Below, piece by piece: positions 1 through 46,543 of a stretch of 46,543 nt of DNA. Position 1 is the stretch's first letter; every line of letters starts with the position of its first letter. The position numbers were made by a program, and so were the translations under genes. Under the pieces are notes generated by a model, which saw nothing but the letters and a program-made list of their open reading frames with translations, did no database searches and was not told where the DNA came from. The DNA comes from a bacterium (lineage in GTDB: Bacteria > Planctomycetota > Phycisphaerae > Phycisphaerales > UBA1924): positions 1 to 46,543 of the forward strand of contig JANSXG010000005.1 in NCBI GenBank assembly GCA_024743075.1. Reading direction: 5' to 3'.

Positions 1-200
1 AGGAACCACAGCAGTTCATGGATGATCGAGCGGGTGTGGACCTTCTTGGTGGTGACCAGGGGGAACCCGCCGCCGGTGGCCTCATCGAGGTTGAAGCGCA
101 TCTGGTGGCCGAAGACCGAGAGCGTGCCCGTGCCGGTGCGGTCTTCCTTGCGGATGCCGGTATCGAGAACGAGTTGGAGCAGGTCGTGGTACTGCTGCAT
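1..200 (-). CDS. thyA: thymidylate synthase ThyA (5' part, truncated by window edge)
   Basis: Methylates dUMP to dTMP with methylene-tetrahydrofolate, in the cytoplasm. The minus strand translates from an ATG at 198-200 as [15 protein letters not shown], then the highly conserved stretch [13 protein letters not shown], then [10 protein letters not shown] and the SIIHELLWF signature of the family's N-terminus. About 66 codons are inside the window; the catalytic cysteine region lies beyond base 1. A GGAGG sits five bases before the ATG, which fixes the start. It follows the MFS gene on the same strand after about 54 bases, so the two may share a transcript. The N-terminus leaves little room for another family. 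Confidence 0.93.
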
Positions 201-254
201 CGGGTGCCTCCGGGCGGAGGATAACGGATCGGTCTCGGGCCTACATGAGCCGGA

Positions 255-1613
255 TCAATGGTCTTCGGCGACCGACCGGATGACGCTGGGTCGCATGCAC
301 GCCGCGAGGATGCCGGCGACGACGATCAGGGCGGCGAAGCCGACGAAGGCCATCGAGATATCCCGGGCCGGGAGCAGGTAGGCCGAGTTCAGGTCGGCCC
401 CGAGCAGCCACGGGGCCAGCAGGGCGTGGCTCGCGCTGACCGCCCAGCCGACGCCCATCAGCAGGCTCGTCGCGATGCTGGTGTGCCCGGGGAGCAGACG
501 CTGGCCCAGCGAGGCGGTGACCGGGAAGGTCGCGAAGTAACCCAGCGGGGCGACCACCGCCAGCAGGTACAGGGGCATCAGGCCGATCAGGGATCGCGTC
601 GAGGGATCGGCATCGCCGACCGACCCGGCCCAGACCGCGTCGCCCACGAAGCCCAGCGCCCCGATGGCGATCGCGCCCACGGCGGACATCCACACCAGCG
701 CGCGCCGCTCGTGACCTCTCTTGACCAGTCGCCCGGCCAGGATCACGCCGATGCCCATGCCCAGCGTCGAGCAGGCGATCAGTTCGCCCGACAGCACCGA
801 CGCCCGATCGGCATCGCGGATCTTTGACTCGGCCCACACATTGAACAGCGCGAACATGCCAACGTTGACCGTGAAGCGCAGGGCGTTCTGGACCGTCAGC
901 GACGCCACCACCCCCCACCGCTTGCGCCGCTCGCCCGGCTCCACGCTGAACACCCGGATATCGGCGTGGTCGGCCCGGTGCGGGATCTTGCGAACGACAA
1001 GATGCATCGCGATCGCCAGCAGGATGCCCGGCGGCACAAGCCAGACCAGCGCCTCGAGCCCGAGGGACTCGGTGATGCTCGGCGTCACCAGCGAACTGGC
1101 GGTCTGCCCGGCCATGCCCGCGGCGATGAACATCCCCACCGCGAACGCCCGCCCGTGCCGAAAGCCCCGAGCCCCGGTCTGTCCAGCCAGGGCCGTCGAG
1201 ATCGGGTGGTAGAAGCCGGTTGCGAGCACGCCGACGATCTGCAGGGCGATGAGCTGCTCGAAGGACTGGGCGAAGCCGATGCTCCCGATGCACACCGAAC
1301 CCAGCAGAATGCCCAGCGGGCAGAACGCCCGCGTGTTGTACTTGTCGCTGATCCACGCGAACAGCGGCTGGAACAGGCCGCTGAAGATCGGGGTGATCAT
1401 GTAGACGATCTGCACCTGCCCCGGCGTCAGCCCCAGCTTCTCGCGAAGGGGGAGCATGAGCACCACGAAGAAGATCGGGAAGACGTCGATGAAGGCGTGG
1501 GAGAACGACAGCAGCGAATAACGCTTGCGGGCGCGCGTGGCGACGCCGGCAGGAACATCCGGCGGGATAGGCGTCCCGAGCATGTCGGGGGCTGTCGTGG
1601 TGGTCGAGGTCAA
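255..1613 (-). CDS. MFS transporter, Fsr-like
   Basis: A 452-residue polytopic membrane protein with about 12 hydrophobic segments and the layout of the major facilitator superfamily. The first helix (HAFIDVFPIFFVVLMLPL), the DKYNTR loop after helix 2 and the FYHP motif after helix 4 resemble the fosmidomycin-resistance (Fsr) branch. The substrate cannot be read from sequence; an exporter role is inference from that branch. The reading frame opens with TTG at 1611-1613, preceded by GGAG at good spacing; the first ATG is ten codons further in and has no ribosome-binding site, so the TTG start is preferred. It lies between an unknown membrane protein (60 bases upstream) and thyA on the same strand. 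Confidence 0.85.
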   Translation of the reverse strand: MTSTTTTAPDMLGTPIPPDVPAGVATRARKRYSLLSFSHAFIDVFPIFFVVLMLPLREKLGLTPGQVQIVYMITPIFSGLFQPLFAWISDKYNTRAFCPLGILLGSVCIGSIGFAQSFEQLIALQIVGVLATGFYHPISTALAGQTGARGFRHGRAFAVGMFIAAGMAGQTASSLVTPSITESLGLEALVWLVPPGILLAIAMHLVVRKIPHRADHADIRVFSVEPGERRKRWGVVASLTVQNALRFTVNVGMFALFNVWAESKIRDADRASVLSGELIACSTLGMGIGVILAGRLVKRGHERRALVWMSAVGAIAIGALGFVGDAVWAGSVGDADPSTRSLIGLMPLYLLAVVAPLGYFATFPVTASLGQRLLPGHTSIATSLLMGVGWAVSASHALLAPWLLGADLNSAYLLPARDISMAFVGFAALIVVAGILAACMRPSVIRSVAEDH

Positions 1614-1673
1614 GGAGGGCTCCGGGAGGCGAGTGGAGCCAAGTGTACGCAGGGAGCAGCGGGTACGGGGCGC

Positions 1674-2933
1674 TCAGGTGCCGTCCGATGGTGCGTCGCC
1701 ACTCGCCTCGGCAGCTCCGGCCTCGAGGCGGATCAGTCGGTCGAGCGCATCGCGGTCTGTCTGGGTGAGCGATTCGTCCCGGTCTCTGAGCATTTGGACG
1801 ATGGCGCGTTGATCCTCGGTGAGCTGTTCGTCCCCCCTCTGCTCGTAGCGATCGGCGACCTGAGCCCAGCTCAACGAGCCGCCGATGTACAGCAGGTCCT
1901 GCTTCAGGAATCGCCCCATCTTCTCCAGATAGATTGACGCGACCCACTCCGCCGGCCACTCGGCTTCCATCACGCGCCTGACTTCGGTCAGTTCCGGTTC
2001 GCGTTCCCGGTAGCCGAGTTTCGGAGGCGGGTTCCACTGCGGCGGGAAATCCGAGGCAGACCGGGCGGACATGAAGTCGAAGGCCGATGCCACATCGCCG
2101 CGGAGCATCATCGACTCGGCCTTGCGACGGTTGACCTGCTCCGGCTGCGTGACGACCATCGCGGGGAGGAACGCGAGCACCGACGCGATGGCGAGGATCA
2201 GCAGTGAACGCGGGCTCGACGAATCGGACCGCTCGACACGCCAGTCGGGCCTGAGCCAGCCGACCGCGACGAGCGAACCCAGGATCCAGATCGGTGCGGT
2301 CAGGACGGACAGGACCACCAGCGTGAACGTGACCGAGGCGATGAGCGCGTCGCGGTCCGTGTGCCGGATGCCGCCCATGACGTCGATGACCGGTGTCGGC
2401 ACCATCGTCACGACGGTGAACACGACGGCATCGGCGAAGAGCATGACGATGAAGAACACGGGGGCGGCGCGCACGCCGTAGATCACGCTGATCACCCGTG
2501 TGATGAGGGCGACCCGCCACGCCGCGACGAGGGCGAGTGTGCAGAGGTTCACGCCGATCGCGTCGACCGGCGACATGAATCGCTCGTACGGGATGGCGTA
2601 GAGCCAGGCCATCGGCGCGGTCATCCAGAACAGCCCGAGGAAGATCACATACGACTTGTCGATTCGCGGCGGTTTCCGGTCCGCCTTTGCACTCCGGAGC
2701 ATGATCGCGCAGTGGACGAGCAGGAACAGCGTCGTGCCCGAGGCAAGCGACGCACCCAGCGGGCGGAGGGCGTGCCACGGCTCGTTGATCAGGTCTTCGC
2801 CGTCGTACTCCCGGGCGAACCCCGCCGAGACGACGAAGATCGCACCGATCAGGATGGTCCACCTCGACGCGGCGAGTTCGAGGATCGCTTCGCGATCACC
2901 CAAAAGGAACCGCGGGAGCAGCGAGATTTTCAT
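1674..2933 (-). CDS. seven-helix membrane protein of unknown function
   Basis: Unrecognised protein of 419 residues. About seven hydrophobic segments fill roughly residues 18-250, and a soluble acidic and Arg-rich tail of about 130 residues follows, ending in an Asp/Glu/Arg-rich helical region. The start chosen is the ATG at 2931-2933, because GGGGAGG lies just upstream and because this ATG overlaps the stop of the radical SAM gene as ATGA. That 4-base overlap suggests translational coupling to the radical SAM gene. The frame is open 13 codons further upstream, inside the radical SAM gene, but lacks a comparable site there. The pairing suggests a shared pathway, perhaps a membrane-associated modification, but no function is claimed. 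Confidence 0.75.
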   Translation of the reverse strand: MKISLLPRFLLGDREAILELAASRWTILIGAIFVVSAGFAREYDGEDLINEPWHALRPLGASLASGTTLFLLVHCAIMLRSAKADRKPPRIDKSYVIFLGLFWMTAPMAWLYAIPYERFMSPVDAIGVNLCTLALVAAWRVALITRVISVIYGVRAAPVFFIVMLFADAVVFTVVTMVPTPVIDVMGGIRHTDRDALIASVTFTLVVLSVLTAPIWILGSLVAVGWLRPDWRVERSDSSSPRSLLILAIASVLAFLPAMVVTQPEQVNRRKAESMMLRGDVASAFDFMSARSASDFPPQWNPPPKLGYREREPELTEVRRVMEAEWPAEWVASIYLEKMGRFLKQDLLYIGGSLSWAQVADRYEQRGDEQLTEDQRAIVQMLRDRDESLTQTDRDALDRLIRLEAGAAEASGDAPSDGT

Positions 2934-4252
2934 ATCTGTGCCTCCCCGGCCAGCGAAGGATTGCGTTTCCACGTCTCGCGTCGGATCGCGCGCCGACGAG
3001 CGGTCTCAGCCGCTGAGAACGCGTGTTTGAGCAGTCCGGTGAAACCGGACTGCAGTTCCTGAGGGCTCATGTGGTCAGGGGTGTAGGTGACATCGAACAG
3101 CGTGTGGTGCGACCAGTCGGCTTCGGGGAGCAACCGGTTCTCCGACGCGAGGCGACGCCGGAGGGCCGTTCCCGGGAACGGCGTCTGGATCGTGACCTGC
3201 GCATCGGCGCACGGATCGCTCTGGAGAAACGCCCGCAGGCGATCAATGGTCTTGGGTGTCTCGCCGTCGCTGCCGACGATGTAGCAGCCGATGACGGCGA
3301 TCCCCGCCTCCTGAATCGCTCGCACCGAGTCCATCATCCGGTCCATCGATGTCCGCTTGGCCCCCATACCGCTGTGCTGGTGCACAAGCGACTCAAGCCC
3401 AACGAGCACCTGCACGCACCCGGACGAGGCGAGCCGGTCGAGCACGCCCGGATTCTTGCCGAGGCGCCAATCGGCTTCCGTGAACCAGCGCGCGTCGGAC
3501 TCCGCGAAGACATCGAGCACCTCGTCGTGCGGCCCCCCTCGTGCGAACGTGTTGTCGTCGGCGAGTTCGATGAACGGTCTGGCATCCATCGCTCGGATCG
3601 CGTCGAGTTCTGCCCGGATCCGTGCGCCCGGCTTGGTCCGAAACGGCCCGAGCAGACGGCTCGCGGCGCAGAAGTCGCAGGAAAACGGGCAGCCGCGAGT
3701 GGCCTGCAACGTGTAGCGGGGACGCTCCGATTCGCCGAGCAGATCAAAGCGAGGGAGCGGTGCCTCGGCAAGATCGAAGGGCGCATCGCTTCAGTAGGAC
3801 GGACGCAACCGGCGTGCTTCGGCATCCGAAAGCACCTGATTCCAGACGGGTTCGCCGTCGCCGATGACGACCGCATCGGCGTGCTGAACCGCTTCGTCGG
3901 GGCAGGATGTGGCGTGCAACCCGCCGATGACGACCTGCACACCTTCCCTGCGCAGCGCATCGGACAATGCGTAGGCCTCGAGGATCGAAGCGGTGAGGGC
4001 GGAAACAGCAACGAGCGTTGGACGCTCTGAGACAATGCGTTGGATCAGGGCATCATCCAGCGCTGGCGCTTCGTGGAGCGAGGTGGACCAGTTTCCGGGG
4101 GTCAGACCGGCAAGCGTCAGGAGCCCGAGCGGAGGCAAGGCCGCGATCGCCTTCGCGCGGGACCGCAGCCCCGGAAGCGTCATCCCGATTTCGGCGAGTT
4201 CGGCTTCACGGACCCGAAAACCCGACATCGAGACAAAAGATACGTGCGGCAT
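2930..4252 (-). pseudogene. B12-binding domain radical SAM protein interrupted by an in-frame TGA
   Basis: Two adjacent open frames are in the same reading frame and together make one standard B12-binding radical SAM protein of about 440 codons. Codons 1-153 carry PPLGLLTLAG and a Rossmann-like cobalamin-binding part with VVIGGLHAT and ADAVVIGDGE. Codon 154 is TGA (plus-strand TCA at 3791-3793). The frame continues SDAPFDLAEAPLPRFDLL, the usual linker of the family, and then TRGCPFSCDFC, the CxxxCxxC 4Fe-4S site, at codons 188-195, and the rest of the radical SAM barrel. A CGA (Arg) to TGA transition or a read error would explain it. No start codon with a ribosome-binding site follows the stop; the TTG at 3707-3709 would lose the linker. 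The start at 4250-4252 has GAAGGG upstream. It is followed by a coupled membrane protein gene. Confidence 0.8.
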
Positions 4253-4323
4253 GGAACCCTTCCGATCCGAACTTCACGCGGCGAACCGGTCCGCCACGCG
4301 AAGGCCTATACGGAAACGGGACC

Positions 4324-5127
4324 TCACAGTTCCGTCCGGTTCCCCACGCGGGCCATGCCGAGCATTGCCAGGCTCACCATGATGCCCAGGCCGCTCACTC
4401 CGGCAGCGGGCCAAGTCCAGCCCATGGCGTTCAGGGCCGAGTCAAGGTTCTTGTCCTTGGCGCGGAAGAACTGGCTGGGCGTGATCTGCTGCATCGCGTA
4501 GTGCTGCCACAGGTCGCGGCTGCGCTGTTCGAGCGTCGGGATCATTTCCTCGGGCGTGTACTTGCTGGGCGTGTGCAGCGCGTCGAGTTCGCGATAGCTC
4601 TTCTTGACGACGGTGATCGCCGGGTCGGTCTCGGGGTGGAGCTCGGCGAGCCAGTACCCCCACTCGCTCCGACGCACGAGGCCCCAGCTCTCGGTGTCGA
4701 AGCCCTCGGCCGGGTAGCGCGCGGCGATGATCATCCGGGGCCTCAGGTCGCCGGACTGGAGTCTGGACGCGGCGTCTTCGGCGCTCCTCGCGCCGGTCAC
4801 CATCGGGAGCACGCGGAACCAGTCCTTGACGCCCACGAGCCCGGGCAAAAGCTCATTGTCGGTCGTGACGATCGGAAAATCGACGAGGGTGTCGCGGTAG
4901 GTCACACGCAGCGCGCGCTCCGCACCGAACGCGTTGGAGTCGGCGCTAACCGGCGTCCGCTCGATCGTGACCGCGTGGTCCTCAAAGATGAAATCGGTTT
5001 CGTCGACCGGATCGTTGAAGTAGACGAGATCGATCTCACGGCTGCTGAGCTTGCCCATCATGAACCAGCCGCTGGCCAGGAGGCCGAGCACTGAAGCGGT
5101 GAGCAGGATGGCGGCGATGCGTCCCAT
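4324..5127 (-). CDS. twice-anchored protein of unknown function next to the oxidase genes
   Basis: Unrecognised protein of about 267 residues. It has one hydrophobic segment at the N-terminus (residues about 4-25) and one near the C-terminus, with a soluble region of roughly 200 residues between them that should face the periplasm. This topology and the place straight after coxD are those of SURF1-type oxidase assembly factors, but I see no SURF1 motif, so this is only a suggestion. The ATG at 5125-5127 is preferred over a TTG two codons upstream. It is about 40 bases downstream of coxD on the same strand and probably ends the respiratory operon. Confidence 0.7.
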   Translation of the reverse strand: MGRIAAILLTASVLGLLASGWFMMGKLSSREIDLVYFNDPVDETDFIFEDHAVTIERTPVSADSNAFGAERALRVTYRDTLVDFPIVTTDNELLPGLVGVKDWFRVLPMVTGARSAEDAASRLQSGDLRPRMIIAARYPAEGFDTESWGLVRRSEWGYWLAELHPETDPAITVVKKSYRELDALHTPSKYTPEEMIPTLEQRSRDLWQHYAMQQITPSQFFRAKDKNLDSALNAMGWTWPAAGVSGLGIMVSLAMLGMARVGNRTEL

Positions 5128-5166
5128 GGACAATCGTAGGCCCGAGCGGTGAGCAGGCGGCGTGGA

Positions 5167-5778
5167 TCAGTGGTCGCCGCCGGAGTGATCGTCACCGGAG
5201 TGGTCATCGTGGGCGTGCGACTTGTTGTACTTCTTGACGTTCTCGGGGTCGTTCTTGGCCTGCTCGACGATGGACAGGCCGGGGTTGTCGGACCAGAACG
5301 GGGAGTACACGCCGCGAGTGACCTGGCGATTACCGCTCTCGTCGACCTGGATCTGGACGCTGCCGCCGACGGCGATCTCGCCCTTCTCGGTCTTGTCGAC
5401 CATGTCCTGGGTGCCGATGTCGATCATGGTGATCGTGATGAAGAGCACGACGGCGAACATCGAGGCGACCACGACCACCGTGTTGATGGCCTTGTCGTAG
5501 ATGAGGTGCATGAAGAACGCCGCGACGAGCAGGCCCTTGAAGCTGGCGATGATCAGCGCGACGGTGAGGTTCACCGAATTCGAGACGTAGAAGTACTCGG
5601 CCTTTGCCGTCCAAAGCGTCAGCGCGGTCAGGCAGAGCAGGCCGACGAATACGAGCAGCATGGGCATGAACGGCGTCACGTGGACGTGGTGGCCGTGGTC
5701 GTCGTGCGCGTGCTCATCGTGCTCGAGGTTTGGCATCAGCCCCTCGTTCTCGGTCTGGTGGTCGTGGTCGTGCGCCAT
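5167..5778 (-). CDS. coxD: cytochrome c oxidase subunit IV (caa3 type), His-rich ends
   Basis: Small accessory membrane subunit of the aa3/caa3 oxidase. The 203-residue protein has three hydrophobic segments in the middle (about residues 37-58, 70-95 and 98-121), matching the prokaryotic COX4 family; the helix ending FFMHLIYD is typical. Both ends are unusual. The first 34 residues are dense in His and Asp (for example HDEHAHDDHGHH), and the last 17 contain HAHDDHSGDDHSGGDH. Such tails could bind metal ions; that is inference. GGAG lies eight bases before the ATG. It follows coxC by 49 bases as the last recognisable oxidase subunit of the cluster. Confidence 0.85.
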   Translation of the reverse strand: MAHDHDHQTENEGLMPNLEHDEHAHDDHGHHVHVTPFMPMLLVFVGLLCLTALTLWTAKAEYFYVSNSVNLTVALIIASFKGLLVAAFFMHLIYDKAINTVVVVASMFAVVLFITITMIDIGTQDMVDKTEKGEIAVGGSVQIQVDESGNRQVTRGVYSPFWSDNPGLSIVEQAKNDPENVKKYNKSHAHDDHSGDDHSGGDH

Positions 5779-5827
5779 GGGTCGGTCTCCGCGAAACGCG
5801 CTGGAGGAGTCGTATCGGAACGTGGGG

Positions 5828-6517
5828 TCAGACGAGGTAGAGCATCGGGAACAGGAAGATCCAGATGACGTCGACGATGTGCCAGTAGAGGCCGGTGTTC
5901 TCGACGAACATGAAGTTCTTCGGGCCGTACCGCCCGCGAGCCGTCCAGTACATGGCCCAGGAGATCACGAGCACGCCGATCAGAACGTGCACGCCGTGGG
6001 TGGCGGTCGAGATCCAGTACACGCTCATGAACAGGTGGTCGTGCGTGCCGTGCGGGTTGTAGTACCAGAAGTTCGCGCCGGGAAGCTTCTTGTCCTGGAG
6101 TTTGGGGAGGTACTCGAGAGCGATCTTTGCGACGAGGAAGAAGATCGCGCAGAGGTTGGTGATGCCGAGGTAGACAAACGCCCGCCACTTCCGGGCGAGT
6201 TGGAGCTCGCGGATCGCCATGACGATCGTGAAGCTCGAAAGGAGCAGCACGACGGTGTTCACCGCGCCGATCTTCCAGTCGAGGTACGCGTGGGAGGCCT
6301 CGCGCCACGTGCCGTAGTGCGTCATCCGGCCCCACGCGTACGCGCAGAAGAACCCGGAGAACAGCAGCACTTCGGTGGCGAGGAACAGCCACATGCCGAA
6401 CTTGGCGGCTTCCGCCTCATCGGCGGCGTTGCGCCAGTGGTGCTGGTGGACGTAGTCCTCGTGCGGTTCCCGCTTTGCAGCGAGTTCGGCGCCGGAGCTG
6501 ATCGGTGCGGTCGTCAT
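5828..6517 (-). CDS. coxC: cytochrome c oxidase subunit III
   Basis: Membrane subunit III of the heme-copper oxidase; it stabilises subunit I and contains no redox centre. The 229-residue protein starts with a hydrophilic 40-residue region and then has five transmembrane segments, as in the shorter bacterial caa3 form of the subunit. Recognisable family parts are the first helix AKFGMWLFLATEVLLFSGFF, HDHLFMSVYWISTATHGVHV and the closing NTGLYWHIVDVIWIFLFPMLY. It lies about 80 bases after coxA and 49 bases before coxD on the same strand. Confidence 0.94.
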   Translation of the reverse strand: MTTAPISSGAELAAKREPHEDYVHQHHWRNAADEAEAAKFGMWLFLATEVLLFSGFFCAYAWGRMTHYGTWREASHAYLDWKIGAVNTVVLLLSSFTIVMAIRELQLARKWRAFVYLGITNLCAIFFLVAKIALEYLPKLQDKKLPGANFWYYNPHGTHDHLFMSVYWISTATHGVHVLIGVLVISWAMYWTARGRYGPKNFMFVENTGLYWHIVDVIWIFLFPMLYLV

Positions 6518-6596
6518 GGTGTGGACCCGTGTCGGATGCGAGAAGAGTCGTGGCAGACCGCGTCGAGTCTACCGGAGTACGAGGAACGCTTCGGCC

Positions 6597-8597
6597 TCAG
6601 TGCCCGTGGGCTCTGGCGACCGCTTCGGGGTCGGGGAGCGGGTAGTCCGCCGGGTCCCAGCCGGGGGGCACGACAAGGTCGTAGTCGTACGGACCGTGCG
6701 TGAGCAGCGGCTCGTGCGAGAAGTTGTGCTCGACCGGGGGCGAGTCGGCGTACCACTCGAGGGTCAGGCCGCCCCACGGGTTGCGCGGAGCGCGGCGCCC
6801 GCCGGCGAGCGAGAACGCGAAGACCACGGCGTGCATGAGGAACGCGATGGCCAGCACCCACGAGCCGAACGTCGAGATCTTGTGGAGCAGCTCGAACTCA
6901 GGAACGTACGTCGCGTAGCGACGGGGCATGCCCTGCGTGCCGAGGAAGAACTGCGTGAAGAAGGTGATGTTGAAGCCGATGAACACGAGGATCGACGCGA
7001 GGCGCGCCCAATTCTCGTTGTACATCTTGCCGGTGAATTTGGGCCACCAGTGGTGCAGGCCGCCGAGGAAGGCGAGCACCGTGCCGCCCATCATCACGTA
7101 GTGGAAGTGGGCCACGACGAAGTAGGTGTCGTGCAGGTGGATGTCCGTAGCCAGCGTCGCCAGCGGCGGGCCGGTGAGTCCGCCGATGGTGAAGCAGAAG
7201 ATGAAGAACGCCGCGTACAGCATGGGCGTCGTCCAACTGATGGACGCCTTATAGAGCGAACTCGTCCAGTTGAACACCTTGATCGCGGTCGGCAGACCGA
7301 CGAGGAAGGTCAGGGCCGAGAACACCACGTTCGCCGAGGGCGACTCGGAGGTGAACATGTGGTGGCCCCAGATCAGGAACGAGACGGCGGCGATGCCGAT
7401 CGAGCTGAACGCGATGGCGCGGTAGCCGAACAGGCGCTTGTGCGAGTGCACCGCGATCAGTTCGGAGACGATGCCGAAGCCCGGGAGGATCATGATGTAG
7501 ACCGCCGGGTGGCTGTAGAACCAGAAGAAGTGCTGGTAGAGGACCGGGTCGCCGCCGAGCGCCGGGTCGAAGATGCCGATGCCGAGCGTGCGCTCAAAGA
7601 CCAGCATGAGCAGCGTGATGCCGACGACCGGGGTCGCGAGGACCTGGATGATCGAGGTCGCGTAGAGCGCCCAGATGAACAGGGGCATGTCGAACCAGCC
7701 CATGCCCGGCACGCGGAGCTTGTGCACCGTCACGATGAAGTTCATGCCGGTGAAGATCGAGCTGAAGCCGAGGATGAACGCGGCGAGGACCATGGAGGTC
7801 ACGCTGCCCCAGTTCGTGCTGGTGGAGTACGGCGTGTAGAAGGTCCAGCCGGTCTCGACGCCGCCGGCGATCAGCGAGTAGACCGCGAACAGGCCGCCGA
7901 TGATGTAGATGTACCACGAGCCCAGGTTGAGCTTCGGGAAGGCGACGTCCTTCGCGCCGAGCATGATCGGCAGGAAAATGTTGCCGAGCGCGGCGGGGAT
8001 CGCGGGGATGATGAACAGGAACACCATGATGGTGCCGTGCAGCGAGAACAGGCGGTTGTAGACGTTGTTCGAGTTGACCGTGCCGGACTCGCTCGTCCAG
8101 CCCTTGAACAGTTCGCCCTCTCGCTCGATCACTTCTTCGTAGACAGGGTTGCCGTCGGCGTCGACCTCGGGGGTCATCACCGGGTCGCCGAGGGGCTCGC
8201 CCTCTGCATTGACCTTTTGGCCGGCGTCGTTTTTCTTCGGTTCAACCTTGGGTTCGCCGTCTGCGTCGAGAACGGGTGTCTCGTCGTCGTTCAGGACCGG
8301 CACGAGAACTTCCGCGCCATTTTCGTACACCAGGCGACCCGCGTCGTCGGTGGCCTGCACCTCGGCCTGAACCTGCTTGGTCACGTTGGTGATCGGTTCC
8401 CAGAGTTCGGCACGCAGGGCCATCGCGAACACGCCGCCGAGGAAGAACATCAGCAGAACGGCACAGAGGTACATCACGCCGATCTTTTTGTGGTCGACGG
8501 TGTAGATCCAGGACCAGATGGTCTTCCAAAGCGTCTCTTTGGAAGCGTAGTAAGGTCTGTCGTGGTGTCCCATGTGAGGGTGACCTCCGGTGGTCAT
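6597..8597 (-). CDS. coxA: cytochrome c oxidase subunit I, A2-type, with a large loop insertion
   Basis: Catalytic subunit that reduces oxygen to water and pumps protons. The 666-residue protein has the family's 12 helices. Visible ligands are His187 (heme a), His363 and Tyr367 in YSHPAVY (CuB and the cross-linked Tyr), His412-His413 in WGHHMF (CuB), and His497 and His499 in VVAHFHYV (heme a3 and heme a). The Glu of the usual HPEVY is Ala and is preceded by YS, the mark of A2-type oxidases. Between helices I and II there is an added acidic segment of about 100 residues (about 72-172) with DADGEP and DADGNP repeats. The ATG at 8595-8597 has only AAGG nearby; an ATG at 8571-8573 is preceded by GGAGGT and may be the true start. 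Confidence 0.96.
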
Positions 8598-8657
8598 GCG
8601 CCTTGTCGCGGCTTGTGCGTTGGTGCCTAGTTGGTTCGTGGTTCGCGTGGCGAGTCG

Positions 8658-9839
8658 TCAGCCGTCGCCTTCGGTTTCGGAGAGCTGCTGTTCGAGTTCA
8701 GCCGCGGCTTCCTGTTCGGCCTGGGCCGCGAAGTCGCCGGAGAGACTCTTGATGTAGAAGACGACCGCGTCGAGCTCGCGTCCTTCGATCTGGCCCAGGA
8801 ACGAAGACATCTGGCCGATCGCGAATCCGGGGCGGGCGTACTCGTTCGGATAGAGGATGGACTCGACGATGTAGCCTCGTTCGGCGACGCCGGGCGTCGC
8901 GCCTTCGGCGACCGCTGCAGACGGGCTCCAGCCGGGGACTTCGCTGCCGTAGAGGTTCTCCCAGGTGGGTCCCTGCTTGGCTGACCCGTCCACGGAGTGG
9001 CACTGGAAGCAACCGTTCTTCCGAGCAACGAGCTCACCGAGTTCGATCAGGTTGATACCCGACGTGTCCTTGCGGGCCTCGAGCCACTTGTTGTAGTCCT
9101 CGGGCGAGAGCGTCGCGATGCGACCGGCCATCTGGGAGTGCTGGTCGCCGCAGTACTCGGCGCAGAACAGGTAGTAGCCGGGGCGATCGGGATCGATCGC
9201 GACGACGGACTTGTCGTCCTCATCGAAGTAATGCGTGATCCGGTCGGTGGTCTCGAACCAGAGAACGGTGTAGCGGTTCGGGAAGATGTCACGCTTGATG
9301 CGGAAGGCCGGCACGTAAAACGAGTGGATGACGTCGCGCGACGTCATGATCATCTTGTAGGGTTTGCCGACCTGCACCGGGATGATCGGCGACTCGGGGT
9401 TCGCGGCGATCTCTTCGAACTCATTGGTGCTGTAGCCGTCGGCGTAATCGAAGTTCCAGCCCCACTGGTACGCGGTGACGTAGATCGGTTCGGCATCGAC
9501 CGGCGCGACGAGTTTGCTCAGGTAGGCCTTGAAGCCCCAGAAGAACATGATGGCCATCAGGATGGCGGGCGTGACCGACCAACTCAGTTCGAGCGCAGTG
9601 TTGTGCGACGGGCTGACTTCGGCGACCTCACCGACCTTCGACCGGCGGTACTTGATGCCGAAGCCGATCACCATGCCGACGATCGGAATAAAGAAGATCG
9701 CCGAAACCCAAAAGATGTAGTTGTAGACCGCGTCGGTCGAATCAGCGAAAGTCGATCCCGACTCGCGGAACCAGAACCTCTCCCACCAGGAGAGATTCTC
9801 TGCGCCGAGGGTCACGATGTGCGTTGAAAGAGAGGCCAT
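8658..9839 (-). CDS. coxB: cytochrome c oxidase subunit II with fused cytochrome c (caa3)
   Basis: Receives electrons from the c-type cytochrome pool and passes them to subunit I. The 393-residue protein has two membrane helices (about 41-62 and 87-107), then a cupredoxin domain with YQWGWNF and the CuA ligands His172, Cys226, Glu228, Cys230, His234 and Met237 (CAEYCGDQHSQM). A C-terminal cytochrome c domain follows, with heme site CFQCH at 277-281 and probable axial Met344. It ends in an acidic Glu/Gln-rich tail. The ATG at 9837-9839 has AAGGAG eleven bases upstream; the frame stays open further upstream, but that part is not family-like. It follows sco after 124 bases containing a candidate promoter. 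Confidence 0.96.
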   Translation of the reverse strand: MASLSTHIVTLGAENLSWWERFWFRESGSTFADSTDAVYNYIFWVSAIFFIPIVGMVIGFGIKYRRSKVGEVAEVSPSHNTALELSWSVTPAILMAIMFFWGFKAYLSKLVAPVDAEPIYVTAYQWGWNFDYADGYSTNEFEEIAANPESPIIPVQVGKPYKMIMTSRDVIHSFYVPAFRIKRDIFPNRYTVLWFETTDRITHYFDEDDKSVVAIDPDRPGYYLFCAEYCGDQHSQMAGRIATLSPEDYNKWLEARKDTSGINLIELGELVARKNGCFQCHSVDGSAKQGPTWENLYGSEVPGWSPSAAVAEGATPGVAERGYIVESILYPNEYARPGFAIGQMSSFLGQIEGRELDAVVFYIKSLSGDFAAQAEQEAAAELEQQLSETEGDG

Positions 9840-9889
9840 CAGATCGACTGCTCCTTGCCGGATTCCTGTAGAACAGCAGTTTGTACAGC

Positions 9890-9918
9890 AGTATAGGAGT
9901 GATATCGGTTTTTGTCCC
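9890..9918 (-). promoter_or_regulatory. candidate sigma-70 promoter for coxB
   Basis: On the minus strand GGGACA (9918-9913) and TATACT (9895-9890) are separated by 17 bases, a 4/6 and 5/6 match to the -35 and -10 consensus. It lies in the 124-base gap between sco and coxB, the longest gap inside the respiratory block. It would allow the oxidase genes to be transcribed apart from complex III. There is no experimental support. Confidence 0.4.
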
Positions 9919-9963
9919 CGTCCGGGGCAGCCACGTGCAATTGAAACTGGGTCGCTTGTGCGG

Positions 9964-10839
9964 TCACAGAGAGGGGGTATCCCTGAGTTTGTTGGTGACG
10001 ACAAGTACGGCGATCCCTGTTGCCAGAACGACGACAGTCAGGGCACCCACCAGTTGCATGACCCGCATTGGCGAAATCACGTACTCGCCGGTGGCTTCGC
10101 TGCGGACACGGCAGAGCAGCACGACCTGGTCCCAGAGCGTCTGGCTCTGGCCCTCGGCGGCTTCGGTCACCCCCGTGCGGACCTGCTGGGCCGAGTACTC
10201 GCTGCCGGGCAGGTAGTTGTGGATGGTGCCGTCGTTGCGGAGGAAGATCATCGAACTGGTGTGGGTGAAATGGCCGCTGGCGGGGACGAAGCGGTAGCCG
10301 AAGCCCACCGCGTCCATCAGAGCGAGGATGTTCTCGGTATCGCCGGTCCAGAACTCGATGCCGTCTTCCAGAGGGAGCTCGTCGAACTTGAGCAGGAAGG
10401 CGTCGCGCTGGACGCGGGCCGAGCGGGGCGAGTCGCGATGGTCGAAGCTCAGTACGAGCAGGCGGTAGTCGTCGCCGGGCGTCCATTCCTTGATGAAACG
10501 CAGGGCATTCCCGGCCTGATTGAGCGTCATCGGACAGATGACCGGGCAGTCGAAGTAGACCGGGAGCAGGATGACCGGCGGGCCGTCCTCCTCGAACAAC
10601 TCGCCGAGGGTTCGGAGGTTGTTGTCGGTATCGCGGAATGTGAGGCCCAGGGGTACCTGATCACCCTCAAGCCTGGTCAGGCCGACGCCCTCCAGGTCCG
10701 CACGCTGCGTGGGATCACCGGCGAACTGTGCGTGCGACGCCGGGGCGAGTAGCCCGAGAAGGGCAAGAACAGCCACAGCCCGCGCTGCATGCAAGCAGCG
10801 TGAGATGCTGCACCGAAAGGTCGGAAGGCGAAATCCCAT
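9964..10839 (-). CDS. sco: SCO1/SenC-family copper chaperone for oxidase assembly
   Basis: Thioredoxin-fold protein that delivers copper to, or keeps reduced, the CuA site of subunit II. The 291-residue protein has an N-terminal signal or anchor (about residues 17-37), then the SCO copper site CPVIC with Cys98 and Cys102, and the distal His in SGHFTHTSSM (His190 or His193). The strand VYFDCPVICPMTLNQ is typical. A second hydrophobic segment near the C-terminus (about 258-282) adds another membrane anchor, which plain SCO proteins lack. It lies directly upstream of coxB and about 30 bases after a small membrane protein gene of the same block. Confidence 0.92.
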   Translation of the reverse strand: MGFRLPTFRCSISRCLHAARAVAVLALLGLLAPASHAQFAGDPTQRADLEGVGLTRLEGDQVPLGLTFRDTDNNLRTLGELFEEDGPPVILLPVYFDCPVICPMTLNQAGNALRFIKEWTPGDDYRLLVLSFDHRDSPRSARVQRDAFLLKFDELPLEDGIEFWTGDTENILALMDAVGFGYRFVPASGHFTHTSSMIFLRNDGTIHNYLPGSEYSAQQVRTGVTEAAEGQSQTLWDQVVLLCRVRSEATGEYVISPMRVMQLVGALTVVVLATGIAVLVVTNKLRDTPSL

Positions 10840-10871
10840 GGCTGATTCTATGCGCCGATCGCGAAGATCGA

Positions 10872-11240
10872 TCAGTTCTGACCGCTTTGCTCGTACATCG
10901 AAACGACCTCTCGCGCGGCGTAATCGAGCGGGATCCTGACGGTGCGGGCCTCAAGGTCGATCCAGCGCGGATCACCTTCGAGTTCGCCGCGCCAGCGGGT
11001 CTTCGCTTCCTGCACTTCGCGAGCGATGATGTCGGTCCGGTTCTCGAATTTGTCGCCCTTCTCCGCCGCAACCTCACGCCCGACGTAGCCGAGGATGATG
11101 AACAGCAGCGCGAAGGTGATGACGATCACCATGACCATGAAGCCGATGATGAACGGCGCGTTGATCTGGCCGTGCGCCTCCTGTGCGGCGCCTTCTTCGG
11201 CGGTGTGCTTGAACCAGTCGTCGTGATGGGCGTCGCTCAT
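10872..11240 (-). CDS. small single-helix membrane protein in the respiratory block
   Basis: Unrecognised 122-residue protein. It has a short His/Asp-rich N-terminus (HHDDWFKH), one hydrophobic helix at about residues 28-51, and a soluble C-terminal part of about 70 residues with charged helices. It sits 22 bases after actF and 32 bases before sco, tightly packed in the operon. Its position suggests a small accessory subunit of complex III or an assembly factor. It has the size and place where an ActG-like subunit might be expected, but I see no motif that proves this. Confidence 0.75.
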   Translation of the reverse strand: MSDAHHDDWFKHTAEEGAAQEAHGQINAPFIIGFMVMVIVITFALLFIILGYVGREVAAEKGDKFENRTDIIAREVQEAKTRWRGELEGDPRWIDLEARTVRIPLDYAAREVVSMYEQSGQN

Positions 11241-11262
11241 CTGCGTTCCGATCGTGCGAGGG

Positions 11263-12552
11263 TTAGACGTAGTTCTTGTGCGAAAGGGCTTCGGTGGTGC
11301 GCGGGTCGTGCAGCGGGACGAGCGGCTGGCTGACGATCTTGCGGACGAGCAGGCCGCCGAAGATCAGCACCGGGCCGAGAACACCCACGACGTCGAGCCA
11401 CGAGTAACCGGGGACTTTCGTCTTCGCTTCGGGGCGGATGTTCCAGAACACATCGACGATGTGCATGAACACCATCCAGCAGCACATGACGAACACCAGT
11501 CCGGCGTTGCGGCGCGCGGGGCGCGGCAGCAGCACTAGGAACGGCACGATGAAGTGGCCGATCGGGAGCAGGAAGCTCAGCGCGGTCCACTCGTCGCGGC
11601 GCATCGTGAAGTAGGCGGTCTCTTCGGGGATGTTCGCGTACCAGATGAGGAAGTACTGGCTGAAGCTGATGTAGGCCCAGAACACCGTGAACCCGAACAC
11701 GAACTTGCTCATGTCGTGCAGGTGCTCATCGGTGAAGGCACCGTTGAGTTTGCCGAAGAAGCGCAGAGCGATGAAGATCGCCGTGAGCAGCGCCAGAGCC
11801 GAGACAAGGTTGCCGGCGAAGAAGTACACGCCGTACATCGTGCTGAACCAGTGGAAGTCCAGCGTCATGATCCAGTGGAACGCCGCGAACATGGTCGCGA
11901 AGGCGTAGAGCACGAGGCCGATGGTCGACAGGCGCCCCATGGTGAGCGTGTGCCATCGGCTGGCATCTTCGTCTTGGCGCTTGGCGAGGCCGCAGAGAAC
12001 TTGGGACAGGCCGATGTAGACCGCTGCGTAGACGATCGACAGGAAAAGGAACAGCGGCAGGTTCAGGAACGGCTGCTTGTGGTCGTAGAGGACGTCGCCC
12101 TTGACGTAGTTGGGGTCCATCCAGTTCCAGAGGAACGGGGCGTAGACGCCGGCGGCCTTGTCGGTCGTGACATCGGAGACGTTGACGAGCAGCGCCTGGA
12201 ACAGGAACGCGCAGAGCACGAACAGGCAGCCGAGCCACGCGAGGCTCATCATGTTCTCGAACTGGCGACGCAGCAGCGCGGCCCAGCCGGCGTTGGTCAC
12301 GTTGCAGATCATGTGGAACGCGAGCGCACCGAGCGGGAAGCCAAGAGCGACAATCGCGCCGACGTAGAACGCGTGCAGAGCCACGGACTTGGTCGCAGCA
12401 TCGCCGCCCAGCGCACCGCCGATGGTCAGCAGCGTGAAGAGGATGCCGACGCCGAGCATGCCGCCCGACAGCACCGAGCCGGCCGACTTGCGAAACTCAA
12501 TGTTGTCGCGCTCGAAGACGCGCCCGAGTTCAAAGTGCGGAGCGATGCTCAC
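11263..12552 (-). CDS. actF: alternative complex III subunit ActF (NrfD-like membrane subunit 2)
   Basis: Quinone-interacting integral membrane subunit of the quinol:electron-acceptor oxidoreductase. The 429-residue protein has about ten hydrophobic segments and family features such as TLDFHWFSTMYGVYFFAG, FSQYFLIWYANIPEE and the conserved loop LPIGHFIVPF. It is distantly related to ActC but shorter. The start is a GTG that overlaps the actE stop as GTGA, showing translational coupling. It is the last of the six recognised act genes and is followed by a small membrane protein gene, then sco and coxB. Confidence 0.92.
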   Translation of the reverse strand: MSIAPHFELGRVFERDNIEFRKSAGSVLSGGMLGVGILFTLLTIGGALGGDAATKSVALHAFYVGAIVALGFPLGALAFHMICNVTNAGWAALLRRQFENMMSLAWLGCLFVLCAFLFQALLVNVSDVTTDKAAGVYAPFLWNWMDPNYVKGDVLYDHKQPFLNLPLFLFLSIVYAAVYIGLSQVLCGLAKRQDEDASRWHTLTMGRLSTIGLVLYAFATMFAAFHWIMTLDFHWFSTMYGVYFFAGNLVSALALLTAIFIALRFFGKLNGAFTDEHLHDMSKFVFGFTVFWAYISFSQYFLIWYANIPEETAYFTMRRDEWTALSFLLPIGHFIVPFLVLLPRPARRNAGLVFVMCCWMVFMHIVDVFWNIRPEAKTKVPGYSWLDVVGVLGPVLIFGGLLVRKIVSQPLVPLHDPRTTEALSHKNYV

Positions 12553-13430
12553 TGTTCACCCCCGTTCGGGTTTTCGGTAGAGGGTTGCCCCACGTTGCGG
12601 AGGAGTTGATCGGCCGCGGAACGGTCGTACTCGCGGAGCGTCTCGATCGAGCCGCGCTGCGTTGCCTGGATGGTCCGCAGGTAGGCCACGATCGCCCACG
12701 CTTCTTCAACGGTCACCCGGCCGCCGTAGGGAGGCATCGCGTAGCCGGAGGGGCTGGTCGGCGCGGGCTTGCCGTTCATGATGATGTCGAAGATGTGTCC
12801 GTCGTACGCGAGCGGGTTCGGAGCGCCGTCCGGACCGACCGCGCCGAGCTGCCACGTGTCATCGAGGAAGTTCGGCAGCGGGTACGCCCAGCGGACGCCG
12901 ACAATGCCGTCGCCTTTGCCCGTGCCGCCGTGGCAGACGAGGCAGTTGATCTCGTACTGCGTCTTGCCCATTTGTATGAGGTCAAGATCGACCGGGACCG
13001 GGATGCGCTCCACGGCGTTGCCGTCGGCACGCTTGCCGGTGCTGACCACGGGGTTCAGCGAGAAGAAGGACTCGCGATGCGCGAAGTCGACCGAGCGGAC
13101 GACCTTCTGGTCGTTGACCATCTCGTACCCGGTCAGCGGACCGGTGTGCGGCTCGCGACCAAAGGCGACGGTGTTCGCGACGGGCAACCGGGCGGAACGG
13201 CCCCAGTCCGGTTCCTTTTCCTTCTTACCCTCGAACTCGTCCCAGAAGGTGTTGCGCGTCTGCGCCTTCATCTTCGGCTGGTCATCGAGCCCGGGGAAGA
13301 ACTGACGCGGCGGCTTGCCGGAGCGGTCGCCGCGACAGCCGCCCGCGACGGCAGCGCCGGCGATGAGCGCGACCATCGTGAGTCGCAGGGCGACCCGGCC
13401 GAGGCGTGCGTGTGAGGTGGTGGTCGTCAC
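12549..13430 (-). CDS. actE: alternative complex III subunit ActE (monoheme cytochrome c lipoprotein)
   Basis: Monoheme c-type cytochrome of the complex, on the outer face of the membrane. The start is a GTG at 13428-13430 preceded by GGAGGAG, which lies in the last codons of actD; a much longer open frame upstream is only the antisense-like second frame of actD. The 293-residue protein has a lipoprotein signal with AVAGGC (lipidated Cys32), a linker, the heme site CLVCH at 163-167, and the axial Met232 in YAMPPYGG. The rest matches class I cytochrome c. The C-terminal tail is Asn/Gly-rich. It ends in a GTGA overlap with actF. Confidence 0.92.
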   Translation of the reverse strand: MTTTTSHARLGRVALRLTMVALIAGAAVAGGCRGDRSGKPPRQFFPGLDDQPKMKAQTRNTFWDEFEGKKEKEPDWGRSARLPVANTVAFGREPHTGPLTGYEMVNDQKVVRSVDFAHRESFFSLNPVVSTGKRADGNAVERIPVPVDLDLIQMGKTQYEINCLVCHGGTGKGDGIVGVRWAYPLPNFLDDTWQLGAVGPDGAPNPLAYDGHIFDIIMNGKPAPTSPSGYAMPPYGGRVTVEEAWAIVAYLRTIQATQRGSIETLREYDRSAADQLLRNVGQPSTENPNGGEQ

Positions 13431-13435
13431 GGTGC

Positions 13436-14044
13436 TTACTCCTCCACCAGTTCGATGTGGTTGCCGCCGACCGACTCCAGGAAGGCCTTCGTCTCGCTCT
13501 GGTCGAACTTCGGATCCTTCGCTTCGATGGCGATGACCAGACGGTCGTCGCTGACGCGCAGGAAGCGGTCTTTCTTGAAGAGCGGGTGATACCACCTGGG
13601 CAACCCGTTCAGTGCGAGCATGCCACCGATCGTGGCGAACGCCGAGAGCAGCACCGTCAGTTCGAACATGATCGGAACCGCTTGCTCCCACGCGAAGAAC
13701 GGCTTGCCGTGGGTGATGATCTCGTAGCCGCTGAACACGTCCAGCAGACCGGGCAGCTTCGAGCCCGCCGAGAACCACCACTGCATGAGGAACGCGATGG
13801 TCAGACCGGTAAGGGCCCCCGCTCCCATGCAGAAGGCGACCTTCGAGCCCTTCATGCCCATCGCCTCGTCGATGCCGTGGATCGGCACCGGGGCATAGAC
13901 GTCCCACTTCGTGAAGCCGTGGTCGCGGCACTTCTGAGCCGCCTCGAAGATGGCGGGGATGTCGTCGAACTCGGCCATGATGCCGTAGTAGCTCGGCTCT
14001 TCCGGCGCGATCTCGCGTGCGTTGTGCGTGTCGATGACCGCCAT
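13436..14044 (-). CDS. actD: alternative complex III subunit ActD (DUF3341)
   Basis: Small membrane subunit of complex III. The 202-residue protein begins with a soluble region including the family's YYGIMAEFDD and KWDVYAPVPIHGIDEAMG, then has two hydrophobic segments (about 70-90 and 124-146), separated by a loop with THGKPFFAWEQAVPI, and a soluble tail. It carries no cofactor motif. It starts one base after the actC stop, with AAGGAGG inside the end of actC. Its own end provides the ribosome-binding site for actE. Confidence 0.92.
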   Translation of the reverse strand: MAVIDTHNAREIAPEEPSYYGIMAEFDDIPAIFEAAQKCRDHGFTKWDVYAPVPIHGIDEAMGMKGSKVAFCMGAGALTGLTIAFLMQWWFSAGSKLPGLLDVFSGYEIITHGKPFFAWEQAVPIMFELTVLLSAFATIGGMLALNGLPRWYHPLFKKDRFLRVSDDRLVIAIEAKDPKFDQSETKAFLESVGGNHIELVEE

Positions 14045-14045
14045 A

Positions 14046-15644
14046 TCAGTAGCCCTCCTTGAGGGAACTCATGTGCTTGTCTTCGTCGTCGTCGTGCGGG
14101 TGCAGGTGCTCGTGGGCCTGGTGCATCACGTTCTTCACTTCCGAGATCGGGAGCATCGGCAGGAAGCGGGCGAACAGCAGGAACAGCGTCATGAAGATGC
14201 CCAGCGAGCCGACGTACGTCGCGATGTCGATGACCGTCGGGCTGTAGTACGCCCAGTTCGCCGGCAGGAAGTCGTAGGTGAGCGACGCGGTGATCACGAA
14301 TCGCTCGAACCACATGCCGATGTTCACGACGATCGAGATGAAGAAGATGAACACGAGGTTCGTGCGGCACCACTTGATCCAGAACAGCTGCGGGCTGATC
14401 ACGTTGCAGAGCATCATGATCCAGTAGGCCCACCAGTACTGGCCGAACGCACGCTGGACGAAAGCGCCCTGCTCGAACGGGTTGCCGCCGTACCACGCGA
14501 TGAAGAACTCGGAGATGTAGGCGAAGCCGACCATCGAGCCCGTCAGGGTGATGATCTTGCACATGTTCTCGATCGTGCGGGCCGTCACGAAGTCACGAAG
14601 CCCCGGGTAGAGCGCCCGGAACGGGATGAGCAGCGTGAGCACCATCGCGAAGCCGGAGAACACGGCACCCGCGACGAAGTACGGCGGGAAGATCGTCGTG
14701 TGCCAACCCGGGAGGATCGACACCGCAAAGTCGAACGAAACGATCGTGTGCACCGAGAGCACCAGCGGCGTGGCGACACCCGCCAGCAGGATGTACGCCT
14801 TCTCGTAGTTCACCCAGTGCCGGCTGGACATGCGCCAGCCCATCGCCAGCACGCCGTAGACCAGCGCGCCGATCCGGTTCAGGGGCAGGGTGACCGTGGT
14901 CGCCTTCTTCACGAAACCGGGAAGCGGGTGCGGGGCCCACATCGGGCCGATGGTCACCGGCTGCTTGATCCGGGCCATGCAGCGGTCACGCAGCGTCGCG
15001 AGGTCGGGGATCATGCCCATGTACCAGAACAGCAGCGAAACCGTGAAGTACGTCGAGACGGCGAACACGTCCCACAGCAGCGGGCTGCGGAAGTTCGGCC
15101 AGATCAGGTTTGAGTTCGGGATCGGGAACAGCATCCACGCCATCCACACGCGCCCGACGTGGATGCCCGGGAACGTGCCCGCGCAGATAACCGCGAAGAT
15201 CGTCATCGCCTCGGCGAAGCGGTTGATCGACACACGCCACTTCTGCTTGAACAGGCACAGAATCGCGGAGATGAGCGTGCCGGCGTGGCCGATACCGACC
15301 CACCACACGAAGTTCACGATCGCCCAGCCCCAGCTCATGGGGTTGTTCAAACCCCACACGCCGACGCCGGTGATGATCAGGTAGATGATCGCGGCGGTGG
15401 CCATGGCAGCGAGCGCGTTCGCCACTGCGAACGTGGCGATCCACCAGGGCGGGGTCTTCTGTTCGATCCAGCCGCAGATCGTGTTCGTGACCGAGTGGAA
15501 GTCACGATCGCCGAGCACGAGTTCCGGGCGACGCGACGGGTCGCCGACGATCGTTCCATCGATCGTCTGCGGGTCGCGACGGACGGGCCGTCGTGCGCCG
15601 GCGAGTCCGGCTGCGGTGGCTTGGTCGGGCTGGATAGCGCTCAT
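14046..15644 (-). CDS. actC: alternative complex III subunit ActC (NrfD-like membrane subunit 1)
   Basis: Quinol-oxidising integral membrane subunit of the NrfD/PsrC family, which pairs with the iron-sulfur part of ActB. The 532-residue protein has about ten helices. Recognisable family parts are [27 protein letters not shown], given here only by its start NNPMSWGW and its end GHAGT, the conserved FPGIHVGR region, and [20 protein letters not shown] in part. The C-terminal tail is rich in His and Asp ([14 protein letters not shown]). The ATG overlaps the actB stop as ATGA (15641-15644), so translation is coupled. Confidence 0.95.
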
Positions 15645-18600
15645 GCGATCTCTACCCCATTCGCATCAAGAATCGGCAGGGCGAACCGCTTGGCGGCGGC
15701 GTGCTCTTCACCGTGGTCATTGGAGTGGTCATCCGAGTGGTCCGCGGAATGGTCTTCGCCGTGGTGGAAGGGCTCTTCCCAGCGGTGGAGACGGTCCGTA
15801 GCGGCGGAGTCACCGGACGCCGCGAGTTCTTCGATCCAGGCCGGGTTCGGGTTGTGTACCCGGATCTGGTACGTCGTCCGCGGTCGAGTGTTGAGGTACG
15901 CCAGCAGGGCGTAACTGCGCTGGCTGTTCCGCGCAAGGCTCACGCGGCTGCCTTCCCGGGTCGTGCCATCCTCCTGGCGGTAATCCGTGTAGTCGTAGAT
16001 GTCGCCGAACACGATCGCGCCGGTCGGGCACGCCTGCTCGCAGGCCACCTGGAAAAAGCCGTCGGGGATGATCTCGAGATCGGCGATCTTGGTCTCGACG
16101 CGCGCCGCGTTCACGCGCTGGATGCAGTACGTGCACTTCTCCATCAGGCCACGGCTGCGGACCGTGACGTGCGGGTTGTACTGCAGCGTGGAGACCTCGA
16201 TCTTCTTCTCGCGCAGGCGCGGTGGGATGAAGTGCTCGCTGGCGGGTTTCAAGGCATCGGGGACGTGCTCCGGCAGGCCTTCGAGCGGTTCGCCGAGCTG
16301 ACCGAAACCGCCGCGGAACTGCTTGGTGCCGTAGTCGAAGTAGTTGAACCGGCGAACCTTGTACGGGCAGTTGTTGGAGCAGTAGCGCGTGCCGATGCAG
16401 CGGTTGTACGCCATGTTGTTCGTGCCCTCGGGGCCGTGCACGGTCGCGTTGACCGGGCAGACCACTTCGCACGGCGCGTTCTCGCAGTGCACGCAGGGAA
16501 CCGGCATCGTAAAGAACTGCGGGTCCGGATCGCCGAGCGGGTTCTCCGAACCGGTGCCGAAGTAGCGGTCCACCCGGATCCACTGCATCTCGCGACCCTT
16601 AGCGACTTCCTTGGGGCCGACGATCGGGATGTTGTTCTCCGCCTGACAGGCCACCGTGCACGCGCCGCAGCCGATGCAGCTGGTCAGGTCGATCGACATG
16701 CCCCACTGCTGGATGCGCTTGCCGTGGTCGTTCTCGATGCCGACGATCCGGCCGCGAGCATCGCGCTTCGGCACCATGTCGTTGGTCGACTCGTCGCGCA
16801 CCAATTGCATGTAGCTGTGCATCTGCTTCTGGCGGTAAGAGTCGCGATTGACCGGCGTGTGCGACTCCATGCCGAGACGGTTCGCGAACTTGATGTCCTC
16901 GACCTCGCGGTAGTTGCCGTAGGCGTCCTTCTTGAGCTTCTTGATCTCCTTCTCGGAGAGCAGCTCCATGTCGCCGTGACGCTTCCACGCCTCGAGGTCG
17001 ACATCGCGAACGATGTCGCGACCTTCCATCACCCAGTGGTCCTGCGTGTTGGGGATGAGTTCCGGACGAACGCCGCGGGCGCGTCCGGCCTTCACGCCGC
17101 GAGCGACGCTCATCGAGCCCGTCGTGCGGATCGGGTAGAGATCGTAACCGGTGCCCTCGCCGATGCGACCGGCGACGCGCCGTCCCTGACCGAAGCACAC
17201 GATGACCTGGTTGTCCGGCACGCCGGGCATCACCCAGATCGGGCAGCGAACGGTGCGACCCTCGTGCTCGATCTCCATCACGTCGGTGTGGCTGTACTGC
17301 GGCTTGACGAGTTTCTTGCCCGTCCGCAGACGCAGCTTCTTCGCCGTCGCCATGTTCACGATCGCCGGGTTCGACCACGACACCTTCGTGACCGCACCGG
17401 GCAACTCCTGCAGCCAGCCGTTGTTGGCGAACTGGCCGTCGAGCACGTGCGGATCCGGAAGCATCAGCACATCGATCCGGTCCGGATCGGTGCGGAACGA
17501 CGATGCCGAAGCGGCGATCGCGCTCGCGATCTGCGACCAGCGGGGCGAAACGATCGGGTCCGCCTGCACCGTCTCCCGCGTCTCGGGAACGATGCCGTCG
17601 TGCAACGCGCGACGGAACGCGTTGTCCATCGAACGCGGACGGAGCGTCTGCTCCATCGTGTCGCGCACGACCGCGTAGCCATCCGGGTTCGACTCCCCGA
17701 GGATCGCGGCGAGCAGTTCGAGATCGGAGTGGTAGTCGTACAGCGGCTTGATCATCGGCTGCGTGATCGAGCGCGTGCCGTTGGGCGCCTCGGCGTCGTT
17801 CCACTCCTCGAGGAAATGGGTGCGACCGAGGAACCACGTCGCGGCTTCGGCGGTCTCATCCGCATCACCCAGATGGATGCGAACCGGAACCTGCGCCACG
17901 GCTTCCGCGAAGTTCAGATCGGCCGGAGCGGTAAACACCGGGTTCGCGCCGATCGTCACGAGCGTCGTCAGCGCTCCGGCGCGGGCGTCCTCGACCACCG
18001 AACGGACCGAATCGACGCTCGACGCACGCAGGTCACGTGACATCGGGCGGTACTTCACCGTCTCGGTATCGTTGTCGAGCAGGTGGTTGATCGCCGCGGC
18101 GAGCGCATGGACCGATGCGGGCTGCGACCGACCGGGCATCACCACCGAGCGGCCACGGTTCTTGATCAGGTCGTCGGCGGCCCACTTCGCCCAGTCCGCG
18201 GCGTGCGCGACTTCGGTGAGGTCGATCGCCTGCGAACGCGCCTGCTCGAGCGCCGAGCGAAGGCCCGCTCCGGCGGTCCGCATCTGGCCGCGGAGGTTCG
18301 GGTGGTTCAGGACCGCCTCCGCGAGCGCGATGGCGACAGCGCCGACCGCGTCAACGTGCACGTTGAGTCGGTGGTCCGACTGGCCGCCGGTCAGGCTCAT
18401 CTGCGAGTCGGCGGTGTAGATGCGGCTCATTCTCGTGTCGCGCGCTTCGCGACCGTTCGCGCCCTCGCGGATGCGGTTCCGCCCGTAGCCGCGGAGGCCC
18501 TCGAGCGTCGACTCGCCGCCGAGGAAGTCGCAGTCGAGCGAGACGATGACATCCGCACGCGAGAGGTCGTATTCGACATCCTTCGGAGCACCAAACGCGA

Positions 18601-19369
18601 TCGCAGTGCCGTCGATCGAGGAGGCGTTCTCGGTCGCGCTGTAGGGAAGCCACTTCGCTTCGGGCCAGCGGGTGCGGATCGCGTCACGCAAGCGGTCTCG
18701 GGACGGGCTCGACACCTTCTCGACGAGGAACGACAGCCCGCGCCCGCGTGTTTCGTCGAACTGCGCGAAGTGGGAACCGGCGAACTCCGTGAACTCCGAC
18801 CAGCGACGAACACTGAACGGTGTGCCCCGGCTCTCGGCCATCTTCTCGATGATGTCCGGCGAGCGGTCCGGGTCGTACAGGTCGAGCACGCTGGCCTGCG
18901 CGTGCATCGTGAGCGCGCCGCCGCTGGCATAGTCGAGCGGGTTGCCCTCGAGTTTGGTCGGTCGACCCTCGAAGGTTTCGGCGAGCAGCAGGTCAACCCC
19001 GCCGTTCGGGCGCCGACGCGAGGTCGCGTAGAACAGCGGCTTGCCGTGGATGATCTCTTCGGGCTTGCGGTTGTACGCGATGATTTTGTGATCGGGACGA
19101 CGGCAGCCGGGCATGGTCGCGGCGCCGGCGAGCGCGACGCTCGCGCCCATGATCTTCAGGAAGTCGCGGCGAGAACCCGAGAGCAGCTCCGAGGCGTTCG
19201 CCGGGAACTCGCGATGCAGAAACTCCTTGAACTCAGAGGTCTGCGCCAGATCGTCGAGGCTGCGCCAGTAGGTCTTGCCGGTCGCGTGGCTGCGCTCACG
19301 CGGACCCGAAGCCTTGTCCACCGGCAGGCCTTGCTTCTTGCTTGAAGGGCATTGATCGAGCTTGCTCAT
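15641..19369 (-). CDS. actB: alternative complex III subunit ActB (molybdopterin-like/iron-sulfur fusion)
   Basis: Large periplasmic subunit that carries electrons from the quinol site to the hemes. The 1242-residue protein has an N-terminal motif region (TYWRSLDDL), a twin-arginine signal [10 protein letters not shown] (Arg67-Arg68), and a molybdopterin-oxidoreductase-like domain to about residue 800, which in this family binds no molybdenum. The ferredoxin-like part has cysteine clusters [11 protein letters not shown] (near 897), [13 protein letters not shown] (near 960), [11 protein letters not shown] (near 990), and a split set KCTYC and CEQACPTG (near 1080 and 1113), fitting three 4Fe-4S clusters and one 3Fe-4S cluster. 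A His/Asp-rich stretch lies near residue 1210. It follows actA by 99 bases and overlaps actC. Confidence 0.96.
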
Positions 19370-19468
19370 CGCGTCTCGCTTGCTTGAGTGACCCGTCGGA
19401 GATCCGCGGGCCGAGGGAGTCGTTTGCGTGCCCTGATGGGGCGACGGGGTGGTCGGGGCGGGCGGGTC

Positions 19469-20197
19469 TCAGTAGTGACAGGCCGCGCAGTGTTCCGGCG
19501 GCTGGAGCTGCTTGGTCTCGACCAGTTTCAAGCCGCGCTCGCGCTGGTCGGGGCTGTTGAGCAACTTCTCGACGGTCGCGAGGTCCGTGATCCGAACCGG
19601 GTTCTCCGGGTCGAGAACGCCGTCGACATCGACGAGGTACTTCTCCGGCTCGCGATGGCATTCCAGGCACCAGCCCATCGACAGGCTTTCCTTCTGGTAG
19701 ACCACTTCCATCTGATCGATGCGCCCGTGGCACGAGTAGCACGAAACGCCGGCGTTCAGGTGAACCGCGTGGTTGAAGTGCGCGTAGTCGGGAACCTTGT
19801 GGATCCGGCGCCACTGGATCGGCTTCTCTTCCGCGTACGCGGTGCGGACCTTCACCAGGTTCTGATTGACCTTGTGGGCCTCCCAGAGATCGATGTTGAA
19901 ATAGCCGCCGAGTTCATCGTCGCCAGCGTGGCAGTTGATGCAGGTCGCGGTGTCCGGCACGTTCGCGTGGCTCGAGTCTTCCACGTTGGTGTGGCAATAC
20001 CGACAGTCCATGCCGAGCTGTCCCGCGTGAATCTGGTGCGAAAACGCCACGGGCTGTTCCGGCATGTACCCCACTTCCCAGTAACTGGGGGTGAAGTAGT
20101 ACCACACGCCGCCGATGACACCGACGCCGGCCGCGCCAAGGCCCACGGCCACAGCGCCCGGGAGGGCATTCATCCACTGGGGAAAGAGCGTCGACAC
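19469..20197 (-). CDS. actA: alternative complex III subunit ActA (pentaheme cytochrome c)
   Basis: Multiheme cytochrome subunit of complex III. The 242-residue protein has an N-terminal hydrophobic anchor (about 12-35) and exactly five CxxCH heme sites: CRYCH (65-69), CINCH (86-90), CYSCH (153-157), CLECH (177-181) and CAACH (237-241). Further conserved His residues (FSHQIH, FNHAVH) are probable axial ligands. The start is a GTG at 20195-20197 with AGGAG six bases upstream; the frame is open for 71 more codons, but that part has no ribosome-binding site and overlaps the promoter. It is the first gene of the respiratory block. Confidence 0.94.
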   Translation of the reverse strand: MSTLFPQWMNALPGAVAVGLGAAGVGVIGGVWYYFTPSYWEVGYMPEQPVAFSHQIHAGQLGMDCRYCHTNVEDSSHANVPDTATCINCHAGDDELGGYFNIDLWEAHKVNQNLVKVRTAYAEEKPIQWRRIHKVPDYAHFNHAVHLNAGVSCYSCHGRIDQMEVVYQKESLSMGWCLECHREPEKYLVDVDGVLDPENPVRITDLATVEKLLNSPDQRERGLKLVETKQLQPPEHCAACHY

Positions 20198-20349
20198 GAG
20201 CAGCTCCTGAAATCTCTGTGGTGGCGACAAAAAGCCGCCGTTCAGACCAAGACCCAAACAACCCGGGTAGGTCCGAAAACACCTCGCCCTCCCGTGGCAG
20301 GGAAAATGGGCAAAATGCTCGCAGACCGTACAGATTGCAGTCAGGCAGT

Positions 20350-20379
20350 AGTAGACATGGCCCGCTCCATCGCTGTCAA
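20350..20379 (-). promoter_or_regulatory. candidate sigma-70 promoter of the act/cox block
   Basis: On the minus strand a perfect TTGACA (20379-20374) is followed after 18 bases by TCTACT (20355-20350), a 4/6 match to the -10 consensus. It would start transcription about 145 bases before the actA GTG. It lies in the gap between the divergent actA and ctaA genes, so both may be controlled from here. Confidence 0.5.
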
Positions 20380-20548
20380 CCCGCCCTGAGAACCCCTCAA
20401 CAACTGACACTCAGTCTCAATGGGTACCCACACAGGCCAGTCGAGTATGTCGAATCAGAGCCTCGCCGACTTCTGTCAAACAAGAATAATTACTGTAGCA
20501 CTATGCGCGACGGAGGCAAATGGTTCGACCGCGCCATATCATTCGATC

Positions 20549-22066
20549 ATGCAGAGCAAGCACGCCACCCGCTCGCACTACCCCGCTTGGCGCATCGGAA
20601 TCGTCGTCGGCTTCGCGACGACGGTAGTCATGTGGCTGATCGCGTTTTTCCTTCACCTTCAGGGCCTCACCGCAGAGCCGTGGCTCACCGGGGTCGCGCT
20701 CATCCTTGCCCAGACTGGGGGTTCAGTCCTCGCCGGACGCTACGCCTCACGGGACCGCGCCGCGTGGAAGTTGGGGCTTGCGACCGGCCTGACCACCAGC
20801 GTCCTGAACCTGCTCATCCTCGGCTCGGTCCTCACAGAGCCCGTCCGCGTCCAGGCCGACCAGGCAGTCCGACCGGACGCGGGAATCATGGTCGCCGGAT
20901 ACCTCTCTATAGGCGTCGTGATCGGCATCGTTGGCGCGATGCTGGGCAGCCGTTTTCTCGCGTCCGATGAGAAAACCGATTTCGAGGACTCAAGTCACGA
21001 CCGATGGGTCTCCCGGTTTGCCTGGGTCGCTGCCTTCGCTGTCGTTCCGGTCCTCTTCACGGGTGGGCTGACGACCTCCAATCAGGCCGGGCTCGCCGTT
21101 CCGGACTGGCCCAACACCTACGCCACCAACATGTTTCTCTACCCCGTCGCGTCCATGACCGGCGGCAAGCTCTACGAGCACACCCACCGACTCTTCGGCT
21201 CTCTCGCCGGTGTCGCTGCCCTCGGCCTTTTTCTGTACACGCTGACCGCGTGGATTGGTGCCAAGCGCGCCGACTCGGACCGCAGTCGGTTTTACGGTGT
21301 GGCCACGCTGCTCTCGTTCGGAGCCGGCCTCGCGGTCCTCGTGCAGGGCGTCATCGGCGGTTTCCGAGTTGTGCTCGCCGACGGGTCGACGGATCAGGAA
21401 TCGTGGAGCAACGCCGTTGAGGCGATGCCCGAGATTTCACACTCGCTCGCACTCACCACCGACAACACAACCTCCCTCGGCCTCGCCGTCGTCCACGGGA
21501 TCACCGGCCAGTTGACCTTCGCCTTCCTCTGCGTCATCGCCTGCGTGCTCTCGGTCCGCTGGGCCCGGACGGCCGCCTTCGCGGGCAAGGCCGACGGCCT
21601 GCTGCGTCTCGCGGCACCGGCGTTTCTCGTCACCGCGGTTCTCCAACTCTCGCTCGGGTCGGTCACCCGTCACTTCCAGCACACCCACGCCCTCTACTCG
21701 CACATCGGGTTCTCGGTGATCGTCACCGGGCTCGCGTTCTTCGTCGCCGGTCGCGCAGTCCTGCGTCACGGCGATTCGAGGCCCCTTCCCCTGCTCGGAC
21801 GCGGCGTCCTCGGGGTCGTGTTCCTCCAGTTCTGTCTCGGCTGGGTCGCCCTCATGGTCGTCGTCCCCCACTACGACGAAGCCCTCGGCACCACGCCCCT
21901 GACCGCAGAGCGTCCCGCGTCCTCCGTGCTCGTCGCGACGATGCACCAGATGACCGGCGCAGCCCTGCTTGCGCTCGGCGCGATGCTCGCCGTCTGGACC
22001 TACCGTCTGGTTGCGCCGGGTTCCGCCAGATCGTCAGAGCAGGCGCGCGTATCCGTTCCAGCCTGA
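20549..22066 (+). CDS. ctaA: heme A synthase (COX15/CtaA) with extra N-terminal membrane domain
   Basis: Oxidises heme O to heme A in the membrane, supplying the aa3 oxidase encoded next door. From the ATG at 20549 the protein has 505 residues. The CtaA part begins near residue 150 and shows its hallmarks: GGLTTSNQAGLAVPDWP, EHTHRLFGS, VVHGITGQL, RHFQHTHALYSHIG and a late MHQMTGAALL, which together hold the conserved heme-binding His residues. The first about 130 residues form four additional hydrophobic segments not found in ordinary CtaA. The frame stays open for 43 codons upstream, but that region is the intergenic promoter area and not family-like. It is divergent from actA. Confidence 0.92.
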   Translation: MQSKHATRSHYPAWRIGIVVGFATTVVMWLIAFFLHLQGLTAEPWLTGVALILAQTGGSVLAGRYASRDRAAWKLGLATGLTTSVLNLLILGSVLTEPVRVQADQAVRPDAGIMVAGYLSIGVVIGIVGAMLGSRFLASDEKTDFEDSSHDRWVSRFAWVAAFAVVPVLFTGGLTTSNQAGLAVPDWPNTYATNMFLYPVASMTGGKLYEHTHRLFGSLAGVAALGLFLYTLTAWIGAKRADSDRSRFYGVATLLSFGAGLAVLVQGVIGGFRVVLADGSTDQESWSNAVEAMPEISHSLALTTDNTTSLGLAVVHGITGQLTFAFLCVIACVLSVRWARTAAFAGKADGLLRLAAPAFLVTAVLQLSLGSVTRHFQHTHALYSHIGFSVIVTGLAFFVAGRAVLRHGDSRPLPLLGRGVLGVVFLQFCLGWVALMVVVPHYDEALGTTPLTAERPASSVLVATMHQMTGAALLALGAMLAVWTYRLVAPGSARSSEQARVSVPA

Positions 22067-22090
22067 TCCTCCAATCGCCGCCCACGAAAA

Positions 22091-22111
22091 AGCCCACCTC
22101 GTGGGTGGGCT
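22091..22111 (-). terminator. intrinsic terminator between ctaA and ndk
   Basis: GCCCACC (22092-22098) pairs with GGTGGGC (22104-22110) around a five-base loop. On the minus strand the stem is followed by a run of T residues (the plus strand has AAAAA at 22087-22091), so it ends ndk transcripts. It may also stop ctaA transcripts from the other side, though without a good T run. Confidence 0.75.
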
Positions 22112-22136
22112 TCAAGAGTCACCTTGAGGCAGGGGC

Positions 22137-22607
22137 TTACTCCGGGTTGCCGCCGGCGTAGTCGTAGACCCACTTGTTGATCGGGCGCTCATACTCGAGC
22201 ACCTCGCCGTCGTTGAAGAACAGGCCGAGTTCGCGCTGGGCGGCTTCCGGCGAGTCCGAACCGTGGATCAGGTTGAACGAGTTGGAGACGCCGAAGTCAC
22301 CACGGATGGTGCCCGAGTCGGCCTTGGAACCGAAGGTCGCGCCCATCATCGAGCGGCTGATCGCGATCGCCCCCACGCCGCGAACGGCCATAACCAGCAC
22401 CGGGCTGGAGGTCATGAACCCGACGAGCCCGTCGTAGAACGGCTTGCCCTTGTGGTCCTGGTAGTGCGTCGCCGCGAGTTCATCGGAGATCTGCATCATC
22501 TTTGCGCCGACGATCTGCAGGCCCTTCTCCTCGAAGCGGGTGATGATCTTGCCCATCAGGCCACGCTGAACGGCGTCGGGCTTGAGAATGATCAGGGTCG
22601 TTTCCAT
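22137..22607 (-). CDS. ndk: nucleoside diphosphate kinase
   Basis: Transfers the gamma phosphate between nucleoside triphosphates and diphosphates. The 156-residue protein opens with TLIILKPDAVQRGLMGKI and carries the active-site motif NLIHGSDSPE with phospho-accepting His115, plus RGDFG, all standard for Ndk. Ordinary bacterial Ndk is about 140 residues; here the extra length is a C-terminal extension ending NKWVYDYAGGNPE, as in longer Ndk types. The ATG at 22605-22607 begins the conserved region, with AGAAGGA upstream. An intrinsic terminator follows it. It is divergent from top6B. Confidence 0.96.
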   Translation of the reverse strand: METTLIILKPDAVQRGLMGKIITRFEEKGLQIVGAKMMQISDELAATHYQDHKGKPFYDGLVGFMTSSPVLVMAVRGVGAIAISRSMMGATFGSKADSGTIRGDFGVSNSFNLIHGSDSPEAAQRELGLFFNDGEVLEYERPINKWVYDYAGGNPE

Positions 22608-22692
22608 GGGTCGATGTCCTTCTCGCTCGCGGCGATGGTTCGGTCTGTCGTGGGTGAGGGGACCGGACGGCTCCTCCGCCGCCGGGCCGAGG

Positions 22693-22700
22693 ATCATAGC
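22693..22700 (-). promoter_or_regulatory. candidate -10 element for ndk
   Basis: The minus strand reads GCTATGAT, a 5/6 match to TATAAT preceded by GC, about 85 bases before the ndk start. No good -35 is visible 16-18 bases upstream. Similar GCTATnnT words precede three other genes in this window. Confidence 0.3.
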
Positions 22701-22814
22701 GTATTTTGCGTCCGGGCCCGATCACGCATGCCCCGCAAGTCTTGCTAGACTCGGCTCGTTGGCGGCGGAGCCGCTGGGCCAATCTCCCCCTCGAACCGGA
22801 GCGCGACACCACGG

Positions 22815-24761
22815 ATGGCGACCGCAGCACAATCCCGCAAATCGACCCGGAAATCGTCACGCAAACCCGCCGACGCCGAGTCGATGGCCACCAAGCAGCG
22901 TGACATCTCCGTCTCCGAGTTCTTCGCCAAGAACCGCCACCTCCTCGGCTTCGATAACCCGCGCAAGGCCCTGCTGACAACCATCAAGGAAGCCGTCGAC
23001 AACTCCCTCGACGCCTGCGAGGAAGCCGGAATCCTGCCCGACATCTCCGTCGAGATCGTCCACAAGCCCAAGGTCGCCGAAGACCGCTACGTCGTTATCG
23101 TGCAGGACAACGGCCCGGGCATCGTCCGCAAGCAGATCGAGAACATCTTCGGGCGCCTGCTCTACGGCTCAAAGTTCCACCGCCTCAAGATGAGCCGAGG
23201 CCAGCAGGGCATCGGCATCTCCGCTGCCGGCATGTACGGCCTGATCACCACCGGCAAGCCGGTGCGCATCCTCTCCAAGCCCGGCCCACGCAAGGTCACG
23301 CACGAGATGATCCTCAAAATGGACACCTCGAAAAACCGCGCCGACGTCATCCGCGATGAAGAAGCGCCCGAGTTCGACGAACTGTTCACCGCAGGAGGCA
23401 AGACCGGCACCGGCACCCGCGTCGAGATCGAACTGCAGGGCAAGTACTTCACCGGCGCGCGCTCGGTCGACGAATACATCCAACTCTCGGCCATCGCCAA
23501 CCCACACGCACGCTTCGAGTACAAGACACCCCCCACTTCCAAAAGCCCCGACGGCGAGCGCATCGTCTTCGAGCGCAGCGTCGACGAACTCCCCGAGCAG
23601 CCCGAAGAGATCAAGCCGCACCCGCACGGCATCGAGCTGGGCACCCTGATCTCCATGCTCGAGCGCACCGACAATTCCCAACTCGGCGGGTTCTTCTCGA
23701 ACGAGTTCTGTCGCATCGGCCCGAAGGTCGCCCAACAAGTCACCGACCGCGCCGGGCTCACCACGCGCTCGTGGGTGAAGTCCGTCGGGCACCACGAAGC
23801 CGAGCAGATGTACAAGGCTCTGCAGGAGGTCAAGGTCATCGGCCCGCCGACCAACTGCCTGAGCCCCATCGGCGTGAAAACGCTGCTCAAGGGCCTGCAG
23901 CAGGGCATGGAGCCCGAGTTCATCACCGCTTCCAGCCGCCCCCCCGCGGTCTATCGCGGACGCCCCTTCGTGATCGAGGCCGGCATCGCTTACGGCGGCA
24001 ACCTGCCCTCCGAGGAAACCGCCAAGGTCTTCCGCTTCGCCAACCGCGTGCCGCTGCAGTACCAGCAGTCGGCCTGCTCCAGCTTCAAGGCCGTGCTCGA
24101 AACCAACTGGCGCGGTTACCAGCTCCAGCAGCCGCGCAACGGCCTGCCCCAGGGCCCGATCATCTTCATGATCCACATGGCCTCGGTCTGGGTGCCCTTC
24201 ACCAGCGAGTCCAAGGAAGCCATCGCCGACTACGACGAGATCCGCAAGGAGATGAAGCTCGCGCTGCAGGACTGCGGGCGCAAGCTCGGCACCTACCTCC
24301 GCCGACGCCAGCGCATGAAGCGCGAGGGCGAGCGCCGCGGCGTGTTCAAGCGCTACATCGGCGAGATCTCCAAAGCCTGCAACCACATCACCGGCGTCGA
24401 CACCGAAAAGCTCTACGCCGCGCTGCTCGCGACCGCGGAGTCCAAGACCGCCCAGTTCGACGACATCCTCGACGAAGAGGGCAAGGTCGTTGACGACGGT
24501 GGACGCCTCGCCAAGGACGACTCGGTGTTCATCCGCGAGTTCAACAGCAACGACGGGCCGCCCGTCAAGACCGAAGCCTCGCGCGGCTCCGACCTCGACC
24601 TCGACGCCATCGCCGACGAACGCGAGCGCGTCTCCGACGATGACGATGATAGCGATCGGAACCTCTTCGGCGAATCGGACCCGCCCAAGAAAAAGCGGCG
24701 TGTGAAGAAGAAGGTCGTCAAGAAGAAGGTCAAGCGAAAGCGCGGCGGCGGGAATAGCTGA
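22815..24761 (+). CDS. top6B: DNA topoisomerase VI subunit B
   Basis: ATPase subunit of the type IIB topoisomerase, which with subunit A passes one DNA duplex through another. The 648-residue protein has the GHKL ATP-binding motifs: EAVDNSLDA with Glu59 and Asn63, QDNGPGI (97-103), and [10 protein letters not shown] (127-136). A transducer domain follows, with the probable switch Lys near residue 467 in [10 protein letters not shown]. The start of the protein is basic (many Ser, Arg and Lys). After an acidic DDDDDSD stretch the last about 25 residues are almost all Lys and Arg, unlike typical archaeal subunit B. Top6 is rare in bacteria. The next gene begins two bases after its stop. Subunit A lies 2.8 kb downstream. 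Confidence 0.97.
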
Positions 24762-24763
24762 CC

Positions 24764-25297
24764 GTGCCCGCAAACTGCTCTCCGAAGCTGCGCGTCATGC
24801 TCGCCGTCACCATCGACGGCTTCATCGCCCGCGAGGATGGCTCGTTCGATTTTCTCGACCCATACTCCGAGTGTTTCACCGAGTGGGACGAGTTCATCAC
24901 GGGCATCGACACGATCATCATGGGACGCCGCACCTTCGAGCAGGCGATCGCGATGGACCGGTGGCTCTACACGGACAAACGCATCCGCGTGCTGACACGA
25001 CGTCCCATCGATGGCGCCCCCGACAACGTCGATGCGTTCTCCGACCCGCAGGCCCTCGTCGAGCAGATCCGGCACACGGCAACAGGCGACATCTGGCACA
25101 TGGGCGGCGGTCGCGCCATTGAAGCGTTTGAGCGAGGTGGTTTGGTCGACCGCTGGGAGATCTACACCGTCCCCGTGCGCCTCGGCCGCGGCATACCGTT
25201 GTTCCGCCCATCAGATCGCGCTACCAATCTTCGCCTTATCCGCTTCAACCGACTGGACAGGGGCGTTCTGGAGGCGTGGTACGAGCCCGGCGCTTGA
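24764..25297 (+). CDS. dihydrofolate reductase-like (RibD C-terminal domain) protein
   Basis: A 177-residue protein of the DHFR/RibD-C fold. It begins RVMLAVTIDGFIAREDGS, has the typical DTIIMGRRTFEQ, and then DIWHMGGG, where the NADPH phosphates would bind, and ends with a short beta-rich part. Such stand-alone proteins are NADPH-dependent reductases of unknown substrate; a true folate role is not shown. The start is a GTG two bases after the top6B stop, so the two genes are co-transcribed and probably coupled. There is no apparent link in function to topoisomerase VI. Confidence 0.85.
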   Translation: MPANCSPKLRVMLAVTIDGFIAREDGSFDFLDPYSECFTEWDEFITGIDTIIMGRRTFEQAIAMDRWLYTDKRIRVLTRRPIDGAPDNVDAFSDPQALVEQIRHTATGDIWHMGGGRAIEAFERGGLVDRWEIYTVPVRLGRGIPLFRPSDRATNLRLIRFNRLDRGVLEAWYEPGA

Positions 25298-25615
25298 CTG
25301 CCCTCACACGCAAGAGCGAGCGGATGAGCGAATGACTGGGCATGGCTCAAAGGGGTGTGAAATCAACGCGAAGAACTTTTCATCCGCTCAGGTCGCCGCG
25401 CCCGCTTCTGATCGAAGAAGCCGGGGCGGGGGAACACAACCCACGCATTTGCGCCTGTATCGGCGTGGAACATGAGAGCCACCTCATAGTGGGATGAAAT
25501 CGCTTGCCCTCGCTCGGCTAAACGGTATGAATTGATAGAACGGCCTCGCGGTTTCGCGATGGTCAGATCTTCCGTTCCTCGCGCAATCGCAAGGGATCGC
25601 ATGGATAGGAACACC
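25298..25615. other. 318-base intergenic stretch without a recognised feature
   Basis: Between the DHFR-like gene and the small exported protein I find no convincing gene, terminator or RNA. A short inverted repeat CGCGGTTTCGCG (25547-25558) is the only structure of note. Open frames crossing here do not look like protein. The base composition is somewhat lower in GC than in the flanking genes. Confidence 0.5.
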
Positions 25616-25954
25616 ATGAGAATCAGTCTCGCATCGGCGTCGCGCGCGTCTGCGACGGTGCTCACCTTCGTCGTGCTGGCGACTCTCGCGCCCGATCGCT
25701 CGCACGCAGGAGATCCCACCCCGTCGTTCTGTCAGGGCGCGACATTCACACCCGATGTCAACGACAGCAAGTGCAAGCTCAGCACGGGCATGGCCTTCCT
25801 CCCTTGTGTGACCGGAACGCCGATGTATCCCGGCGGTGCTGGCTACGCCTACGACCTTCAGGACCCGCGACCTTGCGGCGTCCGACGCTGCGGGATCATT
25901 TTCACGGTCAGATGTGGCCAGAACACCGGCACCATCCACTGCATCGGGTCCTGA
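25616..25954 (+). CDS. small exported cysteine-rich protein, unknown
   Basis: Unrecognised 112-residue protein with a signal peptide (basic start, hydrophobic VLTFVVLATLA, probable cut after SHA near residue 31). The mature part of about 80 residues has seven cysteines spread over its length and several Gly/Pro turns, which suggests disulfide bonds in a compact exported protein. The ATG at 25616 is preferred because AGGA lies five bases upstream; an ATG five codons before it is possible. It is the first of three small exported proteins between the two topoisomerase VI genes. Confidence 0.6.
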   Translation: MRISLASASRASATVLTFVVLATLAPDRSHAGDPTPSFCQGATFTPDVNDSKCKLSTGMAFLPCVTGTPMYPGGAGYAYDLQDPRPCGVRRCGIIFTVRCGQNTGTIHCIGS

Positions 25955-26003
25955 GGAAACCACCCCGTGCGAAGCACGCGCTCAGCGAAACGAGGCGTTA
26001 CCT

Positions 26004-26924
26004 ATGACGATCACAAAGACCATAGCGTCGGGCACACTGGCGGTCGCAACCGGGACCGCTGCCGCTTCGGTCGATATGTTCGCCGGCCTATCGAATCAGA
26101 TGCTCTCGGTGGACGCGATCTCGGTCGGAGTCGTCGCGGAGTTTGAAGTTCTGCAGGATGTCATCTGCGAGAACAACACGATGCCCTCCGGCACGGTCTA
26201 CAAAGGCGCCATCGAGTACGACTACGACGGCAGCGACTGGCGGTACTTTTCGCACGTCGATCCGCAGTTGACGACCGCCATGAGCGTCGAGGCGATAAAG
26301 CGAGATGATGAACTGACCTGCATCGATTACGAGGCGGGGTACGCCAACACCGTTCCGATGCTCGGCGACACCGAGCCCGAAGGAGGCTTCCTCCGCCTAC
26401 CGGTGTTCTCTATGTTCGACTACCTGACCCCGTTCAGTGAGCAGAGCATGATCGCGCCGACGGTGCCTGCGCTGCGGAGCGCTGTGATCCAGACGGCCAG
26501 CACGACGCATACCTGGCAAGCGGAGAACGACGGCGGACGCCAGATTTTCACAACAAGCATGGACCTCGAAGCATCGCACGGAGTCGACGACAGAACTCTG
26601 TCGATCTCGACGCTGCAGGCCGCGCCGGAGCGACCGTTCCGGTACGACTACATCGACAAAGCAACCGGCAATATCGTGCTTCGAGTCGAATTCACCAACT
26701 ACCAGACCATCACCGATTCGAATGATCATGATTCTGTCTGGCCGATGTCGATCGAGCAGACCGTTTTCGGTGCCGACGGCCAGCCCGCCGTCATCGCGAC
26801 ATACTCGGTCCAGACGCTCGTCGTCAACGATCAGACCGTCTCCGCGGATCGGATTGACTCGAGGGAGATCCCCGACGGCTTCGCTCAGTACTACGAGAAC
26901 GCCCCGGTCGAAACCAGCGAATGA
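26004..26924 (+). CDS. exported protein of unknown function
   Basis: Unrecognised protein of 306 residues. It starts with a signal peptide (TITKTIASGTLAVATGTAAA), and the mature part appears beta-rich, with alternating Thr/Val/Ile and charged residues and only two cysteines (in DVICENN and ELTCIDYEAG). The pattern RYDYIDKATGNIVLRVEF suggests paired strands. It resembles the short exported proteins common in planctomycetes, but I know no family for it. The ATG at 26004 has GAGG upstream. It lies 49 bases after the Cys-rich gene and 52 bases before the next one, on the same strand. Confidence 0.7.
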   Translation: MTITKTIASGTLAVATGTAAASVDMFAGLSNQMLSVDAISVGVVAEFEVLQDVICENNTMPSGTVYKGAIEYDYDGSDWRYFSHVDPQLTTAMSVEAIKRDDELTCIDYEAGYANTVPMLGDTEPEGGFLRLPVFSMFDYLTPFSEQSMIAPTVPALRSAVIQTASTTHTWQAENDGGRQIFTTSMDLEASHGVDDRTLSISTLQAAPERPFRYDYIDKATGNIVLRVEFTNYQTITDSNDHDSVWPMSIEQTVFGADGQPAVIATYSVQTLVVNDQTVSADRIDSREIPDGFAQYYENAPVETSE

Positions 26925-26976
26925 GCAGCCCTAGCAGGCGCGCCGGTCGAAGCCATGGATGAACAGGAACGCGATC

Positions 26977-27552
26977 ATGACATCATCGTTCTCCTCGCAT
27001 CACCTCGCGTTGGCGATGCTCGCCTCGGTACTTGCGGGATTCGGCGTCGGCCGGCTCACCGAAGTTGTCGAAAGTCGCGAACGGCCAGCTGCGACCGCGT
27101 CCGCGCAACCGGCGCCGAAAGCTGTTCGCAACGCCCGCAGTGTGGCTGACGCAGTGGAGCTCAACTCGGCCGCGGTCGACACGCTTATCGCGTCGGGCCT
27201 CTCCGGCGAAACCGAACTGATGCTGTTTACGCCGTTCTCCCAGGCGCAGTGGGCCCAACGCATACAGGAACTCCAGAAGGACGGTATCAGCAAGGAGTAC
27301 CAGCGGTTCACCGATGCGCAGTTGCGTGCGTCGGAACATTGGCACCTGCTCATGAAAGCCGCGCTCGGGCGGTCCGGACACTTCCGCGGCAAGGGAAACC
27401 GCGAGGACGAGGCGCGGATCCTCGAATCGCTCGTCAACATCGCCAGAGCGAACGCCGCACCCGGCCGTCCGGAGTTCGGACGCCTCCTCGCGTTCAGGCT
27501 TCTCGAAGAGATCAATGAAACGATGCGAAAGCGTGAACGGCTGGATCCCTGA
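26977..27552 (+). CDS. membrane-anchored or exported helical protein, unknown
   Basis: Unrecognised protein of 191 residues. An N-terminal hydrophobic segment (ALAMLASVLAGFGVG) acts as a signal or anchor and is followed by an Ala/Pro/Arg-rich linker. The remaining about 130 residues are charged and helical, ending EEINETMRKRERLDP. The ATG at 26977 has AGGA eight bases before it, as in the small protein gene at 25616; an ATG six codons upstream (26959) keeps the frame but has no such site. It ends about 50 bases before top6A and is the last of the three exported proteins between the topoisomerase VI genes. Confidence 0.65.
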   Translation: MTSSFSSHHLALAMLASVLAGFGVGRLTEVVESRERPAATASAQPAPKAVRNARSVADAVELNSAAVDTLIASGLSGETELMLFTPFSQAQWAQRIQELQKDGISKEYQRFTDAQLRASEHWHLLMKAALGRSGHFRGKGNREDEARILESLVNIARANAAPGRPEFGRLLAFRLLEEINETMRKRERLDP

Positions 27553-27586
27553 ACGGTCCATCTCGGGTCGAGGCCCTTGCCTTCCG

Positions 27587-27594
27587 CTATCATC
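27587..27594 (+). promoter_or_regulatory. candidate -10 element directly before top6A
   Basis: GCTATCAT lies eight bases before the top6A ATG at 27603. If it is the -10 box, transcription would start at about 27601, giving an mRNA with almost no leader; this fits the lack of a Shine-Dalgarno sequence. No clear -35 is seen. Confidence 0.35.
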
Positions 27595-27602
27595 GGCGTG
27601 GT

Positions 27603-28808
27603 ATGGCCAAGAAACGCAGCACGAAGAAGGTCGGAAAGAAAACCACGAAAAAGACCTCCAAGAAGGTCTCGAAAGCCACCCCCGCGCGGACGACCACCAA
27701 GGGCCCCGCCGGTCGCTCGACCGACGCCAAAACCCTGAAGGCGATCGAGTCGCTCGCGACCCAGGTCGCCAAGACCGGGCTCGCCGGCAAAGACCCCGAG
27801 ATGGATGTGCCCAGCCGCTCGCTGAGCAACACCAGTTACAACAAGAAGGCCCGCATCCTCGAGATGGGCGACCTCACCAGCGCCCGCCCGCTCTTCGACC
27901 TCAAGACCAGCCGCAAATTCATGCAGACCCTGCTGCTTTCCGCCGGCGTCAAGGACCTGCTCGAAGCCAGCAAGACGCTCAGCCTTCGCGGCATGTACTA
28001 CAAGTCCCTGCACACCATTCAGGGCACCAAGGAAAAGACCCTCAACGACCAAACCGAGTCCGACGCAGTCCTCGAAGACCTCGAGGTCATCCTCGGGGCT
28101 CTGCGCGAGGAACTGCACATCTTCGCCAAGAAGCGCGGCACGATGGTCGGCAACATCACCGTGCTCGACAACGGCGACGAAATCAACTGCCGCAAGATGG
28201 GAACCGGTGGGTACGCGATCCCGTCCATCTGCGAGGAGTCGGTCATCAAGTTCAAGAAGTGCGAGGCCGACTTCATCCTCCACGTCGAAAAGGACACGGT
28301 CTGGCAGCGGTTCAACGAGGACCGGTTCTGGGAGAAGCACAACTGCATCCTGACCGAGGGCTCGGGCCAGCCGCCGCGGGGGGTCCGGCGGATGCTCCGT
28401 CGCCTCAACGAGGAACTGGGCCTGCCGGTCTACTGCCTGCTCGACTGCGACCCTTGGGGGCACTACATCTACTCGGTGCTCAAGCAGGGCTCGATCGCCC
28501 TGGCGTACGAATCCGAGCGGATGGCCATCCCCGACGCCAAGTTCATGGGAATCCGAGCCATCGACTACGAACGCTGCGATCTCTCCGACGATGTCCAGAT
28601 CTCCCTGAACGAACGGGATATCACCCGGGCAAAGCAGATCGCCGAATACCCCTGGTTCAAGGACAAGAAGCCTTGGCAGATGGAGATCAAGAAAATGCTC
28701 TCCAACGGCTTCAAAATGGAGGTCGAATCCCTGATCACGAAAGACATATCATATGTCTCCGAGGTTTATGTCCCCGAAAGACTGGAGAAGCAGGACTGGC
28801 TCGACTGA
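27603..28808 (+). CDS. top6A: DNA topoisomerase VI subunit A (Spo11-like)
   Basis: DNA-cleaving subunit of the type IIB topoisomerase. The 401-residue protein has an N-terminal tail of about 35 residues made mainly of Lys, Thr and Ser, then a winged-helix domain with SLRGMYYKSLH, whose Tyr133 is the probable catalytic residue, and a Toprim domain with Glu229 (HVEKDTVW) and Asp281/Asp283 (LLDCDPWGHYIY), the Mg-binding residues. Length without the tail is as in archaeal subunit A. The Lys-rich tail is at the opposite end from that of subunit B. There is no ribosome-binding site and a candidate -10 box is unusually close. It is separated from top6B by four unrelated genes. Confidence 0.97.
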   Translation: MAKKRSTKKVGKKTTKKTSKKVSKATPARTTTKGPAGRSTDAKTLKAIESLATQVAKTGLAGKDPEMDVPSRSLSNTSYNKKARILEMGDLTSARPLFDLKTSRKFMQTLLLSAGVKDLLEASKTLSLRGMYYKSLHTIQGTKEKTLNDQTESDAVLEDLEVILGALREELHIFAKKRGTMVGNITVLDNGDEINCRKMGTGGYAIPSICEESVIKFKKCEADFILHVEKDTVWQRFNEDRFWEKHNCILTEGSGQPPRGVRRMLRRLNEELGLPVYCLLDCDPWGHYIYSVLKQGSIALAYESERMAIPDAKFMGIRAIDYERCDLSDDVQISLNERDITRAKQIAEYPWFKDKKPWQMEIKKMLSNGFKMEVESLITKDISYVSEVYVPERLEKQDWLD

Positions 28809-28883
28809 ACGGGTACCCCGTTTCACCAGGCGGCCTGCCCCGCTGAAACCGGGTCGCAACGAAGCATTCTCGTCCCCCGGCGA

Positions 28884-28911
28884 TTTACACGCGCCGAACA
28901 TCCGCTATGCT
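28884..28911 (+). promoter_or_regulatory. candidate promoter for the ANTAR regulator
   Basis: TTTACA (28884-28889) and TATGCT (28906-28911) are spaced by 16 bases, a 5/6 and 4/6 match to the sigma-70 consensus. It lies about 125 bases before the regulator's ATG. The -10 word with its preceding GC recurs exactly before the aminotransferase gene. Confidence 0.45.
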
Positions 28912-29036
28912 CTCGGGTCCATCGCGCCCAGAAGCGGCGACTTGCTCCCTTTTCTTTGCCCCCCGCGTCCCTGTGTTCGTCGTCGGGTCGGTTCACCAGC
29001 CTCTCCCACTTCTTCATTGAGCCGCAGCACAAAACG

Positions 29037-29639
29037 ATGACACACCTCTCCATGCCCCACACGGTTCTGGTTGCCGACGACGAGTCATTGATGGCCACCG
29101 GGCTGGCTTCCAGCCTCAAATCCCTCGGTTTCGAGATCATCGGCCCGGCCTCCAACGGCCAGGAAGCGATCGATCTGGCCAATGCCGAGGACCCCGATAT
29201 CGCCCTTCTCGACATCCGTATGCCCGAGGTCGACGGCCTCGAGGTCGCCCGGGTGCTCTGGGAGGAGTACGGCATCCCCTCGATCATCGTCTCGGCCTTC
29301 TCGGACAAAAAGTACATCGAGGAAGCCCAGGCCAACGGCGTGTTCGGCTACATGCTCAAGCCCGTATCCACGGACAACCTGCGTGTGACGATCTCGATCG
29401 CGTGGGCTCGAGCGCTCTCGTCCGAAGAGCAGACCAAGCGGATCGACCAGCTCGAAACCACCCTGACCCACCGGCGGATCGTCGAACAGGCCAAGTGGAA
29501 GCTCATCGAAGCCCACGGCTGGACGGAGGCCGAGGCCCATACCCGCCTGCAGCGCGAGGCCCGCAACAACCGCAGGAAACTGATCGATGTCGCCAACGAG
29601 GTCCTCGAGACCGGGCGTCTTGAGTCCGTTTCCGAGTAA
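29037..29639 (+). CDS. response regulator with receiver and ANTAR RNA-binding domains
   Basis: Likely transcription antitermination regulator. The 200-residue protein has a CheY-like receiver (about residues 10-120) with acidic ADDES, phosphorylatable Asp in ALLDIRMPEVDGLEV, and Lys in GYMLKPVS; a short coiled-coil linker QTKRIDQLETTLTHRR in part; and an ANTAR helical domain to the end (EQAKWKLIEAHGWTEAEAH, then the RNA-contacting ARNNRRKL). Family members bind paired hairpins in mRNA leaders to prevent termination. No histidine kinase is in the window. The ATG at 29037 is chosen; an ATG five codons later is possible. A strong terminator follows. Confidence 0.93.
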   Translation: MTHLSMPHTVLVADDESLMATGLASSLKSLGFEIIGPASNGQEAIDLANAEDPDIALLDIRMPEVDGLEVARVLWEEYGIPSIIVSAFSDKKYIEEAQANGVFGYMLKPVSTDNLRVTISIAWARALSSEEQTKRIDQLETTLTHRRIVEQAKWKLIEAHGWTEAEAHTRLQREARNNRRKLIDVANEVLETGRLESVSE

Positions 29640-29685
29640 TTCCCTCCCGCGCCGAAACCACCACATTCAGGTATGCAATATTCAG

Positions 29686-29710
29686 ACCCGCCACCGAGGC
29701 GGGTTTTTTT
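29686..29710 (+). terminator. intrinsic terminator after the ANTAR regulator
   Basis: ACCCGCC (29686-29692) pairs with GGCGGGT (29698-29704) around ACCGA and is followed by a run of seven T. It is well placed, 46 bases after the stop codon. Confidence 0.85.
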
Positions 29711-30238
29711 GTTGCAATCAAAAGGTTGGCGGTTCCATCGGAACCAGCCTCCGTTACAGTGGGCGTTCACTCGGGCAGAGTGTGGATAACCTGTCGGATA
29801 AGCCAATACCCGCGAGCCGGATCGGAGTGCTCGCCAGCGTTTGGAGGAGGCGCTGGCTGGAGCGCCCGCCGGCTCGCGGTGTACTCCAAGTTCCACGCGC
29901 AAAAACCGCTCTCGCCCCCCGGTTCCGAGAAATGTTGCCGTTCCGGTCCGCTTTCGGCTCAGGTCCGAATCGCTGAAGTCCGAATAGAAGGTCTGGATCG
30001 TGTAACTCGCTCTCAAGCGAGGCCACACACGAGTCCGATAAGACCCTCTGCGTGGAACGCGGTGGGAGCCGGCCCGATGCCGACGCAAAGGCCAGAGCCG
30101 GCGATCACATTCTGAACACATTTGTTCCTGCCTGGTTGTCGACGGAGTCGGCGGCACGGGCATCAGGTCCCCCGCCACATCTCCCTGTGCCGGGTCCGGT
30201 TGCTCTTACCACCACTCGCCGCTGGAGGCTCGTACCAC
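29711..30238. other. 528-base non-coding stretch with a strong hairpin and a DnaA-box word
   Basis: No convincing gene lies here; the open frames crossing it do not look like protein. It holds a short hairpin (GGTTCC/GGAACC, about 29730-29745), one perfect DnaA-box word TGTGGATAA at 29781-29789, a two-stage hairpin at 29810-29879 (own entry), and CTCGCT/AGCGAG around 30006-30021. The last part is the leader of the propeller lipoprotein gene, with GGAGG ten bases before its ATG. Confidence 0.6.
29810..29879 (+). ncRNA. possible structured RNA: two-stage hairpin
   Basis: CCGCGAGCCGG (29810-29820) pairs perfectly with 29869-29879 (11 bp). After an internal loop of 12/11 bases, GCCAGCG (29833-29839) pairs perfectly with CGCTGGC (29851-29857), closing an 11-base loop. 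Two nested perfect stems in a non-coding gap suggest a functional RNA or a leader element for the gene at 30239. The strand is assumed from the flanking genes. It does not match 6S, tmRNA, RNase P or SRP RNA as far as I can tell. Confidence 0.35.
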
Positions 30239-31510
30239 ATGTCGCACCGCTCGAACACGCTTACCCGTCGCCTCGGACTCGTCGCGCTGCTCTGCCCCGC
30301 GGCGATTCTCACCGCTTGCTCGTCATCGCAGCCGACCGCCCGCGTCAGCACCACCCCGGAGGTGGAACCTCAGCCTCAGCAGGCGACCGGTGGCACCTTC
30401 TACCGCGATCCCTTCGCACAGTTCGCCGGTCGTCGCGGGAATGTGACCGTGCCCAGCACGACGGTTCCTGCGTCCTTCACGGAGGCGAACGCCGGAATCA
30501 ACGGCACAACCCGCTCGCCGAACTTCAGCCTCTTTGGCGAGATCCCCAACGCCAACGCCCGCTCTCACGCGTACCAGACGCTGCCTGACGCCACGGAAAA
30601 CATCCGCCAGATCACCTTCTCCGGCGAGGGCATCGACTTCGATCCGACCATCGCCGCCGACGGCCGCACGATCTACTTCAGCTCGACCCGCCATACCCCC
30701 ACCGCTTCGATCTACAGCAAGTCGATCGACGGCACGGCGGTGACGCAGATCACCTCGGATCCCGCCCACGACATCATGCCGGCGGTCAGCCCCGATGGCT
30801 CGCGCGTCGCCTTCGCCAGCAACCGCAATGGGTCGTGGGACATCTACATCGTCAACTCCGACGGTGGCCAGGCCGTGCAGATCACTTCGGACACCGCCAA
30901 CGACCTGCACCCGACCTGGTCGCCCGACGGCCGCACCCTCGCCTTCTGCCGTCTCGGTGAGACCAGCGACCGCTGGGAAGTCTGGGTCACCGACGTGCGT
31001 ATGCCCTCCAAGCTCAAGTTCCTGACCTACGGCCTGTTCCCCGAGTGGCAGCCCAACGGCCAGAAGATCATGTTCCAGCGTGCACGCGATCGAGGCGGTC
31101 GCCTGTTCAGCCTCTGGACCGTCGATTACATCAACGGCGAAGCCACGATGCCGACCGAAATCGCCTCGAGTGCCGTCGCGGCGATCATCAACCCCTCCTG
31201 GAGCTGGGACGGTCAGTACATCGCGTTCTCGACGGTCTTCAACCCGCCCGCCGACGAGACCCAGAAGCCCGATTTCGCGGACATCTGGATCCAGCGCCTC
31301 GACGGCTCGTCGCGCACCAACCTCACCGGCGGCTGGTTCGTGAACGTCATGCCGACCTGGGGTCCTGACAACCAGATCTACTTCATCTCCGACCGCTCGG
31401 GCAACGACAACATCTGGTCGATCGGCCCGGAACAGGCGATCACCGCCGCCGGCTACGAGATGCCCAGCAGCACCGGCCTGGCCAACGTCTCGGTCGATCC
31501 GAACGAGTAA
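30239..31510 (+). CDS. TolB-like beta-propeller lipoprotein
   Basis: A 423-residue lipoprotein made largely of PD40/WD40-like propeller repeats. The signal ends in the lipobox LTAC, with lipidated Cys near residue 27, followed by a Ser/Pro/Gln linker. Repeats include FDPTIAADGRTIYFSSTRH, MPAVSPDGSRVAFASNRNG, LHPTWSPDGRTLAF, NPSWSWDGQYIAFS and MPTWGPDNQIYFISDRSG, the same pattern as TolB and DPP-IV propellers. No enzyme domain follows, and no tolA/pal genes are nearby, so a role in the Tol system is not shown. GGAGG precedes the ATG. It is followed by a second lipoprotein gene on the same strand. Confidence 0.85.
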   Translation: MSHRSNTLTRRLGLVALLCPAAILTACSSSQPTARVSTTPEVEPQPQQATGGTFYRDPFAQFAGRRGNVTVPSTTVPASFTEANAGINGTTRSPNFSLFGEIPNANARSHAYQTLPDATENIRQITFSGEGIDFDPTIAADGRTIYFSSTRHTPTASIYSKSIDGTAVTQITSDPAHDIMPAVSPDGSRVAFASNRNGSWDIYIVNSDGGQAVQITSDTANDLHPTWSPDGRTLAFCRLGETSDRWEVWVTDVRMPSKLKFLTYGLFPEWQPNGQKIMFQRARDRGGRLFSLWTVDYINGEATMPTEIASSAVAAIINPSWSWDGQYIAFSTVFNPPADETQKPDFADIWIQRLDGSSRTNLTGGWFVNVMPTWGPDNQIYFISDRSGNDNIWSIGPEQAITAAGYEMPSSTGLANVSVDPNE

Positions 31511-31526
31511 TCCCTCGCTCTCTTCC

Positions 31527-31560
31527 GACCGGCCCGGGCTCCGAACCCGGCGCCCCGGTC
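31527..31560 (+). terminator. possible hairpin terminator after the propeller gene
   Basis: GACCGG (31527-31532) pairs with CCGGTC (31555-31560), and inside it CGGG pairs with CCCG. A pyrimidine run TCTCTCTC follows instead of a pure T run, so it may be a weak terminator or an mRNA-stabilising structure. Confidence 0.4.
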
Positions 31561-31718
31561 TCTCTCTCGCGGTGCTGGCCGGAAGGCCCCCGCCGCGATT
31601 CGCAAGCCAGCCCCACCGGTCGTCCGAGATAGGTATACGGACGCCCACCCGGATTCGGGCCGCGGCACGCAACTCGTTTCTACCGTCGGGAGGATTCCGG
31701 CGGATCGGGCAGGACGCC

Positions 31719-32516
31719 ATGACAACCGAACACGCCATGCTCAACCGCTCACTGCGCCGCTTCGCGGCGATCGCCTCGGTGTGTGTGCTCGTCATCACGA
31801 GCGCATGCTCCACCAAGCAGCGGTACGACGAAGACCCGCTCATCCTGGTCTCGCCCTACGCGAACCAGCAGGACGTGATCTGGGCGGTCGTGCCGTTCCG
31901 CAACGAATCGGGCGTGAGTTTCGCCGACGAACTTCGCATCTCCGATGCGATGGTGTCGCAGATCGTGCAAGCCCGGGGCGTGACCGCCCTGCCGCTGAAC
32001 CGATCGCTCGAGGCGATGCGCTCGATGGGGCTTCCCGCGATCGAAACGCCGGGCCAGGCCCTGCAGCTCGCGCGACGGCTCGATGCCGACGCCGTACTCG
32101 TCGGAACCATCACCGCCTGGGACCCCTACGACCCGCCCACACTCGGCATCAACGTCGTGCTCTTCGCTCGGTCCGAGACGATGCAGCTCCGTCACGAGGG
32201 CGAGTTCAATCCCCGCTCGCTCCAGACCGCCCCGAGCGACACCGCGTTCCGCGCGGAATCCGGCACACCCGGCCAGGCCATCAATCAGGTCAGCGCGATG
32301 TACGACGCGACCAACGGTCTCGTCCGACAGCAGATTCAGAGTTACGCCCACGCCCGCCACGACCCCGAGTCGGCCATGGGCTGGGAACGGTACACGCAGA
32401 GCATGGCGAGGTTCGAAGAGTTCGCCTGCTTCCAGGCGCTCTCGGCGCTGCTGGATCAAGAACGCCAGCGACTCGCCGAGCGTAGCCAGAAGCAGACCAC
32501 CAGTCCGACCCGCTGA
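31719..32516 (+). CDS. lipoprotein with CsgG/TolB-N-like fold
   Basis: A 265-residue lipoprotein; the signal ends in VITSAC. The part WAVVPFRNESGVSFADELRI, then VTALPLNRSLEAMRSMG and LDADAVLVGTITAWDPYDPP follows the alternating pattern of the CsgG/LpoB/TolB-N type of periplasmic domain, in which VLVGT and the preceding ADA are typical. This fold assignment is inference from pattern. The C-terminal 80 residues are helical and Gln/Arg-rich. The ATG at 31719 has AGGA close upstream; a second ATG six codons later is possible. It lies 208 bases after the propeller lipoprotein and shortly before a small acidic protein gene. Confidence 0.7.
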   Translation: MTTEHAMLNRSLRRFAAIASVCVLVITSACSTKQRYDEDPLILVSPYANQQDVIWAVVPFRNESGVSFADELRISDAMVSQIVQARGVTALPLNRSLEAMRSMGLPAIETPGQALQLARRLDADAVLVGTITAWDPYDPPTLGINVVLFARSETMQLRHEGEFNPRSLQTAPSDTAFRAESGTPGQAINQVSAMYDATNGLVRQQIQSYAHARHDPESAMGWERYTQSMARFEEFACFQALSALLDQERQRLAERSQKQTTSPTR

Positions 32517-32559
32517 CGCCGGCTCCCGCCGCGCTCGGCGCGGCGAAGGAGATCCGGCG

Positions 32560-32850
32560 ATGCACACGCGCGCCAGAGACAACCAGAACGACGGCCCAAA
32601 GGGCGAGGGCGATCCGTGCGCCGAGCACGAGGTCACCCTGCTCAAGAACGGCCACCGCTGGCGCCTGGCCTGCGCAACCGGTGAGGAACCCGAATTGCTC
32701 GAAGCGGTCTCCGAACTCGCCGAATCCGACGACATCGACTTCGACTGGTTCGACGCCGCTCTGATCGCCCACGAACTCAAGCGTCGTGTGCACGCCGCCC
32801 TCGAATCGTTCACCACCCCTGACCCCGAACCCGAATCACCGCGCGGCTGA
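32560..32850 (+). CDS. small acidic protein of unknown function
   Basis: A 96-residue protein not recognised. It begins with polar residues, has a short beta-like segment EVTLLKNGHRWRLACATG, and a strongly acidic helical part LLEAVSELAESDDIDFDWFDAALIAHEL, given here as LLEAVSELAE and DDIDFDWFDAAL, before a Pro/Glu tail. There is no signal or membrane segment, so it should be cytoplasmic. AAGGAG lies eight bases before the ATG, which supports translation. It is 43 bases after the lipoprotein gene and 66 bases before xerC, on the same strand. Confidence 0.65.
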   Translation: MHTRARDNQNDGPKGEGDPCAEHEVTLLKNGHRWRLACATGEEPELLEAVSELAESDDIDFDWFDAALIAHELKRRVHAALESFTTPDPEPESPRG

Positions 32851-32916
32851 CCGGGCGACCGGCAATCGCGTTTTCTCTTCCCACGTCCCCCCACCACCGC
32901 CACTCGGAGCGCTTCA

Positions 32917-33927
32917 ATGACGAACTCCTCACTTCCGCTGATCGATCGCTTTCTGAACTACCTGACCGATGAGCGTCACTTCAGCCCGTACACCGCCCGG
33001 TGCTACGGCGCTGACCTTCGTCAGTACGTTGAGTTTCTCTCCGATGACCTGAACATCCGCATCGATCAGGCGGCCGAGACCAACGCCGTCGAACAGGTCC
33101 GATCCGGATCCGCCTCGTCCGCTTCGGGCACACTCACCGGCCACATCTGCGAGGCGAACGCCGACGCCATCCGCGTCTACCTGAACCACCTCGCCGACCA
33201 GAACTACTCGCCGGCGACGATGGCGCGGAAGATCGCGACGCTCCGCTCGTTCTACAAGTGGGCGCTCAAGCACTCGTTCGTTGATGCGAACCCGATGACC
33301 ATGATCCGCACGCCGCGTCAGGCCAAGCGCCTGCCCAAGGCGATCACGGTCGAGCAGATCGAGCAACTCCTCTCGGCTCCGAACGACAACGACGTGCTCG
33401 GCGCTCGTGACCGTGCGATGCTTGAGACGCTCTACTCGACCGGTATCCGCGTTTCCGAACTCGTCGAACTCGGCATGCACGACCTCGATGAGAATCAGGA
33501 AGCCCTCCGCATCCGCGGCAAGGGCAAGAAGGAACGCCTTGTTCCGCTTGGCTCGCACGCCCTCGCCGCCATTCGTCACTATGTCAATGTGCTGACCAAC
33601 GACGAGCGGTACTCGTCGGCCTGGGCTCCCGACAAGGACACCCCGCCGCTGTTCATCAACAAGCACGGCGGGCGGCTGTCCTCCCGATCGGTGCGGCGCA
33701 AGCTCGACAAGTACCTCCGCCAGGTCGGCCTCGACCCGTCGATCAGCCCGCACACCCTGCGCCACTCCTTCGCGACGCACCTTCTGGACAACGGCGCGGA
33801 CCTCCGCTCGGTCCAGGAGCTGCTCGGTCACCAGTCGCTCTCGACGACGCAAACCTACACCCACCTGACCACGCAGCGCCTGCGCAACGCCTATGACGAT
33901 GCGCACCCCCGCGCCGAAGCCAGCTGA
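32917..33927 (+). CDS. xerC: tyrosine recombinase XerC/XerD
   Basis: Site-specific recombinase that resolves chromosome dimers at dif. The 336-residue protein has an N-terminal DNA-binding domain and a catalytic domain with Arg178 (TGIRVSEL), Lys202 (GKGKKERLVP), His279 and Arg282 (HTLRHSFATH), His305 (GHQSLSTTQTYTHL) and the nucleophile Tyr314. The N-terminal domain holds a Ser/Ala-rich insertion at about residues 44-78 (RSGSASSASG), making it longer than the usual 300 residues. XerC versus XerD cannot be told from this alone. An intrinsic terminator follows. There are no phage or integron genes around it, so a housekeeping role is likely. Confidence 0.92.
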   Translation: MTNSSLPLIDRFLNYLTDERHFSPYTARCYGADLRQYVEFLSDDLNIRIDQAAETNAVEQVRSGSASSASGTLTGHICEANADAIRVYLNHLADQNYSPATMARKIATLRSFYKWALKHSFVDANPMTMIRTPRQAKRLPKAITVEQIEQLLSAPNDNDVLGARDRAMLETLYSTGIRVSELVELGMHDLDENQEALRIRGKGKKERLVPLGSHALAAIRHYVNVLTNDERYSSAWAPDKDTPPLFINKHGGRLSSRSVRRKLDKYLRQVGLDPSISPHTLRHSFATHLLDNGADLRSVQELLGHQSLSTTQTYTHLTTQRLRNAYDDAHPRAEAS

Positions 33928-33951
33928 TCGGTAGCAACGCTTGCTCCTCCA

Positions 33952-33976
33952 ACGCCCGCTACGAGCGGGCGTTTTT
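33952..33976 (+). terminator. intrinsic terminator after xerC
   Basis: ACGCCCGCT (33952-33960) pairs perfectly with AGCGGGCGT (33964-33972) around a three-base loop and is followed by five T in all. It lies 25 bases after the xerC stop. Confidence 0.88.
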
Positions 33977-34067
33977 CATGCGCGAAGAACACCCCGGCGC
34001 CCGTGTCGCGCTCTCGATCGCGACGCAGAATCACCGGGGTGATTGTGGTTCGGACAGCGGATGCGGA

Positions 34068-35384
34068 TCAGAGACCCGTGCCGAAGTTCGCGAGCACGAT
34101 ATTCAGGTCCAGGAGGTCCACCGCCCCCGATCCGTCGACATCGCCTTCGGGCACGTCCAGCCCGAACGAGCCGAGAACGATGTTCAGGTCCGCGAGATCG
34201 ACGGTCCCGCTGCCGTCGGCGTCGCCGGGGAACACCGGTTCGACGAGGTCCACGGCGTAGACATACGAACTGTTGCCGGCGTTCACGCCGACGTAGACCG
34301 TGCTGCCGTCCGCGCTGAAGCGTGGACGACCGGTCGCGACGAGGTTCCAGCCGCCTTCGGTGCCGAGGTCGATGCTCCACAGGCGCTGGCCGGTCGCCGG
34401 ATCGAAGCCGCTGATCTCGCCGGGCACGCCGAAGATCGCCTCCGCTGTGCCGCAAACGAGAACGGATCCGTCCGGGCTGATGGCGGGGTTGCCCATCGCG
34501 ACGAAGCCGTTGCCGCTGATGAGTTCCTGCGTTGAGCCGTTCGCATCGACCTTGAGCAAGTCATTCCCGCTGACCCATGCGTAGGCCGTGCCGTCGGGAG
34601 CCACCGCCGGGGCGCTCGAAGTGACACTCTGCGGCGAGAACGAGGCGTATGAGACATCGCCGCTCTCCGCGTCAATCGTCGCGAAGTCGAAGGTCGCGAT
34701 CCTGAGGTGGATCGAACCCTGCGCCGAGACCACCGGCTGGTGCGGCAGCGCGGTCAGCGCTACCCACTCCTCCTGACCGTCGAAGGTGTAACTGATGACA
34801 CCGGAGTTGAGGCAGTCGCAATCAACCGGGATGAAGTCCGACGCCGCGAACACGGAGTCGTGATCGAAGGCGATCTCCATGCGGTTCTGGAAGATCTCGT
34901 TGTTGTACCCGGGCACATTCCAACGCAGCGCCCCCGACGGATCGAACGAGGCCATCCCCAGATCGCCGGGGCCCTCTTCGATCAGGTAGATATTGCCGTC
35001 GGGCCCGACGTTCGGTCCGGCGTGCGTCGTGAACGGCGAACCGCTCCCGGCAGTCCAGAGAAGCACCCCCTCCGGGCTGAACGCGTGCAGCCCCGCGAAG
35101 GTCGTCGCATAGATCCGTCCCGCGTCATCGATGTCGCAGACATTGCTCGTCGAGCTCGCAACGCCGATGCTCTGCCGGAACCGCACCGTGCCGTCCGGCT
35201 CGATGACCACCAGTTCCGTGCCGTGCACGGCGATCTCGCCGTTCGGTCCGATCGCGGGTCGCTGCGTCAGCCCGGGCCCGGCAACGGGCACGCGCCAAGC
35301 CACGGAAGGGGCGGCGACCCCGGTGCCGGCGGCGGTGAGCAGGGCGAGGATCGTCACGGGGAGTCGTGCGGGTGAACTGGTCAT
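34068..35384 (-). CDS. exported PQQ-like beta-propeller protein with dockerin-like C-terminus
   Basis: A 438-residue exported protein. A signal peptide (PVTILALLTAAGTGVAA) is followed by repeats of the PQQ/quinoprotein-propeller type, such as PAIGPNGEIAVHGTELVVIEPDG (given as PAIGPNGEIAVHG), NVGPDGNIYLIEE, PAVAPDGTAYAWV and PAISPDGSVLVCG. The last 60 residues carry two EF-hand-like dockerin units, GDADGSGTVDLADLN and GDVDGSGAVDLLDLN, each ending in LxxFG. No catalytic residues can be named. The ATG at 35382-35384 gives a normal signal peptide; the frame stays open 40 codons upstream. A second gene with the same end lies at 39232-41100. Confidence 0.82.
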   Translation of the reverse strand: MTSSPARLPVTILALLTAAGTGVAAPSVAWRVPVAGPGLTQRPAIGPNGEIAVHGTELVVIEPDGTVRFRQSIGVASSTSNVCDIDDAGRIYATTFAGLHAFSPEGVLLWTAGSGSPFTTHAGPNVGPDGNIYLIEEGPGDLGMASFDPSGALRWNVPGYNNEIFQNRMEIAFDHDSVFAASDFIPVDCDCLNSGVISYTFDGQEEWVALTALPHQPVVSAQGSIHLRIATFDFATIDAESGDVSYASFSPQSVTSSAPAVAPDGTAYAWVSGNDLLKVDANGSTQELISGNGFVAMGNPAISPDGSVLVCGTAEAIFGVPGEISGFDPATGQRLWSIDLGTEGGWNLVATGRPRFSADGSTVYVGVNAGNSSYVYAVDLVEPVFPGDADGSGTVDLADLNIVLGSFGLDVPEGDVDGSGAVDLLDLNIVLANFGTGL

Positions 35385-35508
35385 GGTCGATTCTCGATTC
35401 TGAGGGCTGAATGGCATTTCTCGGTGCGAATGCATCGCACGCACATCGCCAATAGGTGCCCGCCGGACGGCGACAGATACATCCGCAACTGAGCAGAATC
35501 CCACGCGA

Positions 35509-36042
35509 TCAGGACCGTATCCTCAGGCGCTCCCGGCCTTCGACGAGCGATTGCACGCCGTCAAGGAGCCGGCGCCCAAACAGCCACTCGCGCTGAGCCC
35601 GCCACAGACAGAACCAGGAGACCGGCGCGACGATCGCCGCTGAGACGATGTACGGCAGGGTCTGCAGGTAGAGGGCGTGGATCAGCAAAGCAAATCCCAG
35701 AAGCGAGACCGCGAACCACAGAATGACCCGCCCGCAGGCGGTCAGTCCGAAGGCACCAATTCGCCCGAGCCGGTGAACCCGCTTCCGTTCCGCTTCTGCG
35801 GGCGATTGCTCTTCCATCTGGATGAGCTCGTCGTCCACGCCGTCCGCATCGCGGGGTGCCTGCACCCGAGCGACGAGCCCGTCCGCAGACTCCGAGGCAT
35901 GGACACCGGACTCAGAAAGGTCGTCCACATCCGGGCAGAGCACCCACGCCCCGCAGATGCACTCGACTTCCGCGCCGGCAATCTCCGCACGCCACCGTTC
36001 TCGTCGCCCGCACTTGGGGCACTGGTACCACTCAATGAGCAT
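35509..36042 (-). CDS. zinc-ribbon membrane protein, unknown
   Basis: A 177-residue protein of unknown function. The N-terminus has a zinc-ribbon pattern, CPKCG at residues 8-12 and CICG at 29-32 with a further Cys36, which would bind one zinc ion. A long acidic linker follows, and two close hydrophobic segments (about 108-128 and 130-147) anchor it; the end is Arg-rich. It is likely cytoplasmic-facing at the zinc end. It lies 125 bases upstream of the propeller gene on the same strand and 160 bases downstream of the mdh stop, behind the mdh terminator. Confidence 0.72.
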   Translation of the reverse strand: MLIEWYQCPKCGRRERWRAEIAGAEVECICGAWVLCPDVDDLSESGVHASESADGLVARVQAPRDADGVDDELIQMEEQSPAEAERKRVHRLGRIGAFGLTACGRVILWFAVSLLGFALLIHALYLQTLPYIVSAAIVAPVSWFCLWRAQREWLFGRRLLDGVQSLVEGRERLRIRS

Positions 36043-36145
36043 CGGCCTGGTCGCTCCTGTACCCCATCGCCCCCAGCGGATCGTAAGTCTATGTCAATAC
36101 ACGACCTACGCACAAGAGCCTTGTCGGAGATTCTGCGATGAAAAC

Positions 36146-36176
36146 GAAAAACCGGGCGGCTGTTCGCCACCCGGTT
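36146..36176 (-). terminator. intrinsic terminator after mdh
   Basis: ACCGGGCGGC (36151-36160) pairs with GCCACCCGGT (36166-36175) with one mismatch around TGTTC. On the minus strand it is followed by TTTTT (plus-strand AAAAA at 36147-36151). It lies about 27 bases beyond the mdh stop. Confidence 0.8.
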
Positions 36177-36201
36177 GTTCATAATCTCTGCGTGAATCGC
36201 G

Positions 36202-37152
36202 TCAGGCCAGCTCAGGGAACATCTTCTTGACCGTGCCGACCAGGTCCTTCACGTGGCTGATCGACTCGTCCATCAGCTTCTTCTCGTCGCCTTCGAGCTT
36301 GAGGTCGATCACGCCCTCGACGCCGTTGGAACCGAGGATGCAGGGCACGCCGACGAAGTAGCCGCCGATGCCGTACTCGTCCTCGCAGTAGGCGGCGCAG
36401 GGCAGGATCCGCTTCTTGTCCTTGATGATCGCCTCGGCCATCTGGACCGAGCCGGAGGCCGGGGCGTAGTACGCGCTGGTGCCCATGAGCTTGACGATCT
36501 CGCCGCCGCCGACCTTCGCACGCTCGACGCACTCGGTGATCTCGGCCTCGGAGAGCAGCATGGAGACCGGCACGCCGTGGACCGAGGTGAATCGGGGCAG
36601 CGGGACCATGTCGTCGCCGTGGCCGCCGAGGAGCAGCGCGGAGATATCCTCCACTGAACAGCCGATCTTTTCGGCGAGGAACCAGCGGAAACGGGCCACA
36701 TCGAGGCAGCCGGCCTGACCGACGATGCGGTTGGTCGGGAAGCCGGTGGCCTTCCACGCGGTGTAGACCATCGCGTCGAGCGGGTTGGAGACGAGGATCA
36801 CGACCGAGTCGGGTGCGTGCTGCTTGATGTTCTCCGAAACGCTCTTCACGATCTTCACGTTCGTCTCGATCAGGTCGTCGCGGCTCATGCCCGGCTTGCG
36901 CGGCAGGCCGGCGGTCACGATCACCACGTCGCTGCCGGCGATGTCGGCGTAGTCCGAGGTGCCGGTGACGTTTGCATCGAAGCGCTCCATCGGCGAAGCG
37001 CAGGCGAGGTCGAGGGCCTTGCCCTTGGCGACGCCCTCCTTGTCGGGGATGTCCAGCAGGACGATGTCGCCCAGTTCCTTCGCCGCAGCCCAGTGGGCAC
37101 AGGTCGCTCCAACGTTTCCAGCACCGATGATCGAGATCTTCGCGCGACGCAT
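36202..37152 (-). CDS. mdh: malate dehydrogenase (LDH-like type)
   Basis: NAD-dependent oxidation of malate to oxaloacetate in the citric acid cycle. The 316-residue protein begins ISIIGAGNVGATCAH (the NAD-binding GxGxxG) with Asp34 for the NAD ribose. Substrate Arg85 and Arg91 lie in GLPRKPGMSRDDL, Asp151 and Arg154 in CLDVARF, and the catalytic His178 in GGHGDDMVP. Arg85 at the specificity loop fits malate rather than lactate. GGAGG lies ten bases before the ATG. The leader contains a hairpin followed by TTTTTT. A terminator follows. It is divergent from the aminotransferase gene. Confidence 0.95.
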   Translation of the reverse strand: MRRAKISIIGAGNVGATCAHWAAAKELGDIVLLDIPDKEGVAKGKALDLACASPMERFDANVTGTSDYADIAGSDVVIVTAGLPRKPGMSRDDLIETNVKIVKSVSENIKQHAPDSVVILVSNPLDAMVYTAWKATGFPTNRIVGQAGCLDVARFRWFLAEKIGCSVEDISALLLGGHGDDMVPLPRFTSVHGVPVSMLLSEAEITECVERAKVGGGEIVKLMGTSAYYAPASGSVQMAEAIIKDKKRILPCAAYCEDEYGIGGYFVGVPCILGSNGVEGVIDLKLEGDEKKLMDESISHVKDLVGTVKKMFPELA

Positions 37153-37190
37153 TGTCGTTCATCCTCCGCGGCGAGAGCCGCTGGTTGAGC

Positions 37191-37231
37191 CGTAAAAAAG
37201 TGGCCGGACTGGCCGGGCCAGGCCGCCAAGT
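37191..37231 (-). promoter_or_regulatory. hairpin followed by a T run in the mdh leader
   Basis: On the minus strand, between the aminotransferase promoter region and the mdh ATG, GGCC and CTGGC arms fold against GCCAG and GGCC (about 37201-37225) and are directly followed by TTTTTT. It resembles an intrinsic terminator placed 40-50 bases before the start codon, so it could attenuate mdh, or stop read-through from further upstream. Confidence 0.35.
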
Positions 37232-37311
37232 TAGTAAAAACAAACACCCTCTCGGGACGACCAGTCTAGCCCGTTTCCCGCCGCCTCGCAGGTGACCGAG
37301 TCTCTCCCCTC

Positions 37312-37319
37312 GCTATGCT
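37312..37319 (+). promoter_or_regulatory. candidate -10 element for the aminotransferase gene
   Basis: GCTATGCT lies 36 bases before the ATG at 37356. GTGACC is found 16 bases before the TATGCT core, a 4/6 match to TTGACA, with the same spacing as at the ANTAR gene promoter. Confidence 0.4.
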
Positions 37320-37355
37320 CACCAAGACCTTGCATCCACCTCGGAAAGCCCACGC

Positions 37356-38552
37356 ATGACCGTTGCCGACCGCTTCAAGCCCTTCGGAACCACCATCTTC
37401 GCCGAGATCACCAGCCGGGCGGTCGAAGCCCAGGCCGTGAACCTTGGCCAGGGCTTTCCCGATTTCGACGGGCCGGAGTTCATCAAGCTCGCCGCCAAGC
37501 GGGCCATCGACGAGAAGCCCAATCAATACGCCCCGATGGGCGGCGTCCCGGAGTTCACGAACGCTATCGCGAGCCGCTGGCAGCGCGACACCGGGCAGGC
37601 GATCGACCCGAAGTCGCAGGTGACCGTGACCGCCGGCTGCACCGAGGCGATCCCCGCGACCACCCTCGGCCTGCTCAACCCGGGCGACGAGGTGATCCTG
37701 TTCGAGCCGTACTACGACTCCTACCCGGCGTCGCTGGCGATGGCGGGCGCGAAGCCGGTGTTCGTGACGCTGCACGACCGGGGCGGCTCGTTCGCCTTCG
37801 ATGAGGCCGAACTGCGCGCCGCCGTCACCTCGAAGACCCGCGCGATCATCCTCAACACTCCCCACAACCCGACGGGCAAGGTGTTCAGCCGCGCCGAGCT
37901 GGAGCAGATCGCCGGCGTCTGTCGCGAGCAGGATTTGCTGTGCATCTCCGATGAGGTGTACGACCGGCTGGTGTATCGCGACGAGCACAACCCGGAGGCC
38001 GAGCACGTCTCGATCGCGTCGCTGCCGGGCATGGCCGAGCGCACGATCACGCTGAACTCGCTGGGCAAGACCTTCAGTCTCACCGGCTGGAAGATCGGCT
38101 GGGCCATCGCCTCACCGGAACTGACCGAAGGCATCCGCGCTGCGCATCAGTATCTGACCTATGCCGTCTCAACGCCGATGCAGTACGCGGCGTCGGAAGC
38201 GCTCGGCGCACCGGGCTCGTACTACGAAGAGCTCACCGCGACCTTCACCGCCCGGCGCGATGCGCTCGCCGCGGCTCTCGAGCGCCTGGGCTTCAAAGTA
38301 AACCGCCCGGCCGGCGGCTACTTCATCCTCGCCGACCACCGCGGCGTCTCCGAACCGCTTGGGCTGAAGACGGACGTCGAGGTCTGCCACCACCTGATCG
38401 AGCACGCGGGCGTGGCGACCATCCCGCCGACGGCGTTCTACGACCACAAGCAGCGCGGCCAGCACCTGCTCCGTTTCGCGTTCTGCAAGACGCAGGAGAC
38501 GATCGACGCGGCGGTCCAGCGGCTCCAGAAGTTGGCACGAGCGGGCGTCTGA
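37356..38552 (+). CDS. class I/II aminotransferase (PLP-dependent)
   Basis: A 398-residue fold-type I aminotransferase. It shows NLGQGFPDFDGPE (typical of the kynurenine/methionine/DapC-like branch), NTPHNPTGKVFS, Asp199 and Tyr202 in ISDEVYDRLVY, the PLP-binding Lys238 in SLGKTFSLTGWKIGWA, and the C-terminal Arg in HLLRFAFCK that holds the substrate carboxylate. The same branch includes methionine aminotransferase, glutamine transaminase K and succinyldiaminopimelate aminotransferase; the true substrate cannot be read from sequence. A candidate promoter lies just upstream. It is divergent from mdh and converges on a non-coding region. Confidence 0.92.
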   Translation: MTVADRFKPFGTTIFAEITSRAVEAQAVNLGQGFPDFDGPEFIKLAAKRAIDEKPNQYAPMGGVPEFTNAIASRWQRDTGQAIDPKSQVTVTAGCTEAIPATTLGLLNPGDEVILFEPYYDSYPASLAMAGAKPVFVTLHDRGGSFAFDEAELRAAVTSKTRAIILNTPHNPTGKVFSRAELEQIAGVCREQDLLCISDEVYDRLVYRDEHNPEAEHVSIASLPGMAERTITLNSLGKTFSLTGWKIGWAIASPELTEGIRAAHQYLTYAVSTPMQYAASEALGAPGSYYEELTATFTARRDALAAALERLGFKVNRPAGGYFILADHRGVSEPLGLKTDVEVCHHLIEHAGVATIPPTAFYDHKQRGQHLLRFAFCKTQETIDAAVQRLQKLARAGV

Positions 38553-38564
38553 CATGCTCGATGC

Positions 38565-38603
38565 AAAAAAGAAACACCCCGCCGAGGATGCCACGGCGGG
38601 GCG
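38565..38603 (-). terminator. strong intrinsic terminator in the convergent region, pointing left
   Basis: CCCCGCCG (38577-38584) pairs perfectly with CGGCGGGG (38594-38601) around a nine-base loop. On the minus strand it is followed by TGTTTCTTTTTT. The T run is on the minus side, so it ends a leftward transcript from the region 38604-38975; on the plus side it may also stop aminotransferase transcripts. Confidence 0.78.
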
Positions 38604-38637
38604 TTTGGCTAACTGAATTCTCAAGGTAGCCGTAGCG

Positions 38638-38684
38638 GGCTGCGCGTGATCGCAGCACCGTCGCACTGCGTCAGCCGCGCAGCC
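38638..38684 (-). ncRNA. long bulged hairpin, possibly part of a structured RNA
   Basis: GGCTGCGCG (38638-38646) pairs perfectly with CGCGCAGCC (38676-38684). Inside, TGA and CGCAG pair with CTGCG and TCA, with one bulged T and a GC bulge. The loop is ten bases. It overlaps the end of a 13-codon reading frame on the minus strand and lies just before the leftward terminator. The strand is inferred from that terminator. Confidence 0.4.
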
Positions 38685-38712
38685 ACCTCGTTGCGTCACA
38701 AAGATTGTTCAC
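38671..38712 (-). CDS. possible 13-codon peptide with a near-perfect ribosome-binding site
   Basis: On the minus strand AAGGAGGTG, a near-perfect Shine-Dalgarno sequence, is followed by a GTG and a frame reading MNNLCDATRWLRG then TGA. It is too short to be recognised as any protein. It could be a leader peptide whose translation alters the hairpin it overlaps, or chance. It is listed because the ribosome-binding site is among the strongest in the window. Confidence 0.2.
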   Translation of the reverse strand: MNNLCDATRWLRG

Positions 38713-38975
38713 TGGACCACCTCCTTCGCTAAGCGTGTCCCGATCGTTGCCCGGTGACCTTTTACGAGTGGCGGGCGAACGCTCGGATGGATCCTCCCGG
38801 CCCCGTCAGGCCGGGCTCAACGCGCATGGGCGTGAACCGCCATGCTCGTCGGGGCTCGCTCGCCGCCTGCCCGGGGGTTCTCCCCGGACCCGGACGGCCG
38901 CGCTTTCCCGATACCCAAGTATCGGAGGATCCGGGCCGGGTTCAACCAGAATTTCTAAAAACCCGGCGCGGGGCG

Positions 38976-39161
38976 TCAGTCTTCGAGCTCGTCGAACGCC
39001 CCCTTGGCGTCTTCCTCGTCGATGTACTTCTGGAAATCCCCGATCTTGTAGGAGACGAAGCAGAACACATGGTGCAGCGTCACCCACTCGATGTCGCTGG
39101 GATCCTTCTCGATGTCCTGGCGCAGTCGGTTGAGTTCGGCGAGCAGTTTCTCGGCTTTCAT
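38976..39161 (-). CDS. small acidic helical protein, unknown
   Basis: A 61-residue protein, not recognised. It reads as a helical protein: KAEKLLAELNRLRQDIEK, a short WVTLHHVFCFVSYKIGDF segment, and an acidic end. There is no signal peptide. The ATG at 39159-39161 lies after the stop of the ASPIC-repeat gene by about 70 bases on the same strand, so it may be its distal partner. Its codon use and amino-acid pattern are protein-like, but there is no family evidence. Confidence 0.6.
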   Translation of the reverse strand: MKAEKLLAELNRLRQDIEKDPSDIEWVTLHHVFCFVSYKIGDFQKYIDEEDAKGAFDELED

Positions 39162-39231
39162 CGAATGATGGCTCCCTGTAGCTGGTTCGGTGTGGCCCCG
39201 ATCCTAGCCCGGGAGTCCTGCCCCGACGAGG

Positions 39232-41100
39232 TCAGCAGCCATCGGTCCCGAACGATGCGAGCACGCTGGTGAGATCGTCGATTCCCACATGCCCGTCGCC
39301 GTTGATGTCGGCCCGGTCCCACGGCGCACCGTGGGCCGGCACAGACTGGCCGTAGACGCGCAGCACGGCGTTGAGGTCAACTAGATCGACCGCGCCGTCG
39401 GCGCTCACATCGCTCGGCGCGTACGCGACGATGATCAGCGACTGGTTCGCGCTCACGCCTTCCAGTTCGGTGACCGCCCCGTTGTTCCAGAGCACGGTGA
39501 TCCGGTCGACGGTCGATGCCGCTCCGAGCCCGAAGAACGCGGCGCTGTCCGACTGCGTCAGGTAGCCGCCGAGCGTGTTGACGAGCGTCATCGCATCGTG
39601 CTGCATGCCACTGTCAGGATCGGTCCACGCGATCTCCACGCGCGAGCCGTAGCCGTCGGGCGCAAGGCACGAGAGCAGCGACGTGTCGAGTTCGATGCGG
39701 ATGCTGTTGGTCGGTGCATCGTCCGTCGGCCGAGGTGTTTCATTGCGGTAAAAAGCCATCTGACCGGCGAACGTCGTCACGAGCAAATCTTGATCACCGT
39801 CGTTGTCGGCGTCGAACGCGATGAGCCCACGCCCCATACCGGCGTGATCGATGCCGCACACCGCCGCGATGTCGACGAAGCCGTCGCCCTGCTGGTTCAG
39901 GAACAGGCGACACAGATCGTTCTGCCACTCGGGCTCGTTGAGGGCGTTGCGCTCGTGCCAACCGTTGGTCTCGGCGATATCGAGCCAGCCGTCGCAGTCG
40001 AAGTCCGACGCGACGGTGCCCCAGCCCCAGCCGCCCTCCTTCACTCCTTCTTGTGCAGACCGCTCCGCGAAGCCGTGAAAGCCCTCGCCCAGATAGAGCA
40101 TGTTGCCGGTGCCGGGAATCCACGCGGAAACCGGGCGGTGGTGGCTGTAGATAGAGGTGACGTACCAGTCCGGCAGGCCGTCTCGATCGATGTCGGCGAC
40201 GGTCGCGCCCATGCCGTTGCCGTCGAGACCCGTGCCGGAGAACAGCGTGAGGTTGCTGAAGGTGCCGTCTGTGTTGTTGCGGTAGTACTTGCTCGTGCCG
40301 AAGTCGGCGGCGAGGAGCAGTTCGGGGTACCGGTCGCCGTTGGTATCGGCGAAGATCGGCGTGAAGCCGCGTGTGCCGCCGGGGATCGAGAGCACGCCGG
40401 GGCCGGTGACATCGGTGAAGTTCGCGGTGCCGGTCTCGGTGAGGTTGTTACGCAGAAGCCGGGCGTTGGCCTGGCCGGCCCAGCCGGTCACGAACAAGTC
40501 GAGGTCGCCGTCGAGGTCGTAGTCGCCGAAGGTTGAACCGAAGGCGTCGCCGAGCGAGCCGCCGTTCGAGTTCGCACCAACCTCGACGCCGACTTCCGTG
40601 AACGATCCGCCGTCGTTCCGATACAGCCGATTCTTGTGCGGCTTGGGCAGCCCGGGATGCGGTCCGAGCGATGTGACATAGAGGTCGGGCAGGCCATCGC
40701 TGTTGTAATCGCCGACCGCAGCACCGAGGCCCATGTGCTGCTGGGCAACGCCCCACTTGGCGGCCTCGTCCACGAAGGTGCCGTCGCCCTGATTGATGAA
40801 CAGAGCGTCGGGAACCAGCCCGCCACCGATCCAGAACAGGTCGAAGTCGCCATCTCGGTCGAAATCGCCGACCGCGGCTCCGCCGGTCATGATCGCCAGG
40901 TTCAGCGTGTAGGTCATGAACGGCCCAGACGGCGAGTGCGTGACGCCGGCGAGCCCCGCCTCCTGCGTGGCGTTGACGAACACCGGAGCGATGTTGCCGG
41001 CATCGCCGGCGATCGTGTCAGCCGACAACCAGCACAGACAGGCGAATGCGACGAACGCTGACGAACGCGCAGCGACGGCGCCGTGGGCGGAGCGCACCAT
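39232..41100 (-). CDS. exported FG-GAP/VCBS-ASPIC repeat protein with dockerin-like C-terminus
   Basis: A 622-residue exported protein of the CRTAC1/UnbV type. A signal peptide (AFVAFACLCWLSADTIA) is followed by FG-GAP/VCBS repeats with calcium-binding loops such as DFDRDGDFDLFW, DYNSDGLPDLYV, DYDLDGDLDLFV, DIDRDGLPDWYV and DADNDGDQDLLV. An ASPIC/UnbV domain (GYGSRVEIAW to NQSLIIV) comes near residue 510-580, and dockerin-like units VSADGAVDLVDLNAVLR and DINGDGHVGIDDLTSVLASFG end the protein. The propeller should bind extracellular partners or matrix; the substrate is unknown. GGGAGGAGG precedes the ATG at 41098-41100. Confidence 0.87.
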   Translation of the reverse strand: MVRSAHGAVAARSSAFVAFACLCWLSADTIAGDAGNIAPVFVNATQEAGLAGVTHSPSGPFMTYTLNLAIMTGGAAVGDFDRDGDFDLFWIGGGLVPDALFINQGDGTFVDEAAKWGVAQQHMGLGAAVGDYNSDGLPDLYVTSLGPHPGLPKPHKNRLYRNDGGSFTEVGVEVGANSNGGSLGDAFGSTFGDYDLDGDLDLFVTGWAGQANARLLRNNLTETGTANFTDVTGPGVLSIPGGTRGFTPIFADTNGDRYPELLLAADFGTSKYYRNNTDGTFSNLTLFSGTGLDGNGMGATVADIDRDGLPDWYVTSIYSHHRPVSAWIPGTGNMLYLGEGFHGFAERSAQEGVKEGGWGWGTVASDFDCDGWLDIAETNGWHERNALNEPEWQNDLCRLFLNQQGDGFVDIAAVCGIDHAGMGRGLIAFDADNDGDQDLLVTTFAGQMAFYRNETPRPTDDAPTNSIRIELDTSLLSCLAPDGYGSRVEIAWTDPDSGMQHDAMTLVNTLGGYLTQSDSAAFFGLGAASTVDRITVLWNNGAVTELEGVSANQSLIIVAYAPSDVSADGAVDLVDLNAVLRVYGQSVPAHGAPWDRADINGDGHVGIDDLTSVLASFGTDGC

Positions 41101-41382
41101 ACCGATCCTCCTCCCGTTGGTCGGCCGATGCGCAACAACCCCGCATCGCCTCGGCACGATTGATAAACGACCGGACGCAACGGAAAAACACGAGATGAGA
41201 TCGGGAGCGGATTCCGCCGTTCCCGTCGGGCCCGCTACATCCCCACGATGCAGGCGAGCACTGCAAACAGCGTCGGTGGGCGCAAAGCGCTCGCCGACAG
41301 ACCTAATTTAGCCCGTGCGGGGTCCGTGCCAAGAACAATCCGTGACGATTTCACATTTTCTTCGTCCGAACGCCCCGGCGGT

Positions 41383-41730
41383 TCAGTTGAATCGCTGGAG
41401 TTCGAGTTCCACGCCTGTTTCCCGATCCTTCAGGATCACACGGTCGTCACCGTCGAAGGTGTAGATGTACCGACGGGAGTCATCGATGTTCAGCCCGCCG
41501 AACGACACGCCCCAATGCCCGGTCTCAGCGACAGTCTCGCCGCCGTAGAGCATGCGGGCGGTGTAGGTGTTGTCCGGCGCGAAGGTCACCGCGCCGAAGT
41601 CGAACTCGCGATCTGGCTTGACCTCTCGCCCCGATTCCCAGGTCCCGACAAAGCGGTCCTTCGCCGAGCAACCGGCGAGAACGGCGGTCGCGGCGACGGC
41701 GGCGACGCCTAGTGCGATGCGACTGTTCAT
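41383..41730 (-). CDS. small lipoprotein, unknown
   Basis: A 115-residue lipoprotein: the signal RIALGVAAVAATAVLAGC has a clear lipobox with lipidated Cys near residue 21. The mature part (about 95 residues) is beta-rich with GTWESG, FAPDNTYTARM and GHWGVSFGGLNI, a pattern seen in small lipocalin-like or META-like domains, though the assignment is uncertain. AAAGGAGG lies seven bases before the ATG at 41728-41730, one of the best ribosome-binding sites here. It lies about 60 bases downstream of rny on the same strand. Confidence 0.75.
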   Translation of the reverse strand: MNSRIALGVAAVAATAVLAGCSAKDRFVGTWESGREVKPDREFDFGAVTFAPDNTYTARMLYGGETVAETGHWGVSFGGLNIDDSRRYIYTFDGDDRVILKDRETGVELELQRFN

Positions 41731-41790
41731 GGCAATTCCTCCTTTGAAGTCAGTCTCTGGCCCCACCAGCAAAGCGGCCGGACCACCACT

Positions 41791-43410
41791 CTATCGCGCG
41801 ATCTCGATAGCACGCGTCTCACGCAGCACGTTCACCTTGATCTCGCCCGGGAACGTCATCTCCGCGGAAACCTGATCGGCGATCTTCCGCGCGATGTAGA
41901 ACGCTTTGTCGTCGTTGATGCGCCGGGCATCCACCATCACCCGCACCTCGCGACCGGCCTGGATCGCGAACGCCTCGGTGACGCCCTCGTGCTGCAGCGC
42001 GATGTCCTGAAGCTGCTCGAGCCGCTTGATGTAGAGTTCGAGCGATTCGCGACGCGCACCCGGTCGCGCGCCGGAGAGCGCATCCGCCGCCATGACGATG
42101 GGTGTGTAGATGGTCGTCGCAGGGATGTCGCCGTGGTGCCCGCCGATGACATTGAGCACGGGGTCCGACTCGCCGTACTGACGCGCGAAGTCCATGCCGA
42201 TCTTCGGGTGCCCGCCCTCCATCTCGTGGTCCATCGCCTTGCCGATATCGTGCAGGAACCCGCACCGACGCGCGACCGCGCCGTCGAGCCCCAGCTGGTC
42301 GGCGATCAGTTGGCTGATGAACGCGACCTCCAGCGAGTGCTTGAGCACGTTCTGGCCGTATGACGTGCGGTACTCCAGACGCCCCATGGCCTCCACGACC
42401 TTCGGGTGCACCCCCTTGAGGTTGCACTCCATGACCGCGTCCTTGCCGTGCTTGCGGATGCGCTCGTCGAAGTCCTTCTTGGTCGCCTCGACCACCTCTT
42501 CGATCTTCGTCGGGTGGATCCGTCCGTCGGCGATCAGCTTCTCGAGCGCTTCCGCCGCGACCGCCTGACGCACCTTGTCGAAGCAGGACACCACGATCAC
42601 GCCCGGTGTGTCGTCCACGATCAGGTCCACGCCGGTCGACTTCTCGATCTGCCGGATGTTCCGCCCCTCGCGGCCGATGATCCGGCCCTTGAGATCGTCC
42701 GACGGGATCTGGATCGTGCGCACCGTCTGCTCGGCGACGTGCTCGCCGGCGTAGCGCTGGATCGCGCTCACGATGATCTCGCGGGACTTCTCCTTGGCCT
42801 CTTCCTCGGCCCGTTCCAGCGTCTGACGCGTCATCCGCGCCGCCTCATCGACGCAGTCCTCCTCGATGACCGCGAGGAGTTCCTTGCGGGCCTCATCCTC
42901 GCTCAGTTCGGTGATCCGGAGCAGTTCGTTCTTCTTCTTCTCGATCAGCGCCTCGAGCGCCTCCTCGCGGGCCGCGAACTTGGTCTCTCGTGCTTCGAGC
43001 TTCTGGTGACGCTGGTCGAGTTGGGCCTCGCGCGTATCGAGCTTCTCGCGCCGCTGCTCCTGCTGGTCCTCGCGCTTGGAGAGGCGACGCTCCTCCTCGC
43101 GCAACTCGGCCCGCTCTTTCTTGATCTCCGCGTCGATCGCCTCTTTCTCGGCGAGCACCTTCTCCTGGGCTTCGACCTCGATCTGACGGGCCGCCGTCTT
43201 CGCCTCGCTCTCGGCGAGTTCCTTGAGCTTCTCTGCCTCTTCCTTCGCGCGAGCGATCGTCTGACCGGTGAGCAGACGCACCGCGATGATGCCAATGACG
43301 GCACCGACGACCAAAGCGATCGCGCCCACCGCGACGGCGAGCAGGCCGCTGCTGCCGGACGAGCCCGGCTGAGTCGCGAGCAGCGTGGATGTCATATGAA
43401 CAGAGAACAT
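41791..43410 (-). CDS. rny: ribonuclease Y
   Basis: Membrane-bound endoribonuclease that starts mRNA decay. The 539-residue protein has an N-terminal transmembrane segment (about 22-47), a long coiled coil of Glu, Lys, Arg and Gln (about 50-215), a KH RNA-binding domain with GRIIGREGRNIRQIE, and an HD nuclease domain with LKHSLEV and FLHDIGKA, which supply the metal-binding His and Asp. The C-terminal part is typical, ending in VNVLRETRAIEIAR. AAGGA lies seven bases before the ATG at 43408-43410. Confidence 0.96.
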   Translation of the reverse strand: MFSVHMTSTLLATQPGSSGSSGLLAVAVGAIALVVGAVIGIIAVRLLTGQTIARAKEEAEKLKELAESEAKTAARQIEVEAQEKVLAEKEAIDAEIKKERAELREEERRLSKREDQQEQRREKLDTREAQLDQRHQKLEARETKFAAREEALEALIEKKKNELLRITELSEDEARKELLAVIEEDCVDEAARMTRQTLERAEEEAKEKSREIIVSAIQRYAGEHVAEQTVRTIQIPSDDLKGRIIGREGRNIRQIEKSTGVDLIVDDTPGVIVVSCFDKVRQAVAAEALEKLIADGRIHPTKIEEVVEATKKDFDERIRKHGKDAVMECNLKGVHPKVVEAMGRLEYRTSYGQNVLKHSLEVAFISQLIADQLGLDGAVARRCGFLHDIGKAMDHEMEGGHPKIGMDFARQYGESDPVLNVIGGHHGDIPATTIYTPIVMAADALSGARPGARRESLELYIKRLEQLQDIALQHEGVTEAFAIQAGREVRVMVDARRINDDKAFYIARKIADQVSAEMTFPGEIKVNVLRETRAIEIAR

Positions 43411-43917
43411 CGGGCATTCCTTCTTTATGCAGGGTCAGCGTGACGCCTGCTGAACACTCAGCGTGTGAAGGAACCGTGTTCTGATCTGCCAATCCGGGTC
43501 GGTTCAGACCGCCTTCGAGCACCGCGAAAGCATCCGCTGGACGAGCCGAGACCCTGAAACCACCAACTCCGCCCCGGTTCGGGCAGCAGTGAGTCGAGGG
43601 GTTCGGAGAGATTCTCGCACGAGGAGCTTCCGGAAGGTGTTCAGAACGGGTGAAAAAACGACGGGAGAAACGGAAATCGCGGCAAGCCGCGGGGGTCGGG
43701 ATTGGCCCTGGAAGTGTCGCCGTCGCGGGCGAGCGGGTCTTTGTCGCCGGTCGCGTCCCAGGTCACGAACCGGCGTTCACAGATCAGATTGGATTTCCTT
43801 CGCAAGCCGAGACTTACGGAGACTAACTTCCAGATCGTAGCAGATCCCCGGCCGAATGGGAGTTCCAACCCGTCGACCCGCCCCGTGCAGGTGACCGCAC
43901 GCTCCGCCGGGGATAGC
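43411..43917. other. 507-base gap between divergent rny and the permease gene
   Basis: No gene is supported here. It must contain the promoters of both divergent genes, but no clear -35/-10 pair stands out. A 14-base inverted repeat CGCGGCAAGCCGCG lies at about 43678-43691. The permease's open frame extends through the right half, but those residues are basic and polar and do not look like protein. Confidence 0.5.
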
Positions 43918-45783
43918 ATGCCGACCGTGACGAACCTCAGCCGCTGGCTTCTCACCCTGCTCCCTCTGAACCCGATCTGCGTCCGACTGGTCAACAGCGG
44001 CTCGCGCCGGCTTCGCCACCTCTACATCCGCTCGGCCTACCTCGGCGTCCTCATCGTCCTGCTCCTCGCCCTGCTGATGCAGTCCAACGCCGCGGTCCAG
44101 AACTATCGCGACCTCGCGGCAGCCGGTGCCTCGGCCTTCCAGTGGGTTGCCTATTTTCAACTGGGCCTTATCTGCATCCTCACTCCCGTCTTCATGGCCG
44201 GGGCGATCGCGCAAGAAAGCAACCCGAAGAACTGGGACGTCCTGCTGACCACCCCGCTCAGCACCCCCCAGATCGTGTTGGGCAACCTCTTCGGTCGCCT
44301 GTTCTTCGTCCTCGCCCTGCTCGCGTGCTCGCTCCCGCTCTTCGCGATCACCCAGTACTTCGGTGGCGTTCCGGGACGAGCCGTGCTGATGAGTTACCTC
44401 GTGTCCGCCGCGGCGGCTCTGCTGGTCGGGGCGATCGCGATCGCGCTGGCGGTCAACCGGCTGGCCGGGCGTCGCGCCGTCTTCACCTTTTACGCCGCCG
44501 TCGTCAGCTACATCGGCGTCACCTTCGCCATCGACCTCGCCCTGCGCGCCGGCTCGCCCGCCGGGCCCGGCGGCGTCACCGTTTTCACGCCGATCAACCC
44601 CTTCCTCGCGCTGGAGGCCCTGCTCCAGCCGTCTTCGTACCCCCGACCCGACGCCGTCGCGCTCGCCGACATGGGGTCCTTCGCCCGCCTGTGGTTCGGC
44701 AGCCCGGTCGCGGTGTGGTGCTGGCTCAGCATCGGGCTGAGTCTGGCGATGTGCCTCGTGAGTTCGCTCACCCTCCGGCAGGTCGGCGCGACGCAGGGTG
44801 TGCCGTGGTACCGCAAGATGTTCGGCCTCGGCGCGCGCGATGCCGACACCCGCCCCGCTCGCGAGGTCTGGAACAACCCGGTCGCCTGGCGCGAAGCCGC
44901 GGCCCGGGCCAACACTCTCCCCAAACTCCTCGCGCGATGGGGCTTCATCCTCATGGGCGCCCTCTGGGGTATCGGCCTGACGATCGTCTACCACCGCGCC
45001 GGGCTCGACCACGAGGGCTTCCGCTTCGCGATGCTCGCGACCTTTCTCACCGAGTTCGCGGTCATCGTGCTCATCGCCATCAACATGAGCGCGACCGCGA
45101 TCTCCCGCGAGCGTGAGGACGGCACGCTCGACCTGCTGCTCACCACGCCGCTGAGCCAGGCGTACTACCTCAATGGCAAACTCCGGGGCCTGATCAGTTA
45201 CCTCGCCCCGCTCATCGCCATCCCGGTCGGCACCATGGCCATCGCCGGGATCTACGTCCTCTTCGACGGCTTCGGACGGACAGACGGCGTCACCGTCGCC
45301 ACCCCCGTAGTCTCCAGCTCGCGCGGCACGCTCAGCATCGACGCCCCGGTCATCCTGCCCGAGGTCGCCTTCACGCTGCCCATCGTGACCATCGCCTTCC
45401 TCGCCTTCGCGATCATCGTCGGCCTGCAGTGGTCGCTCATGAGCCGCGGCACGATCGGCTCGGTCGTCGCCACGGTTGCGGTCGTCGGGCTCGTCGGGAG
45501 CATCGTCGGCGTCTGCGGCTGGCAGGCCGGCACCGGCATCTCCACCGTCGGCCCGTTCCTCAGTGCGTTCACGCCCCCATCACTGGCCTACGCCTGCCTG
45601 AACCCGGTCGGCGCCCTCGGCGCGAGCATCGACGCCCCCGACGACCTCGGCCAGGCTCGCATCGGCCTGATCGCCGGCTGCCTCATCGCCGCGACGGCGT
45701 ACATCCTGATCGTGCTTGCGATGAAGGCGAGTATGGTCAAGACGTTTGATACGACGACGAGGCGCTTGGCGGGGACGCGGTGA
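43918..45783 (+). CDS. ABC-2 type transporter permease
   Basis: A 621-residue membrane protein with about 13-14 hydrophobic segments in two similar halves, each containing the ABC-2 permease pattern. The first half has FMAGAIAQESNPKNWDVLLTTPLS in part (AQESNPKNWDVLLTTPLS) and the second TAISREREDGTLDLLLTTPLS in part (ISREREDGTLDLLLTTPLS). This repeat shows a duplication or fusion of two such domains. The ATP-binding partner is not in the window and may lie elsewhere. The ATG at 43918 begins just before the first hydrophobic part. A long inverted-repeat element follows its stop. Confidence 0.83.
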   Translation: MPTVTNLSRWLLTLLPLNPICVRLVNSGSRRLRHLYIRSAYLGVLIVLLLALLMQSNAAVQNYRDLAAAGASAFQWVAYFQLGLICILTPVFMAGAIAQESNPKNWDVLLTTPLSTPQIVLGNLFGRLFFVLALLACSLPLFAITQYFGGVPGRAVLMSYLVSAAAALLVGAIAIALAVNRLAGRRAVFTFYAAVVSYIGVTFAIDLALRAGSPAGPGGVTVFTPINPFLALEALLQPSSYPRPDAVALADMGSFARLWFGSPVAVWCWLSIGLSLAMCLVSSLTLRQVGATQGVPWYRKMFGLGARDADTRPAREVWNNPVAWREAAARANTLPKLLARWGFILMGALWGIGLTIVYHRAGLDHEGFRFAMLATFLTEFAVIVLIAINMSATAISREREDGTLDLLLTTPLSQAYYLNGKLRGLISYLAPLIAIPVGTMAIAGIYVLFDGFGRTDGVTVATPVVSSSRGTLSIDAPVILPEVAFTLPIVTIAFLAFAIIVGLQWSLMSRGTIGSVVATVAVVGLVGSIVGVCGWQAGTGISTVGPFLSAFTPPSLAYACLNPVGALGASIDAPDDLGQARIGLIAGCLIAATAYILIVLAMKASMVKTFDTTTRRLAGTR

Positions 45784-45792
45784 ACCCTCGAA

Positions 45793-45943
45793 GGGTGGCG
45801 TGGTCTAAGCGCAGCGCAGGCCACGAGGAGTTCTGGGAATTAGGAGACGCGTCGGCGCGATAAGAGTGGTCCGGTCGAAGCTGCAATTGAAGCGGCCTCT
45901 CCGCTCACAACGTGGCCTGCGCTGCGCTTAGACCACGCCACCC
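45793..45943. repeat. 151-nt element with perfect 33-bp inverted ends
   Basis: Positions 45793-45825 and 45911-45943 are exact reverse complements over 33 bases, with an 85-base spacer. The pairing stops abruptly at both ends. The spacer holds a GGAGA/TCTCC pair that could extend the fold. It lies between convergent genes, ten bases after the permease stop and seven before the carboxypeptidase stop. It has no coding frame. It looks like a small non-autonomous mobile element or a long bidirectional terminator. Confidence 0.9.
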
Positions 45944-45949
45944 AACTGC

Positions 45950-46543
45950 TCACTCCGCCACCGGCACGCTCTCGTAGAACGCGTCCAGGTCCGCCTTCAG
46001 TTTTTCGATTGACGGCCGGTGCAGGTACATCATGTGGCCCGCCTCGTAGTAGTGCGTCTCGTAGTTGCCCTGCAGCGACTCCTCGAGCTGCATCGTGTTG
46101 AAGGTGTAGTCCGATGCGAAGTGCGGAGTAGCCAGGTCGTAGTAGCCGCTGGCAAGGAAGACGCGCAGGTGCGGGTTCGCCGCCATCGCGCCGCGCAGGC
46201 GCTCGGCCACGTTCACGTACCGCGCCCGCCCCGCCGGCTCGTACGACCACGGCGAGACACCGGTGAGGATCTCGTACGGCAGGTCCGAGCGGTAGTTCAG
46301 CTCGGTGCGCAGGTAGTTGTTGAGCGCGCCGGTGTAGATGCCCTGGATCGCGGCGTACGACGGGTCGTACTCGTAGCGGTCACCGGCCGCCTCGCGATCG
46401 ATGCCCTTGAAGCGCGAGTCCAGACGCCCCACCGTCCGGGCGTCCTCGCGCAGCAGTTCCTTGTTGAACGGGCCGACGGACAGGCGCATGTTCACCTGCC
46501 GGATGTAGGTCTCGCTCAGGCCGGTGTACTCAGTCAATTTGCG
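45950..46543 (-). CDS. serine carboxypeptidase, peptidase S10 family (3' part, truncated by window edge)
   Basis: C-terminal part of an alpha/beta-hydrolase-fold serine carboxypeptidase. 197 residues are inside the window and the frame remains open at the right edge. The catalytic Asp lies in LASGYYDLATP and the catalytic His in YEAGHMMYLHRPS, both in standard S10 positions. The nucleophile Ser must lie upstream, outside the window. Family members are exported and remove C-terminal residues from peptides. It converges on the permease gene across the 33-bp inverted repeat. Confidence 0.88.
   Translation of the reverse strand, partial: RKLTEYTGLSETYIRQVNMRLSVGPFNKELLREDARTVGRLDSRFKGIDREAAGDRYEYDPSYAAIQGIYTGALNNYLRTELNYRSDLPYEILTGVSPWSYEPAGRARYVNVAERLRGAMAANPHLRVFLASGYYDLATPHFASDYTFNTMQLEESLQGNYETHYYEAGHMMYLHRPSIEKLKADLDAFYESVPVAE

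Follow-up and report, generated by a model that had tools for sequence, protein, structure and literature searches.

Evidence for a conserved structured RNA with an extended Shine-Dalgarno sequence and a mini-ORF in the Phycisphaerales

A putative transcription unit between convergent genes

The window (the whole stretch of DNA analyzed here, 46,543 nucleotides) contains a region, 38553-38975, flanked on the left by a rightward class I aminotransferase gene (37356-38552; Pfam PF00155) and on the right by a leftward ORF of 61 amino acids (38976-39161, minus strand). A previous reading of the sequence alone had described this region as lying between convergent genes, and the annotation agrees. 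The 61-aa ORF has no match in Pfam and NCBIfam searches; in 39 of 72 loci, however, a homologue (59-82% identity) with the same orientation lies directly upstream of the RNA described below. The ORF can thus be viewed as a conserved small protein, as yet unnamed.

The sequence-only reading had also proposed that the region harbors at least six hairpins and a strong leftward intrinsic terminator. The hairpins were found, and folding is strand-biased: the leftward strand has a folding energy of -218.5 kcal/mol (z -5.8, with none of 100 shuffled sequences folding as well), whereas the rightward strand folds more weakly (z -3.1). The terminator (38566-38606, minus strand) looks real, as a stem of 8-13 bp (38572-38606) is followed by TTTCTTTTTT. 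At the other end of the region, a -35 element, TTGAAC (38940-38945, minus strand), can be read directly, and a -10 element, GATACT (38918-38923, minus strand), was recognized by recurrence of the motif in relatives; transcription would start near 38912. Most relatives have, ~175-270 nt before the start codon, a promoter pattern of the form TTG[CA].. / GATA[AC]T with a spacing of 16-17 nt. From these promoter and terminator signals we infer a leftward transcript of ~340 nt (38570-38912, minus strand).

From 5' to 3', all on the minus strand, the predicted RNA contains a structured 5' domain (38729-38912) with helices P1, P3, P4 and P5, defined by the consensus in relatives; a strong Shine-Dalgarno (SD) sequence, AAGGAGGTGGTCC (38714-38726); a mini-ORF of 13 codons (VNNLCDATRWLRG) with a GTG start and a TGA stop (38671-38712), in a frame that is kept in relatives; and a covarying 3' hairpin, P6 (38638-38684), with CGACGG at its apex and the stop codon within it. 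Both the near-perfect ribosome-binding site and the 13-codon frame whose end overlaps a long hairpin had been noticed in the sequence-only reading, and both are present.

Because GC-rich sequence folds easily, one may ask if the region is simply a chance collection of hairpins without function. Covariation, presented below, refutes this explanation, and single-copy conservation, the promoter and the maintenance of the frame also argue against it, so that its probability can be considered negligible.

A second explanation is that the RNA still controls a neighbor gene in cis, as a leader or attenuator. The combination of a leader-peptide-like ORF, a hairpin and a terminator is suggestive, as is the frequent presence of the conserved 61-aa gene upstream (39/72 loci). 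Attenuators of the trpL type resemble the window RNA in that a short ORF ends within a hairpin and a terminator follows. However, the window RNA has no controlled gene after it, its codons are constrained as RNA, and it lacks a run of a single amino acid. When a conserved downstream gene on the same strand, the hallmark of riboswitches and cis-regulatory leaders, was sought in 71 loci, the largest gene family reached 5 loci only. Therefore, the RNA appears to be a unit of its own rather than a leader, and the earlier comparison with a leader peptide that no gene follows is supported. In the window the neighbor gene is convergent, the RNA has promoter and terminator signals of its own, and the upstream gene cannot be attenuated by an RNA that lies after it. 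Control in cis is, hence, largely refuted, and we regard it as very improbable.

Conservation and covariation

BLAST comparison with 60 relatives revealed a single conserved block made of the SD, the mini-ORF and the hairpin. A covariance model of this core (R1: SD, mini-ORF and CGACGG hairpin) was built from 15 seed sequences, including the window copy, and used to search beyond the window, as the sequence-only reading had recommended. R1 matches were obtained for 229 of the 400 genomes examined within the order, and for 123 of 163 genera, almost always in one copy, bearing in mind that related genomes are not independent and that model E-values are rough. In the window, R1 scores 69.8 bits (E 5.4e-15), a value to be read with the window copy being among the seeds. 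About 40% of the sampled genomes of the order gave no match, which may reflect genome incompleteness, strict filters or real absence. Weaker single matches were detected in further families of the class, and planctomycete copies outside the order scored up to 54 bits, clearly above the ~20-22 bits obtained with the SD only. The core thus shows covariation and single-copy occurrence, the two traits of a new Phycisphaerae RNA family.

Searches with an exact 17-mer, AAGGAGGTGNTCCAGTG, gave a consistent picture: 25 of the 392 genomes searched in the phylum contain it, each a single time (two genomes for the reversed control), and every one of these 25 matches is followed by a frame of 11-19 codons. 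Two members of the order (loci L026 and L031) retain the SD and the mini-ORF with degenerate or rearranged hairpins; they are possibly decaying or variant forms.

In a MAFFT alignment of 15 sequences, both sides were changed in 11 of the 16 pairs of the 3' hairpin, a result matched by none of 500 shuffles. When 77 copies were fitted to the model, double-change cells numbered 152 versus 51, with the caution that a fitted alignment leans towards its own structure. Covariation was also found in the 5' domain, in hairpins P4 (38796-38815, minus strand; loop GACG) and P5 (38740-38786, minus strand; apical loop with GUCAC): across relatives, 95.7% of their cells are paired, and double-change cells amount to 116 compared with 27.5 in shuffles (0/500). 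Altogether, these comparisons make it nearly certain that the RNA of the leftward strand is genuine, structured and conserved, and that its mini-ORF has been maintained.

The 5' domain also contains conserved unpaired motifs (GGAGAACC, CGACGACC and GCGATGAGCC), and its GACG loops are repeated. Such an ornate, covarying domain, in an RNA for which no target in cis was found, would be appropriate for a trans-acting sRNA or for an orphan riboswitch-like sensor. The 5' domain would then sense a ligand or a protein, the target would be another mRNA or a protein rather than the ribosome, and translation of the mini-ORF would only set the stability of the RNA or expose a seed. However, the most conserved stretch of the RNA is not a seed but the SD complementary to 16S rRNA, and the fixed position of the stop codon and the maintenance of the frame suggest that translation itself matters. 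We therefore consider this explanation unlikely, if still worthy of attention.

Potential pairing with 16S rRNA and within the RNA

The SD can be extended to AAGGAGGTGGTCCAG (38712-38726, minus strand), which is complementary, with one G-U pair, to the 3' tail of 16S rRNA, CUGGAUCACCUCCUU. The tail was taken from relatives, the 16S 3' end of the window's own assembly being missing. Allowing G-U, 65 of 77 copies can form 16-18 contiguous pairs with the 16S tail, and 75 of 77 can form at least 13; by a generous measure, the SDs of 31 ordinary genes of the window form 4-10. Within its own genome, AAGGAGGTGNTCC has one exact copy, located at the extended SD. Counts with one mismatch were 13, versus 27 for the reversed control, and the single exact match was therefore used alone. 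Sequestration of the SD by an upstream CUCUUU strand was also considered: it is possible in some copies, but it is not conserved.

Another segment with potential 16S pairing, CTACGGCTACCTTG (38622-38635, minus strand), lies just 3' of the P6 hairpin and is antisense to the helix 45/linker region of the 16S rRNA of relatives, with a 14-nt match. About half of the copies from the window's own family have CTACGG at this place.

Complementarity to the tail and, in part, to helix 45 raises the possibility that the RNA acts on 16S rRNA itself, in 3'-end maturation, protection or assembly. That 75 of 77 copies can pair with it over at least 13 bases agrees with such a role, as does the antisense segment after the hairpin. 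The latter is, however, missing in most other families, and its variants do not clearly track G/A differences in 16S rRNA; for these reasons, pairing with helix 45 was rejected as a general feature and kept only as part of this alternative. In addition, a start codon at normal spacing and a kept frame point to initiation. An action on 16S rRNA seems, in consequence, rather improbable.

Pairing within the RNA was detected between the P5 loop, which is the last loop of the 5' domain, and codons 4-6 of the mini-ORF across relatives. In the window, the two strands of the predicted pseudoknot can be read directly as GUCAC in the P5 loop (38754-38758, minus strand) and GUGAC in codons 5-6 (38695-38699, minus strand). 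Loop and ORF covary in relatives, with a mean helix score of 14.16 compared with 12.90 ± 0.29 for permuted partners (0/1000). Examples of loop/ORF pairs that change together are GUACAG/CUGUAC, GUCAC/GUGAC, GUACAUG/CAUGUAC and CAUACA/UGUAUG. A pseudoknot around the ribosome-binding site, the arrangement expected of an RNA that traps the 30S subunit, is thus supported by covariation; in the window copy it consists of 5 bp only, and a good match between loop and ORF is missing in some relatives.

The mini-ORF itself is constrained. In all 77 copies, the frame comprises 10-14 codons and its stop codon falls within the hairpin; start and stem are separated by a distance divisible by three in 76, and the offset of the stop is identical in 71. 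These regularities suggest that the mini-ORF is translated. The peptide has the consensus VxxCDCTKGLRx, and the CDC-K-G-L motif is common within the order. A functional micropeptide gene whose expression is controlled by RNA structure could explain both the motif and a frame kept in 76 of 77 copies. Yet in the codons of the motif, even the third positions are fixed: cysteine is encoded by TGT 105 times and by TGC once in the mini-ORFs, whereas the genes of the window use TGC 165 times and TGT 52 times. Because the P5 loop pairs with codons 4-6, the pseudoknot explains why these codons are fixed as RNA. Furthermore, the peptide is completely different in other families and phyla that possess the same architecture. 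A micropeptide gene is accordingly a poor candidate, albeit one with slightly more in its favor than an action on 16S rRNA, and translation probably yields the peptide as a by-product.

Similar architectures and a possible role in translation initiation

The Rfam scan advised in the sequence-only reading, run on the window and on 20 planctomycete loci, detected no known family at gathering score. The best permissive match in the window was Ms_IGR-5 (RF02471), with 23.4 bits (E 0.0009-0.002) and a gathering score of 45; CC2171 (RF01867), with a gathering score of 75, yielded 20.3 bits in the window and 21.6-29.1 bits in relatives. Both sub-threshold matches lie on the leftward strand, start at the SD and extend to the terminator.

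CC2171, a Caulobacter sRNA of the Alphaproteobacteria, carries AAAGGAGGUGAUCCAGUG and a mini-ORF (of 21-25 codons in five gathering-level matches), hairpins and a terminator. The window RNA shares the traits of extended SD, GTG mini-ORF, terminator and lack of a following gene. However, the planctomycete 5' domain is not recognized in CC2171, and the hairpins differ. Homology between CC2171-type RNAs and R1 beyond the SD is not supported by R1 scores in Alphaproteobacteria, which are mostly at SD level (~20-32 bits). Ms_IGR-5, an sRNA of Actinobacteria, also resembles the window RNA in having GGAAGGAGGUGGUCC, then GAGGUGGCUG, then a terminator, although our interpretation of the consensus would give it a TTG start codon at a longer spacing. 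CC2171, Ms_IGR-5 and the planctomycete RNA have the same SD-plus-mini-ORF architecture, which may stem from descent or from convergence, any homology beyond the SD being putative. The proposal of a candidate new RNA must be qualified in this light: covariation, single-copy conservation, the promoter and the mini-ORF sustain it, but RNAs of the same architecture have already been catalogued in other phyla, without function.

Ribosome-protected reads have been reported for Ms_IGR-5 in M. abscessus and M. smegmatis (PMC4974804). As many non-coding RNAs carry ribosome footprints (PMC4974804), this observation provides weak support. The Ms_IGR-5 transcript has also been detected in Streptomyces (PMC8079986, PMC8780764). 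The Rhodopirellula-1 motif resembles the window RNA in being listed for Planctomycetes, along with Proteobacteria, and differs in being listed as cis-regulatory, without Rfam number (PMC2864571).

In GTDB genomes, the same 17-mer was found in at least 118 stretches from Alphaproteobacteria, Planctomycetota, Acidobacteria, Krumholzibacteria, Gemmatimonadota and Myxococcota. Among the matches listed, a frame of at most 26 codons follows the 17-mer in 79 of 80 loci examined. An Rfam scan of 17 of these loci detected CC2171 in five and Ms_IGR-5 in one, an Acidobacteria record (L056), at gathering level. In Hyphomicrobiales, pairing of the ORF with downstream sequence was no better than with permuted partners (10/200). 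Rhodobacteraceae loci (L045-L124) contain an ACCUCC strand that resembles an anti-SD, mostly 47-63 nt past the stop; in most of 34 copies, it could pair with the SD of the same RNA. Different RNAs may therefore sequester their start region with different parts.

Pseudoknots in the mRNAs of ribosomal-protein operons, those of S4 (alpha operon) and S15 (rpsO), trap the 30S subunit. The window RNA is similar in that a pseudoknot surrounds the start site of a frame that would be translated; it differs in having no ribosomal-protein gene, no downstream gene and no known protein ligand. Promoter and terminator signals, a covarying 5' domain, an SD of ~16-18 bp, a frame ending in a hairpin and a covarying pseudoknot, all in the same unit, lead us to propose tentatively that the RNA is a free-standing, translation-operated switch that targets the ribosome, an interpretation to which we give somewhat less than an even chance. 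The extended SD would serve as docking site for the 30S subunit, and the pseudoknot with codons 4-6 would sit where the mRNA must enter the channel, so that the folded RNA might keep the 30S subunit trapped or idle and the start site from full engagement. Opening of the 5' domain would allow translation of the mini-ORF, 30S capture and translation competing with the pseudoknot. By geometry, translation would melt both the pseudoknot and the hairpin with the stop codon, and the RNA would be reset or destabilized. The output, presumably in trans, could be capture of 30S subunits or sensing of initiation capacity.

The existence of a single-copy, order-wide RNA that has long complementarity to 16S rRNA, and that no conserved gene follows, suggests that bacteria devote an RNA to translation initiation. 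One can speculate further that the planctomycete RNA, CC2171 and Ms_IGR-5 represent a bacteria-wide, previously unrecognized class of ribosome-capturing RNAs, in which the whole 16S 3' tail would be paired, the mini-ORF would be locked intramolecularly, and free 30S would be sensed or titrated. The lock would be the P5 loop paired with codons in the window RNA and the anti-SD mimic in Rhodobacteraceae. This generalization is attractive, as it would tie two catalogued and unexplained Rfam sRNAs to one architecture, but we consider it doubtful.

The same 17-base extended SD is also found in viral contigs (IMG/VR; L251-L305), where longer ORFs follow it in 47 of 55 cases. As the extended SD precedes ordinary phage genes, its length by itself may signify no more than a strong start; in cells, the sequence is used by the mini-ORF RNA. 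The viral contigs also reveal families of phage genes that carry the full complement of the 16S tail.
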